Part shown: piece by piece, positions 1-64,000 of the stretch
Layout: every line of letters begins with the position of its first letter
How positions within the stretch are numbered: the stretch's first letter is position 1
Program-made: the position numbers and the translations under genes
The notes under the pieces: generated by a model
What the model was told of the DNA's origin: nothing
Seen by the model: only the letters and a program-made list of their open reading frames with translations
The model's database searches: none
Source of the DNA: Mariniflexile sp. AS56
GTDB taxonomy: Bacteria > Bacteroidota > Bacteroidia > Flavobacteriales > Flavobacteriaceae
Length of the DNA: 64,000 nucleotides
NCBI RefSeq assembly: GCF_030552475.1
Contig: NZ_JAUPED010000003.1
Coordinates: 186,001-250,000 of the forward strand
Reading direction: 5' to 3'

Positions 1-1
1 T

Positions 2-1762
2 GGAACGGCTATTTTAATAGGTGGTCAGCAAAACAACCGAGGCTCAAAACCGCACGCGGAATATCGTATGGTAGAAAATGTGTTTGAAGAGTTAGACAGT
101 CCGGGGGAATGGTTTTTAGATAAGAAGACTCATAAATTATATTATTGGCCAGCAAAAGGAATTACAGTTAGTGATGCTAAAGCAGAAGTATCTGTTCTTA
201 AAGATTTAATTCAAGTGGTTGGTACTTTAGAGAATCCTGTAAAAAACATTAGCATAAGTAACATCAAGTTTGAGAATACCAAACGCACTTTTATGGACGA
301 TTTCGAACCTTTATTGCGAAGTGATTGGAATATATATCGTGGTAGTGTTGTCTTTTTTGAAGGTACAGAAAACTGTAAAGTAGAAGCTAATGAGTTTACC
401 AATTTAGGAGGAAACGTGATCATGGCTAGTAAATACAATAAAGGTCTAGAAATTACGGGTAATTACATACATGATTGTGGTGCGAGCGCCATTTCTTTTG
501 TGGGTGATGCATCAGCAGTGCGATCGCCTGCCTTTACCTATAAAGAATTTGTTCCTGTAGCAGAAATGGACACGGCTGCTGGACCTAAAAACGAATTGTA
601 CCCACGTGCATGTTTGGTTGATAATAACTTAATACACCGTATTGGGCGTGTTGAAAAGCAAACAGCAGGTGTGCAAATTTCGATGGCGATGGATATTACC
701 GTAAGCCATAACAGTATTTATGATGTGCCAAGAGCAGGGATTAATATTGGCGATGGTACTTGGGGTGGCCATATTTTAGAGTTTAATGATGTTTTTAATA
801 CCGTACTAGAAACTAGCGACCATGGGTCGTTTAATTCTTGGGGTAGAGATCGCTTTTGGCATCCAAACCGTCGTATTATGGATAGCTTAACTACGGCAAA
901 CCCAGATATGCCTAAATGGGATGCTATAAAAACGACCATTATTAGAAACAATCGTTTTAGATGTGACCATGGTTGGGATATCGATTTAGATGATGGCTCA
1001 TCAAACTACCATATTTATAATAATTTATTATTGAATAACGGACTGAAATTACGTGAAGGTTTTAATCGTGTGGCCGAAAATAATATTATGGTAAACAACT
1101 CCTTGCATCCACATGTTTGGTTTGAAAACAGTGAAGATGTTTTTAAACATAATATTGTACAAAAAGGCTATCAAGATGTAAGGTTGTTAGGTTGGGGTAA
1201 AGAGTTGGATTATAACTTATTTCCAAATGAAGTATCCATGATGCAATCTCAAATTTATGATAGAGATAATAATAGTGCGTATGGTGATCCATTATTCAAG
1301 GACCCTGCGCATTTAGATTTTTCTGTTGCTGAAAATTCACCTGCATTAAAAATAGGTTTCAAAAACTTCCCGATGGACCAATTTGGAGTGCAAAAGGAAA
1401 GTTTGAAAAAAATAGCCAAAACACCCGAGGTTCCTGTAATAAAAGAGGCTTCAGAAAATAAAAGCAGCCCCGAAGTAGCTTGGTTACGTAATAATATTAA
1501 AAGCATAGATTCAGAACAAGAACAATCGGCTTATGGTCTTAATACCCCAGAAGGCGTTATTGTATTAAAGGTTTGGGATGGAAGTCCAGCGGTTCAAAAT
1601 AACGGTATTAAAAAAGGAGATGTTATTCTTCAAGCGGCAGGTAGAAAAGTTAAAAATGTTCAGGAGTTTTTCAAAGTAAATGTTGAAAATAAAACCGATA
1701 AATTAGACTTGGTTATCATGAGAAATCAATCAGAAAAGAAAATTACTATAAACACTAAATAA
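2..1762 (+). CDS. Right-handed beta-helix protein with C-terminal PDZ domain, GH141-like (5' end cut by window)
   Basis: The reading frame is open from base 2, well before the first ATG at 68, so the true start lies outside the window. The visible part is a parallel beta-helix rich in short N-containing turns (for example NISISNIKFENT). It also has the SPGEWFLD...LYYWP strand typical of the GH141-type beta-helix enzymes found in PULs. The last ~75 residues look like a PDZ domain (SPAVQNNGIKKGDVIL). GH141 includes alpha-L-fucosidases and xylanases, so a role in fucose or xylose release is plausible here, next to a GH29 gene. The stop codon abuts the ATG of that gene, so the two are cotranscribed. 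The family call rests on recognition only; the beta-helix and PDZ calls are firmer. Confidence 0.7.
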   Translation, partial: GTAILIGGQQNNRGSKPHAEYRMVENVFEELDSPGEWFLDKKTHKLYYWPAKGITVSDAKAEVSVLKDLIQVVGTLENPVKNISISNIKFENTKRTFMDDFEPLLRSDWNIYRGSVVFFEGTENCKVEANEFTNLGGNVIMASKYNKGLEITGNYIHDCGASAISFVGDASAVRSPAFTYKEFVPVAEMDTAAGPKNELYPRACLVDNNLIHRIGRVEKQTAGVQISMAMDITVSHNSIYDVPRAGINIGDGTWGGHILEFNDVFNTVLETSDHGSFNSWGRDRFWHPNRRIMDSLTTANPDMPKWDAIKTTIIRNNRFRCDHGWDIDLDDGSSNYHIYNNLLLNNGLKLREGFNRVAENNIMVNNSLHPHVWFENSEDVFKHNIVQKGYQDVRLLGWGKELDYNLFPNEVSMMQSQIYDRDNNSAYGDPLFKDPAHLDFSVAENSPALKIGFKNFPMDQFGVQKESLKKIAKTPEVPVIKEASENKSSPEVAWLRNNIKSIDSEQEQSAYGLNTPEGVIVLKVWDGSPAVQNNGIKKGDVILQAAGRKVKNVQEFFKVNVENKTDKLDLVIMRNQSEKKITINTK

Positions 1763-3139
1763 ATGAAAATGAAATCTTTAAAAAAAATGCTATTATTTGC
1801 ATTGGTAGTTATGCTTAATGCCAATCTTGGGTTTGCTCAAAGCAATCCTAAAGCAAAAAAACTGTCAGATAACGAGCGCATGGAGTGGTGGAGAGATTCC
1901 AAGTTTGGAATGTTTATTCACTGGGGAGCGTATTCCATAATTGGTGGTGAACGCGATACTAAAATTGCTGGAGGTGGTGCTGAATGGGCCATGGATAAAT
2001 TAGATTATACCGTGGAGGACTATGAGAAGTTTCCTGAAATGTTTAATCCAACCATGTTTGATGCAGATGCATGGGTGACTATGGCTAAAAATGCAGGAAT
2101 GAAGTATATTGTTATTACTTCTAAGCATCATGAAGGTTTTGGATTGTGGGATTCTAAAGTATCAGATTATGATGTGATGGATACGTCTCCATTCAAAAGA
2201 GACATTATTAAAGAATTATCGGAAGCTTGTAAAAAACAAGGTATTGTATTTTGTTTTTACTACTCTATCGTAGATTGGCATCATCCACAAGCACAAGGAA
2301 ACTTGTATCCAAATTACAACATTGCTCAGCATGATGATCCATCAGTTGTAAATCCAGATTTCCCTAAGTATTATAAAAACTACATGAAGCCTCAAGTGAA
2401 GGAGTTATTAACAAACTATGGCGATGTAGGTGTGGTTTGGTTTGATGGCGATTGGATTTCAGATTATACAACTGAAATGGGTAAAGACCTTTATAAATTT
2501 ATTCGTGAAATTCAACCAAATACAATTGTTAATAATAGAGTTGACAAAGGTAGAACAGGAATGGATGGAATGAACAATAAACCAGGACAGTTTGCTGGAG
2601 ATTTTGGTACGCCAGAGCAAGAAATTCCAGATACAGGAATTGATTCTGATTGGGAAGCTTGTATGACTATGAACGGTTCTTGGGGATACAAACCATCTGA
2701 TAACAACTGGAAAAGTAGTGAAGATTTAATTCAAAAATTAGTAGATATTGTTTCTAAAGGAGGTAACTTCTTGTTAAATATAGGACCTGATGGTTTTGGA
2801 AGATTTCCTTCAGAAAGTATTAGACGTTTAAATGCTATGGGCGAATGGACTAAGAAAAACGGAGAATCTATTTATGGTGCTTCTGCGAGTCCTTATGCAA
2901 AACCAAAATGGGGTCGTTATACTAAAAAAGATGGCGTATTGTACGCACATGTTTTTGAATGGCCAGAATCAGGAACTTTAAGTCTGCATAAAGATATTAA
3001 GGTTAAAAAAGCAACGGTATTAACAGATCCTAATACAGTATTGAACTCATTAGCAACATCAAGAGACGTGTTAATAGATGTGCCTATGTTGGCACCAGAC
3101 GCTACTGTGTCTGTTATTAAAATTGAGTTAGCAAACTAA
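1763..3139 (+). CDS. GH29 alpha-L-fucosidase
   Basis: This is a secreted exo-fucosidase of 458 residues. A signal peptide spans residues 1-26 and ends in GFAQ. The GH29 barrel is clear: EWWRDSKFGMFIHWG (41-55), KHHEGF (121-126) and VVWFDGDW (224-231), with Asp228 as the expected nucleophile. The acid/base is probably a Glu in FGTPEQE (281-287). SKGGNFLLNIGP follows near 335. Residues ~375-458 form a C-terminal beta-sandwich that ends in VSVIKIEL. The gene starts directly after the stop of the upstream beta-helix gene and is followed by a hairpin terminator, so it closes that operon. The same C-terminal sandwich reappears at the N-terminus of the next gene. Confidence 0.95.
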   Translation: MKMKSLKKMLLFALVVMLNANLGFAQSNPKAKKLSDNERMEWWRDSKFGMFIHWGAYSIIGGERDTKIAGGGAEWAMDKLDYTVEDYEKFPEMFNPTMFDADAWVTMAKNAGMKYIVITSKHHEGFGLWDSKVSDYDVMDTSPFKRDIIKELSEACKKQGIVFCFYYSIVDWHHPQAQGNLYPNYNIAQHDDPSVVNPDFPKYYKNYMKPQVKELLTNYGDVGVVWFDGDWISDYTTEMGKDLYKFIREIQPNTIVNNRVDKGRTGMDGMNNKPGQFAGDFGTPEQEIPDTGIDSDWEACMTMNGSWGYKPSDNNWKSSEDLIQKLVDIVSKGGNFLLNIGPDGFGRFPSESIRRLNAMGEWTKKNGESIYGASASPYAKPKWGRYTKKDGVLYAHVFEWPESGTLSLHKDIKVKKATVLTDPNTVLNSLATSRDVLIDVPMLAPDATVSVIKIELAN

Positions 3140-3165
3140 CTCGAGTAAATTTAAATAGGAATGAG

Positions 3166-3198
3166 CAGGCAAACACCATTTGAGTTGTTTGCCTGTTT
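3166..3198 (+). terminator. Hairpin terminator after the GH29 gene
   Basis: CAGGCAAACA (3166-3175) pairs perfectly with TGTTTGCCTG (3186-3195) across a 10-base loop. Only a short T run follows, so this is a modest intrinsic terminator that ends the beta-helix/GH29 operon. Confidence 0.6.
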
Positions 3199-3289
3199 AA
3201 ATCTAATACAGCTATAGTTACTCAATGGTATTGAATTAATGCGTAGTTGTTGTTAGATGAAATCATAATAATTAAAAGAAATAAACAGG

Positions 3290-4234
3290 ATGGGTGTTTA
3301 CAAGAAGCTAATAATAGCTGCAATTGCTATTTTTTTAAATATTGGTATTGGGTTTTCTCAAACAAGTCCTTATGAAAAACCAGAATGGGGTGGGTATACT
3401 GAAGAAGATGGGTTTTTATTCGCGCATGTTTTTAATTGGCCAGAAGATGGTAAGTTAGTAATAGATAGAGCTATTAAGCCGAGAGAAGCGCGGTTACTTT
3501 CTGAACCAGATAAGAAAATGAAAATAAAATTAATTGATGATAAATTAACAATTTTATTGCCTGAGGAAGCTCCTGAGGCTCAGGTTTCAGTAATAAAAAT
3601 TCAATTAGTTCCTAATGATGATTGGGCAAATTTAAGGAGATATAGAAAAGCTAATAGTGAACTAAAAGCTCCAACTAAAAAAGAAAATAGAGTGGTGTTT
3701 ATGGGGAATTCCATTACTGAAAGATGGGTGGATTTCGATCCAGATTTTTTCACTAAAAATAATTACGTAGGTCGTGGTATTAGTGGGCAAACATCATCAC
3801 AAATGCTTTTAAGGTTTAAACAAGATGTTATTGAATTAAGACCTAAAGCAGTGGTTATCCATGCAGGAACGAATGATATTGCTGGAAACACCGGACCCAT
3901 TTCTATAGAAGGCATTGCTGGGAATATTTTTTCAATGGCAGAACTAGCTAAAGCCAACAATATAAAAGTGGTGTTAGCCTCAGTACTTCCCGCAAGTAGT
4001 TATTCATGGAGCCCTTCAATCGAGCCTATCGCAAAAATTAGTGAGTTAAATGCGTTAATTAAAGCCTATGCTAAAGCACATCGCATTGTTTACCTTGACT
4101 ATTATACACCGATGGTAAATGATGATAAAGGCTTGAAAAAAGAGTATGGTAGAGATACGGTACATCCAAGTTTAGTAGGTTACCATGTGATGGAGCCGTT
4201 GGTTATAAATGCTATAAAGAAAGCACTAAAATAA
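3290..4234 (+). CDS. Secreted SGNH/GDSL esterase with N-terminal GH29-type beta-sandwich
   Basis: A signal peptide covers residues 1-24. Residues ~26-108 (SPYEKPEWGGYTEEDGFLFA... to VSVIKIQL) align along their whole length with the C-terminal domain of the GH29 enzyme just upstream. From residue 134 there is an SGNH hydrolase with all four blocks: GNSITERW (Ser141), GRGISGQTS (Gly163), HAGTNDIAGN (Asn195) and GRDTVHPSLVGYH (Asp289, His292). The likely role is removal of acyl groups from the glycan, perhaps acetyl on fucose. The N-terminal piece is probably a sugar-binding or docking sandwich shared with the fucosidase. No convincing copy of the locus operator precedes the gene. Confidence 0.85.
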   Translation: MGVYKKLIIAAIAIFLNIGIGFSQTSPYEKPEWGGYTEEDGFLFAHVFNWPEDGKLVIDRAIKPREARLLSEPDKKMKIKLIDDKLTILLPEEAPEAQVSVIKIQLVPNDDWANLRRYRKANSELKAPTKKENRVVFMGNSITERWVDFDPDFFTKNNYVGRGISGQTSSQMLLRFKQDVIELRPKAVVIHAGTNDIAGNTGPISIEGIAGNIFSMAELAKANNIKVVLASVLPASSYSWSPSIEPIAKISELNALIKAYAKAHRIVYLDYYTPMVNDDKGLKKEYGRDTVHPSLVGYHVMEPLVINAIKKALK

Positions 4235-4303
4235 AGTTTAGCTTATTTTTAAGCTAAGTTACTTATTTGAAAAAGCGCTACGGTATTAATTTAATTTTTT
4301 TAT

Positions 4304-5236
4304 ATGAAATCAATCTCAATTACTATATCATTTTATACTGTTTTTTTACTTTCTAGTTTATCATGGTTACAGGCTCAAAATTCTGCTGATCATGGATTTA
4401 TTGAAGGTGTTAATTTCAAAAAGAACGTGGTATACAAAACGGTTGATGGCACTCAGTTAGTGCTGGATATTCTATATCCAAATGCGGATAAAATGAAGGA
4501 AAGTAATCCATGGATGCTATTCACTCATGGAGGAGGATGGGCAGGTGGTAATAAAGATAATATATATAAACCAGCCTTTTTGGGCACTTTGCAAAACCTA
4601 CTGGATAATGGGGTTGTGTGTGCTACTATTCAATATCGATTGGCAAAAGCTCCAGTAACATCTTATGAATCTGTTACAGATTGTAAAGATGCTGCTAGGT
4701 TTCTGCTAAAAAACGCAGAAAAATATAAATTACATGAAGAAAATTATGGAATTTGGGGTGGTTCAGCAGGCGGGCATCTAAGTTTAGTGACTGCCTTAGT
4801 GCCAGATAAACATTTTCCGGGTGATGAAAGTTTAGCTGACATTCATCCAAATTACAAATGTGTAGCGTCTTTTTTTCCTTTTACATCTTGTTTAAATGAA
4901 GAAATAAGACCTGGATCCATTTTTGCGGATGGTAAACTTTTTAATCGTCTTTTAGGCGGTTCATTAGAAGAAAAACCAGAATTGGCACATATATTAAGCC
5001 CAACGGAGTTTTTAGATGCAAACAGCCCTCCAATTTTATTGGTACATGGTGATAAAGACACCACGCTTCCTATTATTAATTCACAATACATGGTGAAAGT
5101 GGCTAAGGAAAAAAATGCGGATGTTGAATTATTGACCATTAAAAACGGGCCTCATAGTTTGTCTGGAAATATCTCGCCAACACACCAAGAAATGGGGCGT
5201 TATATTAGCAACTTTATTCTTTCACACTTAGAATAG
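4304..5236 (+). CDS. Secreted alpha/beta-hydrolase, carboxylesterase type
   Basis: The product has 310 residues with a signal peptide ending near residue 25 (WLQAQ). It is an alpha/beta-hydrolase of the HGGG (hormone-sensitive lipase-like) type: HGGGWAGG (75-82) forms the oxyanion hole, GGSAGG (152-157) holds nucleophile Ser154, HGDKD (248-252) gives Asp252, and GPHSL gives His284. Family members are mostly deacylases acting on small esters or acetylated sugars. It lies 69 bp after the GDSL esterase and probably works with it on acyl decorations. The natural ester is unknown. Confidence 0.85.
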   Translation: MKSISITISFYTVFLLSSLSWLQAQNSADHGFIEGVNFKKNVVYKTVDGTQLVLDILYPNADKMKESNPWMLFTHGGGWAGGNKDNIYKPAFLGTLQNLLDNGVVCATIQYRLAKAPVTSYESVTDCKDAARFLLKNAEKYKLHEENYGIWGGSAGGHLSLVTALVPDKHFPGDESLADIHPNYKCVASFFPFTSCLNEEIRPGSIFADGKLFNRLLGGSLEEKPELAHILSPTEFLDANSPPILLVHGDKDTTLPIINSQYMVKVAKEKNADVELLTIKNGPHSLSGNISPTHQEMGRYISNFILSHLE

Positions 5237-5366
5237 CCTTTTGATGTCATGTGATTTTTCAGTTTCAATAAAACGATAAATAAGCAATAGATTGTTTTGT
5301 GGCTTATAACTCCATAAGCTTCAATGCAATAATCTCTAAATGTTTATAGCAAAATACTTATTGTAA

Positions 5367-5763
5367 ATGAAAAAATTATATTTATCATTCTTTTTACTGA
5401 CCTCTCTTTGTGTTTTCTCACAGAAATTATTTGATTATACGTCTTAAGTAGGTTATGATGTTAACTTGCCTAAAATACCATGGTACAAAACATGGACTCT
5501 ACATTTTTAAGTTTTAAAGCCACTTTTACATTACGAAGAATTTCAGACAATAAAAAAGTCATTAAAAGAACCGTTCCAAACCAGATTGGGACGCAATGGT
5601 TGAAACAGTAACGAACGGTTTTGAAGCAGATGGTTAATTCAAACTTACAAGATCAAATAAGGTAACAAATTTACCTACTGTTTTCGGCGATGAAGGCTGT
5701 ATTCATCACCCTGCTGGTTGGATTAGTGGACTAACACGTTTGTACTATTATCAGAAAAAATAA
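5367..5763 (+). pseudogene. Decayed gene: signal peptide and fragments of a secreted protein
   Basis: An ATG at 5367 opens a good signal peptide (MKKLYLSFFLLTSLCVFSQ), but the frame stops at 5445. The same frame continues past the stop for about 20 codons (VGYDVNLPKIPWYKTW). After a frameshift, protein-like sequence resumes from 5578 (KPDWDAMVETVTNGFEADG), crosses another stop and ends with VFGDEGCIHHPAGWISG before the stop at 5761-5763. This is a short, broken relic of a secreted protein that I cannot name. Between it and the hairpin at 5917, and again from 5971 to 6145, I see only AT-rich sequence. Confidence 0.55.
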
Positions 5764-5916
5764 TGAACGCTATTAAAACCGGAATACATCAAAAAATAGA
5801 ATTTAGAATAACGGTTTTATTGGTTGAATGAAATAGTGTAAGGCTCATTTTAATTCGACAAATAAATAAATGAAACCCTTTGTTATAAAAGGTTATTAAA
5901 GGAGTTTTATTAAAAG

Positions 5917-5970
5917 AAAGATAACATAAAGTGTTGCGTTATTTGTAACCCTGAATGTTATCTTTTTTTT
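5917..5970 (+). terminator. Intrinsic terminator upstream of the SusCD operon
   Basis: AAAGATAACAT (5917-5927) pairs with ATGTTATCTTT (5955-5965), and the T run continues to 5970. It insulates the SusCD promoter from upstream transcription. Confidence 0.7.
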
Positions 5971-6145
5971 GTGAAATAAGCATGAAAGTTATACGCTGAA
6001 AGTATTCAAAAAATAGAGTTGTTAATTTTAATTGTAATGCTCTTGTTGGTTTTAAGTTTTTTGAGAAATATCGTTTATAATTAAAATATTATTTGCCTTT
6101 CAATAGTAGGAGAAAAAATAACATATTTTAAGTACGAAATGACTC

Positions 6146-6205
6146 ATAATTTATAATATATGAACTATAATTTCTATCTGTAAAAAGTAATACTGACTAA
6201 GTTTA
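6146..6205 (+). promoter_or_regulatory. Operator-promoter of the SusCD operon (21-bp tandem boxes)
   Basis: Boxes ATAATTTATA (6146-6155) and ATAATTTCTA (6167-6176) are separated by 11 bp. Exactly 21 bp after the second box comes TAAGTTTA (6198-6205), a Bacteroidota -7-like element. Transcription would start near 6210, leaving a leader of about 180 nt. This is one of nine such sites in the window. Confidence 0.75.
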
Positions 6206-6388
6206 AACATCTACTTAATACAAAGTTTTAAATAGTATTCTTAAAAATTAATAACCTAATTAAGTAACCAATTACAAAAAACGAATCATTAACTAAATAT
6301 TGAAAATTTATGGTAGAAAACAACTAAGAAAAAGCTAACTAAAAACAACTAAAAAACAGTATTAAACTAATTTTGTTAAACAAAAAAT

Positions 6389-9300
6389 ATGAATAAAATT
6401 TATTCTTTAATTCATCTTTTTCGAGCTTGTAAAAGCAATCGAATGAAGATTATTAAATCAATAGTAGTATGTTCTTTATTTATTTCAAAAGGCTACGCCC
6501 ATTCAAACACTTCCTTAAGTCCTAATGTTTCATTAAATGAAACTGAAAAAGGACAACTAATTAAAGATGTGCAATCTCAAATAACAGGGAATGTGATAGA
6601 CCAAACAGGTATGCCACTGCCTGGGGTTAATATTATTGTAAAAGGGACTAGTACAGGAATGTTAACCGATTTTGATGGGCAGTTTACCATTAAGGCAGTA
6701 AAAGGGAATGTTTTAGAGTTCTCTTATTTAGGTTACAAAACCCAAAGTGTAACGGTAGGCTCTGGTACCGTAATTAACGTAACTATGCAAGAAGACATAG
6801 AGAGTCTTGGCGAAGTTGTTGTTGTAGGTTATGGTCAACAAACTAAAGTAAGTTTAGTGGGGTCAATCACGCAGGTGAAACCAGCAGAATTAAAAATCCC
6901 GTCAAGCAATTTAACAACAGCTTTAGCGGGTCGTGTAGCGGGAGTTATTGCATTTCAAAACTCAGGAGAACCAGGACAAAATAACGCCGATTTCTTTATT
7001 CGTGGTGCCACAACATTCGGTATTCGTCAAAGTCCATTAATTTTAATTGATGGTGTTGAGTTGACAACGAATGATTTAGCACGTTTAAATACCGATGATA
7101 TTGAGAGTTTTTCAGTGTTTAAAGATGCAACAGCAACAGCTATATATGGTGCTAGGGGTGCTAATGGTGTGATAGCTGTAACAACTAAAACGGGTGAAAT
7201 AGGAAAAGTTCAAGTGAGTGTGAGATATGAATCAGCCTATTCGCAAGCCACTAAAAACATAGAATTGGCCGATCCAATAACATATTTGCAATTACATGGC
7301 GAAGCGGTAAGAACAAGGTTTGACCCTACAGCAACACCTCCTTATGCGCTAAATAAAATAGATAAAACTTTAGCAGGTAATGGAAATCCTTATGTATATC
7401 CTGTTACAGATTGGCAAGATGAATTATTAGAAGACTTTACAAACACGCAACGATTAAACTTTAATGTTGCAGGTGGTGGTAAAGTTGCAAGATATTTTGT
7501 TGCCGCGGGGATGTCTAAAGATAATGGAATTCTTAAAGTTGATAAACAAAGTAATTTTAATAGTAATATAGATTTAAAGCAATATTATGTGCGTTCTAAC
7601 ATAAATATTGATTTAACAGAAACTACCGAAGCTATAATTAGATTTAATGCTACGGTTGATGATTATACAGGACCGATACCTAGTGGTAGCCAAGTTTATA
7701 ACATGATTAACCGTACCAATCCTGTTAGGTTTCCTGCTTATTACGCACCTGATGCTGCAAATGAATTTACTGAGCATCTTTTGTTTGGAAATCAAGACGA
7801 TGGTAGTGGTTCTGCAAATTACCTTAACCCGTATGCAGAGCTAGTTCGTGGGTATCGTGATTATAGTAGGTCACTTAACGTGATTCAAATAGAATTAAAA
7901 CAAGATTTAAAAGGTATTCTACCCGGACTAAGCTGGAGAGGTTTAGCAAATATGAATCGTACATCTTCATATGGGTTAAATAGAGCTTATGATCCATACT
8001 ACTACGGTATGGGCTTGTATAATCCTGTAGATGATAGTTATACATTAACACCTTTAAACGAAGGGACTGAGACTTTAAATTTTAATGAGTCTAATGCAGA
8101 TAGAAGTGTAAACTCTGTAATGTATTTAGAATCTGCTATTAACTATGCTCAGACATTTAAGGAAAAACATGCTGTGTCTGGTTTATTAGTAGGTATCATG
8201 AGAGAAGCTGTAGATGGTAATGCTTCGGAATTACAATTATCTTTACCAAGTAGAAATATAGGAGTGTCAGGTCGTTTCACATATGGTTACGATAAACGAT
8301 ATTTCACAGAATTTAACTTTGGTTATAACGGTTCAGAACGTTTTGCTAAAAGCAATAGATTTGGGTTTTTCCCATCTGTAGGTGCTGGATGGGTTATTTC
8401 GAATGAAGATTTTTGGAACTTTGATTTCATAAACAGGTTTAAATTAAGAGGTTCTTATGGTATTGTTGGTAATGATGCCATTGGTAGTTCAAGTGATAGA
8501 TTCTTCTATTTATCGAATGTTAATTTGAGAGATGGCGGTAAAAGTGTTCGATTTGGAACAGATGGCGGTTTTTACAGTGAGGGTGTTTCGATAAGTCGTT
8601 ATGCAAATCCTGATGTTACTTGGGAGAAATCTTATAAACAGAATTATGGGTTCGAAATGAATTTATTTAAAGATGCTATTCAATTTCAAGCAGAACTTTT
8701 TAAAGAAAACAGAACAGATATTTTACAATCTCGTGCTTACATACCTTCGTTGTTAGGGTTACAATCTGATATTAAAGCGAATATTGGAGAAGCTAAATCA
8801 CATGGTTTTGAACTTACGCTAGATGTTAATCACCAATTCAATAAAGATCTTTGGGTACAATTCACAGGAAACTATGTAGATACTAAAAGTAAATTTGTTA
8901 ATTATGAAGAGCCAGATTATTTAGCTTCAGGAGTGCCATGGAGATCGCGTGAGGGGCAAACTATAAATCAAGGATATGGCTTGATTGCTGAAAGACTTTT
9001 TGTTGATGAGGCTGATGTAGCAAATTCGCCACTTCAAGGTTTTGGAGAGGTTATGGCCGGAGATATAAAGTATAAGGATGTTAATGGAGATGGACAAGTA
9101 ACAGAATTAGATATTGTTCCAATAGGAGAGTCTATGCAACCTGAAATTAGTTATGGGTTTGGTTTTTCTGTTGGTTATAAAGGGTTTGATGTATCTGCCT
9201 TCTTTCAAGGCTTAGATCGCTTTTCTTTCTATATAGATTCAAACAAATTAACCCCATTTGCTGATACAGATACAAGTGGTGATTATTTATCAGGAAAAAC

Positions 9301-9655
9301 AGCAGAGAATCAAATTTTACAAGCATTTGCTGATGATCATTGGTCTGAGGATAATCAAAATAGCTATGCTTTATGGCCACGTTTATCAACTACAGCAATC
9401 TCAAATAATAACCAAACAAGTACTTGGTGGATGCGAGATGGTGCCTTTATGAGACTAAAATCATTAGAAATTGGTTATAATTTTGAGCCTAAAAAAGGAG
9501 GTCCTTTCGGTATGGCTACTGTAAGAATGTATCTTAGTGGTAATAACTTAGTGCATTGGAGTCAATTTAAACTTTGGGATCCGGAGTTAAGAGGTAACGG
9601 ATTAAATTATCCTTTACAAAGGGTAGTGAATATAGGTCTTAAAGTTAATTTGTAA
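6389..9655 (+). CDS. SusC/RagA-family TonB-dependent outer-membrane transporter
   Basis: The product is an outer-membrane importer of oligosaccharides with 1088 residues, the usual size for SusC. In order it has a signal sequence, a carboxypeptidase-D-like regulatory domain (QITGNVIDQTGMPLPGVNI..., ~65-145), the SusC linker GEVVVVGYG, a plug with SVFKDATATAIYGARGANG near 250, and a beta-barrel ending in NIGLKVNL. A second possible start, Met19 at 6443, gives a shorter signal peptide; I kept 6389 because A-rich sequence lies just upstream and long N-terminal extensions are common in SusC proteins. It heads an operon with SusD and two lipoproteins. Confidence 0.97.
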   Translation: MNKIYSLIHLFRACKSNRMKIIKSIVVCSLFISKGYAHSNTSLSPNVSLNETEKGQLIKDVQSQITGNVIDQTGMPLPGVNIIVKGTSTGMLTDFDGQFTIKAVKGNVLEFSYLGYKTQSVTVGSGTVINVTMQEDIESLGEVVVVGYGQQTKVSLVGSITQVKPAELKIPSSNLTTALAGRVAGVIAFQNSGEPGQNNADFFIRGATTFGIRQSPLILIDGVELTTNDLARLNTDDIESFSVFKDATATAIYGARGANGVIAVTTKTGEIGKVQVSVRYESAYSQATKNIELADPITYLQLHGEAVRTRFDPTATPPYALNKIDKTLAGNGNPYVYPVTDWQDELLEDFTNTQRLNFNVAGGGKVARYFVAAGMSKDNGILKVDKQSNFNSNIDLKQYYVRSNINIDLTETTEAIIRFNATVDDYTGPIPSGSQVYNMINRTNPVRFPAYYAPDAANEFTEHLLFGNQDDGSGSANYLNPYAELVRGYRDYSRSLNVIQIELKQDLKGILPGLSWRGLANMNRTSSYGLNRAYDPYYYGMGLYNPVDDSYTLTPLNEGTETLNFNESNADRSVNSVMYLESAINYAQTFKEKHAVSGLLVGIMREAVDGNASELQLSLPSRNIGVSGRFTYGYDKRYFTEFNFGYNGSERFAKSNRFGFFPSVGAGWVISNEDFWNFDFINRFKLRGSYGIVGNDAIGSSSDRFFYLSNVNLRDGGKSVRFGTDGGFYSEGVSISRYANPDVTWEKSYKQNYGFEMNLFKDAIQFQAELFKENRTDILQSRAYIPSLLGLQSDIKANIGEAKSHGFELTLDVNHQFNKDLWVQFTGNYVDTKSKFVNYEEPDYLASGVPWRSREGQTINQGYGLIAERLFVDEADVANSPLQGFGEVMAGDIKYKDVNGDGQVTELDIVPIGESMQPEISYGFGFSVGYKGFDVSAFFQGLDRFSFYIDSNKLTPFADTDTSGDYLSGKTAENQILQAFADDHWSEDNQNSYALWPRLSTTAISNNNQTSTWWMRDGAFMRLKSLEIGYNFEPKKGGPFGMATVRMYLSGNNLVHWSQFKLWDPELRGNGLNYPLQRVVNIGLKVNL

Positions 9656-9665
9656 TATTAAAACT

Positions 9666-11567
9666 ATGAAAACAAAAAAAATAAAGTACTTTATATCTTC
9701 CATAATAATGGCATGCTTCTTTTCGTGCGATTCTTATATAGATGTGGTACCAGATAATATAGCAACTATAGATATTGCTTTTAATAATAGAGATAATGCA
9801 GAGCGCTTTTTCTATACTTTATATCATTACATGCCCAGTCATGGAAACGTTAACGCAAACCCAGGGCTTATTGGAGGTGATGAGGTATGGATAAACCCAA
9901 TATCCGGTAACGGCCTAGGTGCCTTTAAAATGACTCAAGGCTTTCAAAATGTTGTGAGTCCAGAACTTAATTGGTGGAGCGGCTATAGCAACGACATGTT
10001 TGTTGGATTGAGAGATTGTAACATTTTTCTAGAAAATATTGATAGACCTAGAGATTTAATCGAAGAGGAAAAAACAAGATGGATAGCCGAAACAAAGTTT
10101 TTAAAAGCTTATTATCATTTTTGGTTACTTCGCATGTACGGTCCAATTCCTATTATAGATCAAAATACGCCGGTTGGTGCAAGTGTAGAGGAAGTGCGTT
10201 TAGAACGTGATAAAGTTGATGATGTTGTAAATTATATTGTATCTTTATTAGATGAGGCCATGGTAGATTTACCACCATTTATAGCAGTTCCTGCTTTAGA
10301 GTTAGGAAGAGCAACACAACCAATCGCAGCATCAATAAAAGCACAGGTTTTGGCCTTTGCAGCAAGTCCATTACTAAACGGGAATCCTGCTTATTCTAAT
10401 TGGGTTAACAATGCTGGAGAACCATATGTAAATCAAACGTTTGATATTACAAAATGGGAAAAAGCAGCTGAAGCAAGTGCCGAAGCAATCATGTTATCAG
10501 AAGAAAACGGACATAGCTTGTATAAATCTAATGGGTCTGCTCAATTTACATTGTCGGATTCTACAATTACAAAATTAAGTATAAGAGAAGCCGTTTCAAA
10601 AAGATGGAATCCCGAGATTATTTGGGGAAACCAAAATTCAAATGCATCTGGTTTACAAAGTATGTCTTTCGTAAAAGCAGATCCAAGCCTAACACCTGAG
10701 GAATTAGGGCAGGCAGCAACGAATTGGTCTCCAACATTAACTATGGCAGAATTATTTTATTCTGATAATGGAGTTCCTATTGAAGAAGATTTAGCTTATG
10801 ATTATGCAGGAAGGTATGGTGTGAAAACAGCAGGAAGCGATCATAGGTATTACATTGAAGAAGGATATCAAACAGCATCTTTACATTTTAATAGAGAACC
10901 TAGATTTCATGCCTCTTTAGGTTTTGACGGAAGTAAAATATATGGAATGGGACAGGTGAATGATAAAAGTATATTCACTATTAAATCTAAAAACGGACAA
11001 CCAGCATCGGGATCTAATGATAGAAATTATAGTGTAACAGGATATTATGCTAAAAAATTAATAAATTTAGAAGATATAATATCTGGTGGATCTTGGAGAG
11101 TTAATGCATACCCATTTCCTGTTATCAGATTGTCTGATATGTATTTGCTATATGCAGAATGCTCAAATGAAGCATATGGGCCATCTGCCGAGGTTTATGA
11201 TAATATAGATATTGTACGAGAAAGAGCCGGTTTAGATGGTGTTGTAGCTTCTTGGGCAGCACACTCTAATAATCCATCAAAACCTAACTCAAAGGAAGGA
11301 TTAAGAGAAATTATTCATCAGGAGCGCTTAATAGAATTATCATTTGAAGGGCACCGATTCTGGGATTTAAGAAGATGGTTGAAGGCGCAAACTTATTTAG
11401 ATGGTACAGAAATGAAGGGGTGGTCTATAAAAGCATCGACAGTAGTAGATTATTATAAGGTAACACTTGTAGGGAAAACTGCTTTTAGTCAAAAAAACTA
11501 TTTCTGGCCTATTAAAGAGAGTGATTTATTAGTTAACCCTAATTTAGATCAAGCTCCAGGTTGGTAA
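9666..11567 (+). CDS. SusD/RagB-family surface glycan-binding lipoprotein
   Basis: The product is a 633-residue lipoprotein with lipobox FFSC (Cys21). SusD hallmarks are the N-terminal helical part (AETKFLKAYYHFWLLRMYGPIPI), AASIKAQVLAFAASPLLNG, and the C-terminal stretches PFPVIRLSDMYLLYAEC and IHQERLIELSFEGHRFWDLR. SusD caps the SusC barrel at the cell surface and captures the oligosaccharide. It starts 10 bp after susC, as is usual for the pair. Confidence 0.97.
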   Translation: MKTKKIKYFISSIIMACFFSCDSYIDVVPDNIATIDIAFNNRDNAERFFYTLYHYMPSHGNVNANPGLIGGDEVWINPISGNGLGAFKMTQGFQNVVSPELNWWSGYSNDMFVGLRDCNIFLENIDRPRDLIEEEKTRWIAETKFLKAYYHFWLLRMYGPIPIIDQNTPVGASVEEVRLERDKVDDVVNYIVSLLDEAMVDLPPFIAVPALELGRATQPIAASIKAQVLAFAASPLLNGNPAYSNWVNNAGEPYVNQTFDITKWEKAAEASAEAIMLSEENGHSLYKSNGSAQFTLSDSTITKLSIREAVSKRWNPEIIWGNQNSNASGLQSMSFVKADPSLTPEELGQAATNWSPTLTMAELFYSDNGVPIEEDLAYDYAGRYGVKTAGSDHRYYIEEGYQTASLHFNREPRFHASLGFDGSKIYGMGQVNDKSIFTIKSKNGQPASGSNDRNYSVTGYYAKKLINLEDIISGGSWRVNAYPFPVIRLSDMYLLYAECSNEAYGPSAEVYDNIDIVRERAGLDGVVASWAAHSNNPSKPNSKEGLREIIHQERLIELSFEGHRFWDLRRWLKAQTYLDGTEMKGWSIKASTVVDYYKVTLVGKTAFSQKNYFWPIKESDLLVNPNLDQAPGW

Positions 11568-11596
11568 TTCTAATATTAACATTTAAATAAAATATT

Positions 11597-12817
11597 ATGA
11601 AAAATTTAAAATTGTTTATTTTATCTTTTTGCATGGCAACGACCATATGGAGTTGTGATGAAGATACCGTAAGACCATTAATTATAGACGATGGTATGGC
11701 TCCTGGTAGTGTTATAAGCGTAACTGTTGAAAATTTCCCAGGGGGATCGAAACTATCATATAATTTACCTAACGATAGCGATCTGCTTTATGTGGCCGCA
11801 GAATTTAATAGAAGAGAAAATAGCGAAGTAAGTGTCGTGAAATCGTCTGTTTTTAGTAACAGTTTAATAGTTGAAGGTTTTGCAGAAGAGAAAGCTTATG
11901 AAGTGCGATTATATTCGGTAGACCAAAGCGAAAACAGATCAGAACCAGTTTTAGTAACCATAAATCCAGAGAAAGCACCTATAGATTATGTGTGTGAAAG
12001 TATGGAGGCTTTTCCAGATTTTGGAGGGATTCACTTGTTTTGGGAAAACCCATTTGAAGGTTTGGTGTCTATAGAAATATCGGCTATCGATGAGTATGGG
12101 TTACCTCAATTACAAGATGTATTTTATACAGAAAGCTTGGAAGGGGATTTTGCTGTTAGAGGTTTTGATACTTCAGAGCGTGACTTTATTGTTATTGTTA
12201 AAGACAGGTTCGGTAACGTGTCCAAAACAAAAACATATACATTGTCACCTCTATTCGAAGCGCTGCTTGAAAGAACGAATTACCAGGCAATTTATCAAAA
12301 ACATGATACGCCAGATGCTTACGGTTGGGTTTTAAGTAGGGTTATTGATGGAAGTATTGGTAAGAATAATGGATTTCATTCAGGACCAGGTTGGACTGAT
12401 GATTTAGGAGAGTTACCCGAATATTTAGGTCAAAATGTACATATGTTCACCATTGATTTGGGAGTTAATGTTAAACTTAGTAGAATCAAATGGTTTGATA
12501 GAACTGATTATGAATTCCGTCATGGTAATCCTAGGCTTTATGATATTTGGGGAACGGATACTTTAAATGAAGAAGGAACTCTTGAAGGATGGACCTTGTT
12601 AACAGAGAATGGAGAGGTTATCAAACCATCCGGTGATCCTGGTTATGGAGTGAAAACAGCTGCAGATATTGAAACATCGAAACAAGGTTGGGATGCCGTT
12701 GCAAATTCATCAGCTCCTCCTGTTCGCTTTATACGTTTTGTAAATAAGCAAAATTGGTTAGGCTCTACCTTTGTTCATATGTCAGAATTAGAGGCTTATG
12801 GTCAAATAATAAACTAA
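11597..12817 (+). CDS. DUF4959/DUF5000-type surface lipoprotein (probable glycan-binding)
   Basis: The product has 406 residues with a lipoprotein signal (lipobox IWSC, Cys20). It looks like the DUF4959 - DUF5126 - DUF5000 architecture often found directly after SusD. Two fibronectin-like repeats come first (PGSVISVTVENFPGG; then APIDYVCESMEAFPDFGGI near 130). A discoidin-like C-terminal domain from ~220 ends with FVHMSELEAYGQ, typical of galactose-binding-like folds. Its likely role is an accessory surface glycan-binding protein for the SusCD complex. The fold call is by recognition and the ligand is unknown. Confidence 0.8.
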   Translation: MKNLKLFILSFCMATTIWSCDEDTVRPLIIDDGMAPGSVISVTVENFPGGSKLSYNLPNDSDLLYVAAEFNRRENSEVSVVKSSVFSNSLIVEGFAEEKAYEVRLYSVDQSENRSEPVLVTINPEKAPIDYVCESMEAFPDFGGIHLFWENPFEGLVSIEISAIDEYGLPQLQDVFYTESLEGDFAVRGFDTSERDFIVIVKDRFGNVSKTKTYTLSPLFEALLERTNYQAIYQKHDTPDAYGWVLSRVIDGSIGKNNGFHSGPGWTDDLGELPEYLGQNVHMFTIDLGVNVKLSRIKWFDRTDYEFRHGNPRLYDIWGTDTLNEEGTLEGWTLLTENGEVIKPSGDPGYGVKTAADIETSKQGWDAVANSSAPPVRFIRFVNKQNWLGSTFVHMSELEAYGQIIN

Positions 12818-12841
12818 ATAGGTCACTATTAAAAATATAAT

Positions 12842-13567
12842 ATGATAGAAAAAATGATTAAAAAAAATATAAGATTACTTAGCCATATTTTATTGTTGGC
12901 GGTAATAACCACATGCTGTTTTTCATGTGAAACAGATTTATATGAAACATATAGTGAATACGCGGGTGAGAATGTGGTGAGTGTAGGTTCTCCAGATTCC
13001 TTAAGTGTTGAGTCTGGTTTTGAGAAATTACTATTTAAAGTTTTTATTAATGCCGATCCAAAATTGAAAAAAGGAGTAATTGCCTGGAATCTAGGAGGGA
13101 GTGAGAAAACTTTTAATATAGATAGAACCATTTACCAGAATGAAATCGTAGAGGTAGAAGTTGACGTTACAGAAGGGTCTTATGAGTTTTCTGTTTATAT
13201 GGAAGACGCACATGGCAACAAGTCAAATACAAAGTCTGTTTTCACACAAGTTTTAGGTGAAGAATACCGTGCTTCGTTGGGGAATAGAAGCTTGACGAAT
13301 GTGAGGTTGTATTCGGAAACTGAAGCGATTGCTTATTGGGAACCAAACACAAACGAATTGTTAATTAAAACTGAATTGACTTATATAAGTGGTGTAGATG
13401 GTTTAGAGAAAGTTGTTGTAATTGACGAGTCTGAAGAGACAGTCATTATTCCAGATTTCCTGTCTGAAGGAAGCTTTAGCTATAAAACGTTTTACAAGCC
13501 GTCTGTTGATTCTCGTTTTGTTTTTGAAACAGATTCAACTGAAGAAACCTTTCCTGTAAAGCCTTAA
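12842..13567 (+). CDS. DUF4998-type PUL lipoprotein
   Basis: The product has 241 residues with lipobox CFSC (Cys29). Met5 at 12854 is an alternative start. The sequence pattern (LKKGVIAWNLGGSEKTF, EGSYEFSVYMEDAHGNKS) resembles DUF4998, a fibronectin-like surface protein seen beside SusCD and DUF4959 proteins. It is the last gene of the SusCD operon and is followed by a strong terminator. The function is probably surface glycan binding; no enzyme motif is visible. Confidence 0.75.
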   Translation: MIEKMIKKNIRLLSHILLLAVITTCCFSCETDLYETYSEYAGENVVSVGSPDSLSVESGFEKLLFKVFINADPKLKKGVIAWNLGGSEKTFNIDRTIYQNEIVEVEVDVTEGSYEFSVYMEDAHGNKSNTKSVFTQVLGEEYRASLGNRSLTNVRLYSETEAIAYWEPNTNELLIKTELTYISGVDGLEKVVVIDESEETVIIPDFLSEGSFSYKTFYKPSVDSRFVFETDSTEETFPVKP

Positions 13568-13591
13568 AGCGGAAATAGGCGTTTATTAATC

Positions 13592-13651
13592 ATAGTTTAC
13601 ATGAAATGAACCATGATTTAAATGAATTTCAAAAAAATTAAAATAACATTG
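13592..13651 (+). promoter_or_regulatory. Operator-promoter of the first lyase gene, overlapping a terminator
   Basis: Boxes ATAGTTTACA (13592-13601) and ATGATTTAAA (13613-13622) are 11 bp apart. Exactly 21 bp on is TAACATTG (13644-13651). This -7-like element lies inside the left arm of the terminator hairpin that ends the SusCD operon, so a transcript begun here (near 13656) would lack that arm. Confidence 0.6.
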
Positions 13652-13691
13652 TTGCAACATTGTATGTTGGCTTCAATGTTATTTTTTTTTT
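13641..13691 (+). terminator. Strong intrinsic terminator of the SusCD operon
   Basis: AAATAACATTG (13641-13651) pairs perfectly with CAATGTTATTT (13674-13684). An inner stem CAACAT/ATGTTG (13655-13660 with 13664-13669) sits in the loop, and a run of T follows to about 13691. Confidence 0.8.
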
Positions 13692-13712
13692 GCCAAAACA
13701 ATTAGAGTTTAT

Positions 13713-16016
13713 ATGTTAGAATTTATGAAAAACAGATTATTACTTATTATTTGTTGCCTATCGGTATTTGGGTTGTTCGCTCAAAACAGAAATTATCTTT
13801 TGTATACTGATGACAATATCGTTCGGTTAAAAGATCAAATTAAGACTGATGAGTCTATAAAAAGTAGTTGGAATGAGCAATACAAAAAAGCCAAAGAATT
13901 GCTTAAAAAAGACAAATTAAAGTCTACCGACGGTCTTTTATTAGGTTTGGTTTATAGAATGACTGGCGAAGAAAAATTCGCAAGTAAATTAAAAACATTA
14001 CTTCTAGATTACACGTCTAAAGACACCTGGGAAGGTAGCACCTTGTTAAAAAGAAATCCGCCATGGCAAGGAGGGTTGGGAACGTCTCATACAAGTTATG
14101 ATATTGCTGTTGGTTTTGATTGTATTTATAATTATTTGACGGCATCTGAAAAACAACAAATTGCTGAAGACATTGTTCGGTTAGGCATCACGCCAGCAAG
14201 ATATGATTGGTTAGATCCAGCCACCAATATGCATACTTACGATACTATGGGGCATAACTGGTGGAGCGCCTGTGTTTACATGTCTGGTCTGGCATCTCTT
14301 GCTGTTAGGAATGAAATACCTGAAGCAAGAAAATGGGCTCAAGATATTCAAGAAACATCCATTGATTGGCTAAATTATTCAGGAAGTGTTTTACAAAACA
14401 AACCACCTACGTTTGATAAGGATGGCGGTTTTTATGAAAGTGTAGGGTATGCCGCTTATGGCACATCTCAATATTTGTTATTTCTTTATGCATATACAAA
14501 TGTGTTACCTGAAGAACCTAAAATAGAGTCATCTATAATCGATAAAATTGGTGACTTTTTTATAAATACCACTTATTTTGTTGAAGGGGGAAAAGATCTT
14601 GCTGTCAATTTTGGCGATTCTAAGATAACTGCTAATGGCGATAGAATAGTAAGGTTACTTTGGAATTTAGGATATCAAAACAAAGATTATGCATGGTACA
14701 TAAATCATGTAACCAACGGTGAGCATAAGGATTCTAATATTGCCGAGGCTTTAATTTTGAATCCTGGTAAAGAAATAAATAATTCAAATTTTTCACCAAA
14801 CCGACCTAAATCAACGCTATATCAAGATATGGGTTGGGCAACATTGCGAAATTCATGGGGTGATAATGCTACTATGCTAGCCGTAAAATCTGGATTTACA
14901 TGGAATCACGCCCATGCAGATGCAGGTTCCTATATTTTATTTCATAATGGCAAAAATTTAATAATAGATTCAGGCACAGGGAGTTATTTGAATCCGTTAT
15001 TTACAGAATATTATTGTCAAAGTGAAGCTCATAATGTGGTGATGTTCGATGGAGAGGGGCAAAATAGAAACGATCCGTACTTTGGAAGTGTCCATTCAGG
15101 CGGTCTTCATAATTTAGTTGAAGGGCAAGATTTTAAATATCTATTGGCCAATGCCACGGGGCCTTATTCACATATTTTAGCTCGTAATTATCGTAATTTT
15201 ATTTGGGTAGGCGAAGTTATTTTGGTGATAGATGATTTGTTAGCTTATGAACCTGGGCAATTTGAATGGTTATTGCATTATAACGGGGAGTCTACTTTAA
15301 AAGGAGGTATCGATTTAACGATTAAGGATGAAGATGCCAAGGTATTGGTACGTCCGTTATTCCCAGAAACTTTTCCTCCGGGAGGCGAACGCCCTCATGA
15401 CTTTCCAGAGCATATGCGATTAAAAGAAAAGATAGGGTATGAAGACCATCAACCAGATGTTAAAAAACCATATTGGTCCATCAGTCATTTTGAAAAAACA
15501 ACGCGAACTAAATTTGTAACCGCCATTACTTTAGAAACGCCTGAAAATGAAAAGAAGCTTCCGGTAATTACTAAAGATGAAGGGAAGGGGTTTTTAAAAG
15601 TTTCAATTACTCAAAACGGAACAACCACTGTTGTATATTTTAATTTATTAGCAGATGGCCGATTGAAACACAGAAATAGTTTAATAAATATAGAAGGTTG
15701 GGAAACCGATGCTTATTTAACCGTGTTAAAATTTAAAGAAGGTGAAGACCAAACCAAAATTGAAAACCTTGAAGAATTATTTATTGGTCACGGTAGTTAT
15801 CTGCGTCGCGATGGACAGGTTTTAGTCCATGCACTTTCAAAATATACGGCTTTGGTTGAAGATTTTAAATCAAAGCCAAGCGTTATTTTTCAGGGGCAAC
15901 CACATGCAACATTTAGCTTATTCAGTTCAAAATATAAATCGGCTTTAGATGTAAATACAGTTAGTGTAAAAGGAAGTTATGATGCTGAAAATAAATTGAC
16001 TAAAATTCGATTGTAA
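13713..16016 (+). CDS. Heparinase II/III-family polysaccharide lyase
   Basis: A signal peptide ends near residue 24 (LFAQ). Met5 at 13725 is an equally good start. Residues ~30-330 form an alpha/alpha-toroid with GHNWWS (180-185) and DGGFYESVGYAAYG (237-250), which in this superfamily carry the Asn/His and Tyr catalytic residues. Residues from ~365 form the heparinase II/III-like beta-sandwich with WNHAHADAGSYILF (397-410). Enzymes of this fold cleave uronic-acid-containing glycans by beta-elimination. The gene stands alone between its own operator and a terminator. I cannot choose a PL family from sequence alone. Confidence 0.85.
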   Translation: MLEFMKNRLLLIICCLSVFGLFAQNRNYLLYTDDNIVRLKDQIKTDESIKSSWNEQYKKAKELLKKDKLKSTDGLLLGLVYRMTGEEKFASKLKTLLLDYTSKDTWEGSTLLKRNPPWQGGLGTSHTSYDIAVGFDCIYNYLTASEKQQIAEDIVRLGITPARYDWLDPATNMHTYDTMGHNWWSACVYMSGLASLAVRNEIPEARKWAQDIQETSIDWLNYSGSVLQNKPPTFDKDGGFYESVGYAAYGTSQYLLFLYAYTNVLPEEPKIESSIIDKIGDFFINTTYFVEGGKDLAVNFGDSKITANGDRIVRLLWNLGYQNKDYAWYINHVTNGEHKDSNIAEALILNPGKEINNSNFSPNRPKSTLYQDMGWATLRNSWGDNATMLAVKSGFTWNHAHADAGSYILFHNGKNLIIDSGTGSYLNPLFTEYYCQSEAHNVVMFDGEGQNRNDPYFGSVHSGGLHNLVEGQDFKYLLANATGPYSHILARNYRNFIWVGEVILVIDDLLAYEPGQFEWLLHYNGESTLKGGIDLTIKDEDAKVLVRPLFPETFPPGGERPHDFPEHMRLKEKIGYEDHQPDVKKPYWSISHFEKTTRTKFVTAITLETPENEKKLPVITKDEGKGFLKVSITQNGTTTVVYFNLLADGRLKHRNSLINIEGWETDAYLTVLKFKEGEDQTKIENLEELFIGHGSYLRRDGQVLVHALSKYTALVEDFKSKPSVIFQGQPHATFSLFSSKYKSALDVNTVSVKGSYDAENKLTKIRL

Positions 16017-16067
16017 TTAATCAACCAATATTCAATGGCTTAAAAGTAATTAAATAAAAACAATAAG

Positions 16068-16105
16068 AAAAAGCACCTTTTATAGTTAATAGGTGCTTTT
16101 TTTTT
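16068..16105 (+). terminator. Intrinsic terminator after the first lyase
   Basis: AAAAAGCACCT (16068-16078) pairs with AGGTGCTTTTT (16091-16101), followed by further T to 16105. Confidence 0.85.
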
Positions 16106-16187
16106 GGGGTTTAAACAAGGTGTAGGGTTTTATTGTCAAAAACACATGTTTTGTGTTAAAATTTTATTATTTTAATAAAAAAGACCG

Positions 16188-16248
16188 CTATTTTATAGGT
16201 TATGAATGATAATTAATAGGTTTTATTGTAGATGTTGAATAGTTTTAG
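16188..16248 (+). promoter_or_regulatory. Operator-promoter of beta-helix gene 16272
   Basis: Boxes CTATTTTATA (16188-16197) and ATAATTAATA (16209-16218) are 11 bp apart. TAGTTTTAG (from 16240) follows the second box by exactly 21 bp. The ATG lies about 20 bp beyond the predicted start of transcription. Confidence 0.72.
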
Positions 16249-16271
16249 AATTCAACTAAACTTTTTAAACC

Positions 16272-18815
16272 ATGAAAAAAAATTACATTATTAATCAGAC
16301 GAAGCTACTAATGGTCGTAGCATTATTTTTTGTGCAATTTGTACAATCTCAGGTTACCATTAATTCATTGGCCGAGTTAAAAACGTATATAGTTCAAGAT
16401 AACATAAATGCAGTCATGACGCCTGGAACCTATTACATTGATTCGACGGTAACAGGTACAGGTAGTTTATTCCCAGATCCTGTTCTTTTCGAGTTTACGG
16501 GTTCTAACAGTACATACGATTTTACAGGAGTTACGTTTGAAATTAATACCCAGGTTTTGTCTGATTTTGGCAATGTAGATGTCAACGAGATGCAAATCTT
16601 AGGAAATGACCTTGTTCTAAAGAACTTAACCATTGAAGATATTGGGATGGCAGCTCCCACAAAACGTGCACAAAGCATTGTTATGGATGGGAGAGATAAT
16701 AGAATAGAGGGCTTTCATTTAACCATTAGAGGTTCTTATCCGTATGGTTATGGAGATGCTTTTGGTAAAGGAGGAGGTTCTGTTATTGCTCATAAAAAGC
16801 ATTCCGGAATTTTAATACGAGGTCTTCGTAATCATCTTAAAGACTGTAATATAATTTCGCGTTCTTATGGGCATATCGTTTTTATGCAAGCTGCAAGTTA
16901 CCCTACTGTAGAAGGCTGTTATATAGAAGGTGAAATGCGTACAACTGATGATATGTTAAGTGAAACATCAGGTCCTGCATTCGATGTCGGTTTTATGACG
17001 GTTTGGGGTTACACGCTTCCAGCTGGTTATATGATGAGTTTACAAGAAGCCGGAATTAGAGCCTATAACGCGGGTACAACTTATATTGATGGTGTTGAAA
17101 TACAACGAGCAACCGATAATCCAACCGTTTTAAATTGTACTATTAAAAATGCCAGAACAGGTGTAACTTTAGCGCATGCTAATGGAACAAAATATGTTGA
17201 AGGCTGTACCGTTTTAGGTAGCGAAAATGGATATTCAATTGGAGATGGTATTGTTGTGAATTGTGGAGCCGATGCTATTTATGGGCCAGTTTACAAAAAT
17301 GCATACGCCAGCGATACGGGTTATAATGCCGATATAACAATTTTGCCTCCTAGTGCGCCGTATTACAATGGGCATAAAGCGGTGGCTTATGTTGGTGGTA
17401 AAGAACATAACTTAACATTTCGTTCTAATGAAGTAAGTTTTCCGAGTGACTTAAAAATAATGATGGCTGGAGATTTGCAGGGTTTAAGAGTTTTAAATGG
17501 GAGTAATGCATCACAAAACAACCATACAGTTAACGATGTTTTCTTAAAGAATATGACTAATTTCCCCGTTGTTTTACATGCTGATGCGACCAATAATGTT
17601 GTTCAAGAATGCGACACTTCTGATGTGATAAATAATGGAACAGGTAATACCATCTCTTCTATAAATTGTAATTCATTAAATCTAGCCTTAACTGGTGGAG
17701 CTGTTCAATCTACTACAGATTATGGAGGGTTAGCGAATAGAGCTATTGATGGAAACACTAATGGGAATTTCGGGTCGGGTTCTGTTACACATACCAATCC
17801 GGCTGATACCGATGCTTGGTGGCAAGTAAGTTTAGCTACAGAAGCAGCCATTGGTGATATTATAATTTATAACAGAACAGGACAGCAAAGTTATATCGAC
17901 CGACTTTCAGATTTTGCAGTGTATGTTTACGATACCAATGGTACGGAAACCTTCTCGCAAACCTTTGCCAACGATCCTCCAAACCCTTCAAAAATTATAG
18001 ATGCAGGAGGAGCTATGGGGAAAATAATTAAAATAGTTCAATTAGATAATACCGTGGCGCTTTCTATAGCTGAAGTAGAGGTTTATGAATATGTAGCTCC
18101 AACAATAGTGACGCTTACAATTCAAGAAAACGAAACCGGATTTTGTGGTGTTGAAGGTACAGTAGATAGTAATCATTCGGGGTATACAGGAACAGGATTT
18201 TCCAATACAACAAACAACTTGGCATCAGGTATCGATTGGACTATAGACGGAGATGCTGGAGATTACACCTTTCTTTGGCGTTATGCAAGTTCTTCAAATA
18301 GACCGGCAGATTTAATTGTTAATGGAGTTACTGTTTTAAGCGGTATAACATTCAACGCTACAGGAGGCTGGAGTTCATGGCTTACACAGTCGGTAACCGT
18401 AAACTTAGGGGCTGGTGTTAAAAATATTAGATTGGAAGGTGCTGGTAATTCAGGATTGGGAAATATAGACTATTTAGAAGTAACAGGCCCTAATGCAGCG
18501 GTGGCAACTTGCCCTTCGTCAGCGAAGTTGGTGAGTTCAAAAACATTATCAACTAATACTATTGAAAAATTAAAATTCGATGTATACCCGAACCCAGTGG
18601 TAAACGAGTTTACGGTTTCATTAAAGAATTCTAATTTAAATTTAGATAAATCTATAATTAGAATATATGCGATTAATGGACAAAAGGTTAAGGAGTTTAA
18701 AGTGTTAAATGCTTCGGAAATAAAATTAAATGTCTCTCAATTAAATAGTGGATTTTATCTTCTAAAAATTAGTGATGATGTAAATAGTGTGTCTAAAAAG
18801 TTAATTAAACTATAG
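16272..18815 (+). CDS. Multidomain beta-helix protein 1: beta-helix, F-type-lectin-like module, CBM6/35-like module, T9SS signal
   Basis: The 847-residue product has a signal peptide (1-26, VQSQ) and a right-handed beta-helix to ~465 bearing the local family signature: GSYPYGYGD (from 154), YGHIVFMQ (His201), EGEMRTTDD (Arg223), ETSGPAFD and QEAGIRAY. Residues ~470-610 resemble an F-type lectin (CBM47) domain: RAIDGNTNGNF, THTNP, WWQVSL and IIIYNRTG. Residues ~612-745 look like a CBM6/CBM35 sandwich. The last ~75 residues are a type A T9SS sorting domain (DVYPNPVVNEF ... KKLIKL). It is therefore secreted or surface-attached and probably cleaves or binds a fucose-containing glycan. The catalytic activity is unproven. 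Confidence 0.8.
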   Translation: MKKNYIINQTKLLMVVALFFVQFVQSQVTINSLAELKTYIVQDNINAVMTPGTYYIDSTVTGTGSLFPDPVLFEFTGSNSTYDFTGVTFEINTQVLSDFGNVDVNEMQILGNDLVLKNLTIEDIGMAAPTKRAQSIVMDGRDNRIEGFHLTIRGSYPYGYGDAFGKGGGSVIAHKKHSGILIRGLRNHLKDCNIISRSYGHIVFMQAASYPTVEGCYIEGEMRTTDDMLSETSGPAFDVGFMTVWGYTLPAGYMMSLQEAGIRAYNAGTTYIDGVEIQRATDNPTVLNCTIKNARTGVTLAHANGTKYVEGCTVLGSENGYSIGDGIVVNCGADAIYGPVYKNAYASDTGYNADITILPPSAPYYNGHKAVAYVGGKEHNLTFRSNEVSFPSDLKIMMAGDLQGLRVLNGSNASQNNHTVNDVFLKNMTNFPVVLHADATNNVVQECDTSDVINNGTGNTISSINCNSLNLALTGGAVQSTTDYGGLANRAIDGNTNGNFGSGSVTHTNPADTDAWWQVSLATEAAIGDIIIYNRTGQQSYIDRLSDFAVYVYDTNGTETFSQTFANDPPNPSKIIDAGGAMGKIIKIVQLDNTVALSIAEVEVYEYVAPTIVTLTIQENETGFCGVEGTVDSNHSGYTGTGFSNTTNNLASGIDWTIDGDAGDYTFLWRYASSSNRPADLIVNGVTVLSGITFNATGGWSSWLTQSVTVNLGAGVKNIRLEGAGNSGLGNIDYLEVTGPNAAVATCPSSAKLVSSKTLSTNTIEKLKFDVYPNPVVNEFTVSLKNSNLNLDKSIIRIYAINGQKVKEFKVLNASEIKLNVSQLNSGFYLLKISDDVNSVSKKLIKL

Positions 18816-18843
18816 GAATATTATTTGAATAATTTTTTTAAGG

Positions 18844-18876
18844 CTACCTAACTAATTGTTAGGTAGTTTTTTTTTT
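18844..18876 (+). terminator. Intrinsic terminator after beta-helix gene 16272
   Basis: CTACCTAAC (18844-18852), loop TAATT, GTTAGGTAG (18858-18866), then ten T. This is a textbook intrinsic terminator. Confidence 0.9.
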
Positions 18877-18925
18877 GTAAGTAAGCCTTCTTACAATTTC
18901 AGATCTAGGCTGTTCGTAATGACCC

Positions 18926-18987
18926 ATAAATTATAGTTTTTACATCATAATTTATATGCTGTAAATTCATTAATAATTAGTTTTATG
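18926..18987 (+). promoter_or_regulatory. Operator-promoter of the 19010-26043 operon
   Basis: Boxes ATAAATTATA (18926-18935) and ATAATTTATA (18947-18956) are 11 bp apart. TAGTTTTATG (18978-18987) begins exactly 21 bp after the second box. Another nine-site family member uses nearly the same -7 sequence (TAATTTTATG at 42079). Confidence 0.75.
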
Positions 18988-19009
18988 ATGCAACTAAGCC
19001 ATTCTGAAA

Positions 19010-21094
19010 ATGAAAAAAAACGACATTATAAAGCAAACAAAATGGCTAATTATAGCCTTGTTTTGTGTGCAATTTGTACAATCTCAAGTAACCATTAGTT
19101 CTATTGCAGAATTAAATAACTTGCTAGCTCAAGATAATGTTAACGCAGTTATGACTCCGGGAACTTATAACATTGGGCCAGCAGACGTAACATCGGGTTT
19201 ACTTCCAAACCCTACATTATTTGAATTCTCAGGATCTAATTGTACTTACGATTTTACAGGTGTAACCTTTGAATTCGATACGAATATTTTCCGATCTTTT
19301 GGTAACGTAGAAGTTATAGAAATGCGCGTTGCGGGCGCTAATAATGTGATCAAAAACCTAAAAATGGAAGACATTGGTAGTGTGACACCTTATAGAACTG
19401 CCTTAGGAATTCAGTTTGATGGCTTAGACAATAGAATAGAGGGTATTCACATGACGGTAAGAGGTTCATACCCTTATGGCTATGGCGATATTTTTGGTAA
19501 AGGTTCAGGGTATGTTATTAAACATTTTAAGCATTCTGCTATTTTAGTTCGCGGAGAACGAAATCATATTAAAAATTGTACCATTATTCATAGAGCTTAT
19601 GGTCATGGTATTTTCTGCCAAGGTTCTATAGATGCTTTAATTGAAGGAACGTATTTAGAAGGTGAAGTACGTAGCACCGATGATGTTTTGGCAGAAGCAG
19701 GAAGCGGTTCCGCTGCCGATGAAAAAGATTTTATGACCGTTTGGGGGCATCGTCTTCAACCAGGTTGGATGTTTAGTTTACAAGAAGATGGTATTAGAGC
19801 CTATAATAATGGCTCCCACCATATTACAGGAGAATCAATAAGTACAAGAAACATGCGTGTTATTGATTGTACAATTAATAAAATGAGATCTGGTATCACA
19901 ATTGGTTTTTGTGATAATGAAAAATACGTTGAAAATTGTGAAGCAATAGGAACAGAAGGTGCCTTTTGGGTAGGTAATGGTGGCGAAATTGTGAACTCTA
20001 GAGGTGATGGCGCTTACGGACCTTTATACGCCTCTGCTTATCAAACGGATAACACAAGTAAGGTTGATATAACCGTTATTGATAGTGAATATGATGTTTA
20101 TGGTACCCATCCTCTTTTGTTTTTAGGTGGAAGCGGACATAATATTTCTTTAAAAAGTACGGAAACAACTAAAAAAGAGGCTTACAAAATATTTGTTGCG
20201 GGTGTTCGTGAAGGAATGCGTTATAGTGACACGGTTGATGCTACCTATTTCGATCAATCTGCAAGTAATGTTACCTTAAGCAATGCGAGTGGATATCCTA
20301 TAGTGCTTGAAGAACGTTGTACAAATGCTACTATTCATACTTGTGGAACGGTAACCGATAATGGAACTGATAATTCGGTAACTTTATTTGCCGACTGTGC
20401 AGATGTGGATCCTAATAATTTATGCCCTAAAACAGCGGCCTTAATGGAAGGCGAATGCTATGATAGTATGCTTGGAGTGCAATCTGAAACCTGTGCAGAA
20501 GGTGGTTTAAATATTGGTTATTTAGATGAAAATGATTGGGTAAAGTTTAGTGCTATTGATTTATCAGGAATGGCATCAGTAAAAGCAAGAACCTCAAGTA
20601 AGTATTCCGGAGGGTTTATTGAAGTGCGTTTAGATGCTACAGATGGGGCATTAATTGGCAACATACCCGTTAATAACACTAGCGGATGGCAGAATTGGGT
20701 AACTAGTGCAGTAGGAATTCAAAGTTTTACAGGGAATATTCATGATGTGTATTTTGTTTTTAAAGGCACAAGAGCAGGTTCTATGTTTAATGTCAATTGG
20801 TTCAGTTTTTCAGCGGAATCTTTATCGGCCTCTTCTTTTGAATTAAATAACCAAATAAGCATGTATCCAAATCCAGTTTCAGATATACTGACACTTTCTT
20901 TAGCAAATGCAGATTTGAATATTAAACAAACCAAGATCACTTTGTTCAATATTAGTGGTCAAAAAGTGATGGAAATAGCTCCAAAAAGCTTGTCTGAAGT
21001 TCGTATTGATGTTTCAGAATTAAATAGCGGTATGTACTTTTTAAAGGTAGGAGACGTATCAAAAACCGGTACTAAAAAAATAATCAAACTATAA
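19010..21094 (+). CDS. Multidomain beta-helix protein 2: beta-helix, CBM6-like module, T9SS signal
   Basis: The 694-residue product has a signal peptide ending VQSQ near residue 26. The beta-helix carries the family blocks GSYPYGYGD (from 152), YGHGIFCQ (His199), EGEVRSTDD, an altered EAGSG in place of ETSG, and QEDGIRAY. Residues ~471-603 are a CBM6-like sandwich (ALMEGECYDSMLGVQSE ... GYLDENDWVKF). The C-terminal ~75 residues are a T9SS sorting domain (MYPNPVSDIL ... KKIIKL). The CBM and tail closely match those of the protein at 45329. It leads an operon with a Kelch protein, a lyase and a GH-A-like enzyme. Activity is unknown. Confidence 0.8.
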   Translation: MKKNDIIKQTKWLIIALFCVQFVQSQVTISSIAELNNLLAQDNVNAVMTPGTYNIGPADVTSGLLPNPTLFEFSGSNCTYDFTGVTFEFDTNIFRSFGNVEVIEMRVAGANNVIKNLKMEDIGSVTPYRTALGIQFDGLDNRIEGIHMTVRGSYPYGYGDIFGKGSGYVIKHFKHSAILVRGERNHIKNCTIIHRAYGHGIFCQGSIDALIEGTYLEGEVRSTDDVLAEAGSGSAADEKDFMTVWGHRLQPGWMFSLQEDGIRAYNNGSHHITGESISTRNMRVIDCTINKMRSGITIGFCDNEKYVENCEAIGTEGAFWVGNGGEIVNSRGDGAYGPLYASAYQTDNTSKVDITVIDSEYDVYGTHPLLFLGGSGHNISLKSTETTKKEAYKIFVAGVREGMRYSDTVDATYFDQSASNVTLSNASGYPIVLEERCTNATIHTCGTVTDNGTDNSVTLFADCADVDPNNLCPKTAALMEGECYDSMLGVQSETCAEGGLNIGYLDENDWVKFSAIDLSGMASVKARTSSKYSGGFIEVRLDATDGALIGNIPVNNTSGWQNWVTSAVGIQSFTGNIHDVYFVFKGTRAGSMFNVNWFSFSAESLSASSFELNNQISMYPNPVSDILTLSLANADLNIKQTKITLFNISGQKVMEIAPKSLSEVRIDVSELNSGMYFLKVGDVSKTGTKKIIKL

Positions 21095-21106
21095 AATTAG
21101 TAAGCC

Positions 21107-22102
21107 ATGCGATCTTCATTTTTCATATTAATACTTCTTATTTCAACCTTAAATCAAAGTATGTGGGGGCAAAATTTTGAAGATTACAAATGGCAAACCT
21201 TGAGTTGTAAAGGCGAACCAGAGGCACGTCATGAAGCAGCTTTTGTGGAGGCGAACAATGCATTTTATTTATTAGGAGGACGTCGAATTCAGGAAGTCTC
21301 TGTATTCAATCCAAAAAACAATACATGGACTTCTGGGGCAAAACCGCCTATGGAATTGCACCATTTTCAAGGGGTGTCCTACCAAGGAAATATTTATGTT
21401 GTTGGGGCGCATACAGGTAAATATCCTCACGAAACGCCTGTATCAGATGTTTATATCTATAATCCTAAAAAAGACACTTGGACTGCCAGTTTTAAAATGC
21501 CGGAGGGCAGACTTAGAGCTTCTACCACCGCAAGTATTTATAAAAACAAGCTCTATATTGCGGGAGGTATTATAGATGGGCATTGGGATGGCCACGTCAC
21601 TTGGTTTGATTGTTATGATTTTAAAACAAAAACATGGGAACGTTTGCCTGATATTCCACGGTATCGCGATCATGCCACATCGGTGGTTTGTAATGATAAA
21701 TTGTATCTTTTGGGAGGCAGAGTAACTTCGGGAAAAATAAAAAAGGTATTCGATTTAACCGTTGGAGAAGTAGATGTGTTCGATTTTAAAACAGGCACAT
21801 GGAGTACGATGGAAACAAAAGTACCAACCGAACGTGCAGGTTGTACAGCGATCACTATTAAAAATAGCATTCTGTTTGCAGGAGGTGAAAGTGTAAAGCA
21901 AAAAGAAGCGCATCATGAAGTCGAGTGTTTAGATACCAACACAGGAATATGGAGTACCTTAGCAAATTTACCAGAAGGCCGCCATGGAACTCAACTTATT
22001 TGGCATAAAAAACAACTCTATATGGCTTCTGGATGTGGAAATAGAGGAGGTAATCCGGAGTTAAATACCATAATACGTTTTAGTGAAGAGGTTTCTAACT
22101 AA
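21107..22102 (+). CDS. Secreted Kelch-repeat beta-propeller protein
   Basis: A signal peptide ends near residue 21 (MWGQ). About six Kelch blades follow with the usual pattern of a hydrophobic strand, GG, then a W about ten residues on: AFYLLGGRR, NIYVVGAH, KLYIAGGI, KLYLLGGRV, SILFAGGE and QLYMASGC, each followed by NTWTSG-, DTWTAS- or KTWERL-like strands. It starts 12 bp after the beta-helix gene and precedes a lyase gene by 45 bp. Kelch propellers can bind glycans or carry enzymes such as oxidases and epimerases; no catalytic residues can be named here. Confidence 0.85.
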   Translation: MRSSFFILILLISTLNQSMWGQNFEDYKWQTLSCKGEPEARHEAAFVEANNAFYLLGGRRIQEVSVFNPKNNTWTSGAKPPMELHHFQGVSYQGNIYVVGAHTGKYPHETPVSDVYIYNPKKDTWTASFKMPEGRLRASTTASIYKNKLYIAGGIIDGHWDGHVTWFDCYDFKTKTWERLPDIPRYRDHATSVVCNDKLYLLGGRVTSGKIKKVFDLTVGEVDVFDFKTGTWSTMETKVPTERAGCTAITIKNSILFAGGESVKQKEAHHEVECLDTNTGIWSTLANLPEGRHGTQLIWHKKQLYMASGCGNRGGNPELNTIIRFSEEVSN

Positions 22103-22147
22103 ACCTAAAATGAATTATCAGATCAATAAAAAAATAGAAGTAAGTAT

Positions 22148-24880
22148 ATGAAAAAGACCTTAGTATTAGTGGCATTGATTTCTTTAGGGAGTTTGTCTCA
22201 CTCACAAATTCCGCTTCCTAATAATTTGGAACAAGGATATCCGCGAATTTATATCACTCAAGATGAGAAAAAGGAGCTTCAAAAAACAATAAAGAAGGAA
22301 ACTTGGGCTCAAGATGTGCTTAAAGGCATTCATAACAGGATAGATGCGTACGTAGAACAGCATGTGAAAGACCAAAAATGGATGGTCTCTCGTTTACAAA
22401 TGCACTGGAAAACAAAAGCTGCTAACGTGTATGTGGATGGTATAAATTATTCGCATGCCGATGGGGAAGCACCCGTGCCAACCGTTCGGTTTGTAGGTTC
22501 GCGAGATTATACAACGCCTTATGGTACACCAAAACTTGAAGATATTTTACCATATATGGATGATCCTCGTGGTTTGTATTTACCAAACCGTAGTAAAGAA
22601 GGTAGCCCTTTTGAGTGGGTAGACCCTTCTAAAACGGGAAGAGTCATTTACTCCATTAATGCGCAAATAATTGAGTTAGCACGTGACGCTGCTTTTATTT
22701 ATTGGTTAGAAAATGATGTGCGTTACGCAAAGTTTGCTTATGATATTATACATACGTACTTAGAAGGTATGTCCTACAGAAGTGAACCCATTGATTTGCT
22801 TAATGGACATATTCAAACGCTTGTTGGTTTTACAAATTTTCAAGTAATACATGAAAACGTCTTAATTGACGTAGCCGAACTTTATGATTATTTACATGAA
22901 TATATAGAAGCATCTCATGCTGAAAATATCCCTATGTATGATAAAACCATTAAGCGATGGACAGACCAAATCATAAAAAATGGGGTACCACAAAATAACT
23001 GGAACCTGCACCAAGCTAAAATTATTTTAAAAGCAGCCATGGTGTTGCAGGATAATAAAAACTATGACGATAAAAAAGGGCGAGAGTATTATATCAATTA
23101 TATTTTGAATGTGACTTCGGCACGCCAATGGTCCTTAAATAAGTTTATGGATTTTGGTTATGATTTTAATAATGGTGTTTGGGCAGAATGTCCTGGGTAT
23201 TCACAAGGTGTAACTAAAGATTTAACTCATTTTATAAGTGATTTCGATAATACCTTTAATCACAATATTTTACCATATACTTCGGTAATTCCGAAGGCTG
23301 TAAAAATGTTACCACAGTATTTGTTTCCAAATGGGCAAACCGTTGCTTTTGGAGATTCGAATTACAGCGGATTGAGTACAGATGCGATTACAGATTTGAT
23401 ACGTATAGCTCAAAAAAATAAAGATGTAGCACTTGAAAAGGAATTTACAGGGATGTATCGCTTATTTGCAAAGAATTTTGAGGGTTCTGGTAAAGTTAAA
23501 GGAAAACCAAGAGCAGATATTTCTTCGTTTTTTCAGAGCAAGCCTTTAGGGTTTAATCCAAAATATGGTGCAGGCAATATAAACGATTACATAACTCAAA
23601 CTTTTTATGCGCCCAATGTAAGTTGGCATGTGCAACGTATGGGAACTGGAAAAGATGGGATGATGGTTTCATTAAATGCATCCTTAGGAAACCACATGCA
23701 CGCCAATGGTATCAATATGGAATTGTACGGAAAAGGGTTCGTTCAAGGCGCAGATCCAGGAAAAGGAGCGGGTTATTTACAACCTATTTACCTAGAGTTT
23801 TACTCACAGTTTCCAGCACATAATACGGTCATGGTCGATGGTGTTTCTTCTTATACCGAAATGTTTAGTAATCATGCGTTCGATTTAATGGGTGAATATC
23901 CAAAATCGGAACAAAAGGAAGGTTATTATTCAAACATCACCTATTCTGATGTGTACTTTTTAGAACCTGAAACTAGAAGTGATCAAAGCCGATTGGTAAG
24001 CACCATAAAAACAGGAGCAACCACAGGCTATTATATTGATGTATTCCGTTCTAAAAAACAACGAAAAGGCGATAAATTCCATGATTATTTCTATCATAAT
24101 TTAGGTCAGAGTATGGAAGTTTTAGATGATTCTGGGAAACCATTAAACCTGTCTCCAACGGAAGGGATGGCATTTGCAGGAGGTTATTTATATGCGTTTG
24201 ATTATCAATGGGACAAAAAATCCATTAAAACAAACAACGATTATCAAGCACAATGGAAAATTGATAGACCAGAAGGTGAAGAAGACGTATTTATGAATCT
24301 TTGGATGAAAGGCTCAGAAAACAGAGAAATATTTTCATTGAAATCACCACCAAACAAAGCATTTAAAGGAAACTCTGGTTTGCCTTATGATGTGGATAAA
24401 GCACCTTATTTAACCTTCAATGCAAGACAATTTGGTGAAGCATGGGAGCATCCTTTTGTGTCGGTTTACGAACCATTTACTTCAACAGAAGGCAAAAGTG
24501 TTGCGTCTATAAAAAGTTTTGAAGATGAAAACGGAAGTAAAGATTTTGTTGGTTTAAAAATTATAAGTAAATCAGGAAGAGAAGATTTTGTTTTTTCTTC
24601 AACCGAAAATAAAACAGCAGCTTATAAAGGCAGCTCTACAGATGCAACATATGCTTTGGTTGGGAACGAAAAAAATGGTGATTTCATCTTATTTATGGGG
24701 AATGGAACACAACTTAAAACAAAAGATTTTATCATTTCATCTAAAGAAAAAGGAAATGTGGTAGTTGAAAGAAAAGCCGGGAAACTATTTTTACATAATG
24801 AAGTGCCGGTAACGATAACTCATAATAAAAAGGAGCAGCAGTTTAATGTTGGCCCACTTCGGTCTATAGATTTAGATTAA
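22148..24880 (+). CDS. Large heparinase II/III-like polysaccharide lyase
   Basis: The product has 910 residues with a signal peptide ending near residue 19 (LSHS). An N-terminal PRIYITQDEKKEL block and an all-helical toroid (~30-430) contain NNWNLHQAKIILKAA and WAECPGYSQGV, which match the Asn/His and Tyr positions of heparinase-like lyases. The beta-sandwich part includes GNHMHANGINMELYG (His516, His518) and FYSQFPAHNTVMVDGV. The rest to the C-terminus is beta-rich. It is a likely beta-eliminating lyase on uronate-containing glycan. It is clearly different from the two other heparinase-type enzymes in this window, which suggests distinct linkages. The PL family is not assigned. Confidence 0.78.
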   Translation: MKKTLVLVALISLGSLSHSQIPLPNNLEQGYPRIYITQDEKKELQKTIKKETWAQDVLKGIHNRIDAYVEQHVKDQKWMVSRLQMHWKTKAANVYVDGINYSHADGEAPVPTVRFVGSRDYTTPYGTPKLEDILPYMDDPRGLYLPNRSKEGSPFEWVDPSKTGRVIYSINAQIIELARDAAFIYWLENDVRYAKFAYDIIHTYLEGMSYRSEPIDLLNGHIQTLVGFTNFQVIHENVLIDVAELYDYLHEYIEASHAENIPMYDKTIKRWTDQIIKNGVPQNNWNLHQAKIILKAAMVLQDNKNYDDKKGREYYINYILNVTSARQWSLNKFMDFGYDFNNGVWAECPGYSQGVTKDLTHFISDFDNTFNHNILPYTSVIPKAVKMLPQYLFPNGQTVAFGDSNYSGLSTDAITDLIRIAQKNKDVALEKEFTGMYRLFAKNFEGSGKVKGKPRADISSFFQSKPLGFNPKYGAGNINDYITQTFYAPNVSWHVQRMGTGKDGMMVSLNASLGNHMHANGINMELYGKGFVQGADPGKGAGYLQPIYLEFYSQFPAHNTVMVDGVSSYTEMFSNHAFDLMGEYPKSEQKEGYYSNITYSDVYFLEPETRSDQSRLVSTIKTGATTGYYIDVFRSKKQRKGDKFHDYFYHNLGQSMEVLDDSGKPLNLSPTEGMAFAGGYLYAFDYQWDKKSIKTNNDYQAQWKIDRPEGEEDVFMNLWMKGSENREIFSLKSPPNKAFKGNSGLPYDVDKAPYLTFNARQFGEAWEHPFVSVYEPFTSTEGKSVASIKSFEDENGSKDFVGLKIISKSGREDFVFSSTENKTAAYKGSSTDATYALVGNEKNGDFILFMGNGTQLKTKDFIISSKEKGNVVVERKAGKLFLHNEVPVTITHNKKEQQFNVGPLRSIDLD

Positions 24881-24933
24881 ATCAATCCGTTATCGAACTT
24901 AGTAAAGTTGTTTTAACTTAATAACATATTTAA

Positions 24934-26043
24934 ATGAAGGGTGTATTTTATTTATCTGTAATATTCTTTATTTCTTTGGGTATCATTCCTGAGAATTTGG
25001 AGGGGCAGTCAAAAACCAAACAGCAAACAGCTATTAGTATTCAAGGTGAAAAATTCTTGATTAATGACGTTCCTACCTATAAAGGGCGCAAATGGAAGGG
25101 CTATCCTATTGAAGGTTTACTAATGAATTCCAGAATGGTTCAAGGCATATTTGATGACCTTAACCCTGAAACGGCAGGACGATGGACGTATGATGATACC
25201 CAAAAATGGGATGCCAATCGAAATACCGATGAATTTATTACAGCTATGGATTCTTGGTATGAAAAAGGCTTGTTGGCATTTACAATCAACATGCAAGGCG
25301 GTAGTCCATTAGGTTATGGCAATAAAGGTTGGATTAATTCCGCAATGGATGCTACAGGCGCATTACGACCAGAATACATGGCGCGTTTAGAAAAGATTCT
25401 TAACAAGGCTAATGATATGGGTATGGTTGCTATTTTGGGGCTTTACTATTTTGGACAGGACTTTGTGTTAGAAAACGAAACAGCCGTAATTAATGGGGTT
25501 GATAACACCATGGATTGGCTTTTTGAGAAAAACTTTAGGAATGTTATCATTGAAGTTAATAACGAATGTGATATCAAATACACACATGAAATTCTTCAAC
25601 CAGAACGCGTGCACGAACTTATTGAAAGGGTGCAATCTAAAACACAAAACGGATACCGTTATTTAGCAGGAACCAGTTATAGTGGTGGTAAAATTCCTAA
25701 AGAGAATGTTGTTACAGTTTCTGATTTTATTTTACTTCATGGAAATGGTGTTCACGATCCGGCCGTAATAACTGAAATGGTTAGTAAAACGAAAGCAGTA
25801 GCAGGCTATACGCCCAAACCCATTCTTTTTAATGAGGACGATCATTTTAACTTTAAAGATGCATCAAACAATTTTGTAAATGCTGTAAAAGCATATGCAT
25901 CTTGGGGATATTTCGATTATAGAATGAAAAATGAAGGTTTTGAAAATGGCTTTCAATCCATTCCTGTAAATTGGGAAATTAGTTCGCCTCGAAAAAAAGC
26001 ATTTTTCGATAAATTAGAAGCCATTACTGGTGGATTGAAATAG
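24934..26043 (+). CDS. Secreted clan GH-A-like TIM-barrel glycoside hydrolase, family unassigned
   Basis: The 369-residue product has a signal peptide ending near residue 25 (LEGQ). Barrel-like strands include LLAFTINMQGGSP, MGMVAILGLYYFG and NVIIEVNNECD. NNE (Glu211) fits the acid/base of clan GH-A, and PILFNEDDH (Glu301) fits the nucleophile about 90 residues later on the next-to-last strands. The overall pattern resembles GH5-like enzymes, but I do not recognise a specific family. It is the last gene of the operon, ahead of a terminator. It could be an endo- or exo-hydrolase acting with the lyase upstream. Confidence 0.65.
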   Translation: MKGVFYLSVIFFISLGIIPENLEGQSKTKQQTAISIQGEKFLINDVPTYKGRKWKGYPIEGLLMNSRMVQGIFDDLNPETAGRWTYDDTQKWDANRNTDEFITAMDSWYEKGLLAFTINMQGGSPLGYGNKGWINSAMDATGALRPEYMARLEKILNKANDMGMVAILGLYYFGQDFVLENETAVINGVDNTMDWLFEKNFRNVIIEVNNECDIKYTHEILQPERVHELIERVQSKTQNGYRYLAGTSYSGGKIPKENVVTVSDFILLHGNGVHDPAVITEMVSKTKAVAGYTPKPILFNEDDHFNFKDASNNFVNAVKAYASWGYFDYRMKNEGFENGFQSIPVNWEISSPRKKAFFDKLEAITGGLK

Positions 26044-26100
26044 TGTTTTTATGAAACATTTTTGTAATCTCATTCTTTAAAATTAAAATGATTTTTTCTG

Positions 26101-26140
26101 CGCCTCTTCCTTTCATAAATGAATAGTTTAGAGGCGTTTT
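26101..26140 (+). terminator. Intrinsic terminator after the GH-A-like gene
   Basis: CGCCTCT (26101-26107) pairs with AGAGGCG (26130-26136), followed by TTTT. Confidence 0.75.
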
Positions 26141-26175
26141 ATTTGACATGAATGTAATAAGATTCAAAATAGGCT

Positions 26176-26235
26176 ATAATTTATAGAGCATGAGTACTGA
26201 TTTATACAGAACGATCCTTAAAATAAATAAATTGC
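26176..26235 (+). promoter_or_regulatory. Operator-promoter of the 26261-41691 operon
   Basis: Boxes ATAATTTATA (26176-26185) and CTGATTTATA (26197-26206) are 11 bp apart. TAAATTGC (26228-26235) starts exactly 21 bp after the second box. Confidence 0.73.
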
Positions 26236-26260
26236 TTGATTAAATTATTAATTACAAATT

Positions 26261-28213
26261 ATGAATATTAGGGGGAAGATTAAATCATTAATCTGTATAG
26301 GTGTTTTGTTATGTTTTACACTAGCTTTTAGTTGTAATAATCAAAAAGATGAGACACTAGATATTGCTGAATATCTAAAGCATGCCGATGGTGATAATAT
26401 GTACCCATCCGCCAAACAGATAGAAATGCTAAAAAAGGTGATGCCTAAAAACGCATTTCAACCTGCACCAAAAATAAGCGATAGACCTTATTGGAATGCC
26501 GTTGCTGCAACCGCATCTGGTAAAGAATACTTGAAAAAAGCACTGTCTTTTCTTAATGAAAAACCTGAAGTGCCTATTTCAGATGAAATTTATAGAAGAG
26601 CCAATAAAGAAGGCAATCGTGGTATTTATAAACCAAGATATTACGATTCCATGGAGCGTTTAGAACACTTCATATTAGCGGAATGCTTAGAGAACAAAGG
26701 GCGTTTCCTTCCTCAAATTAACACCTATTTACAAGCTATTATAGAAATGAAGTCGTGGTTGCACCCCAATCATGATGATAATGATAACAGTGTACTTGAA
26801 GGGAAGCGGGTGACCATCGATTTGGGAGCACGACGATTTGCATCTGATTTGGCATTGGCTGAAGTGCTTTTAGAAGATAAACTGTCTAAATCTTTAAGAA
26901 ATGAGATCGCTAAACAGCTTCAGTATCGTATTATCGATACATATTTACAAAGTTGTAAAACAGCCGATAGTAATAATAAATGGATTGATGGCACTAGTAA
27001 TTGGAATGCCGTTTGTACCAGTGGTGCTGTTTTTACGTCCATAGCGATTGCTTCAGACGAAAACCAACGACTTGCGGCTATAGGTTCTGCCTTAAATAGT
27101 ATGAAACATTATTTAAGCGGTTTTGGAGCCGATGGGTATTGTTCGGAAGGTGTAGGGTATTGGCGTTATGGCTTTGGTCATTATTTATATTTAGCCCAAA
27201 TTTTATCTGATTATACTGGTGGGAAAATAAACTTGTTTGAAGCCCATGATGCTGAAAAATTAAAGAAAGTAGCAAACTTTCCTGAGAATTTTCATATTCA
27301 AAATAACAGATTTGCACCGTTTTCAGACGGTAGTTCCATTGTAAAAAACAATGAAGGGAATTTTGCTTATGTTTTGGCAGCACAACATTATGGATCAAGA
27401 AGGCCAACCGAAAACATTTTGGATCAGGCCATTGAGCAATTAATTGTTTGGAAGAATCCAGAGGCTTTTGGAACAAGAGCATCTGTTTCTTTAAAAGAAT
27501 TTGAAGTGCCTGATTATTCTTATTTCGATGATTTTGGTATGGTGATATCCCGCGGGAAGCAGAAAGCACCATTTTCTATAGCCATCAAAGCAGGGCATAA
27601 TTCTGAAAACCATAACCATAGTGATGTCGGTACTTATATTTTAGTTTTAGATGATGCGTTAATATCGGGAGATATTGGAGCGCCATCGTACACTGCAGGT
27701 GCATTTTCTAAAGATAATAAAGCGAGAAGTTCTTGGGGGCATCCCGTTCCTAGAATAAACAATACATTACAATCAAACGGAAGACGTTTCGAAGGGAAAA
27801 TAACAGAAACTATATTTGAAGACCATCTTGATAAGGTGGTTATGGATATTAAAACGGCTTATGAATTACCTGTATTAAAATCCTTGACCAGAACCATGAT
27901 GAACGATAAATCTGGTGCAGGAACTATTACTATTCAAGATGATTTTGTTGCTTCAGAACCTGTTTCATTTGGTACAGCCATCATGACTTTTTCGAAATAT
28001 GAAATAATAGATAACCATACAGTTATATTAACTTCTGGAAATCAAAAAATAAAAGCAGAAGTTTCAGGCAAGGGAGCCACTATTAAAATGACACACGAGC
28101 AAGTTCCTGTTGAAAAGTTAAGAGAAGGCAGTACTGCTTATAGAATAGGTATTGATTTTGATAAATCCATAAAAACAGGAAACATAACCATAATATATAC
28201 ACCGTTAAATTAA
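26261..28213 (+). CDS. Heparinase II/III-family lyase, lipoprotein
   Basis: This 650-residue lipoprotein has lipobox AFSC (Cys25), so the enzyme is probably membrane-anchored. The toroid carries GTSNWNAVCTSG and the Tyr-rich GYCSEGVGYWRYGFGHY, typical of heparinase II-type lyases of the PL12/PL21/PL37 kind. The beta-sandwich has AGHNSENHNHSDVGTYIL (His446, His451, His453). It is expected to cleave uronate-containing oligosaccharides in the periplasm or at the membrane. It is the first gene of a long operon, and its stop directly abuts the ATG of the GH95 gene. Confidence 0.88.
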   Translation: MNIRGKIKSLICIGVLLCFTLAFSCNNQKDETLDIAEYLKHADGDNMYPSAKQIEMLKKVMPKNAFQPAPKISDRPYWNAVAATASGKEYLKKALSFLNEKPEVPISDEIYRRANKEGNRGIYKPRYYDSMERLEHFILAECLENKGRFLPQINTYLQAIIEMKSWLHPNHDDNDNSVLEGKRVTIDLGARRFASDLALAEVLLEDKLSKSLRNEIAKQLQYRIIDTYLQSCKTADSNNKWIDGTSNWNAVCTSGAVFTSIAIASDENQRLAAIGSALNSMKHYLSGFGADGYCSEGVGYWRYGFGHYLYLAQILSDYTGGKINLFEAHDAEKLKKVANFPENFHIQNNRFAPFSDGSSIVKNNEGNFAYVLAAQHYGSRRPTENILDQAIEQLIVWKNPEAFGTRASVSLKEFEVPDYSYFDDFGMVISRGKQKAPFSIAIKAGHNSENHNHSDVGTYILVLDDALISGDIGAPSYTAGAFSKDNKARSSWGHPVPRINNTLQSNGRRFEGKITETIFEDHLDKVVMDIKTAYELPVLKSLTRTMMNDKSGAGTITIQDDFVASEPVSFGTAIMTFSKYEIIDNHTVILTSGNQKIKAEVSGKGATIKMTHEQVPVEKLREGSTAYRIGIDFDKSIKTGNITIIYTPLN

Positions 28214-30742
28214 ATGATTTACACTTTATTGAACAACAAGAAAAAAATATTAATTAGCTCTATTCTATTCGTTTTTATAGGCTTTAGTGTTCATAGTCAA
28301 CAAAAAAAAACAGATTTAAAACTTTGGTATGATGCTCCTGCAGCCGATTGGAACGAAGCGCTTCCTTTAGGAAATGGCCGTTTAGGTGCCATGGTTTTTG
28401 GAAACCCAACTAACGAAAATATTCAATTAAATGAGCTAACATTATGGGCTGGAGGTCCTCATAGAAATGATAACCCAGATGCCAAAGAGGCGCTTTCAGA
28501 AGTTAGACAACTATTGTTTCAAGAAAAGTATGACGAAGCCCATAATTTGGCGAATAAGGCGTTCATTTCAAAAACGTCACACGGTATGCCCTATGAAACC
28601 GTGGGGAATTTAAGATTGAATTTTGAAAATCAAGATAAGTTTTCAAATTACTACCGAGAATTGGATATTGAAAAAGCCATAAATACCACCTCCTATACCG
28701 TAGATGGTGTCGCGTACAAACGTGAAATTTTCACTTCCTTTTCTGATCAGGTTATTGTGATGAAGATAACAGCTGATAAAAAAGGAAAAATCAGTTTTAC
28801 AGCTACAATGGATCGTCCTGAACCCTCAAAGGTGTCACTTTTCACTGAAAGCAATGATGTTTTAGTGATGACGGGGTTTGGTAGTGATAATAAAAATAAG
28901 AGGTTACCTGCGGAGACTCCAGCAATTAAGGGTGAAGTTGAGTTCGATTCTAGAGTGAAAATCGTTCCAGAAGGCGGTAAAGTAACAGCAACAAATAATC
29001 AATTAGCAGTTTCAAAAGCAAATAGTGTGACGCTTTATATTTCTGTAGCAACCAATTTTGTGAATTATCAAGATGTGAGTGCTGATGCGCATAAGAAAGC
29101 AGCAGATTATATAGCGCAAGCTGAAAAGAAAAATTATGAGCAGTTGGTAAACGATCATTCTTACTTTTATCAAAAGTATTTTAATAGAGTTTCTTTAGAT
29201 TTAGGAACTTCCGAAGCTTCAAAAAATCCAACGGATGTAAGAATAAAAGAATTTAGCACCGGGTTCGATCCTTCACTAGCTGCTTTGTATTTTCAGTTTG
29301 GAAGGTATTTGCTGATTTCTTCATCACAACCGGGTGGGCAACCAGCCAATTTACAAGGTTTGTGGTGTAATGATTTAACACCACCTTGGAAAAGTGCCTA
29401 TACCGTAAATATCAATACGCAAATGAATTATTGGCCAGCTGAGGTTACTAATTTACCCGAAATGCACGATCCATTAATTCAGATGGTAAGAGAATTATCT
29501 GAAGCAGGTAAAGAAACGGCCAAAGTTATGTATGGTGCAGAGGGTTGGGTAACGCATCACAATACCGATTTATGGCGAATCGCTGGTCCTGTAGATGGTG
29601 CAACCTGGGGTATGTGGCCAACTGGAGGTACCTGGTTAACGCAGCATGTATGGGAGAAATTTATGTTTAATGGCGATTTGGAGTATTTAAAATCGGTGTA
29701 TCCTGCGATGAAAGGTGCTGCAGAATTCTGTTTGAGTGTTTTGATTCCAGAACCAAAAAATGGATGGTTGGTTATTTCACCTTCAATATCTCCTGAACAT
29801 GGACCAAGTATACGTTCAAAAAGTGTCAATATAGAAGCCGGTACTACCATGGACAACCAATTGGTGTTCGATATGTTAACCAAAACCATAAGTGCCGCTA
29901 AATTGCTAAATATAGATGCAGACTTGGTAATAAAAATGCAGAATACATTACAAAAGTTGCCACCAATGAAAATTGGTCAACACAATCAATTGCAAGAATG
30001 GATGCAAGATTTAGACGATCCAGAAGATAAGCACCGCCATGTATCTCATTTATATGGTTTGTATCCGTCAAATTTAATATCGCCTTATAGAAACTCGGAG
30101 TTGTTCCAAGGTGCAAAAAACACACTAATCCAAAGAGGCGATCCATCAACAGGTTGGTCTATGAATTGGAAAATTAATTTGTGGGCACGTCTGCTTGATG
30201 GAAACCATGCTTATAAATTAATGGGCGATCAAATAAAATTAGTAGGCAGACCAGATTCACCTAAAGGAGGGGGTACTTATGCGAATATGTTAGATGCACA
30301 TCCACCATTTCAAATTGATGGGAATTTTGGCTTTACTTCCGGTTTAACCGAAATGTTAATGCAAAGTCATGATGGCGCTATTCATTTAATTCCTGCCCTT
30401 CCAGATGTTTGGAAAGACGGAAATGTTACAGGTTTGCGTGCCCGTGGAGGTTTTGAAATAAGCGCTATGGAATGGGAAAATGGTGAAGTTGTCAAGGTTG
30501 TAATCAAATCCAATTTAGGAGGGAATTGTCGTTTGCGTTCTTATAATGAATTGATGTATTCTGATGAAAAGAGCATTGCTTCGGCTACAGGAATAAATGA
30601 AAATTCATTTTATCAAATCCCAGAAATAAAGAAACCATTGGTGTCTAAATCGGCTACATTAAATCCCGTTGAATTAAAGCATTCATATGTATATGATATT
30701 TCAACAAAAGTAGGACAAGAAATTATTTTAATCAAAAATTAA
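28214..30742 (+). CDS. GH95 alpha-L-fucosidase (or alpha-L-galactosidase)
   Basis: The 842-residue product has a signal peptide ending near residue 28 (VHSQ). The family opening is clear: LWYDAPAADWNEALPLGNG followed by LNELTLWAGGP. The catalytic region has TVNINTQMNYWPAE (Asn399, Asn401), SISPEHG (Glu528, candidate acid) and DAHPPFQIDGNFG (Asp702). These match the Asn/Asn/Glu/Asp set of GH95 inverting alpha-1,2-fucosidases. Length is normal for the family. It begins directly after the lyase stop codon. The substrate is probably terminal fucose on glycan oligosaccharides; some members prefer L-galactose. Confidence 0.95.
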   Translation: MIYTLLNNKKKILISSILFVFIGFSVHSQQKKTDLKLWYDAPAADWNEALPLGNGRLGAMVFGNPTNENIQLNELTLWAGGPHRNDNPDAKEALSEVRQLLFQEKYDEAHNLANKAFISKTSHGMPYETVGNLRLNFENQDKFSNYYRELDIEKAINTTSYTVDGVAYKREIFTSFSDQVIVMKITADKKGKISFTATMDRPEPSKVSLFTESNDVLVMTGFGSDNKNKRLPAETPAIKGEVEFDSRVKIVPEGGKVTATNNQLAVSKANSVTLYISVATNFVNYQDVSADAHKKAADYIAQAEKKNYEQLVNDHSYFYQKYFNRVSLDLGTSEASKNPTDVRIKEFSTGFDPSLAALYFQFGRYLLISSSQPGGQPANLQGLWCNDLTPPWKSAYTVNINTQMNYWPAEVTNLPEMHDPLIQMVRELSEAGKETAKVMYGAEGWVTHHNTDLWRIAGPVDGATWGMWPTGGTWLTQHVWEKFMFNGDLEYLKSVYPAMKGAAEFCLSVLIPEPKNGWLVISPSISPEHGPSIRSKSVNIEAGTTMDNQLVFDMLTKTISAAKLLNIDADLVIKMQNTLQKLPPMKIGQHNQLQEWMQDLDDPEDKHRHVSHLYGLYPSNLISPYRNSELFQGAKNTLIQRGDPSTGWSMNWKINLWARLLDGNHAYKLMGDQIKLVGRPDSPKGGGTYANMLDAHPPFQIDGNFGFTSGLTEMLMQSHDGAIHLIPALPDVWKDGNVTGLRARGGFEISAMEWENGEVVKVVIKSNLGGNCRLRSYNELMYSDEKSIASATGINENSFYQIPEIKKPLVSKSATLNPVELKHSYVYDISTKVGQEIILIKN

Positions 30743-30745
30743 TAC

Positions 30746-32404
30746 ATGAGTATTTTGAATTTTTACAAGAAATTAGCATTATCAATTTTAGTAGTTACAA
30801 GTGTTTTAAGTACAGAGCTAGTGGCGCAGAATCATTCTAAAAATCCTTTAATTTTAGATATGGTTCACCATAACCCTGGTGAAGCACCTTATGAATCGGC
30901 ATACAACGACCCAGCAGTCATAAAGGAAATGGGCTATAACGGGAAGGTTTATTTTCTGTTCGAATCGCCTGCACTGGCTATTAATTGGGAATCGGTAGAT
31001 AAAGATATTTTACCAAAAGGTTCAGAAGAACGTGAATGGGTGGATTCTAAGGCAGAACAAATTAAAGAGATGCACGCTGCGTGTAAAGCGGAAGATATGG
31101 CTATTTACGCTATGTCCGATTTGGTTTTATTTCCGAAGCGCTTAATTGCAAAATATGGTATTGAAGATACTTTTGGGGATCCCAATAATCCACTAACAGA
31201 AAAGTTTATTCGTGCTCAAATTAATGAGATGTTCGACCAGTTTCCAGATCTTGATGGTTTGGTGGTACGTATTGGGGAAACCTATTTGCACGATGCACCG
31301 TACCATCAAGGGGCTATCGAGAATAAATCGAGTGCAGAGAAAACCATCATCCCTTTAATGCAAATTTTGCGAGAAGAGATTTGTGTAAAACGAGATAAGC
31401 AACTTATTTTCCGTACATGGAATGCTTTCGATAGAAGTATGGGGCCTTATATGCAGGTAAGTAATGCTGTAGAACCACATCAAAATTTAATCATTAGCAT
31501 TAAACAATGCGAAGGCGATTTTCACAGAGCGCGTCCATTTAGCAAATTAATTGGTCAAGGTCGCCATCCTCAAATTATAGAAGTTCAGTCTGCTCGTGAG
31601 TACGAAGGTAAAGGCGCGTATCCAAACTACATTGCCAATGGTGTTATTGAAGGTTTTGAAGAACATGCCAGAATGCCAGAAGAAGACATAAACAGCATAC
31701 GAGAATTTGTTGAAAAAACGCCCGATTTATATGCTGGTATTTGGACGTGGTCTCGTGGTGGCGGATGGGAAGGTCCGTATGTGAAAAGCGAAATGTGGTG
31801 CGATTTAAACTCGTGGGTTATGGCGCAATGGGGTAAAGACACTTCTAAAAGTGAGGAATCTATTTTTAATAGATATGCCACAGAACGATTAAACCTGAAA
31901 GAAGATGATGTTGCTAAATTTAGAAAACTTTGTTTGCTTTCTGCGGAAGCGGTAGTTAGAGGTAGAAATACAACATATAATGATATTAGTGATGTCTGGT
32001 GGACGCGCGATCAAGGTATTGGTTGGCCTGCTCCTGCAAAAGAGGCTGTTGGTCAAAAGCGAAACTTGGAACAAAAAGACCAAGCTATAGCTAAATGGGA
32101 AGCCATTGTTAAGCTTGCGAAATCTATTGATTGGGGTAGTAAGGAGGCTGAGAATCATGCAGTAGGTTCTGCTGAATATGGATTAAGACTCTATAAAATA
32201 TATAGAGCGCTCGTTTATATGTCCGATGCGGAGGCTAAAGGCAATAAAAAAGAAATTCAAAAATGGATAAAGGTTTATGATAAAGCTTGGAAAAGTTATA
32301 ATAAATTGCCTGAGGAATATAACAAGGTTGCGACTTTATACACACAAGCGTATGACCGACATTTGGCAAACAATGCCGACCATAAAGTAAATGAATTAAG
32401 ATAA
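30746..32404 (+). CDS. Secreted protein of unknown function, possible TIM-barrel glycoside hydrolase
   Basis: The 552-residue product has a signal peptide ending near residue 28 (LVAQ). The body has alternating strands and helices that suggest a barrel: NGKVYFLFES, DMAIYAMSDLV, LDGLVVRIGETYLHD, QLIFRTWNAF, NLIISIKQCEGDF, PQIIEVQSAREYEG and YAGIWTWSRGGGW. Acidic residues at strand ends (GETYLHD; EVQSARE) are candidate catalytic groups. A helical C-terminal part follows from ~380. The pattern is reminiscent of alpha-glucuronidase-type enzymes, but I do not recognise a family. It sits 3 bp after GH95 and 4 bp before a double esterase, so it is surely part of the degradation pathway. Confidence 0.6.
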   Translation: MSILNFYKKLALSILVVTSVLSTELVAQNHSKNPLILDMVHHNPGEAPYESAYNDPAVIKEMGYNGKVYFLFESPALAINWESVDKDILPKGSEEREWVDSKAEQIKEMHAACKAEDMAIYAMSDLVLFPKRLIAKYGIEDTFGDPNNPLTEKFIRAQINEMFDQFPDLDGLVVRIGETYLHDAPYHQGAIENKSSAEKTIIPLMQILREEICVKRDKQLIFRTWNAFDRSMGPYMQVSNAVEPHQNLIISIKQCEGDFHRARPFSKLIGQGRHPQIIEVQSAREYEGKGAYPNYIANGVIEGFEEHARMPEEDINSIREFVEKTPDLYAGIWTWSRGGGWEGPYVKSEMWCDLNSWVMAQWGKDTSKSEESIFNRYATERLNLKEDDVAKFRKLCLLSAEAVVRGRNTTYNDISDVWWTRDQGIGWPAPAKEAVGQKRNLEQKDQAIAKWEAIVKLAKSIDWGSKEAENHAVGSAEYGLRLYKIYRALVYMSDAEAKGNKKEIQKWIKVYDKAWKSYNKLPEEYNKVATLYTQAYDRHLANNADHKVNELR

Positions 32405-32408
32405 TTGC

Positions 32409-34373
32409 ATGAAACAGAATAGTTTATATGTGTTAGTATTTGTAGCCTTTTTTTCTTTTTCAGGAACTAAAGCACAAACTAATACCAATGAAACATTTAA
32501 AACCACTTGGAAAAGTTTTGAACGCATCAATTTTAAGATTGAAGGTAAAGAGGCACACCTAACACGCCCTGAAAAACCACTTCCTGGCAATCCGTGGTTA
32601 TGGCGTGGACGTTTCCCAGATTATCATGCAGAAATTGATAGCCTACTTTTAGTAAAAGGCTTTCATGTTGCCTATATAAATACAGATAATCAATTTGGCA
32701 GCCCCAAAGCTGTGGCCGTTTGGAATAAATTTTATACCCATCTTACAACCACCTATAAATTACAAGCTAAAGTGGCTTTGCACGGGCATAGTCGTGGGGG
32801 CCTATTCATTTACAATTGGGCAAAGGAAAATGCTGAAAAAGTAGCCTGTATTTATGCAGATGCTGTGGTATGCGATTTTAAAAGTTGGCCAGCAGGTTTC
32901 GGAATTAGTAAAGGAGGCAAAAAGGAATGGGACGTATTAAAAGCTGAATATGGGTTTAAAAATGATGCCGAAGCAAAAGCATACAAAAACAACCCTATTG
33001 ATAATTTAGAAGCTCTTGCAAAAGCCAAAGTGCCTATTTTACACACCGTAGGTTTGCAGGATGAAGTGGTGCCTCCAGATGAGAATTCGTTGTTATTAGT
33101 AAATAATTACATCCGTTTGGGTGGAACAGCCACGGTTTCACCGTGTAGTTCGGGCATTCAAAAATCGAAAGGGCATCATTATGATATTGATGACCCAAAC
33201 ATGGTGGTCGATTTTATTCTGAAACACAGCACAAAAAACGGCCCATTGAATGCATCAAATTACCACAACATCCGAAGTGGATTGCAAAATAGCCAAATTC
33301 AATTTCAACGAAATAAAAAAGGACGTGTTGCTTTTCTTGGTGGTTCTATTACACATAATGGCGGTTGGCGCGATAGTATCTGTAACTATCTAAAAAACAA
33401 ATTTCCAGAAACTGAATTTGAATTTATAGCAGCTGGAATCCCTTCCATGGGAACCACACCGGGAGCCTTTAGGTTAGATAGGGATGTATTATCAAAAGGA
33501 AAAATAGATTTACTATTTGAAGAAGCTGCAGTTAATGATGGCTCAAATGGTAGAACAGGAATAGAGCAATTACGAGGAATGGAAGGCATTGTTAGACATG
33601 TTCGGAATTCGAATCCTTCGGTAGATATTGTGATGATGCATTTTGTAGACCCGAGTAAAATGGAAAATTACCGAACAGGAAAAGAACCCGAAGTCATTAA
33701 AATTCATAATAAGGTTGCAGAGCATTATGGAATTCCAACTATTAATTTAGCACAAGAAGTTACTGAAAGAATTGATCATGGCGAATTTACATGGAAGGAC
33801 GATTTTAAAAACTTACACCCTTCTCCTTTCGGACAAGGTGTTTACGCGCATTCCATGATTCAGTTTTTAGAGCATGCTTTTGTTGGTCATTTAGATCATG
33901 ACGATAAAATTACGGCACATGTTTTACCAAACCCTATAGATGCTTTTAGTTATGAAAATGGTATGTTGATAGATATAAAGATGGTTAAATTAAGAAAAGG
34001 GTGGCATGTGGATTCTCGATGGAATCCTAAAGATGGTAAGGGATCTCGCCCTAATTATATAGATGTTCCTATGTTAATTAGTGAAACACCAGGAAGTACA
34101 TTGAAATTAACGTTTGAAGGGAATACTGTAGGTATTGCAGTAGCTGCAGGTCAAGATGCGGGAACTATTGAATATCGAATAGATAAAGGGGAATGGCAAA
34201 AATTAAACCTTTTTACGAAATGGAGTAAATCGCTTCACTTGCCATGGTATTATACTTTGGCTAGCAGTTTAGAAAACAAAAAACATCAGTTAGAATTAAA
34301 AATAGCTAACGAAAAAGATAATCAAAGTAATGGACATGCGTGTAGAATACGCTATGTGTATGTAAATAAATAA
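32409..34373 (+). CDS. Bifunctional esterase: alpha/beta-hydrolase fused to SGNH hydrolase
   Basis: The product has 654 residues with a signal peptide ending near residue 23 (TKAQ). Residues ~35-275 are an alpha/beta-hydrolase: GHSRGG (Ser128), GLQDEVVP (Asp218) and GHHYDIDD (His256 or His257). Residues ~305-475 are an SGNH hydrolase: FLGGSITHNGGW (Ser313), AAGIPSMG, AAVNDG (Asn376) and NLHPSPFGQG (Asp/His block near 463). A C-terminal beta domain of ~180 residues ends the protein. Two nucleophile sets in one chain suggest removal of two kinds or positions of acyl group. It lies within the GH95-GH31 operon. Confidence 0.85.
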   Translation: MKQNSLYVLVFVAFFSFSGTKAQTNTNETFKTTWKSFERINFKIEGKEAHLTRPEKPLPGNPWLWRGRFPDYHAEIDSLLLVKGFHVAYINTDNQFGSPKAVAVWNKFYTHLTTTYKLQAKVALHGHSRGGLFIYNWAKENAEKVACIYADAVVCDFKSWPAGFGISKGGKKEWDVLKAEYGFKNDAEAKAYKNNPIDNLEALAKAKVPILHTVGLQDEVVPPDENSLLLVNNYIRLGGTATVSPCSSGIQKSKGHHYDIDDPNMVVDFILKHSTKNGPLNASNYHNIRSGLQNSQIQFQRNKKGRVAFLGGSITHNGGWRDSICNYLKNKFPETEFEFIAAGIPSMGTTPGAFRLDRDVLSKGKIDLLFEEAAVNDGSNGRTGIEQLRGMEGIVRHVRNSNPSVDIVMMHFVDPSKMENYRTGKEPEVIKIHNKVAEHYGIPTINLAQEVTERIDHGEFTWKDDFKNLHPSPFGQGVYAHSMIQFLEHAFVGHLDHDDKITAHVLPNPIDAFSYENGMLIDIKMVKLRKGWHVDSRWNPKDGKGSRPNYIDVPMLISETPGSTLKLTFEGNTVGIAVAAGQDAGTIEYRIDKGEWQKLNLFTKWSKSLHLPWYYTLASSLENKKHQLELKIANEKDNQSNGHACRIRYVYVNK

Positions 34374-34386
34374 AAATAATATCCAT

Positions 34387-36015
34387 ATGAAATCAATTTT
34401 AAGCACTCTTTTATTAGTTTTTATACTTTCAGCATCCGCTCAAAATGTAAAGAAAGTAACCATGGAATCTTTATTACATGAAATGGTGGATCGTGATGCA
34501 ATTGCTCGTTTTCCAAAAACAAATTTTAGGTTAAAACAGGCGAGTAGTTACAATAGAGCTTCTGAAAAACCAGAAGATTCGGTTGGATGGTTCACAAATC
34601 ACGATTATAATAAGGGCGATGGAGACCACAATTTTATTCGAACCGAAGAAACCAACGGTGAAAAAGAATGGGTGTTAATGGATCATGTTGGTCCAGGGGC
34701 CATTGTACGCGTTTGGTCGCCATGGCTTAATCAATTGGAACCAGGTAGTGATATCATAATTCGTATTTATTTAGACGGTAACCCTAAACCTGTGCTAGAA
34801 GGCAATATGATCAGTTTATTTGATGGTACGGGATTAATTCCTTATCCATTTGCGCATCAATCGTTACGCTCGGGCGTTTCGTTTTTCCCAATACCATATG
34901 CTAAAGGTTGTAAAATTACAGCATTGAAAGAACCTTACTTTTTTCAATATACATATAGAGCTTATGATGAAGGGACGCCTGTTGAAACGTTTTCTATGGA
35001 GGATTTTGAAAAAGCGAAGCCTCTTATAGCAAAAATAGGAAAGGAACTTTCAAATCCACAAAACACGAATGCAGGTGAAATGATTTCATTTAAAGCGAAG
35101 CTAAAGTCTAATAAAGAAGCATCCATCGCTTTACCTAAAAGAACCGCGGCAGTACGTTCGCTGGTTCTTAAATTGGGCGATTATAAAGATCCGGCGGTTA
35201 TGCGTTCTGTAGTTCTAAAAATGGAATTTGATGGACAACAAACCGTATGGACGCCTATTGGTGATTTCTTCGGAACAGGTATTGGTTTAAACCCAGTGAA
35301 AGGGAGGTATCAAAACGTTGAAGAGGATGGTACGATGTCGTGCAGTTGGGTCATGCCTTACCAAGAATCTGGTAAGATTACCGTTTTAAATTTAGGAAAA
35401 AAACCAGTGGATGTTAAGTTAGAAGCAACTATAGGTGATTGGAAATGGGATAGTGAAAGTATGTATTTTAATGCGGCATGGCGCGGACAATACCCCGTAC
35501 CAACGCGTCCGTTTTCCGATTGGAATTATGTAACATTAAAAGGACGTGGTGTTTATGTGGGTGATGCTTTAACAATTATGAACCCTGTTAAAAGATGGTG
35601 GGGTGAAGGTGACGAGAAAATTTGGGTTGATGGTGAAGATTTTCCATCCATTTTCGGAACAGGAACAGAAGATTATTACGCTTATTCTTGGGGAGGACGA
35701 AGTACCGAGTTTTATGAACATCCGTTTCATGCACAACCGCGTTCGTATGTGTATAATAAATTAAACCCTAAAACAAAAAACGAAAAAAATACGTCGGGTT
35801 ATAGTACGGAAACACGAACACGTGCCTTAGATGGTATGCCTTTTGAAAGTTCGTTACAATTAGATATGGAAGTGTGGAGTGGTACCGATTGCGATATGGG
35901 CTACGGTGTTGGCGTTTACTGGTATGGCGATGCTAATACAACATCAAACAGAGTTCCAGATGAAAAAGAAGTTTTAAACGTACCGCCTTTACCAAAGGGG
36001 TTTCCTGAAAAATAA
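34387..36015 (+). CDS. GH172-type (DUF2961) glycoside hydrolase
   Basis: The product has 542 residues with a signal peptide ending near residue 19 (ASAQ). It shows DUF2961 features: RTEETNGEKEWVLMDHVGPG, IVRVWSPW, a jelly-roll IIIRIYLDGNPKPVLEG, and GTGTEDYYAYSWGG near 425. DUF2961 is now GH172, whose known members act on alpha-fructofuranosyl or arabinofuranosyl linkages. That suggests a furanose or other unusual side chain, but the activity here cannot be read from the sequence. It lies 13 bp after the double esterase. Confidence 0.85.
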   Translation: MKSILSTLLLVFILSASAQNVKKVTMESLLHEMVDRDAIARFPKTNFRLKQASSYNRASEKPEDSVGWFTNHDYNKGDGDHNFIRTEETNGEKEWVLMDHVGPGAIVRVWSPWLNQLEPGSDIIIRIYLDGNPKPVLEGNMISLFDGTGLIPYPFAHQSLRSGVSFFPIPYAKGCKITALKEPYFFQYTYRAYDEGTPVETFSMEDFEKAKPLIAKIGKELSNPQNTNAGEMISFKAKLKSNKEASIALPKRTAAVRSLVLKLGDYKDPAVMRSVVLKMEFDGQQTVWTPIGDFFGTGIGLNPVKGRYQNVEEDGTMSCSWVMPYQESGKITVLNLGKKPVDVKLEATIGDWKWDSESMYFNAAWRGQYPVPTRPFSDWNYVTLKGRGVYVGDALTIMNPVKRWWGEGDEKIWVDGEDFPSIFGTGTEDYYAYSWGGRSTEFYEHPFHAQPRSYVYNKLNPKTKNEKNTSGYSTETRTRALDGMPFESSLQLDMEVWSGTDCDMGYGVGVYWYGDANTTSNRVPDEKEVLNVPPLPKGFPEK

Positions 36016-36039
36016 TAATCAAACTTAAAAAAATAAATA

Positions 36040-38703
36040 ATGAGAGTAATTAGAATAGCTGGTGTTTTTTCAATAATCCTGTTGCTGTTGGTAACTGTTG
36101 GTTGTGGTTCGAAATACAAATATAACATTGAAAAATCAGATCATTCTGTAACCATTCAACAAGATAGTTTGACTATTAAAATTGAAATTATAAATGAAGC
36201 CATTATTCACGTTAATAAAATGTTGAATAACAGTAGACCCTCTACAATTCCAGATTATGTTACGGTGTTGGAGCCACAAAAGATGGATTGGGAACTTAAA
36301 GAAACTGAAAATCAAATTACGATAAGTACCAATGTTTTAAAAGTTTTGGTTAATAGTGATGGAACTATTCAATATTTAACAAAAAAGGGTAATGGATTGG
36401 TGTCTGAAACCAACCAAAACACCTTTATTAAGTTAGATACAGAAGAGGAACATAGTGTGTCGCAAGCGTTTCATGCCGGTGATGAAGCCTTGTATGGTTT
36501 GGGGCAGTATCAAAGTGGGATTATGAATTGGAAAAATGTGCCAATTCGTTTACAGCAATACAATCAGGAGATTGCTATTCCATTTGTGGTGTCTACAAAA
36601 GGGTATGGAATTTACTGGCATAATTACAGTCTAACGGATTTTAATAATCCTGAAAACGAAATTCAGTTTGATTCTAAAGGTGAAGTTCAAAAGAAAAAAG
36701 AAGTAGACGTAGCACCTGTTGATGGAGAAAAAGAAAATGTAGCAGCGTATGCAACTGAGGAAGCTGCAAAAAAGAACATACGTGAAACCACTTTTACACC
36801 AACCAAAACTGGCGAATATACCTTTTTGGCATTGAGTGATGATGATGGTCGAATGCGAGGGAGTATCAATGTAAATATAGATGGTGATGATGTAATTAAT
36901 TATTCAACCATATGGATGCCTAGGAGATATTCAGGTAAAAAACATTTGGAAGCAGGAAAAACCTATAAAGTTGTTTTTCAAAATACAGGCGCTAAAATTC
37001 CAGGAAAATTATTTTACAACGAACCAGATTATAACAAAACGGTATTTAGTAGCACCAAAGGAAATGCTATAGATTACTATTTAATACAAGGTGAAAATCC
37101 GGCGGAAGTTATTTCACAATATCAAAACCTAACGGGAACAGCTCCTATGTTCGCTAAAAGTGCTTATGGTTTTTGGCAATGTCGCGAGCGCTATCATGAT
37201 CAAGAAGAATTATTAGTGAATGCTCGTGAGATGAGAGCGCGAAAAATTCCGTTTGATAATATTGTACAAGATTGGTTTTATTGGCCAAAAGGTACTAAAG
37301 GTCCAGAGTGGGACCCCGCTAAATATCCAGATCCAGATGCGATGGTTGAGGAATTAACAAAGTTAAACCTTAAACTAATGGTTTCTGTATGGCCAGAGGT
37401 TAAGAATAAACCTTTGGAAGATAAGTATGGGCTTAAAAAAATAGAGAGTAGCAATTATATTGATATTTATGATAAAAAAGTAGGTGAACAGTTTTATCGT
37501 ATGTTAAGTGATTCTATGTTTCATAAAGGGGTGAGTTCTATTTGGTTAGATGGTACCGAGCCAGAAGGGGTAAAAGATACCAAAGTGACCACGGCAGTTG
37601 GACCTTATGAAGAAGTTCAAAACCCTTATTCATTGGAAGTAACAAAAGTGATGTATGAAGGTAGACGAAAAGAGTTCCCCATGGAAAGAGTTTTCAATTT
37701 AACCCGTTCTGCGTATGCAGGGCAACAACGTTATGGCGCCACCTCATGGTCTGGCGATGTGGCGGGAACCTGGGAGCAGTTTGCCGAACAAATTCCTGCA
37801 GGGCTTAATTTCACTATGGCAGGTGTTCCATATTGGACACACGATATTGGAGGCTTTTTTAGAGATTCAAAATCGCTTAACCCGGTTTATGATAGTCAAT
37901 ATACCAATCCAGAATATATTGAGTTGCTAACCCGTTGGTTTCAGTTTGGTGCCTTCAGTCCTATTTTTAGAATTCATGGTTATGTGTCTGAAACAGAGAT
38001 TTGGCGTTATGGACAAGAGTTTGAAGATACAGCACGAAAATTCATCGATTTAAGATATCAATTAATGCCCTATATCTATTCTGAAGCCAGAAAAGTAAAT
38101 ACGGATGGGAAATTACTAATGGCGCCATTAGTGTATCAATATCCTAATGATAAAAACACATGGAATATTAAAGATCAACTTCTTTTTGGGGGATCTATGA
38201 TGGCTGGTTTTGTAACTGAATATCAAAAACGTGAAAAAGACATGTATTTTCCAGAAGGGGATTGGTATGATTTCTGGACAAGTGCGAAGATTGAAGGAGG
38301 TAAAAAACGTTCAGTAAAAGCGGCACTTAATGAAACACCCTTGTATGTGAAAGCGGGAAGCATCATCCCCATGAGTCCTCCTGTACAATACGCTACAGAG
38401 AGAACAGAAGAACCTATGGAAATTAGAGTGTTCCCAGGTAAAAATGCCGAATATGTGATGTATGTTGATGATAATGAGTCTTATAATTATGAAAAAGGAA
38501 CGTATTCTGAAGTTATTTTTACCTATTCTGAAAAATATAAAACCCTAAAAATTAAAAAAGGTGTTGACAAATACATGAGATTTCAAGATGTACCCATGCG
38601 ATTTTTAGTAACCATGGTTGGAAATGATAAAATTGAAGAAGTCTTTTTTGAAGGAACCGATACACAAGTGAATTTTTTGGAATTAAGCGGTGAGGTCAAT
38701 TAA
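36040..38703 (+). CDS. GH31 glycosidase with PA14 insert, lipoprotein
   Basis: The product has 887 residues with lipobox VTVGC (Cys22). An N-terminal beta-sandwich (~30-220) is followed by a PA14-like domain (~230-335; FTPTKTGEYTFLALSDDDG) and then the (beta/alpha)8 barrel. IWLDGTEPEG (501-510) gives nucleophile Asp504, and SWSGDVAGTWEQF gives acid/base Asp573. A PA14 insertion at this place is known in bacterial GH31 alpha-xylosidases, so alpha-xylosidase is the leading guess, with alpha-glucosidase or alpha-galactosidase as alternatives. It is cotranscribed with GH95, GH172 and the esterases. Confidence 0.9.
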   Translation: MRVIRIAGVFSIILLLLVTVGCGSKYKYNIEKSDHSVTIQQDSLTIKIEIINEAIIHVNKMLNNSRPSTIPDYVTVLEPQKMDWELKETENQITISTNVLKVLVNSDGTIQYLTKKGNGLVSETNQNTFIKLDTEEEHSVSQAFHAGDEALYGLGQYQSGIMNWKNVPIRLQQYNQEIAIPFVVSTKGYGIYWHNYSLTDFNNPENEIQFDSKGEVQKKKEVDVAPVDGEKENVAAYATEEAAKKNIRETTFTPTKTGEYTFLALSDDDGRMRGSINVNIDGDDVINYSTIWMPRRYSGKKHLEAGKTYKVVFQNTGAKIPGKLFYNEPDYNKTVFSSTKGNAIDYYLIQGENPAEVISQYQNLTGTAPMFAKSAYGFWQCRERYHDQEELLVNAREMRARKIPFDNIVQDWFYWPKGTKGPEWDPAKYPDPDAMVEELTKLNLKLMVSVWPEVKNKPLEDKYGLKKIESSNYIDIYDKKVGEQFYRMLSDSMFHKGVSSIWLDGTEPEGVKDTKVTTAVGPYEEVQNPYSLEVTKVMYEGRRKEFPMERVFNLTRSAYAGQQRYGATSWSGDVAGTWEQFAEQIPAGLNFTMAGVPYWTHDIGGFFRDSKSLNPVYDSQYTNPEYIELLTRWFQFGAFSPIFRIHGYVSETEIWRYGQEFEDTARKFIDLRYQLMPYIYSEARKVNTDGKLLMAPLVYQYPNDKNTWNIKDQLLFGGSMMAGFVTEYQKREKDMYFPEGDWYDFWTSAKIEGGKKRSVKAALNETPLYVKAGSIIPMSPPVQYATERTEEPMEIRVFPGKNAEYVMYVDDNESYNYEKGTYSEVIFTYSEKYKTLKIKKGVDKYMRFQDVPMRFLVTMVGNDKIEEVFFEGTDTQVNFLELSGEVN

Positions 38704-38795
38704 TTTAAAAAAAAAGCAATTCAATATTCTTAGTAAACTCGGTTGAGCTTATTAAGATTATTGAATTTAAATAACAAAAATCAGAAAATAAAAAA

Positions 38796-40202
38796 ATGAA
38801 AAAACAAACACTTATTGTGCTTTCTGTTTTGGTATTGATTTTTTCATGCCGAGCGCAATCAACAGACAGTCAGAAAACAATTATAGAGGTAAATACACTC
38901 ACTGAATTCAGAAATTATTTGAATCAGGATAACGTACATGTTAAGCTCCAAGAGGGGAATTATCAAATAGATTCTGCCGAAAAAATCAGGTTTATGGAAA
39001 TCACTGGCAATAATTCTTATTATGATTTAAGAGGTGCGCGATTTATGGTAGATACAAAACTGTTTAGTCTTCCAGATTTAATTAAAAGTGATGACGGAAA
39101 TGGTATGTATTGTGCTATAGAAATATCTGGAAATCATGTAACTCTAGAGGGGCTATATATTGAAACCTATGGAGATACACCGGGCAGACAAAGTAAAAAC
39201 AAAATTTTTAATATCGTAGGAGAAGATGTGACTTTGAAGGATGTTGAGATACGTACAACGGGTTCAAGTCCGTGGGGTTATGGGTATTTATACGGATTAG
39301 GAGGTAATGATGTGAGGAAGATGAATGGCATTCGTGTAGGATATCCGGCAAAAAACGTAAAATTACTTGGTTGTAAAGTCCATATGAGAGCCATGGGACA
39401 TGCTATCTTTTTACAAGGTTCAGAAAACACGTTAATTGAAGACTGTCATGTAGATGGTTTGCTTCGCACTACCGATGCGATGCTTGCAGAAACTTCAGGC
39501 TATGGTTTCGATAAAAATTTTTATGCAGGTAAAGGGAATTATATAGAAGGCACCATAGTTGCTGCAGATGGTAAAATTTTGCCGGGAGAAGTTATATCTC
39601 TAAGCGAGGATGGCATACGCATGTACCCAGATTACAATGGCCACGAAACTAAAAACACAATCGTAAAAAGTTGTACGGTAACCCAAATGCGTAGAGGTAT
39701 ATGTACAGGGTTGGCCACTTCAGGGGACAAGGTTATTGACTGTGTAGTCCGCGATTGTGTAACAACAGGCTACAACGTAGGAAATGAAGATGTTTTAATT
39801 AATTGTAGTGCCGATGCTAAATATGGTGAGGCTTTTTGTATTCCTTACACCAACGCCAAAAATGCGCAGGTAGAAATGACTATTTTAGATAGTAGAAATG
39901 GCATAGCTAATAATCTGCTTGCGAAAATAAATGGTACAGGTCACAAAGTGATTATTAAAACAGAGTCTTCGGAATTTATTCCAGAAAGCATGGCTATTAA
40001 ATTATCTGTATGGGAAGGTTATGGTAATTTTAATGAAAATGCAACCTTGCATGCTACAAATATCACATTAGACAACCAAACCTCGACACAAGTGATAAAG
40101 TTTAAAGGTAGTGAGAATTTAAAAGTAAAGAGCGTTGGAAAAGTACGTGAAGCTACCAGTTCAGAAAATGTAGTCAATGAAAGTAATCGTACCAAGCGTT
40201 AA
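38796..40202 (+). CDS. Beta-helix protein 3 (local family), lipoprotein
   Basis: The product has 468 residues with lipobox IFSC (Cys18), so it is anchored rather than sorted by T9SS. It is the most divergent member of the window's beta-helix family: GSSPWGYGYLYGLG, MGHAIFLQ (His202), VDGLLRTTDAMLAETSG and SEDGIRMY are kept, but the KKHSG block is replaced by KMNGIRVG. It starts 92 bp after GH31 with no operator copy, so it is probably read from the same operon. It may cleave or bind the same glycan backbone as its paralogs in the periplasm or on the membrane. Confidence 0.75.
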   Translation: MKKQTLIVLSVLVLIFSCRAQSTDSQKTIIEVNTLTEFRNYLNQDNVHVKLQEGNYQIDSAEKIRFMEITGNNSYYDLRGARFMVDTKLFSLPDLIKSDDGNGMYCAIEISGNHVTLEGLYIETYGDTPGRQSKNKIFNIVGEDVTLKDVEIRTTGSSPWGYGYLYGLGGNDVRKMNGIRVGYPAKNVKLLGCKVHMRAMGHAIFLQGSENTLIEDCHVDGLLRTTDAMLAETSGYGFDKNFYAGKGNYIEGTIVAADGKILPGEVISLSEDGIRMYPDYNGHETKNTIVKSCTVTQMRRGICTGLATSGDKVIDCVVRDCVTTGYNVGNEDVLINCSADAKYGEAFCIPYTNAKNAQVEMTILDSRNGIANNLLAKINGTGHKVIIKTESSEFIPESMAIKLSVWEGYGNFNENATLHATNITLDNQTSTQVIKFKGSENLKVKSVGKVREATSSENVVNESNRTKR

Positions 40203-40210
40203 GCGATACG

Positions 40211-40312
40211 ATGCAATTGAGCACTCTTTTAATAAGAAATTCAAAAGAAATAAAATTTAAAAAACCTTTAGAAATCAAAGCTGGTGAAACGGCCATTTTA
40301 AAGGTGAAATAA
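40211..40312 (+). pseudogene. Short C-terminal gene remnant (33 codons)
   Basis: A 33-codon reading frame ends in LEIKAGETAILKVK, which reads like the last strands of a large secreted beta-rich enzyme. It has no signal peptide and no room for a domain. It begins 8 bp after the beta-helix stop. I read it as the 3' end left by a deletion; the parent family cannot be named. Confidence 0.4.
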
Positions 40313-40320
40313 GGTAGCAA

Positions 40321-41691
40321 ATGAAAACAATATTAAGAACATTATTAGTTGGTTTACTATTTGTTAGTCAAGCCATAAATGCTAAAGAAATAAAAATTAG
40401 CTCATTAAGCGAGTTGGCAAAATATGCTGCCGAAAGTGATAACACCATTATCATGGAACCTGGAATCTATCAAATGGAAGATTATTTGACCGCAGATGTG
40501 GTTCGCAATACAAAACCAGATGCGGTTCGTAGGTATGCCATGATTAAGTTTAGTGGAAATAATAATACTTTTGATTTTACAGGGGTAACTATAGAAGTGA
40601 ACACCATACTTTTAAGCGTTTTTAAATCACGAGTGAGTGAATTTTACGTGTCGGGAAACAATGTTCATATCAAAGGCTTAACGGTTACAGATATAGGAAA
40701 TCATCCAACATTCAGTGGAGGTCATTCGTTTACGGTTGCCGGAGATGATGTGAAAATTGAAAAAGTAACATTAAACATTAATGGGTCTTCGCCTTATGGT
40801 TATGGCGATTTACTAGGAAAAGGTGATGCGAATCTTGCCCCTTTAAAAAAACACAGCGGCATGTGTATTGAAGGGTTGAACAATACTATTGTTGATTGTG
40901 TAATTTATTCTAAAGCCTTCGGACATTTGTTTTTTGTACAAGGCGGACGAAATGTACTTTTCGAAAATTGTTATGCGGAAGGCGTCACAAGAACGACGGA
41001 CGAGATGCTTGCTGAAACCTCTGGACTTGCTTATGATGTAGGTTTTGCAGCCGTGTATAAAAATTACAATGGAAAAAAAGTAATTACCCCTGGATATACC
41101 AAATCGTTAAATGAATGTGGGTTTCGTATGTACGGTAAAGGTGGCGTAAAAGGAATTAGAACAGGAGCTGTAACTGCCATAAACTGCAAAGCTAAAAATA
41201 CGCGTATAGGTTTTGCTTTCGGAAAAATTACAGACGATGTTTTGATAAAAGATAGTGAAGCCATAGGCTGCGAAGTGGGTTACTATTTAACTGGTGTTAA
41301 GGTTGAAAACAGCCGAGGCGATATGGTAAATGGACCACTATTATATGTCACTAAGGGTGAAGTTGCTGATGTAGAATTAACTTTGATTTCTAATGACTCT
41401 GCAACCACGGTACATGCCCTTGCCGGTATTGCGGGTAACGATCATAAAGTGATTATTAAAAAAGAGGGAGACTTAACGAAAGGCAAAATGCTTCCCATAA
41501 AAATTGGAACCACTTCGCCACCAGCAAATAATGGTTTTTCTCCGTTGGGTACAACGCCTACTTCAGGGGTGAATTTAACAAACTTAACGGGGATGCCTGT
41601 GGAACTTAATTCGGTTTCAAGTGGGTGTAAAATCATTACAAATGGGAAGGTTATTGATAAAGGGATTAATAACGAAGTCGTTAAAAATTAA
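40321..41691 (+). CDS. Beta-helix protein 4 (local family)
   Basis: The product has 456 residues with a signal peptide ending near residue 22 (INAK). The conserved core is GSSPYGYGDLLGKG (from 155), KKHSGMCIEG, FGHLFFVQ (His202), AEGVTRTTDEMLAETSG and NECGFRMY. The closest paralog in the window is at 58094: both begin KISSLxELAKYA, both have GFR rather than GIR, and both have the TPGYxKSL loop. There is no CBM and no T9SS tail, so it is likely periplasmic. It is the last intact gene of the 26261 operon. Confidence 0.78.
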   Translation: MKTILRTLLVGLLFVSQAINAKEIKISSLSELAKYAAESDNTIIMEPGIYQMEDYLTADVVRNTKPDAVRRYAMIKFSGNNNTFDFTGVTIEVNTILLSVFKSRVSEFYVSGNNVHIKGLTVTDIGNHPTFSGGHSFTVAGDDVKIEKVTLNINGSSPYGYGDLLGKGDANLAPLKKHSGMCIEGLNNTIVDCVIYSKAFGHLFFVQGGRNVLFENCYAEGVTRTTDEMLAETSGLAYDVGFAAVYKNYNGKKVITPGYTKSLNECGFRMYGKGGVKGIRTGAVTAINCKAKNTRIGFAFGKITDDVLIKDSEAIGCEVGYYLTGVKVENSRGDMVNGPLLYVTKGEVADVELTLISNDSATTVHALAGIAGNDHKVIIKKEGDLTKGKMLPIKIGTTSPPANNGFSPLGTTPTSGVNLTNLTGMPVELNSVSSGCKIITNGKVIDKGINNEVVKN

Positions 41692-41734
41692 ATGTTCATA
41701 ATCTTTTTATAAGGTTGAAACTATAACAGTGCAT

Positions 41735-41937
41735 ATGAAACGAGAAACTTTAGATAAAGATCATATGTACAATTACTGAGAAAAAGGTGGAAACCAGAGC
41801 CACCAACACGTGGGCAAATTAAGCAACATACTGAAAACTTAAAAACAGAAATTATCACGGTTGGAAATGATGGTAAATTCACTGTCAATCGTGAAATGAA
41901 TGTGTTGAGTTTGGTTCTTCTTGAACCAATTACCTAA
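41735..41937 (+). pseudogene. C-terminal remnant of a possible GH39-like enzyme
   Basis: From 41776 an open stretch of 53 codons reads KRWKPEPPTRGQIKQHTENL and later EIITVGNDGKFTVN and NVLSLVLLEP before the stop at 41935. This resembles the C-terminus of GH39-type glycosidases, where a W-x-PxxPTxxQ helix precedes the last beta-strands. The codons just before it (DKDHMYNY) read in another frame, so at least one frameshift is present and the barrel is missing. Inactive relic; the family call is tentative. Confidence 0.45.
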
Positions 41938-41962
41938 ACCAATATTCATGCTATTAAATTTC

Positions 41963-42004
41963 ACGAAGTCTTGAAGATAATTATCTTTAAGACTTCGTTT
42001 TTTA
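41963..42004 (+). terminator. Long palindromic intrinsic terminator
   Basis: ACGAAGTCTT (from 41963) pairs with AAGACTTCGT (ending 41998), with an inner AAGATAATTATCTT palindrome, followed by a T run. It ends the 26261 operon. The symmetry and flanking A/T tracts could let it act in both directions, but no gene faces it. Confidence 0.85.
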
Positions 42005-42026
42005 TAGAGTGACTATAACTTGACTT

Positions 42027-42088
42027 TAAAGTTATAATACTTGCATCATAGTTTATATTAAATTCTATTTTCGAAAAGTAATTTTATG
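42027..42088 (+). promoter_or_regulatory. Operator-promoter of the 42125-44962 operon
   Basis: Boxes TAAAGTTATA (42027-42036) and ATAGTTTATA (42048-42057) are 11 bp apart. TAATTTTATG (42079-42088) begins exactly 21 bp after the second box. The 41692-42124 gap otherwise holds the GH39-like relic and the palindromic terminator. Confidence 0.72.
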
Positions 42089-42124
42089 CTTCTAAAATAT
42101 AATTGAATTTTAACTAAAAAATAT

Positions 42125-43582
42125 ATGCTGCTTACTCAAAACACCTTCATCATTACCACAATGAAAAATCGTTTTCTTTTAATAATATTACTGGTATTTC
42201 TTGGTTTAAAAACTCAGGCGCAGATCGTGGTAAATTCTATGAAAGAATTAATGCCCTATCTAGATGATAGTAATGTAGATATTAAATTGAAACCAGGTAT
42301 TTATGCCATTACAGCTAAAGACATTCAAAACGGTGATTTTTCAAGTGCAACAGAGATTAAAAACCGCTCGAACGTTCTTTTTCTTTTTTCGGGAAATAAC
42401 AGTGTTTATGATTTTTCTGGCGTGACCATTAATGTTAGCACGGAGGTGTTGAGTGCTTTCCCTGGTAAAAATACCGAACTGTACGAAATACAAATAACAG
42501 GAAACAAGAATGTTTTGAAAAACCTTACGATTGCAGATGTCGGTTCCGTTCACGACGCCCCAACAAGAAGGGCAACTAATATAGTTATGGATGGATCACA
42601 TAATAGAATTGAAGGTTTTCATGTAACCACAAAAGGCTCGTTTCCTTATGGATATGGCGATGCTTTTGGAAAGGGAGGTAAATCGGTTATCAACCATAGA
42701 AAGCACAGTGCGTGTTTAATTCGTGGGGAATCGAATCACCTTAAAAATTCAACCTTTATTCATAGAAGTTACGGACATTGTATTTTTATGCAAGCCGCTA
42801 ACAACTCATTAATTGAAGGTTGTACAGTGGAAGGTGAAGTGCGCAAAACAGATGATATGCTTGCAGAAACTTCAGGCCCTGCGTTTGATGTCGATTTCAT
42901 GACCGTTTGGGGTTACAAACTGCCTGCAGGTTATATGCTAAGTACTGGTGAAGCAGGTATTCGTGCTTATAATGGAGGTGAAACTGTGATAGATGGTAAG
43001 TTTTATAGTAGAGGGACATCTAACCCAACCGTGTTAAACTGTACTATTAAATATATGAGAACAGGGGTGACTTTAGCGCACGCTACAGGAAAAAAATATG
43101 TTGAGGGTTGTACTGTAATTGGTAGTGAAAATGGCTATTCTCTAGGCTCAGGAGATGTGGTGAATAGTAGTGCAGATTGTGCTTACGGTCCTGTATATTC
43201 AACAACTTATGAAAATGATAAAGACTTCCATGCAGATATTACGATCATTCCAGCCATCGATGCATATTACAACGGTTCTGGAAGTGTAGCCTATATTGGG
43301 GGCAGCGGTCACAAAATCACTTTACGAGGTGCAGAAGGTGTTGTTGAACAGGGATTAAAAATTAAAGTTGGTGGTGAGAAAAACAACATCCGACTTTTAT
43401 ATGGAAGTCTTCCGAATCAAAACGATTTCAAAGCATCCAGTTTTGAGCTAAATAACCTGACTAATTATCCTGTGTTCTTATCTGATAAAAGCTCAGGTGT
43501 TCAAGTGAAGACTGGCGGAACAGTATCAGATATGGGGAAAGGTAACCAAGTAAAAGAAGTTAAAATTTCAAAGAAAAAATAG
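42125..43582 (+). CDS. Beta-helix protein 5 (local family)
   Basis: The frame opens at 42125, but Met13 at 42161 (MKNRFLLIILLVFLG...) starts a clean signal peptide ending KTQAQ and is the more likely start. The core is very close to the protein at 16272: GSFPYGYGDAFGKGG, RKHSACLIRG, YGHCIFMQ, EGEVRKTDDMLAETSGPAFD, MTVWGYKLPAGYM and GEAGIRAY. Unlike that paralog it stops after the beta-helix, with no lectin, CBM or T9SS domain. This looks like a secreted/periplasmic pair built on one catalytic core. A DUF1080 gene follows after 6 bp. Confidence 0.8.
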   Translation: MLLTQNTFIITTMKNRFLLIILLVFLGLKTQAQIVVNSMKELMPYLDDSNVDIKLKPGIYAITAKDIQNGDFSSATEIKNRSNVLFLFSGNNSVYDFSGVTINVSTEVLSAFPGKNTELYEIQITGNKNVLKNLTIADVGSVHDAPTRRATNIVMDGSHNRIEGFHVTTKGSFPYGYGDAFGKGGKSVINHRKHSACLIRGESNHLKNSTFIHRSYGHCIFMQAANNSLIEGCTVEGEVRKTDDMLAETSGPAFDVDFMTVWGYKLPAGYMLSTGEAGIRAYNGGETVIDGKFYSRGTSNPTVLNCTIKYMRTGVTLAHATGKKYVEGCTVIGSENGYSLGSGDVVNSSADCAYGPVYSTTYENDKDFHADITIIPAIDAYYNGSGSVAYIGGSGHKITLRGAEGVVEQGLKIKVGGEKNNIRLLYGSLPNQNDFKASSFELNNLTNYPVFLSDKSSGVQVKTGGTVSDMGKGNQVKEVKISKKK

Positions 43583-43588
43583 CCAACC

Positions 43589-44962
43589 ATGAAAAACCGA
43601 ATAGGCATCCTTCAATGGGTTTTACTGATTTGTTGTAGCAACGCCATTTTCGCCCAAATAAAATTAAAAGAATTAAGTGATTTTAGTCAGCCTACAGGCA
43701 CTTGGTTGAAGGCTGCACATGTTCAGTTAGATGCTTTAAACGAAAAAACGTTTACTTATGAAGAAGGGAATGAATGTTTTGTAAATGGCCCCACAGGTAA
43801 AACAGCGCATTTGGAATCTAAAGAAGCTTTTGGGGATATAGAACTTCATATTGAATTTATGCTTCCTAAAGGTTCTAATTCGGGAATCTATTTTCAGAGT
43901 AGATACGAGATTCAGCTTTTTGATAGTTTTGGAAAAGAGACACCAGAACATTTAGATTGTGGTGGTATTTATCAACGTTGGGATGAAAGTAAACCTAAGA
44001 ATCAAAAAGGTTATGAAGGCATTGCTCCAAGAGTTAATGCTAGTAAAGCACCAGGTAAGTGGCAAAGTTTCGATATTATTTTTAGAGCACCACGATTTGA
44101 CGCTAATGGTAAGAAAATAAAAAATGCCATATTTGAACGTGTGGTTTTAAATGGTACGGTAATTCATGAAAATAAAGAAATTACGGGAGCAACTCGTGAA
44201 GGACTGGATGGTGAAGAGACAAATTTTGCACCTTTAAGACTACAAGGAGACCACGGTAGTGTAGCGTATAAAAACATCAGAATAAGAAAATTAGAAAACA
44301 CCAGACCATCAAAAACAAATGAATGGGTCGATTTGTTTGAAGACACAAAATCAGGCCCTAATTATGATTTTATTGTAAACGGTGAGGCATCACAGGAAGA
44401 GGCAAACAACATGTTTGAGTATTCAAATGGCGCGTTAAAAGCCATGTATAAATGGACAAAACCATCGGCGCCTTACGGCATTGCAGTCACTAAAAAAAGG
44501 TACGGTTCCTACGATTTGAAGTTTGATTTTAAATGGGGCGAACGTCGTTTTCAACCTCGTCTGGACAAAATACGCGATGCGGGTTTATTATATCATTGTC
44601 CTGTTGGGAACTATGCTTGGCCACCAAGTTTAGAATATCAAATACAAGAAGGAGATTGTGGCGATTTGTGGAATATTATGGGTGCCCATTGTGATGTTTT
44701 GAAAGATGGTGAGATTATAAAAATTGAAAGGAGAGACTATAGTAGTTCAAAAAAATGGACAGATGAAGAAAAGCCAGGATGGAATAAAGTATTATTAGAA
44801 GTTAGAGGAAATACGGCAAAATACTACTTAAACGGTGTATTAGTAAACGAAATTGTTAATGCAAATTATGGAGGTTTAACACTTACCTCTGGGTTTATTG
44901 CTTTACAAGCTGAATATTCAGAATTGATATATCGAAACATTAAAATTATGGAGAAAATTTAA
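43589..44962 (+). CDS. Tandem DUF1080 (3-keto-disaccharide hydrolase-type) protein
   Basis: The product has 457 residues with a signal peptide ending near residue 22 (IFAQ). There are two concanavalin-like domains. The first (~35-240) has SNSGIYFQSRYEIQLFDSFG, GGIYQRW, GKWQSFDIIFRAPRFD and GDHGSVAYKNIRI. The second (~245-457) has DAGLLYHCPVG, SLEYQIQEGDCGD and YRNIKIME. DUF1080 is annotated as 3-keto-disaccharide hydrolase and is common in PULs and in planctomycete/verrucomicrobial sulfated-glycan loci. Its actual role here, sugar binding or hydrolysis, is open. It is cotranscribed with the beta-helix gene before it. Confidence 0.85.
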   Translation: MKNRIGILQWVLLICCSNAIFAQIKLKELSDFSQPTGTWLKAAHVQLDALNEKTFTYEEGNECFVNGPTGKTAHLESKEAFGDIELHIEFMLPKGSNSGIYFQSRYEIQLFDSFGKETPEHLDCGGIYQRWDESKPKNQKGYEGIAPRVNASKAPGKWQSFDIIFRAPRFDANGKKIKNAIFERVVLNGTVIHENKEITGATREGLDGEETNFAPLRLQGDHGSVAYKNIRIRKLENTRPSKTNEWVDLFEDTKSGPNYDFIVNGEASQEEANNMFEYSNGALKAMYKWTKPSAPYGIAVTKKRYGSYDLKFDFKWGERRFQPRLDKIRDAGLLYHCPVGNYAWPPSLEYQIQEGDCGDLWNIMGAHCDVLKDGEIIKIERRDYSSSKKWTDEEKPGWNKVLLEVRGNTAKYYLNGVLVNEIVNANYGGLTLTSGFIALQAEYSELIYRNIKIMEKI

Positions 44963-45160
44963 TGAATAGATGTTTGTGAAAATAATCCGCATAACTCAAA
45001 TTTTAGACATTACTTCAATCTGTTATTAAAAACTTAATTGAAAAACACTCTAATAAATCACAAGAATTATTTAATATATTAAAAAGCGTTAGGCTTAATA
45101 TAAATTAATAATGTACTAGCGTATTCGTGTTTTTTAGAGAATCTATATGTGTTATAAGAC

Positions 45161-45220
45161 ATGTGTTATAGTCAAAGGGCGATAGTTTATATAAATGGCC
45201 TTCTACAAAATATATATTTG
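45161..45220 (+). promoter_or_regulatory. Operator-promoter of beta-helix gene 45329
   Basis: Boxes ATGTGTTATA (45161-45170) and ATAGTTTATA (45182-45191) are 11 bp apart, and exactly 21 bp later comes TATATTTG (45213-45220), a perfect TAnnTTTG -7 element. A further GTGTTATA at 45149-45156 gives a possible third half-site. The rest of the 366-bp gap (44963-45328) shows nothing I can support. Confidence 0.78.
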
Positions 45221-45328
45221 TTGAGATTGAATAATTGTGAGAAAGCAACTATTGGTAGTCGTATGTATTTGATTATTTCAATTTATTATCAGCTAAAAAA
45301 TCCGTAACCAATTAACTAAACTAAAACA

Positions 45329-47377
45329 ATGAAAAAATTAAAATTACATAAAATAGTAACGGTAGTCTTTTTGTTATCCATTTATCAAAATATTAGTGCG
45401 CAAATAGTGGTTAATACATTGGCTGCATTTCGTACAGCTATAACGAATAGTAATCAAGAAATTACTTTACAAGCTGGAAATTATAACCTTGAGGATTTGA
45501 TAAGTAGTGAAAGGGTTATTACATTCTCTGGCTCAAACAATACAATTAATTTAACCAATGTTCTTATACAGGTTCCTGTAGGTAGCATTCGTGAATCTTA
45601 TATCTTAGTAACAGGTAATAATAACATTATTAACGGAGGAGAAATTGAAGATATATACAGGAATGGTTTAACTGAAATAACCGATTTCGTGGCCTACCAC
45701 CAAGATGGAACAAATTTAGCATATGGTCTTAGAGGTGCTGCCGTTATGACTGTTTCTGGAACCGATAATTTAGTAGACGGTCTTAAATTAACAGTACGAG
45801 GCTCTCATCTTTATGGTTACGGAAGCATGTATGGTATTAATCAATATAATACATTTGGGATGAATAAACGTTGTGGTTTATTGATTAATGGTGCTAGAAA
45901 TACGCTTGACAATGTTGAAGTGCAAATGAGGGCTTTTGGCCATGGTATATATATGCAAGGTGAGGCTGATGAAACAGTTATAAAAAATAGCTTAGTAGAA
46001 GGTCGTGTTCGTGCTTATGCAGATTTGTATAACGAGACAGATCCCAATTCTTTTCCTTATAGATCCGACTATAAATTACCAGAAACATCGGATACGGCTT
46101 ATGAAATGCCTTTTAGCTCAAATGTACAGCCAATTCCTACGGATCAGGTTTTTTCTCTTAGTGAAGACGGTATTAGATCGTATACAGGAACAGGAAGTGT
46201 TACTGTAGAAAATTGTACTGTTAAAAAAATGCGAGGAGGTATTCGCTTATATCTAGGTAGTAGCGCTACTGTAACAAATTCTATAGCTGTAGATTGTGGT
46301 AGTACTAATTATAATATGCCTTCAGGTGGTACAATTTCTAATTCTAGCGGAAATTTTGCATACGCTCCATTATCCGATTTTAGGTTGAGTAGAAATAGCA
46401 TGGATATAGAATGGACCATAATGCCTTCGCCAAATGCTACGGGACCTCATAATATAGTCGATGTTCTTGGAAATAGTCATAAAATCGTTTTTCATAGAAC
46501 ACCAGGTCCTATAGACGAGACAAATCGCGCTATAGTGGTAACTGGCAATAATTCTACTATCACGAATGAAACAGAATACGATATTGTTCTAGAATCGACT
46601 ACAAGTGGTAATACCATAATAAGTTGTGGCGGAGGTACAATAACAGATAATGGAAGTAATAATACCATATTAACCTATGCGAGTTGTGAGGAAATTAATA
46701 ATTTATGTCCCAAAACAGCCGAATTAATGGAAGCAGAATGTTACGATAGTATGTTGGGAATTCAATCAGAAACTAGTTCTGAAGGCGGTTCTAATATCGG
46801 TTATATTGATGATGGAGATTGGGTTAAATTTGAAGCTATTGATTTAGCAGGGATTAAATCGGTAAACGCAAGAACCGCTGGTAAATATGATGGTGGCTCC
46901 ATAGAGGTGCGTTTAGGAGCTGTGGCAGGAACATTATTAACAACAATACCTGTAACCAATAGAGGTGGATGGCAAGTATGGGGCACAGATTCTGTAAATA
47001 TCCCAAGTTTTACAGAGGGTGTTTATGATGTGTTTTTTGTGTTTAAAGGCACTAAAACCGGTTCTTTGTATAATATAAATTGGTTTAGTTTTTCATCACA
47101 ATCATTATCCATAGATTCAAATTCATTGGGTAGTGCCATAAGTGTATTTCCTAATCCAGTTTCTAACGAACTTACAATTTCATTAGGGAAAGCAAACTTA
47201 AATAGTAGTGATTCCAAAATTACGTTATACAGTATAAAAGGAGAAAAAGTATTGGAAGTGAATCCTGAAAATAATAATACACCAACGCTCAATGTGTCTA
47301 ACGTGAAAAGTGGTATTTATGTTTTGAAAATTAGTGATAAGCATAACGTAATTTCAAAAAAAATAGTTAAGCTTTAA
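45329..47377 (+). CDS. Multidomain beta-helix protein 6: beta-helix, CBM6-like module, T9SS signal
   Basis: The product has 682 residues with a signal peptide ending near residue 24 (ISAQ). It belongs to a distinct branch of the family with the protein at 49593: GSHLYGYGSMYGI, NKRCGLLING instead of KKHSG, FGHGIYMQ (His205), VEGRVRAYADLYNETD, an insert of ~25 residues, then SEDGIRSY. Residues ~460-592 are a CBM6-like module (ELMEAECYDSMLGIQSE ... DDGDWVKF), and the C-terminal ~75 residues are a T9SS sorting domain (VFPNPVSNEL ... KKIVKL). It is secreted, and monocistronic between its operator and a terminator. Confidence 0.8.
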   Translation: MKKLKLHKIVTVVFLLSIYQNISAQIVVNTLAAFRTAITNSNQEITLQAGNYNLEDLISSERVITFSGSNNTINLTNVLIQVPVGSIRESYILVTGNNNIINGGEIEDIYRNGLTEITDFVAYHQDGTNLAYGLRGAAVMTVSGTDNLVDGLKLTVRGSHLYGYGSMYGINQYNTFGMNKRCGLLINGARNTLDNVEVQMRAFGHGIYMQGEADETVIKNSLVEGRVRAYADLYNETDPNSFPYRSDYKLPETSDTAYEMPFSSNVQPIPTDQVFSLSEDGIRSYTGTGSVTVENCTVKKMRGGIRLYLGSSATVTNSIAVDCGSTNYNMPSGGTISNSSGNFAYAPLSDFRLSRNSMDIEWTIMPSPNATGPHNIVDVLGNSHKIVFHRTPGPIDETNRAIVVTGNNSTITNETEYDIVLESTTSGNTIISCGGGTITDNGSNNTILTYASCEEINNLCPKTAELMEAECYDSMLGIQSETSSEGGSNIGYIDDGDWVKFEAIDLAGIKSVNARTAGKYDGGSIEVRLGAVAGTLLTTIPVTNRGGWQVWGTDSVNIPSFTEGVYDVFFVFKGTKTGSLYNINWFSFSSQSLSIDSNSLGSAISVFPNPVSNELTISLGKANLNSSDSKITLYSIKGEKVLEVNPENNNTPTLNVSNVKSGIYVLKISDKHNVISKKIVKL

Positions 47378-47415
47378 TAGGCTTATTATAATTTATAGTT
47401 ATATAAAATCAGATT

Positions 47416-47462
47416 GAAAAAGGTTTGTTATTAGTTCATAATAGCAGCCTTTTCTTTTTTTT
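47416..47462 (+). terminator. Intrinsic terminator after beta-helix gene 45329
   Basis: The stem pairs AAAAGG with CCTTTT, TG with CA and TATTA with TAATA around loop GTTCA, followed by a T-rich tract to 47462. Confidence 0.7.
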
Positions 47463-47599
47463 AGGCTGTAACAAATAGTCCTAAATCTCAGATTCGTGTA
47501 AAGCCAATAACTCCATTTTATTCAATACAAACAAAATTGAATAGTACTAAACCAATAGGTGTTTATTGATTTTACGATTGATATTTTAAAAAAAAGTTG

Positions 47600-47659
47600 A
47601 TATTTTATAGTGAATGAGCTATAAGTTATAGCATAGTTTCCCTCAAAAAAGTACTTTCG
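47600..47659 (+). promoter_or_regulatory. Operator-promoter of the sulfatase operon
   Basis: Boxes ATATTTTATA (47600-47609) and ATAAGTTATA (47621-47630) are 11 bp apart. TACTTTCG (47652-47659) begins exactly 21 bp after the second box. The 322-bp gap (47378-47699) otherwise contains only the preceding terminator. Confidence 0.73.
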
Positions 47660-47699
47660 TAAGTAAAATATCTTTCACATTAAAAAACTGGTTAATTAG

Positions 47700-49553
47700 A
47701 TGAAACTTAATTTCAAACAAATTTCTTATTACACTTTATTGCAATGCCTTGTTTTACTAACTTTTAGTTGTGGTTCTGGAGTAAAAAAGGAGGAGCAATC
47801 AACAATACAAGATAAACCAAACGTTTTACTTATTGTAGTAGACGATCAAGGATATGGCGATGTTGGAAGACTTGGAAATAAAGAGATAAAAACACCAAAT
47901 ATTGATAACCTTTATGATGTAAGTGCCAGATTCACCCAGTATCATGTGGCACCAACTTGTGCACCAACACGTGCCGCTTTAATGACGGGGCACCACCCGA
48001 ATAGAACAGGTGTTTGGCATACCGTTAACGGGCGTTCTCTTATTTTAGAAAGAGAGACTACAGTAGCTCAAATTTTTAAAGATAATGGCTATGCCACAGG
48101 AATTTTTGGAAAATGGCATTTAGGAGATAATTACCCATTCCGTCCACAAGATAAGGGCTTTGAAGAGGTTTTAGTACATGATGGTGGCGGTATCGAGCAA
48201 ACTATGGATTATTGGGATAACGATTATTTTGATGATACCTATAAGCATAACGGGAAATTAGAGAAATTTAAAGGGTTTTGTACCGATGTTTGGTTCGAAA
48301 ACGCTAAAAATTATATGGCAGAAAACAAGAAAAACAATAAACCTTTCTTTTGTTACTTGTCAACGAACGCAGCACATACGCCTTACTTTGTTGAAAATAA
48401 ATATTCAGATCCGTATGAAAACAATGAAAACATTCCGAATGCTGCTTTTTATGGACTTATTTCTAATGTAGACGAAAATATAGGGAAACTGGTAGCCTAT
48501 TTGAAGGCTATAGATTTAATGGATAATACCATTATCATTTTCTCTACAGATAACGGTACATCTGCCGGTGCTAAAATAGCAAAAGGTGGTGACCGATTAG
48601 ATGGTTTTACAGATAAAGGATTTAATGCGGGCATGCGCGGTATTAAAGCGAGTATGTATGAAGGTGGGCACCGTGTGCCATTATTCATTCACTGGAAAGA
48701 TGGTGGAATCACTACGGGTAAAGATATTAATGAGTTAGCAGCACATTATGATATTGTACCAACGCTGGTCGATTTATGTAAATTAGAAGTTAAAGAAGGT
48801 TTGAAATTTGACGGAAAAAGTTTAAAACCTTTAATTGATGGAAACAATGAAGGCTTTAAAGACCGTGCTGTTATTGTAAACTCACAGCGTACTGAAGTGC
48901 CTGAACCTTGGAGAAGAACTTCTTTTATGAAAGGTGACTGGAGACTTGTTAATGGTACAGAATTATACGATTTAAGTACCGATCCTGAACAACGCACTAA
49001 TATAGCCGATCAGTTTCCTGAAAAAGTTGAAGGATTCAAAGTTGAATATGATGCTTGGTGGGATGAAATTTCACCTGGATATAAAGACCAGCCCTTTTTC
49101 ATAGTTGGTGATAAAGCTGAAAACCCAACAACATTGTTTGGTCACGATTGGCATACAGAAAAAGACGCTAGTCCATGGCATCAAAGACATATCAGACAGG
49201 GTTATATGGATAACGGCTATTGGCTAGTAAAAGTAGCTGAAAGTGGAACGTATAACTTAAAGTTACGTCGTTGGCCTATAGAAACGAAGTTACTTCTTAA
49301 TGGTGTAGCTCCAATTCGTCCTGCATTAGAGGGTACCACGGTAAGAGAAAGTGTAAAAAGTAAAGCCTTAACCATTAAAAATGCTCGAATTAAATTTCAA
49401 GAAGTGGAGTTGTCTCAAGTGGTAGACCCTAGTTCAGAATATGTGGAGTTTTCAGTTGAATTGAAAAAAGGAGAGACCCAACTTCAAACATGGTTTACTT
49501 TAGATTCGAAGGAAGAATTAGGTGCTTATTATGTAGAAATTGAGAAACTTTAA
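47700..49553 (+). CDS. Family S1 formylglycine sulfatase, lipoprotein
   Basis: The product has 617 residues with lipobox LTFSC (Cys24). The S1 sulfatase signature is CAPTRAALMTG with Cys87 as the residue converted to formylglycine. Metal-binding VDDQGYGD (Asp48, Asp49) precedes it, and GIFGKWHLGD plus STDNGTSAG lie further on. A C-terminal beta-rich extension of ~120 residues (~495-617) follows the catalytic domain. It removes sulfate esters from the glycan. It is closely similar in layout to the sulfatase at 51276. The maturation enzyme (FGE or anSME) must be encoded elsewhere. Confidence 0.95.
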   Translation: MKLNFKQISYYTLLQCLVLLTFSCGSGVKKEEQSTIQDKPNVLLIVVDDQGYGDVGRLGNKEIKTPNIDNLYDVSARFTQYHVAPTCAPTRAALMTGHHPNRTGVWHTVNGRSLILERETTVAQIFKDNGYATGIFGKWHLGDNYPFRPQDKGFEEVLVHDGGGIEQTMDYWDNDYFDDTYKHNGKLEKFKGFCTDVWFENAKNYMAENKKNNKPFFCYLSTNAAHTPYFVENKYSDPYENNENIPNAAFYGLISNVDENIGKLVAYLKAIDLMDNTIIIFSTDNGTSAGAKIAKGGDRLDGFTDKGFNAGMRGIKASMYEGGHRVPLFIHWKDGGITTGKDINELAAHYDIVPTLVDLCKLEVKEGLKFDGKSLKPLIDGNNEGFKDRAVIVNSQRTEVPEPWRRTSFMKGDWRLVNGTELYDLSTDPEQRTNIADQFPEKVEGFKVEYDAWWDEISPGYKDQPFFIVGDKAENPTTLFGHDWHTEKDASPWHQRHIRQGYMDNGYWLVKVAESGTYNLKLRRWPIETKLLLNGVAPIRPALEGTTVRESVKSKALTIKNARIKFQEVELSQVVDPSSEYVEFSVELKKGETQLQTWFTLDSKEELGAYYVEIEKL

Positions 49554-49592
49554 AAGAGGTTTGCATTACTAAAAACTAAAAATAGATTACTT

Positions 49593-51074
49593 GTGAAAAT
49601 CGTTAGGTCATTACTGTTTCTGTTAGTAATAACAAGGTTTCAGTTTAGTTGGTGTCAAAATAAAACTAAAATAAATCCTTCTGAACTTACGGAGAGTCGG
49701 GTTCGCGTTAATGTTTCTAATTTATCAGAATTGCGTGATGCCGTACAACAAAGTAATCAGCATATTGTATTGACACCAGGCGATTATGTTATAACCAGTA
49801 TTCCTGAAGATTCAAGAAGTTTCGTTTGTTCAGGGTCAAATAATGTAATTAACCTATCTGGAGTATATATCAATTTTCCGGTAGGTACTTGTAAAGATGC
49901 TCATTTCAATATTACGGGTTCAAACAATACACTTAAAGGGGGCACTTTTGAGGATACCTACCAAAATGGTATGAAGGAAGTAACCGATTTTGGAAGTTAC
50001 AATCAAAATAGAACCACTTTAGCAAAGGGGCTAAAAGGCGGTGCAGATATTAGGGTGTCTGGAAACGGTAACACCATTGAAGGCATAAAATTAACTGTGC
50101 GGGGGTCTTTCCCCTATGGGTATGGAAATATGTATGGAATTGGTAGAGATAATGCCACGGGACTCGATAAACGCTGTGCTTTATTAATTACAGGCGTAGG
50201 TAATACGGTTGATAATTGCGAATTCCAACATCGGGCCTTTGGGCATGTGATTTATATGCAGAATAACGCCGATAAAACCGTCATAAAAAACACCTATATT
50301 GAAGGTGCTGTACGCCCAAGTAATGATGTGTATACAGAAACCAACGATGGTGATTTACCAAAACGATTTGGCTATAAAATGCCTTTAGGCCAAATGGAAG
50401 GACTTCCCATTCCACGTGACGTAATGCTTAACCTTACTGAAGATGGTATTAGAGCCTACAACATTCCAGGCTCGGTAACTGTTGAAAACTGTATTGTTAA
50501 AAAATGTAGAGGTGGTATCAAATTATATATGGCAAAGGGAACTGTTAAGGTTAGTGATGCTACTGTGCTTGATTGTATTGTAGAAGGGTACTCATTAAAT
50601 AACGGTGGAGAAATGATTAATTGCAGCGGAAATGCTGCTTACGGTCCATTAGTCTATATGCATTTTGATAATGCTTCCAATCAAAAAATAGATCTTAACG
50701 TACTACCTGCGCCTCATGCAGTGGGTAATCATGTATTTGCGGCAATTAAAGGCAGTAATCATGAAATCAAATTAACTCCAACAGCACTTACAACTCCAAT
50801 CGATGCAACACTTAGGCCTATAGTTGTAGGTTACACAGCGCGTTTTGAGTTTCTAACTACCAATTATCCGAACGTTCCTCTTGGTTATGAGAAGAACTAT
50901 GAAACGCATTTTGGTAAAGCAAACTATAAGGCTTCAAATATTACAATTAAAAATGCTACCGAGTACCCGCTAATATTAGGCGACTTGTCCAATAGCAACA
51001 CAATCTCAAGTTTTGGAAAGGTAACCGATTTGGGTAAGAACAATAGTGTTTTTCGAAGTGATAAAAAAGATTAA
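49593..51074 (+). CDS. Beta-helix protein 7 (local family), GTG start
   Basis: The frame starts with GTG at 49593; no in-frame ATG is near, and a signal peptide (MKIVRSLLFLLVI... to FSWCQ) follows at once, so the GTG is credible. The product has 493 residues. Core blocks are GSFPYGYGNMYGIG, DKRCALLITG, FGHVIYMQ (His218), IEGAVRPSNDVYTETN, an insert of ~20 residues, and TEDGIRAY. It pairs with the 45329 protein as one branch but lacks the CBM and T9SS domains. It lies 39 bp after a sulfatase gene and probably acts on the glycan after or before desulfation. Confidence 0.77.
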   Translation: MKIVRSLLFLLVITRFQFSWCQNKTKINPSELTESRVRVNVSNLSELRDAVQQSNQHIVLTPGDYVITSIPEDSRSFVCSGSNNVINLSGVYINFPVGTCKDAHFNITGSNNTLKGGTFEDTYQNGMKEVTDFGSYNQNRTTLAKGLKGGADIRVSGNGNTIEGIKLTVRGSFPYGYGNMYGIGRDNATGLDKRCALLITGVGNTVDNCEFQHRAFGHVIYMQNNADKTVIKNTYIEGAVRPSNDVYTETNDGDLPKRFGYKMPLGQMEGLPIPRDVMLNLTEDGIRAYNIPGSVTVENCIVKKCRGGIKLYMAKGTVKVSDATVLDCIVEGYSLNNGGEMINCSGNAAYGPLVYMHFDNASNQKIDLNVLPAPHAVGNHVFAAIKGSNHEIKLTPTALTTPIDATLRPIVVGYTARFEFLTTNYPNVPLGYEKNYETHFGKANYKASNITIKNATEYPLILGDLSNSNTISSFGKVTDLGKNNSVFRSDKKD

Positions 51075-51232
51075 AAAGGGTTAGATCCAGATGTAAATCT
51101 AAATATTAGGAATGTTGAACTTAGGAGATTTTAAAATAAAATTCAAACTTGGTTTATCTTAAAAGGTATAGAAGCCTTAGGAATTAAAGTAACGTTGGTC
51201 GAAAAAATAAAACGGGAACTTTAAAAAACTGT

Positions 51233-51240
51233 TATTTTTG
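51233..51240 (+). promoter_or_regulatory. Possible internal -7 element before sulfatase 51276
   Basis: TATTTTTG fits TAnnTTTG and lies 36 bp before the ATG. No -33 TTTG and no 21-bp repeat boxes are found upstream. The 201-bp gap around it may include a short relic (GLDPDVNLNIRNVELR) too small to assign. Confidence 0.3.
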
Positions 51241-51275
51241 AAAAGAACCACTAACAGTCAAATATTTTATCAAAA

Positions 51276-53081
51276 ATGAAAGAAAGAAATTTATTATTAT
51301 TCCTCGTTTTAATAACATTCCTGGCGCCTATCGATGCCGCATTTGCACAAGTTAAAAATAAAACAAAACAAAAGCCAAACGTTATAATTGTAATTACCGA
51401 CGATCAAGGTAAAGGCGATTTAGCCTGCGAAGGTAACCCGTATATAAAAACTCCAGCTATTGATAAGTTTTATTCGAATGCCGTTCGATTTACTAATTAT
51501 CATGTATCAACTACCTGTGCACCTACACGAGGCGCTATCATGACGGGTAGGCATAGCAATAGAGTTAACGTGTTTCATACTATTAACGGGCGTTCTATTC
51601 TTTTTGAAGATGAAGTAACCTTACCTCAAATATTTGCTCAAAATGGTTATACCAATGCCATGTTTGGGAAATGGCACTTAGGAGATAATTATCCATACCG
51701 GCCAGAAGATCGTGGTTTTCATGAAGTTATTCGTCATGGCGGTGGTGGTGTAGGTCAAGGACCCGATTATTGGGGAAATGACTATTTCGATGATACTTAT
51801 TGGCATAATGGTGAAATGGAAAAATATGAAGGCTATTGTTCCGATGTTTTTTTTGATGGCGCTTTAAATTTTATTGAAACAAATAAAGATAAACCATTTT
51901 TCTGCTATATTTCTACCAATGCACCGCATTCACCATATAACCTTCCAAAAGACTATTTTGATTTATATCAAGGAAAAAAGTTTAAAGATATAAATGAAAG
52001 GACTTTGCGATTCTACGGAATGATTACCAATATTGATGATAATTTTAAAAAGCTAGAAGACAAACTGAATCAATTAGGTATAGCAGATAATACGATTGTA
52101 ATATTCACTACCGATAATGGTACTGCTGCAGGACGTGGTGTTTACAATGCGGGAATGAAGGGTGGTAAGGGAAGTCAATACGAAGGTGGTCATCGTGTAC
52201 CACTTTATATCAGGTGGCCAGATGGGCAGCTTACCGGCGGAAAAGATATAGATAACCTTGTAGCACATTATGATTTACTACCAACCTTTGTAGATTTATT
52301 AGGCTTGGATTTTAACCCAGTGAAACCGCTTGATGGGAAAAGTCTAAAACCCTTGTTAAGTAATGAAAATTCGAATTGGGAAAACCGAATTTTATACATG
52401 GATACTCAAAGAGAGCAAAACCTAATTAAGTATAGAAAATATACGGTTATGGATGCTAATTGGCGTTTGGTTGATGGAAAAGAACTCTATAATATGAGTA
52501 ACGATTTAGGTCAAGAAAATAATGTTATTGAAGCAAATCAAGAAGTGGCATCTCGTTTAGCTGTTGGCTATGAAAAATGGTGGAAATCCTTTGTAGATGA
52601 AGAAGTAAATGAAAGATATGCTTATATAAAAGTAGGTTCAGCCAAAGAAAATCCGAGCCGAATTTCAGCTCACGATATGATTGTTGGTAAATACAGTCAA
52701 GCTTGGCATCAAAATGGCGCTATAAATGCAGTGCAAGCTGGTGGTGGTAAATGGAAAATTGAATTTGTGGAAGATGGAGAGTATAGTATAAGCCTTCGTC
52801 GATTTCCACGAGAAAGTGGTTTAGCTATCAATGCCACTTTTCCTGCTCAAAAAGAAGCTGTTGAATATGATAAAACATGGCCTGCTGGTATAAAAACCGA
52901 CTTTAAAGAAGCTTTTTTATATGTTGCTAATATTTCTAAAACATTAGAAATTAAAAAAGGACAGGATGAAGTCACTTTTAAAGGAAATATTCCTGCTGGG
53001 AAATACGATATGGAAGCCCAGTTAATAGATGAGGTAGGTAGATTGCATCCAGCGTATTATGTGTATGTGGAAAAATTGTAA
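51276..53081 (+). CDS. Family S1 formylglycine sulfatase
   Basis: The product has 601 residues with a cleavable signal peptide ending near residue 25 (AFAQ). The signature CAPTRGAIMTG has Cys81; TDDQGKGD (Asp42, Asp43), MFGKWHLGD and TTDNGTAAG complete the active site. The C-terminal ~120 residues form a beta-rich extension like that of the sulfatase at 47700. The two share the neighbouring phrases TINGRSI/TVNGRSL and are paralogs, one anchored as a lipoprotein and one not. This suggests related sulfate positions handled in different compartments. Confidence 0.94.
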   Translation: MKERNLLLFLVLITFLAPIDAAFAQVKNKTKQKPNVIIVITDDQGKGDLACEGNPYIKTPAIDKFYSNAVRFTNYHVSTTCAPTRGAIMTGRHSNRVNVFHTINGRSILFEDEVTLPQIFAQNGYTNAMFGKWHLGDNYPYRPEDRGFHEVIRHGGGGVGQGPDYWGNDYFDDTYWHNGEMEKYEGYCSDVFFDGALNFIETNKDKPFFCYISTNAPHSPYNLPKDYFDLYQGKKFKDINERTLRFYGMITNIDDNFKKLEDKLNQLGIADNTIVIFTTDNGTAAGRGVYNAGMKGGKGSQYEGGHRVPLYIRWPDGQLTGGKDIDNLVAHYDLLPTFVDLLGLDFNPVKPLDGKSLKPLLSNENSNWENRILYMDTQREQNLIKYRKYTVMDANWRLVDGKELYNMSNDLGQENNVIEANQEVASRLAVGYEKWWKSFVDEEVNERYAYIKVGSAKENPSRISAHDMIVGKYSQAWHQNGAINAVQAGGGKWKIEFVEDGEYSISLRRFPRESGLAINATFPAQKEAVEYDKTWPAGIKTDFKEAFLYVANISKTLEIKKGQDEVTFKGNIPAGKYDMEAQLIDEVGRLHPAYYVYVEKL

Positions 53082-53093
53082 CGCGACTTAAAG

Positions 53094-54662
53094 ATGATAA
53101 AAACACCAAAGAATACACTACAACGAAGTGGTAGAACCTCTATTTTATTGGTTTTGTTCTTGAGTTTAATTACAATAGGTACTGCACAGCAGCAAGCACA
53201 CTTTGATAAGGTGGAAGTAGCTTCTGTTTTTGGAAGTCATATGGTTTTACAGCAGAATGAACCCATTACAATTTGGGGAAATGCTCCTTCTGAAACAGAG
53301 ATTAAAGTGACTTTAGGTACCGAAAAAAAGGAAACAAAAACGGGAGAATCCGGCAAATGGCAAGTTGTTTTTAAAGCAAGGAAAGGGAGTTTTTATCCTC
53401 TAACACTTGTTGTTAATAATCAGAAATTTGAAGACATTTTAATTGGCGAAGTATGGGTGTGCTCTGGGCAGTCGAACATGCAATTTCAATTAAAAAACAT
53501 GCAGGGATATAACCCTATTAAAAAACATATTCCTAATAAAAATATTCGGTTTTTAAAACATACAAACATTCGCATTGTCGCAAAAGAGGGCTACACGAGT
53601 GAAGAACTGGCTAGATGCAATACCCAAGATTTTTTTAAAGCGACTTGGAAAGAAAATACTATAGAAACTGCCAGCAAAAATTCAGCTGTAGCTTCTGTGT
53701 TTGCAGATGGGTTGTTTAGGAAACTAAATGTCCCAATTGGTGTCATAGAAGTAGCTGTTGGAGGTTCTGCCTTAAATAATTGGATTCCCAAAGAAGCGCT
53801 TCAATCAAATCCATCAACCAAAAACATCTTCAAAAAAGATTGGTTGAAAAACGAAGACATCCGAAGTGGACACCGCACCAGAGCAGAACAAGCGTTTCAA
53901 AAGCTAAGAAAGCCAGAAGACCCATATTTTGCTGAGCAATTTAAATACCGTTGGATGTGTGAGCCTAGTTTTCTTTTTGAGGCTGGTATAGCGCCACTAA
54001 AACAACTGGCTTTTCGTGGGGTATTCTGGTATCAAGGTGAAGCTGAAACTGAAACTATAAACGGGGTAAATACCGCCAAAGACCTTTTTCCTATCTTGAT
54101 TAACGAATGGCGTTCCTATTTAAATATGGGTGATTTTCCTTTTATTTATGTGCAATTACCGGGAAATGAAAGTGATTTTTGGCCCGAGTTTAGAGAGGTT
54201 CAAAGGCAAACGTTGAGCGTCGTTGAAAACGCTAACATGGTGGTAAGTATTGATTTGGGTGCAGAAAAGAATGTACATCCAAAAGATAAACAGCCTATTG
54301 GAGATCGGGCATTGCGCTTGGCTTTAAAAAATGTTTACGGTTTTAGTGAAATTACGGGGTTCCCTGAATTGGAAAAATGGAGCCTTGATGAAAATGAAAT
54401 CACCCTTTTTATAAGTGAATTTGGTACGGGACTTCATACATTAGAAGATGCCATTAATGGGTTCGAAATAGCAGGAGAAGACGGTGTGTTTTATAAAGCA
54501 GATGCTAGAATAGGAAATAAAAACAGCCTTATTGTAACAAGCACCATTCAAAAACCAAAAAGTTTAAGGTACGGGTGGGCATCATTTCCCAAACCAGCAT
54601 TAAATGTGTTTAATAGTGAAGCCTTACCTTTGGGGCCTTTTCAGATAGTGTTAAAAGATTAA
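53094..54662 (+). CDS. Sialate O-acetylesterase-like (SASA-type) carbohydrate esterase
   Basis: The product has 522 residues with a signal sequence ending near residue 31 (GTAQ). It has an N-terminal Ig-like region (MVLQQNEPITIWGNAP), then WVCSGQSNMQF with nucleophile Ser127, IEVAVGGSALNNWIP, FRGVFWYQGEAE and VHPKDKQPIGDR with the catalytic His. This is the standard layout of the sialate-9-O-acetylesterase family. In PULs such enzymes deacetylate many sugars, not only sialic acid. No sialidase is present, so acetylated fucose, galactose or uronate is more likely. It sits 12 bp after a sulfatase and 2 bp before the next. Confidence 0.9.
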   Translation: MIKTPKNTLQRSGRTSILLVLFLSLITIGTAQQQAHFDKVEVASVFGSHMVLQQNEPITIWGNAPSETEIKVTLGTEKKETKTGESGKWQVVFKARKGSFYPLTLVVNNQKFEDILIGEVWVCSGQSNMQFQLKNMQGYNPIKKHIPNKNIRFLKHTNIRIVAKEGYTSEELARCNTQDFFKATWKENTIETASKNSAVASVFADGLFRKLNVPIGVIEVAVGGSALNNWIPKEALQSNPSTKNIFKKDWLKNEDIRSGHRTRAEQAFQKLRKPEDPYFAEQFKYRWMCEPSFLFEAGIAPLKQLAFRGVFWYQGEAETETINGVNTAKDLFPILINEWRSYLNMGDFPFIYVQLPGNESDFWPEFREVQRQTLSVVENANMVVSIDLGAEKNVHPKDKQPIGDRALRLALKNVYGFSEITGFPELEKWSLDENEITLFISEFGTGLHTLEDAINGFEIAGEDGVFYKADARIGNKNSLIVTSTIQKPKSLRYGWASFPKPALNVFNSEALPLGPFQIVLKD

Positions 54663-54664
54663 AA

Positions 54665-56281
54665 TTGAAATATAAAAAAGAGAAAACTATGTCCTTAAAA
54701 ATGAAATATGTTAGAGTATTTAGCCTTCTAGTAGGTTGCGTTTTTTTGGTTAATTGTGGCGGAGTTTCACAAAAAACCAAACCAAGCCAAGCCAAGCCTA
54801 ATGTGGTTATCATTTATACAGATGATCAAGGATACGGAGATGTAAGTGCCCTTAATCCTGATGCCAAATTTAAAACGCCTCATATGGATAAGTTGGTCAA
54901 TGAAGGACTAACCTTTACCGATGGTCACAGTAGTGACGCGGTGTGTACGCCTTCGCGATACAGTTTGTTAACAGGGCGTTACAGTTGGAGAACTTCATTA
55001 AAAGAAAATGTATTGCATGCAGATGGTCCTTGCTTAATCGAAAAAGATAGAATGACCATTGCTTCATTACTAAGAGATAATGGTTATAACACAGCTATGA
55101 TTGGGAAGTGGCATCTTCAAATGGAGTTTGTGGGCGATTCAAAGGAAGGTGGGCGCGATTGGTCTCAACCATTTACCGATGGACCTATTGAAAAAGGCTT
55201 CGATTATTTCTTTGGTATTGCTGCTTCAATGAATTACGGCATATTAACATATTTAGAAAACGATAAGGTGTTAGACCCACCAACCATGTATACAAAAAAG
55301 AAAATGGATGTAACCCCGCGTACGTATAGAATGACGCCTCCTTATGATGATGAACAGCGTAAAGGGTATGTAGAGGTTGCCGCTTCTTTTAATGATGAGT
55401 TAGTTTTGGAAACATTTGCAAACAAAGCAGTCTCTTATATAAATAACGCCACGGAAGATGCGAAAAACGGCAAGCCATTCTTTTTATATCTGCCTTTAAC
55501 GAGTCCGCATTTACCACATTGTACACATCCCGATTTTCAAGGTCGAAGCAATTGTGGTAATTATGGTGATTTTATGGAGGAAACCGATTACCGTGTTGGC
55601 CAAATATTAGATGCTTTAAAAGCGAATGGTTTAGATGATAATACCTTGGTTATTTTTTCGTCGGATAATGGTGCGGAATCTAATTACGAATACCAACGAG
55701 ATACCTATAATCATTATAGTTGTATGAATTTTAAGGGCGGTAAACGCGATATTTATGAAGGTGGCCACCGTGTGCCCTTTTTAATGCGTTGGCCTAATGT
55801 TATTGGTGCAGGAGGAAAGGTTGATGCGCCTGTGTGTCAAACCGATTACTTAGCAACACTTGCGGATATTGTTGGGGCAACCTTGCCAGATTCTGCTGGT
55901 GAAGATAGTTATAGCTTATACCCCATGATGAAAAATACAAAGGCTAATCCGGATGAAGATAGAGCTGTTATTCATCACTCATTTACAGGGCATTTTGCCA
56001 TTCGTGAAGGGAAATGGAAATTAAATATGCTTCGTGGTTCGGGAGGTTCTTTAAAGCCAGTTGTTGTCGAGCCAAAACCGGGAGAGGCACTTTATGAACT
56101 TTACAATATGGAAAACGATCCGGGAGAAACTACCAATCTTTATTTTGAACAGCCAGAAATAGTGAATCGTTTAAAAAGTAAAATCACAGATATTATAAAA
56201 AATGGAAGGTCTACCAAAGGAATTCCACAGCCTTATATAAAAGATAACTGGGAGCAACTTACATGGATGCGTTTGAATTAA
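54665..56281 (+). CDS. Family S1 formylglycine sulfatase, lipoprotein
   Basis: The product has 538 residues. Lipobox FLVNC (Cys31) follows a basic leader; Met9 or Met13 could also be the start. The signature CTPSRYSLLTG has Cys94; YTDDQGYGD (Asp53, Asp54), MIGKWHLQ and SSDNGAES are present. It ends soon after the catalytic domain, without the extension of the CAPTR-type sulfatases nearby. This CTPSR type is a separate subfamily, so a different sulfate position is likely. It starts 2 bp after the SASA-type gene. Confidence 0.94.
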   Translation: MKYKKEKTMSLKMKYVRVFSLLVGCVFLVNCGGVSQKTKPSQAKPNVVIIYTDDQGYGDVSALNPDAKFKTPHMDKLVNEGLTFTDGHSSDAVCTPSRYSLLTGRYSWRTSLKENVLHADGPCLIEKDRMTIASLLRDNGYNTAMIGKWHLQMEFVGDSKEGGRDWSQPFTDGPIEKGFDYFFGIAASMNYGILTYLENDKVLDPPTMYTKKKMDVTPRTYRMTPPYDDEQRKGYVEVAASFNDELVLETFANKAVSYINNATEDAKNGKPFFLYLPLTSPHLPHCTHPDFQGRSNCGNYGDFMEETDYRVGQILDALKANGLDDNTLVIFSSDNGAESNYEYQRDTYNHYSCMNFKGGKRDIYEGGHRVPFLMRWPNVIGAGGKVDAPVCQTDYLATLADIVGATLPDSAGEDSYSLYPMMKNTKANPDEDRAVIHHSFTGHFAIREGKWKLNMLRGSGGSLKPVVVEPKPGEALYELYNMENDPGETTNLYFEQPEIVNRLKSKITDIIKNGRSTKGIPQPYIKDNWEQLTWMRLN

Positions 56282-56305
56282 TAATGTAAATACTAAAACC
56301 TAATT

Positions 56306-57160
56306 ATGAAGATAACCAGTCGAATACTTTTATTCAGTATCTGCTCATTATTTTGTGTGTCGCTAGAAGCGCAGCAAAAAGCAGTTGTTAAGAATTCAGT
56401 AGAAAAACGAACAGCCTTAGATGAAGATGGTTTTAAAAACCTCTTTAACGGTGAGAATTTTGATGGTTGGTATTTGAAAATTAGAAGTGGTGATGAGGCA
56501 CTTGCCAAAAAGGTGTTCGCAATAGAGGATAACATGATTCATGTATTTAATGATGCCTTTCCAAACGAATATAACCTAGATACTGGTGAGAATGATACTC
56601 ATGGTCTTTTCTATACAAATAAGATCTATAGTAAATACATTCTAAAATTTGAATATAAATGGGGAAGCCGTACAGCTAATAATTTTAACAGGTGGCAATA
56701 TGATGCAGGCGTTTATTACCATGTCACAGACGATAAAATATGGCCCGTGGGTATCGAATATCAAATACGATATGACCATACAACCTACCGCAACCATACG
56801 GGCGATTTAATTAGACCTCAAGGGGCCGATTACGAGTGGTATGGAACGGAAGATGGAAAAACTTATTTGCATCCTAAACAAGGCGGGAAGCCCGAAGTAA
56901 AAAGAGATTGGCTTCATTTTGCCAAGCCAACCACCAATTTTAATGCCTTAAATAATGAGTGGAATCAATGTGAAATTATTGTAATGGGCAGCCAATATGC
57001 AATTCATAAATTAAATGGGGAGGTTGTAAATATGGCTTTTAATTTGAGTCCTGGAGAAGGTGTTTTGGGTTTTCAATCTGAAACAGCCGAAATATTTTAT
57101 AGAAATATAAAAATTAAAGAGTTTGATGAGATACCACCTGCAGAAGTTTTTCTAAAGTAA
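56306..57160 (+). CDS. Single-domain DUF1080 protein
   Basis: The product has 284 residues with a signal peptide ending near residue 22 (LEAQ). The concanavalin-like DUF1080 domain starts at FKNLFNGENFDGWYLK (~44) and continues through FEYKWGSR, YDAGVYYHVT, VGIEYQIRYD and WNQCEIIVMG to YRNIKIKEF. It resembles the second half of the tandem DUF1080 protein at 43589. It lies within the sulfatase operon. Its role in sugar binding or in hydrolysis of keto-sugars is not settled by the sequence. Confidence 0.85.
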   Translation: MKITSRILLFSICSLFCVSLEAQQKAVVKNSVEKRTALDEDGFKNLFNGENFDGWYLKIRSGDEALAKKVFAIEDNMIHVFNDAFPNEYNLDTGENDTHGLFYTNKIYSKYILKFEYKWGSRTANNFNRWQYDAGVYYHVTDDKIWPVGIEYQIRYDHTTYRNHTGDLIRPQGADYEWYGTEDGKTYLHPKQGGKPEVKRDWLHFAKPTTNFNALNNEWNQCEIIVMGSQYAIHKLNGEVVNMAFNLSPGEGVLGFQSETAEIFYRNIKIKEFDEIPPAEVFLK

Positions 57161-57233
57161 AAACAAATTTAAAATAAGTGAGGTTTGTTAAATGGATGTC
57201 CATTTAGGGTTGAATCATTGAAAACTTATAAAA

Positions 57234-58046
57234 ATGGAACGTAAAAAATTTATAAAAATTCTAGGTTTTGGTGCTCTAGGTATTACCGTCGCACCAATTG
57301 CTTTTGCTAAAAGTGCTTATAAAAACACTAATGAAGCCCTGTGTAAACTCACATGGAAAAAATTGTGTAGTACCATTGGGAAAACATATAAAACAGATGC
57401 TTTTAAATACGTGCACCCTCAAACGGGGAAGCCAAATGTGTTTATTTATGGAGACTCGATTTCCATTGCTTATTCGTCTGCGGTGAGAAAACTACTAGCT
57501 GGTAACGCTACGGTGATTCGTTTGTTCAAAAATGGAGGCTCTAGTAATGATTTCATATCTAATATGAACAAATTACAGGAAACCATGTTTCAACCTGGTT
57601 TAGAAGAAGGTTGGGATTTTAAATGGGATGTTATTCATTTTAATGTGGGATTACACGATTTAAAATATCTTAAAGGAAAGCATTTAGATAAAGATAATGG
57701 TAAGCAAGTATCTACAATTAGTCAATACAAAGAAAATTTAGAAGGTATTTGTACCTATTTAAAAACACAATTTCCTAAAGCAAAATTAATTTTTGCTACC
57801 ACAACGCCCGTTCCAGCAAATGCAAAAGGCCGATTTGGAGGCGATAGTGTCATTTATAATAAAGCCGCATTGGAAGTGCTATCCAAGCATCCAGAAATTA
57901 TAATAAACGATTTATATACCTATACCAAACCGCATCTTGAAATGTGGGCGCAAGAACCTGGGAATGTTCATTATAAAGAATTAGGGTTTACGGCACAAGG
58001 AAAAGAGGTAGCTCGAGTAATATCTAAAAACTTATCACAGATTTAA
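57234..58046 (+). CDS. SGNH/GDSL-type esterase, exported
   Basis: The product has 270 residues. The N-terminus (ERKKFIKILGFGALGITVA) looks like a Tat-type signal with RK in place of the usual RR, ending near AFAKS. SGNH blocks are VFIYGDSISIAY (Ser75), NGGSSNDF, VGLHDL (replacing the usual GxND) and NVHYKELGFTAQG with the catalytic His. It is probably another deacylase of the glycan. An 8-bp-arm palindrome (TAAATGGA/TCCATTTA) lies just upstream at 57189-57206; its role is unknown. Confidence 0.8.
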   Translation: MERKKFIKILGFGALGITVAPIAFAKSAYKNTNEALCKLTWKKLCSTIGKTYKTDAFKYVHPQTGKPNVFIYGDSISIAYSSAVRKLLAGNATVIRLFKNGGSSNDFISNMNKLQETMFQPGLEEGWDFKWDVIHFNVGLHDLKYLKGKHLDKDNGKQVSTISQYKENLEGICTYLKTQFPKAKLIFATTTPVPANAKGRFGGDSVIYNKAALEVLSKHPEIIINDLYTYTKPHLEMWAQEPGNVHYKELGFTAQGKEVARVISKNLSQI

Positions 58047-58093
58047 AAAGTAAGCCCAATTATAACATTACAATTAAATATTTTTATCATAAA

Positions 58094-59449
58094 ATGAAGA
58101 CAACACAGCGTATTTTAATTATAGGATTGGTATTTATTTCGGGTATTATAAATGCAACCGACATAAAGATTAGTAGTTTAAATGAGTTGGCAAAATATGC
58201 ATCGAAAAGCGGAAATGTAATAACGATGACTCCAGGTGTGTATCAATTAGCAAATTATTTAACGGTCGATTCTATGCGTGTACGTCATGAACGAAAGGAG
58301 TTTTCGTATATCGTTTTTAGTGGGAATAATAATGTATTCAAACTTGATGGTGTTGAAATTAAGGTAGATACTGAATTACGTACAGCATTAAACCCACCTA
58401 TTCATAGTGACGAATTTTTAATAACAGGTGCCAATAATTCCTTCCACGGGCTTACCATAAGATGTGTTGGAGAGGGGACATCGCCAGGTGGCACAGTGCT
58501 TCAAGTAGCAGGTAAAGGTAATGTACTTAAAGATATTATAATTCATGTTGCAGGTGCTTTCCCTTATGGTTATGGAGATTTGTTTGGTAAAGGTAAGGCT
58601 GTCGAAACAGTCATTCCACATAAAAAACACAGTGGCCTATTAGTTACTGGAAGTGAAACAAAACTATACCGTTGTAAATTGTATAATCGCTCGTTTGGTC
58701 ATTGTTTTTTTATACAGAAAAATCCTGAAAATGTGTATTTCGAAGATTGCTATGCAGAGGGCGTTATTCGCACTACGGACGAAATTCTTGCAGAAACCTC
58801 AGGTCCTGCATTCGATGTGAATTTCCGTACTTGGACTCAGAATCGTGAAGGAAAGTATATTGTTACTCCAGGCTATATGAAATCGTTATGCGAGGATGGT
58901 TTTCGTACGTATGGATCATCAAAAAACATTTATTTTAAAAATTGTACAGCTAAGAATACACGAGGTGGTTTTGAACTTCGTGCTCATGGTGTAAAACTTG
59001 AAAATTGTACAACCATTGGTACAGAACGTGCTTATTGGGTAGGAGATAACGCTATTGTGAAAAACTGTAAAGGTGATGCTAATTATGGACCACTTCTGTT
59101 TGTGGAAGGAAGTAATGTTGATGTCGATTTAGTTGTAGATCCAGCCGAATCAGACCGTGTAGTACATGCTTTGGTAACCGTTCAAGGTAAAGATAATACG
59201 GTTGTATTAAGATCTCCTAAAGGTGAAAAAAGAAAACAAAACCTACCCATATTAATTGGTTATACACACCCCATGCACGGTGAGTCTATGTCTCCTTATG
59301 ATGAAGGAGAAACTAGAAATTTGAAAATCAAGAATGAAACAGCTATGCCTATAAAAATTGGAGGAAAAGTAAGTGATTGTACCATTGAAACGAATGGAGA
59401 AGTGATAGAAAATAAAGGTGAAAGCATTAAAATAATTAAAATAAAATAG
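58094..59449 (+). CDS. Beta-helix protein 8 (local family)
   Basis: The product has 451 residues with a signal peptide ending near residue 22 (INAT). The core has GAFPYGYGDLFGKG (from 154), KKHSGLLVTG, FGHCFFIQ (His203), AEGVIRTTDEILAETSGPAFD and CEDGFRTY. It is the sister of the protein at 40321, sharing the KISSLNELAKYA opening and the TPGYMKSL loop. There is no CBM or T9SS tail, so it is probably periplasmic. It is the last gene of the sulfatase operon, and the next gene has its own operator. Confidence 0.78.
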   Translation: MKTTQRILIIGLVFISGIINATDIKISSLNELAKYASKSGNVITMTPGVYQLANYLTVDSMRVRHERKEFSYIVFSGNNNVFKLDGVEIKVDTELRTALNPPIHSDEFLITGANNSFHGLTIRCVGEGTSPGGTVLQVAGKGNVLKDIIIHVAGAFPYGYGDLFGKGKAVETVIPHKKHSGLLVTGSETKLYRCKLYNRSFGHCFFIQKNPENVYFEDCYAEGVIRTTDEILAETSGPAFDVNFRTWTQNREGKYIVTPGYMKSLCEDGFRTYGSSKNIYFKNCTAKNTRGGFELRAHGVKLENCTTIGTERAYWVGDNAIVKNCKGDANYGPLLFVEGSNVDVDLVVDPAESDRVVHALVTVQGKDNTVVLRSPKGEKRKQNLPILIGYTHPMHGESMSPYDEGETRNLKIKNETAMPIKIGGKVSDCTIETNGEVIENKGESIKIIKIK

Positions 59450-59514
59450 GTCTTAATTTGTGGATATCTGTTTTTGTTTTTAAAAAAGGATGATAGACGC
59501 TTTTATAATGAGTT

Positions 59515-59574
59515 ATAATTTATAAAGAACGCATCATGATTTACAAAGAATTTAATTTGTATTTACAAACTTGC
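59515..59574 (+). promoter_or_regulatory. Operator-promoter of the GH29-sulfatase operon
   Basis: Boxes ATAATTTATA (59515-59524) and ATGATTTACA (59536-59545) are 11 bp apart. AAACTTGC (59567-59574) is in the -7 position exactly 21 bp on; it lacks the leading TA, so this is the weakest -7 of the nine. Confidence 0.68.
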
Positions 59575-59634
59575 GTATTCATCAATTTAAAAGGTTGCAT
59601 TGATTTGTTACTATTAAATTAAGACTGAAGATAT

Positions 59635-61395
59635 ATGAGAAATCCACGGAAAATATCCGTTTTACTATTAAGTGGTGTTTTATTTTTCACCATAGCTTGT
59701 TCTGTGAAAAAGAACCAGACCTTAGTGGAAACAAAGGCAGCTTTATCGAAAGAGGAGCGCATGAAGTGGTGGGAAGAAGCCCGTTTTGGAATGTTCATTC
59801 ATTGGGGTATTTATTCCGTTCCTGCCGGATTTTATAAAGGCGAAGCGCAAACAAATAGTGCAGAGTGGATTATGAATAAAGGCAAGATTCCCATAGCTGA
59901 ATATGAGAAGTTTGCAGATGAATTTAACCCAACTAAATTTGATGCTAATGAATTTGTGGCTTTAGCTAAAGAAGCTGGCATGAAATACATGGTAATAACA
60001 GCAAAGCACCACGATGGGTTTTCTATGTTCGATTCTAAAGCAACAGACTATAATGTTGTAGATGCGACACCTTTTAAGCGCGATGTATTAAAAGAATTGG
60101 CGAAAGCTTGTAAAGAACAAGATATTAAATTCGGTTTTTATTATTCACAAGCTCAAGATTGGCACCACCCTGGCGGTATGGGAAATACCTGGGATGATAG
60201 TTTAAAACGCATGAGTAGTGACGACTATGTATACGAAAAAGCACTACCAGAAGTAGAGCAGTTATTAACCGAGTACGGCCCTATCTCTATTTTTTGGTGG
60301 GATACGCCAAGAAAAATGACCAAGGAAGTAGTAGATAGTTTATATCACATAACTAGTGCCTTACAGCCTGGAATTATTACAAATGATAGGTTGGGTGAAG
60401 ATTATCCCGGAGATCATAAAACATTTGAAAGAAAGTTGCCTAGTGAAAAACCTGAGGATACATATTGGGAAATTTGCCAACCTATAAGCGGAAGTTGGGG
60501 GTATAGAAGTGATGATGATAATTTTAAATCTGTGGAAACCTTAATTCATAATTTAATAGATGCCAGTAGTAAAGGCGGTAATTATCTTCTAAATGTGAGC
60601 CCTACGCACGAAGGAACTCTAAGAACAGAAGCTACAACGCGATTAAAAACAGTTGGTGCTTGGATGAAAAAGAATAACGAATCAATTTATAAAACGCAGG
60701 CAAGTCCGTGTGAAGAAGCTTCTGATTGGGGTAAAATAACCATGAAACAAGATGGCGATGATACCACTCTATATCTACATGTCTACCATTGGAATGATGG
60801 CGCGAAACTTCCTGTGAAATTAAAGAACGAAGTGGTTTCTAGTTATTTATTAACCGATGCAACTCGCGTATTCAAAACGAACACTTCAGAAGATGGTATT
60901 AGTGTTATTATTTCAGGGGAAGCGCCAGATTCAATCGCTTCAGTAGTTGTTTTAAAAATAAAAGGAACACCCAATGCGATTCCTAGAAAACCGATTGGTC
61001 AAGACAAAAAAGGAAATATTGATTTGGTTGCCAAACGCGCTCAATTTCAAAATCTTCAAGGCCCTGGTGCCGAGTATAATCAATCGAAAGATCATATTGA
61101 CCATTGGACCAGCGATCAAGCACGTGTGTATTGGAAGTTTACCGTAGAAAAACCGGGTACCTTTACTGTAGAGATAGAGGTTGCTAACCAAAAGGCATCT
61201 GAACTTTCTGTATCACTTCATGGAGAAACTAAACATATTAAAATTCCAGCATCTGGTAGTTATAATAGCTTTCAACCACTTCAATTAGGTACTTTCCATA
61301 TTGATAAACCGGGGGCTTATGAATTATCACTCATGCCAGTTTCAGAAGGATGGAATCCTATGAATATAAAATCTATCAATCTTATTTCAAAATAA
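59635..61395 (+). CDS. GH29 alpha-L-fucosidase, lipoprotein, with extra C-terminal sandwich
   Basis: The product has 586 residues with lipobox FTIAC (Cys22). The GH29 barrel carries RFGMFIHWGIYS, KHHDGFSMFD (124-133), QDWHHPGG and FWWDTP (Asp223, expected nucleophile), then SSKGGNYLLNVSP. After the usual C-terminal sandwich there is an additional ~120-residue beta domain (~460-586; DHIDHWTSDQARVYWKFTVE), probably carbohydrate-binding. It differs clearly from the first GH29 in the nucleophile block, so it may prefer another fucosyl linkage. It heads an operon with a sulfatase. Confidence 0.95.
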   Translation: MRNPRKISVLLLSGVLFFTIACSVKKNQTLVETKAALSKEERMKWWEEARFGMFIHWGIYSVPAGFYKGEAQTNSAEWIMNKGKIPIAEYEKFADEFNPTKFDANEFVALAKEAGMKYMVITAKHHDGFSMFDSKATDYNVVDATPFKRDVLKELAKACKEQDIKFGFYYSQAQDWHHPGGMGNTWDDSLKRMSSDDYVYEKALPEVEQLLTEYGPISIFWWDTPRKMTKEVVDSLYHITSALQPGIITNDRLGEDYPGDHKTFERKLPSEKPEDTYWEICQPISGSWGYRSDDDNFKSVETLIHNLIDASSKGGNYLLNVSPTHEGTLRTEATTRLKTVGAWMKKNNESIYKTQASPCEEASDWGKITMKQDGDDTTLYLHVYHWNDGAKLPVKLKNEVVSSYLLTDATRVFKTNTSEDGISVIISGEAPDSIASVVVLKIKGTPNAIPRKPIGQDKKGNIDLVAKRAQFQNLQGPGAEYNQSKDHIDHWTSDQARVYWKFTVEKPGTFTVEIEVANQKASELSVSLHGETKHIKIPASGSYNSFQPLQLGTFHIDKPGAYELSLMPVSEGWNPMNIKSINLISK

Positions 61396-61411
61396 ATATA
61401 AATTCAAATAA

Positions 61412-62875
61412 ATGAAGCTTTTTAAAATTATCCCATTAGTCTTAGTCGTGCTTATTGTAAGCTGTAAAAATGCTGAAAGTAAACCAAAAGAAAAAAAACG
61501 TCCTAATTTCTTATTCGTTTTGGCCGATGATCAATCTCCTTTTGATTTAAAAGTGTACAATCCTAATTCGATATTAGATACACCTAATTTAGATAAGTTA
61601 GCAAAAGAAGGTGTGGTATTTGAGAGTGCACGACATATGGGGTCTATGAACGGCGCTGTATGTACACCATCTAGGCACATGATTATGACGGGGCGTACCT
61701 TATGGAACTTACCACCAAGTGCAGAATTTCAACAACAAACCGACCCGCACCCTATTGATGACCAAACCATAGGTGCTATTTTCAATAGAGCTGGTTATAA
61801 AACCATGAGAACCTGTAAAAAAGGAAATTCATACCCTGGTGCAAACAAACAGTTTACTGTGGTACACGATGCTACAAAACGTGGTGGTACAGAAGAAACA
61901 GGGAGTGCATGGCATGCTAAACAAGTGTTGAACTATTTAGGAGACAGAGAACAAACCCAAGAAAAAGATCCGTTTTTTATTTATTTAGGGTTTTCGCATC
62001 CACATGATACCCGAAATGGAACTCCAGAATTGCTAGAAAAATATGGTGCAGTAAACCATAAAGATCAAAATAGTGTTCCTGCATTAAACGAAAAACAACC
62101 GCAACTTCCAGAAAATTATTTATCGGAACATCCGTTTTTTCATGGGCATCCTGAGTTAAGAGACGAGGAGCGTGTAAGTGGTGTTTGGAAAAATAGAGAT
62201 GAGAATACCGTAAGAAACGAAATTGGTCGTGAGTTTGCCTGTTCAGAAAACATCGATACTCAGCTGGGTAAAGTGCTTAAAAAATTAGAAGCCATGGGTG
62301 AATTAGATAATACTTATATTATTTATACTTCAGATCATGGAATGTCTATTGGGCGTCACGGTCTTATGGGGAAACAAAATTTATACGAACATACCTGGCG
62401 TGTGCCTTTTATTGTAAAAGGCCCTGGTATAGATGCTAATAAGAAGAAAAACGGTAATGTTTATTTGTTGGACGTGCTTCCTTCGGTATTAGATTTAGCC
62501 GGTATTGCTATCCCAGAAACGGTTCAAGGAAAAAGTTTTGTACCTGTTTTAGAAGGAAAACAAAACGATGTGAGAGATGTAATGTATGGTGTGTATGCAG
62601 GCGGAACGAAACCAGGTATGCGTACTGTTAAAAAAGGCGATTGGAAATTAATTAAGTATGACGTGATGGACGGAACTGTAAGAGAAACACAATTGTTTAA
62701 CCTTGCGAAAAACCCACATGAGTATTTACCAGAGCACCAAAAAACGGGTGACATGGAAACTAATTTGGCCAATAACCCAAAGTATGCCAATAAGTTAGCT
62801 GAAATGGAAGCATTATTGTTAGAGCAAATGGTGGCTAATAACGATCCGTACAGACTTTGGAATCAAACGAAATAA
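61412..62875 (+). CDS. Family S1 formylglycine sulfatase, lipoprotein
   Basis: The product has 487 residues with lipobox LIVSC (Cys18). The signature CTPSRHMIMTG has Cys84. The metal site LADDQSPFD departs from the usual DDQGxGD by SPFD, as in the heparan/iduronate-type S1 branches. TSDHGMSIGRHGLMGKQNLYE is the second metal and phosphate-site block. The family length is compact. It is cotranscribed with GH29, 16 bp downstream, so it may remove a sulfate that blocks fucosidase access. Confidence 0.94.
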   Translation: MKLFKIIPLVLVVLIVSCKNAESKPKEKKRPNFLFVLADDQSPFDLKVYNPNSILDTPNLDKLAKEGVVFESARHMGSMNGAVCTPSRHMIMTGRTLWNLPPSAEFQQQTDPHPIDDQTIGAIFNRAGYKTMRTCKKGNSYPGANKQFTVVHDATKRGGTEETGSAWHAKQVLNYLGDREQTQEKDPFFIYLGFSHPHDTRNGTPELLEKYGAVNHKDQNSVPALNEKQPQLPENYLSEHPFFHGHPELRDEERVSGVWKNRDENTVRNEIGREFACSENIDTQLGKVLKKLEAMGELDNTYIIYTSDHGMSIGRHGLMGKQNLYEHTWRVPFIVKGPGIDANKKKNGNVYLLDVLPSVLDLAGIAIPETVQGKSFVPVLEGKQNDVRDVMYGVYAGGTKPGMRTVKKGDWKLIKYDVMDGTVRETQLFNLAKNPHEYLPEHQKTGDMETNLANNPKYANKLAEMEALLLEQMVANNDPYRLWNQTK

Positions 62876-62932
62876 AAACGTGTAGCAACAGGTGTTGAAT
62901 CTGCGAAAGCTAGAAGCCAAATTTGAAATGAA

Positions 62933-63913
62933 ATGATCAAGGTAATTAGTACTGTTTTTGTTTTACTAAGTGTTATAGTGTCTGGTTATTGTCAGGCAGA
63001 AAAACAACCGCAGCTTGAGATTTCTAACGGCCTGCTTAGAGCGAATCTGTATCTGCCAGATTATGAAACTGGCTACTATAAGGGTACAAGGTTCGACTGG
63101 TCTGGCATTATTTCTAGTTTGGAATATAAAGGACATTCGTATTTTGATCAATGGTTTGATACTGGTAATCCACCACCTTTTGCAACCATCATGGGGCCCG
63201 TGGAAGCTTATGCGCCTTTAAATTATGATACAGCTGAAGTTGGAGGTGATTTTGTTAAAATTGGAATTGGAGCATTAAGAAAGGAATCGAATGAGCCTTA
63301 TAGTGATTTCAAAACGTATACCATTGTTGATAAAGGCATACGAACTCTAAAAACGAAAGCGAATGAGGTTCAGTTTGTGCATGTTTTAAATACGGAAACG
63401 TATTCATATGAATACACAAAGACCATTCAGTTTGTAGAGAACGAATCGAAAATGGTGATTTCTCATAGTTTAAAAAATACAGGGGAACAGGCGATTAAAA
63501 CCTTTGGATTCAATCATAATTTTTTTGTTATTGATAATCAGCCCATCGGGAAGGCTTTTGAATTAAGCTTTCCTGTGGAAGTTTCAGGAACTGGAAGAGG
63601 TATGGGGGATAGTTTCGAAATACAAGGAAAAAAGATAATTTTCACAAGAGATCTCGTAGGCGATGAGTCTATAGCTTGTAAACACTTGGAAGGATTGAAT
63701 AATAGTATTGAGAATTTTGACATCAGACTTGACAACACCCAAACCGGGGCTGGTGTTAAAATAACAGGAGATCAACCACTTTCTAGGTTAAGACTTTGGG
63801 GCACAACAGCAACCTTGTGTCCCGAGACATATATTGATATACATGTGGCTCCAGGAGATACATTCCATTGGAATTATTTTTATGAGTTTTATGAAATGCC
63901 TACATCTAATTAG
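62933..63913 (+). CDS. Mutarotase-fold (aldose 1-epimerase-like) secreted protein
   Basis: The product has 326 residues with a signal peptide ending near residue 21 (GYCQ). The beta-rich chain has features of the galactose-mutarotase-like fold: LEISNGLLRANLYLPDYETG, RFDWSGIISSLEYKGH, KTIQFVENESKMVISHSLKN, GFNHNFFVID and a final LCPETYIDIHVAPGDTF. It might epimerise released sugars or bind polysaccharide; some related folds are lyases or hydrolases. It follows the sulfatase by 57 bp in the same direction and is the last complete gene in the window. Confidence 0.6.
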   Translation: MIKVISTVFVLLSVIVSGYCQAEKQPQLEISNGLLRANLYLPDYETGYYKGTRFDWSGIISSLEYKGHSYFDQWFDTGNPPPFATIMGPVEAYAPLNYDTAEVGGDFVKIGIGALRKESNEPYSDFKTYTIVDKGIRTLKTKANEVQFVHVLNTETYSYEYTKTIQFVENESKMVISHSLKNTGEQAIKTFGFNHNFFVIDNQPIGKAFELSFPVEVSGTGRGMGDSFEIQGKKIIFTRDLVGDESIACKHLEGLNNSIENFDIRLDNTQTGAGVKITGDQPLSRLRLWGTTATLCPETYIDIHVAPGDTFHWNYFYEFYEMPTSN

Positions 63914-64000
63914 AAGTAGCAGAATCAAAATCATAGGAAAGTAAAAAGAAGTTTGTTTACAACTAGTCTAATGTGCTTTTAAAATGTGAAAAAATTTAAA

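Follow-up and report, generated by a model that had tools for sequence, protein, structure and literature searches.

The window analysed here, that is the whole stretch of 64,000 nucleotides, carries a SusC/SusD pair, two genes for alpha-L-fucosidases of family GH29, one GH95 gene, four sulfatases, a GH31 gene, a heparinase-like gene and others, and this content fits a fucoidan-utilisation locus. The open reading frame at 16272-18815 (+) encodes a protein of 847 residues, in which Pfam recognises a beta-helix, domains of the F5/8C and CBM_6 types and a type 9 secretion system (T9SS) tail. The relevant genes and domains are:

6389..11567 (+): upstream SusC-like (6389-9655) and SusD-like (9666-11567) genes
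16272..18815 (+): secreted protein of 847 residues, with a signal peptide (by eye), FdlA-type lyase, F-type lectin and CBM35/6-like domains and a T9SS tail
16353..17675 (+): fucoidan-lyase catalytic beta-helix of the FdlA family, residues 28-468, from the 7xzf match and the essential residues
17676..18095 (+): F-type lectin domain (FTLD/CBM47), residues 469-608, from sequence, profile and model fold searches
18111..18512 (+): CBM35/CBM6-like domain, residues ~614-747, from CBM_6 (E 2.2e-8) and PDB matches
18582..18806 (+): T9SS type A sorting tail, residues 771-845, from Pfam
19010..21094 (+): paralogous FdlA-like lyase with CBM6 and a T9SS tail, in which no F-type lectin domain was found

The initial annotation had described the host as a beta-helix protein; the beta-helix was recovered, but its identity as a fucoidan lyase of the FdlA type had been overlooked. 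Residues 28-468 match FdlA of Flavobacterium sp. SA-0082 (AAO00510.1; PDB 7XZ7-7XZF) with E 1.6e-218 against 7xzf over residues 2-441 of the 441-residue query, and the two catalytic domains are nearly collinear over 440 residues. The catalytic beta-helix retains all seven residues whose mutation, according to the FdlA study, abolished activity (PMC9410043): D162, K166, H201, F204, E259, R263 and Y265 match D137, K141, H176, F179, E236, R240 and Y242, the FdlA numbering being assigned by motif spacing. The host protein is thus a predicted fucoidan lyase of the FdlA family. The same study states that FdlA acts on sulfated fucoglucuronomannan, that its products bear a fucosyl branch, which is 3-O-sulfated in the main and disulfated products and 2,4-di-O-sulfated in a third, and that residues 472-697 comprise an F5/8 type C domain and a sorting tail (PMC9410043); it is on this annotation by its authors that the two C-termini are likened. 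At 847 residues our protein is longer than FdlA (697 residues) because a CBM35/CBM6-like domain follows its lectin domain. Residues ~614-747 match 2vzp best (E 1.3e-22), followed by 2w46, 2w87 and 2w3j, all of which we take to be CBM35 domains that bind uronic acids.

Eight open reading frames of the window, starting at 16272, 19010, 38796, 40321, 42125, 45329, 49593 and 58094, encode beta-helices of the FdlA family (E 2e-21 or better), a notable local expansion of such lyases across 16272-59449. All seven essential residues occur in five of the eight; those at 38796, 45329 and 49593 lack counterparts of D137 and K141, and the latter two also have Tyr in place of F179. Another beta-helix protein, at 68-1762, has a PDZ domain at its C-terminus and matches GH141_M at a score under the curated cut-off.

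The initial annotation had placed an F-type-lectin-like domain at 17670-18110, which corresponds, in frame with the open reading frame, to residues 467-613. The motifs on which it relied, RAIDGNTNGNF, THTNP, WWQVSL and YNRTG, are all present, in frame and in the order given. The 147-residue stretch was compared by phmmer with 177,635 distinct PDB sequences, matches being kept to E 10. Only 14 sequences were retrieved: six distinct F-type lectins (2j22, 1.9e-28; 2j1r, 1.3e-26; 3cqo, 5.4e-23; 3le0, 3.5e-19; 4gwi, 1.7e-18; 1k12, 2.9e-5) and eight aldolase-type chains, all at E 1.3-1.4. A chance match of motifs is ruled out by these E-values.

The competing class assignment is a generic F5/8 type C domain, CBM32-like, with a galactose-type specificity or none. 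It draws on the Pfam labels of the domain, F5_F8_type_C_2 (NedA-like; E 1.5e-11) and F5_F8_type_C (E 2.3e-7), and on the FdlA authors' term for the corresponding region (PMC9410043). Yet both genuine F-type domains that were tested, 2j22 and domain 1 of 3cqo, receive identical labels in the same order, with PF22633 above PF00754, and the Pfam name is therefore no evidence for the generic class. With the single sequence no CBM32 domain was matched among the PDB sequences up to E 10. A profile built from seven homologous domains (our own and six from five FdlA loci) retrieved six F-type sequences with E-values between 3.9e-47 and 4.2e-17, with the top CBM32 match at 5.1e-4; by sequence the domain thus stands nearer to the F-type lectins than to the remaining domains of the F5/8C fold.

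An AlphaFold2 model of the lectin domain, computed from the seven-row alignment (pLDDT 90.9, pTM 0.87), has the F-type jellyroll, a statement about fold that applies to this model. In Foldseek its ranks 1-11 are F-type lectins (9.7e-17 to 2.6e-12), followed by a CBM32 at 1.7e-9; in VIA-align ranks 1-10 are F-type lectins (Z 24.0-19.9), and the first row after them is 8ayr_B (Z 17.9, rmsd 2.2, 137 residues). That CBM32 domains show the common fold at lower scores is accounted for by membership in one superfamily. The domain also has a complete basic triad, described below. We therefore rejected the generic class, which we regard as highly improbable, on the PDB sequence search, the Pfam control, the profile, Foldseek and VIA-align. 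Residues 469-608 are an F-type lectin domain (FTLD/CBM47); the initial annotation was right in this, and the identification is stronger than it had claimed.

Alignment with solved lectins, and motifs and ligand roles taken from the review of F-type lectins in PMC5712786, locate the following residues of the predicted fucose and calcium sites; AAA is the eel agglutinin:

17748..17756 (+): Asp493-Gly-Asn, cation motif (AIDGN); motif from PMC5712786
17769..17771 (+): Phe500, counterpart of the methyl-pocket Phe45; role from PMC5712786
17781..17783 (+): Ser504, counterpart of the cation ligand Ser49 at an equal offset from His; PMC5712786
17790..17792 (+): His507, counterpart of AAA His52; alignment with solved lectins
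17874..17876 (+): Arg535, counterpart of AAA Arg79; alignment with solved lectins
17880..17882 (+): Gly537, in place of the RxD Asp (Asp81); alignment
17901..17903 (+): Arg544, counterpart of AAA Arg86; alignment with solved lectins
18072..18074 (+): Glu601, counterpart of the cation ligand Glu147; PMC5712786

His507, Arg535 and Arg544 make up the full His-Arg-Arg fucose triad. The initial annotation had recognised the His and, 28 residues further on, the first Arg, but had missed the third basic residue. With AAA outside the alignment, the positions of Asp493, Phe500, Ser504 and Glu601 were assigned from their distance to the His and from the end motif, which is conserved; the h2DGx cation motif, here AIDGN, and the ligands Ser504 and Glu601 delineate a putative calcium site.

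The acidic residue of the RxD motif had been reported as absent, and the position is indeed Gly537, in a loop that is also longer. The domain reads HX27RXGX6R in place of HX24RXDX4(R/K), a pattern highly conserved in most members, with deviating ones listed in the review (PMC5712786); since deviating members exist, it is a signature and not a strict requirement. Elsewhere the gap between His and Arg is X26 in 2j22 (counted by hand) and 26 in AAA, from 52 to 79. According to the same review, the three residues of the triad bond to fucose at its axial 4-OH, ring O5 and 3-OH, the motif Asp forms a salt bridge to the preceding Arg, Asp81 of AAA touches the subterminal sugar, and AAA accepts 3-O-methyl sugars too (PMC5712786). 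Given these last two properties, fucose binding may survive the loss of the Asp, and a group at O3 is perhaps tolerated; the Asp, being salt-bridged to the first Arg, might matter for the primary fucose site as well.

Among solved relatives, the Streptococcus pneumoniae fucose-binding modules (2J22, 2J1R), determined with Lewis Y and H trisaccharide, are 42-43% identical to our domain in the fold alignment, have the same triad and likewise lack a vicinal Cys-Cys pair, but read RTDAxxxR, with a loop of 4 residues, where ours reads RTGQQSYIDR, with 6. These modules are presumably CBM47. AAA (1K12) and striped bass FBP32 (3CQO) share the F-type fold, the triad and the calcium-site residues with our domain, which has neither the Asp nor the Cys-Cys pair that AAA and domain 1 of FBP32 possess.

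To place the Gly among relatives, domains were collected from the eight copies of our own genome, 397 genomes of the family (38 with an FTLD match at E 1e-8, our own counted), nine named FdlA loci and four PDB domains. Five of the 104 different domain strings were dropped by containment, the aligned set has 103 rows, and at least five weaker matches lie outside it; the rows are related by descent, so that their counts are not independent. By residue class there are 39 rows of HRDR, 18 of HRGR, 8 of HRNR, 7 of HRGD and 15 with His changed to Ala, besides others, and one row, domain 2 of 3cqo, has an alignment gap at the RxD site. Gly occupies the Asp position in 27 of the 103 rows, 18 of which keep the full triad. 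The triad is full (Lys being allowed at the last place) in 70 rows. Of these, 40 have Asp, with loops of 4-5 residues and, in 26, two adjacent Cys; the 18 with Gly have loops of 3-6 residues and in no case such a pair. The pair occurs in 7 of 8 Asn rows, in one of 3 Glu rows and not in the sole Gln row.

On a tree computed without the binding loop and after removal of one fragment, with few columns and many open forks, the Gly label takes 7 changes, at least 4 of them forced by well-supported branches; hence the loop has been remodelled repeatedly, and Gly537 is a recurrent variant of the F-type lectin domain. Five FdlA-linked Gly domains group together (support 97), nested in a group of eight (support 95) whose other three rows have RTD and a Cys pair, including the FdlA-linked RTDNCCKAR domain of Flavicella. 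The loop is RTG[Q/K]QSYI[D/E]R in four orthologues of this Gly lineage and RTGSTSLR in the fifth. The His-to-Ala rows form a separate observation: 13 of the 15 come from two genomes (G207 and G229; L028, L031, L058, L061, L064 and L066), mostly as tandem F-type domains in which His52 is replaced by Ala and both Arg are kept, perhaps for a different ligand.

The triad is invariant in all seven rows of the seven-domain alignment, and it is present in 6 of the 6 fusions, our own protein counted, whose catalytic domains are at least 70% identical, even though their lectin domains are just 52-71% identical to ours. In a wider set of 15 distinct FdlA-family fusions, drawn from those retrieved as whole frames (and thus without, for example, those in G335 and G236), 11 keep the triad and four, with catalytic domains 47-50% identical, have lost the third Arg; such domains need therefore not all bind fucose. 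Relatives with catalytic domains 61-66% identical in three loci (L014, L016 and L018) lack an F-type lectin domain.

These data bear on the possibility that the domain has kept the F-type fold without sugar binding, as a spacer or a part of the export tail, Gly537 being a mark of decay. It would accommodate the missing RxD Asp, the four sister FdlA-like proteins of ~980-1130 residues in which the third Arg is gone as well, and the report that the FdlA N-terminal domain alone has enzymatic properties equal to those of the whole enzyme (PMC9410043), from which it follows that the module is dispensable for catalysis on dissolved substrate. We nevertheless consider decay unlikely: the triad persists in the six closest fusions despite the divergence of their lectin domains and in two thirds of the Gly rows, the Gly was gained or lost repeatedly, and the residue it replaces touches the subterminal sugar in AAA (PMC5712786).

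The association between lyase and lectin extends to whole genomes. Among the 397 family genomes, an FdlA-like domain (E 1e-60) occurs in 12, all 12 of which have an FTLD (hypergeometric 1e-13, or 1e-12 without our own genome, kinship ignored); shared ancestry inflates the 12/12 count, as does the frequent location of the domain inside the lyase itself. At most 9 FTLD and 4 FdlA candidates were scored per genome, so that copy numbers are lower bounds. Alginate_lyase2 (PF08787) was found in 102 genomes at E 0.001, 99 of them above the curated cut-off; these 102 include all 12 FdlA genomes and 23 with an FTLD, and of the 90 that lack FdlA, which serve as the control, 11 have an FTLD (hypergeometric 1e-9 within the 102, kinship again ignored). 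A brown-algal lifestyle as the only cause of the co-occurrence was rejected, as the FdlA association persists within this set, kinship ignored. The two genomes of the same genus in the sample have neither an FTLD (E 1e-8) nor FdlA (E 1e-60).

Our own genome has eight F-type lectin domains, spread over three contigs. Their fusion partners are GH29, Alginate_lyase-like and FdlA-like domains, but for three of the eight Pfam recognises no partner except CBM6 or a sorting tail. Such a spread over varied proteins might be taken to mean that the lectin binds fucose on other molecules, such as fucosylated surface glycans or other fucans of the alga, and works in adhesion instead of lyase targeting. 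Against this, the partners recognisable by Pfam or the FdlA profile are polysaccharide-degrading enzymes, and the fusion of lyase and lectin is stable among close FdlA orthologues; we judge the adhesive role improbable. Four copies besides the one at 17676-18095 lie ~5-26 kb after the window (L009 6068-17718 and L010 3114-6476): two are partnered by Alginate_lyase (PF05426) and CBM6, one by CBM6 with no recognised catalytic domain, and the fourth by an FdlA-like domain and several CBM6. A GH29 alpha-L-fucosidase (L012 8295-9776) has a C-terminal F-type-like domain without the His and the third Arg (WRDQ).

On the computed domain identity, triad, calcium-site residues, lyase fusion and conservation of that fusion we base the reading that we consider likely, namely that the FTLD is the fucose-binding module of a T9SS-exported FdlA-family lyase in a fucoidan-utilisation cluster, gripping fucose branches. 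Judged from the sequence, it would bind fucose, and a branch of the polymer itself would most likely be the ligand. The earlier suggestion of a substrate with terminal fucose agrees with the fused FdlA-type domain and with the two GH29 genes and one GH95 gene of the window. In the proposed mechanism, the lyase would be secreted by the T9SS and its catalytic domain would cut the mannose-glucuronate backbone of sulfated fucoglucuronomannan, while His507, Arg535 and Arg544 of the lectin domain would grip terminal alpha-L-fucose branches through the axial 4-OH, ring oxygen and 3-OH and so keep the enzyme on the branched polymer. The replacement of Asp by Gly would affect the primary fucose site less than it would the fourth binding loop and the contacts with the following sugar, and the CBM35-like domain might hold glucuronate ends.

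With regard to sulfation, we infer that a 3-O-sulfate would be tolerated and a 4-O-sulfate would not. A more specific version, which we offer tentatively as a possibility, is that the site has been re-tuned such that 3-O-sulfated terminal fucose fits and the 4-O-sulfated form does not, with the CBM35-like domain holding the unsaturated glucuronate end. The fourth loop of the FdlA lineage would then have been reshaped and would have lost the salt-bridging Asp and the vicinal Cys pair that the sister RTDNCCKAR domain of Flavicella has, and a single enzyme would read both types of end of its own product.

Already known were the FdlA accessory domain, under the broader name, and the binding of sulfated fucan by a CBM47: a review of fucoidanase carbohydrate-binding modules reports that WfCBM47, from a marine bacterium, binds sulfated fucan with a 1,3-alpha-fucose backbone (PMC11943901), and our domain is likened to it by description. 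In the titles and abstract beginnings of the open-licence papers listed we found no naming of the FdlA C-terminal domain as an F-type lectin. The present analysis sharpens that label: the C-terminal part of FdlA-type lyases, named 'F5/8 type C' before, is in the orthologues examined an F-type lectin domain whose triad is complete, and these lyases therefore carry a likely fucoidan-binding module. The RxG loop without a Cys pair, recurrent in the Flavobacteriaceae, could offer a natural series on how fucose lectins handle sulfate, and its variants might supply reagents for sulfated fucose.

Outside the Bacteroidota, the fusion of an FdlA-like lyase with an F-type lectin domain occurs twice, side by side, in Puniceicoccaceae bacterium K14 of the Verrucomicrobiota (L022), which suggests either transfer of the fusion or repeated fusion.
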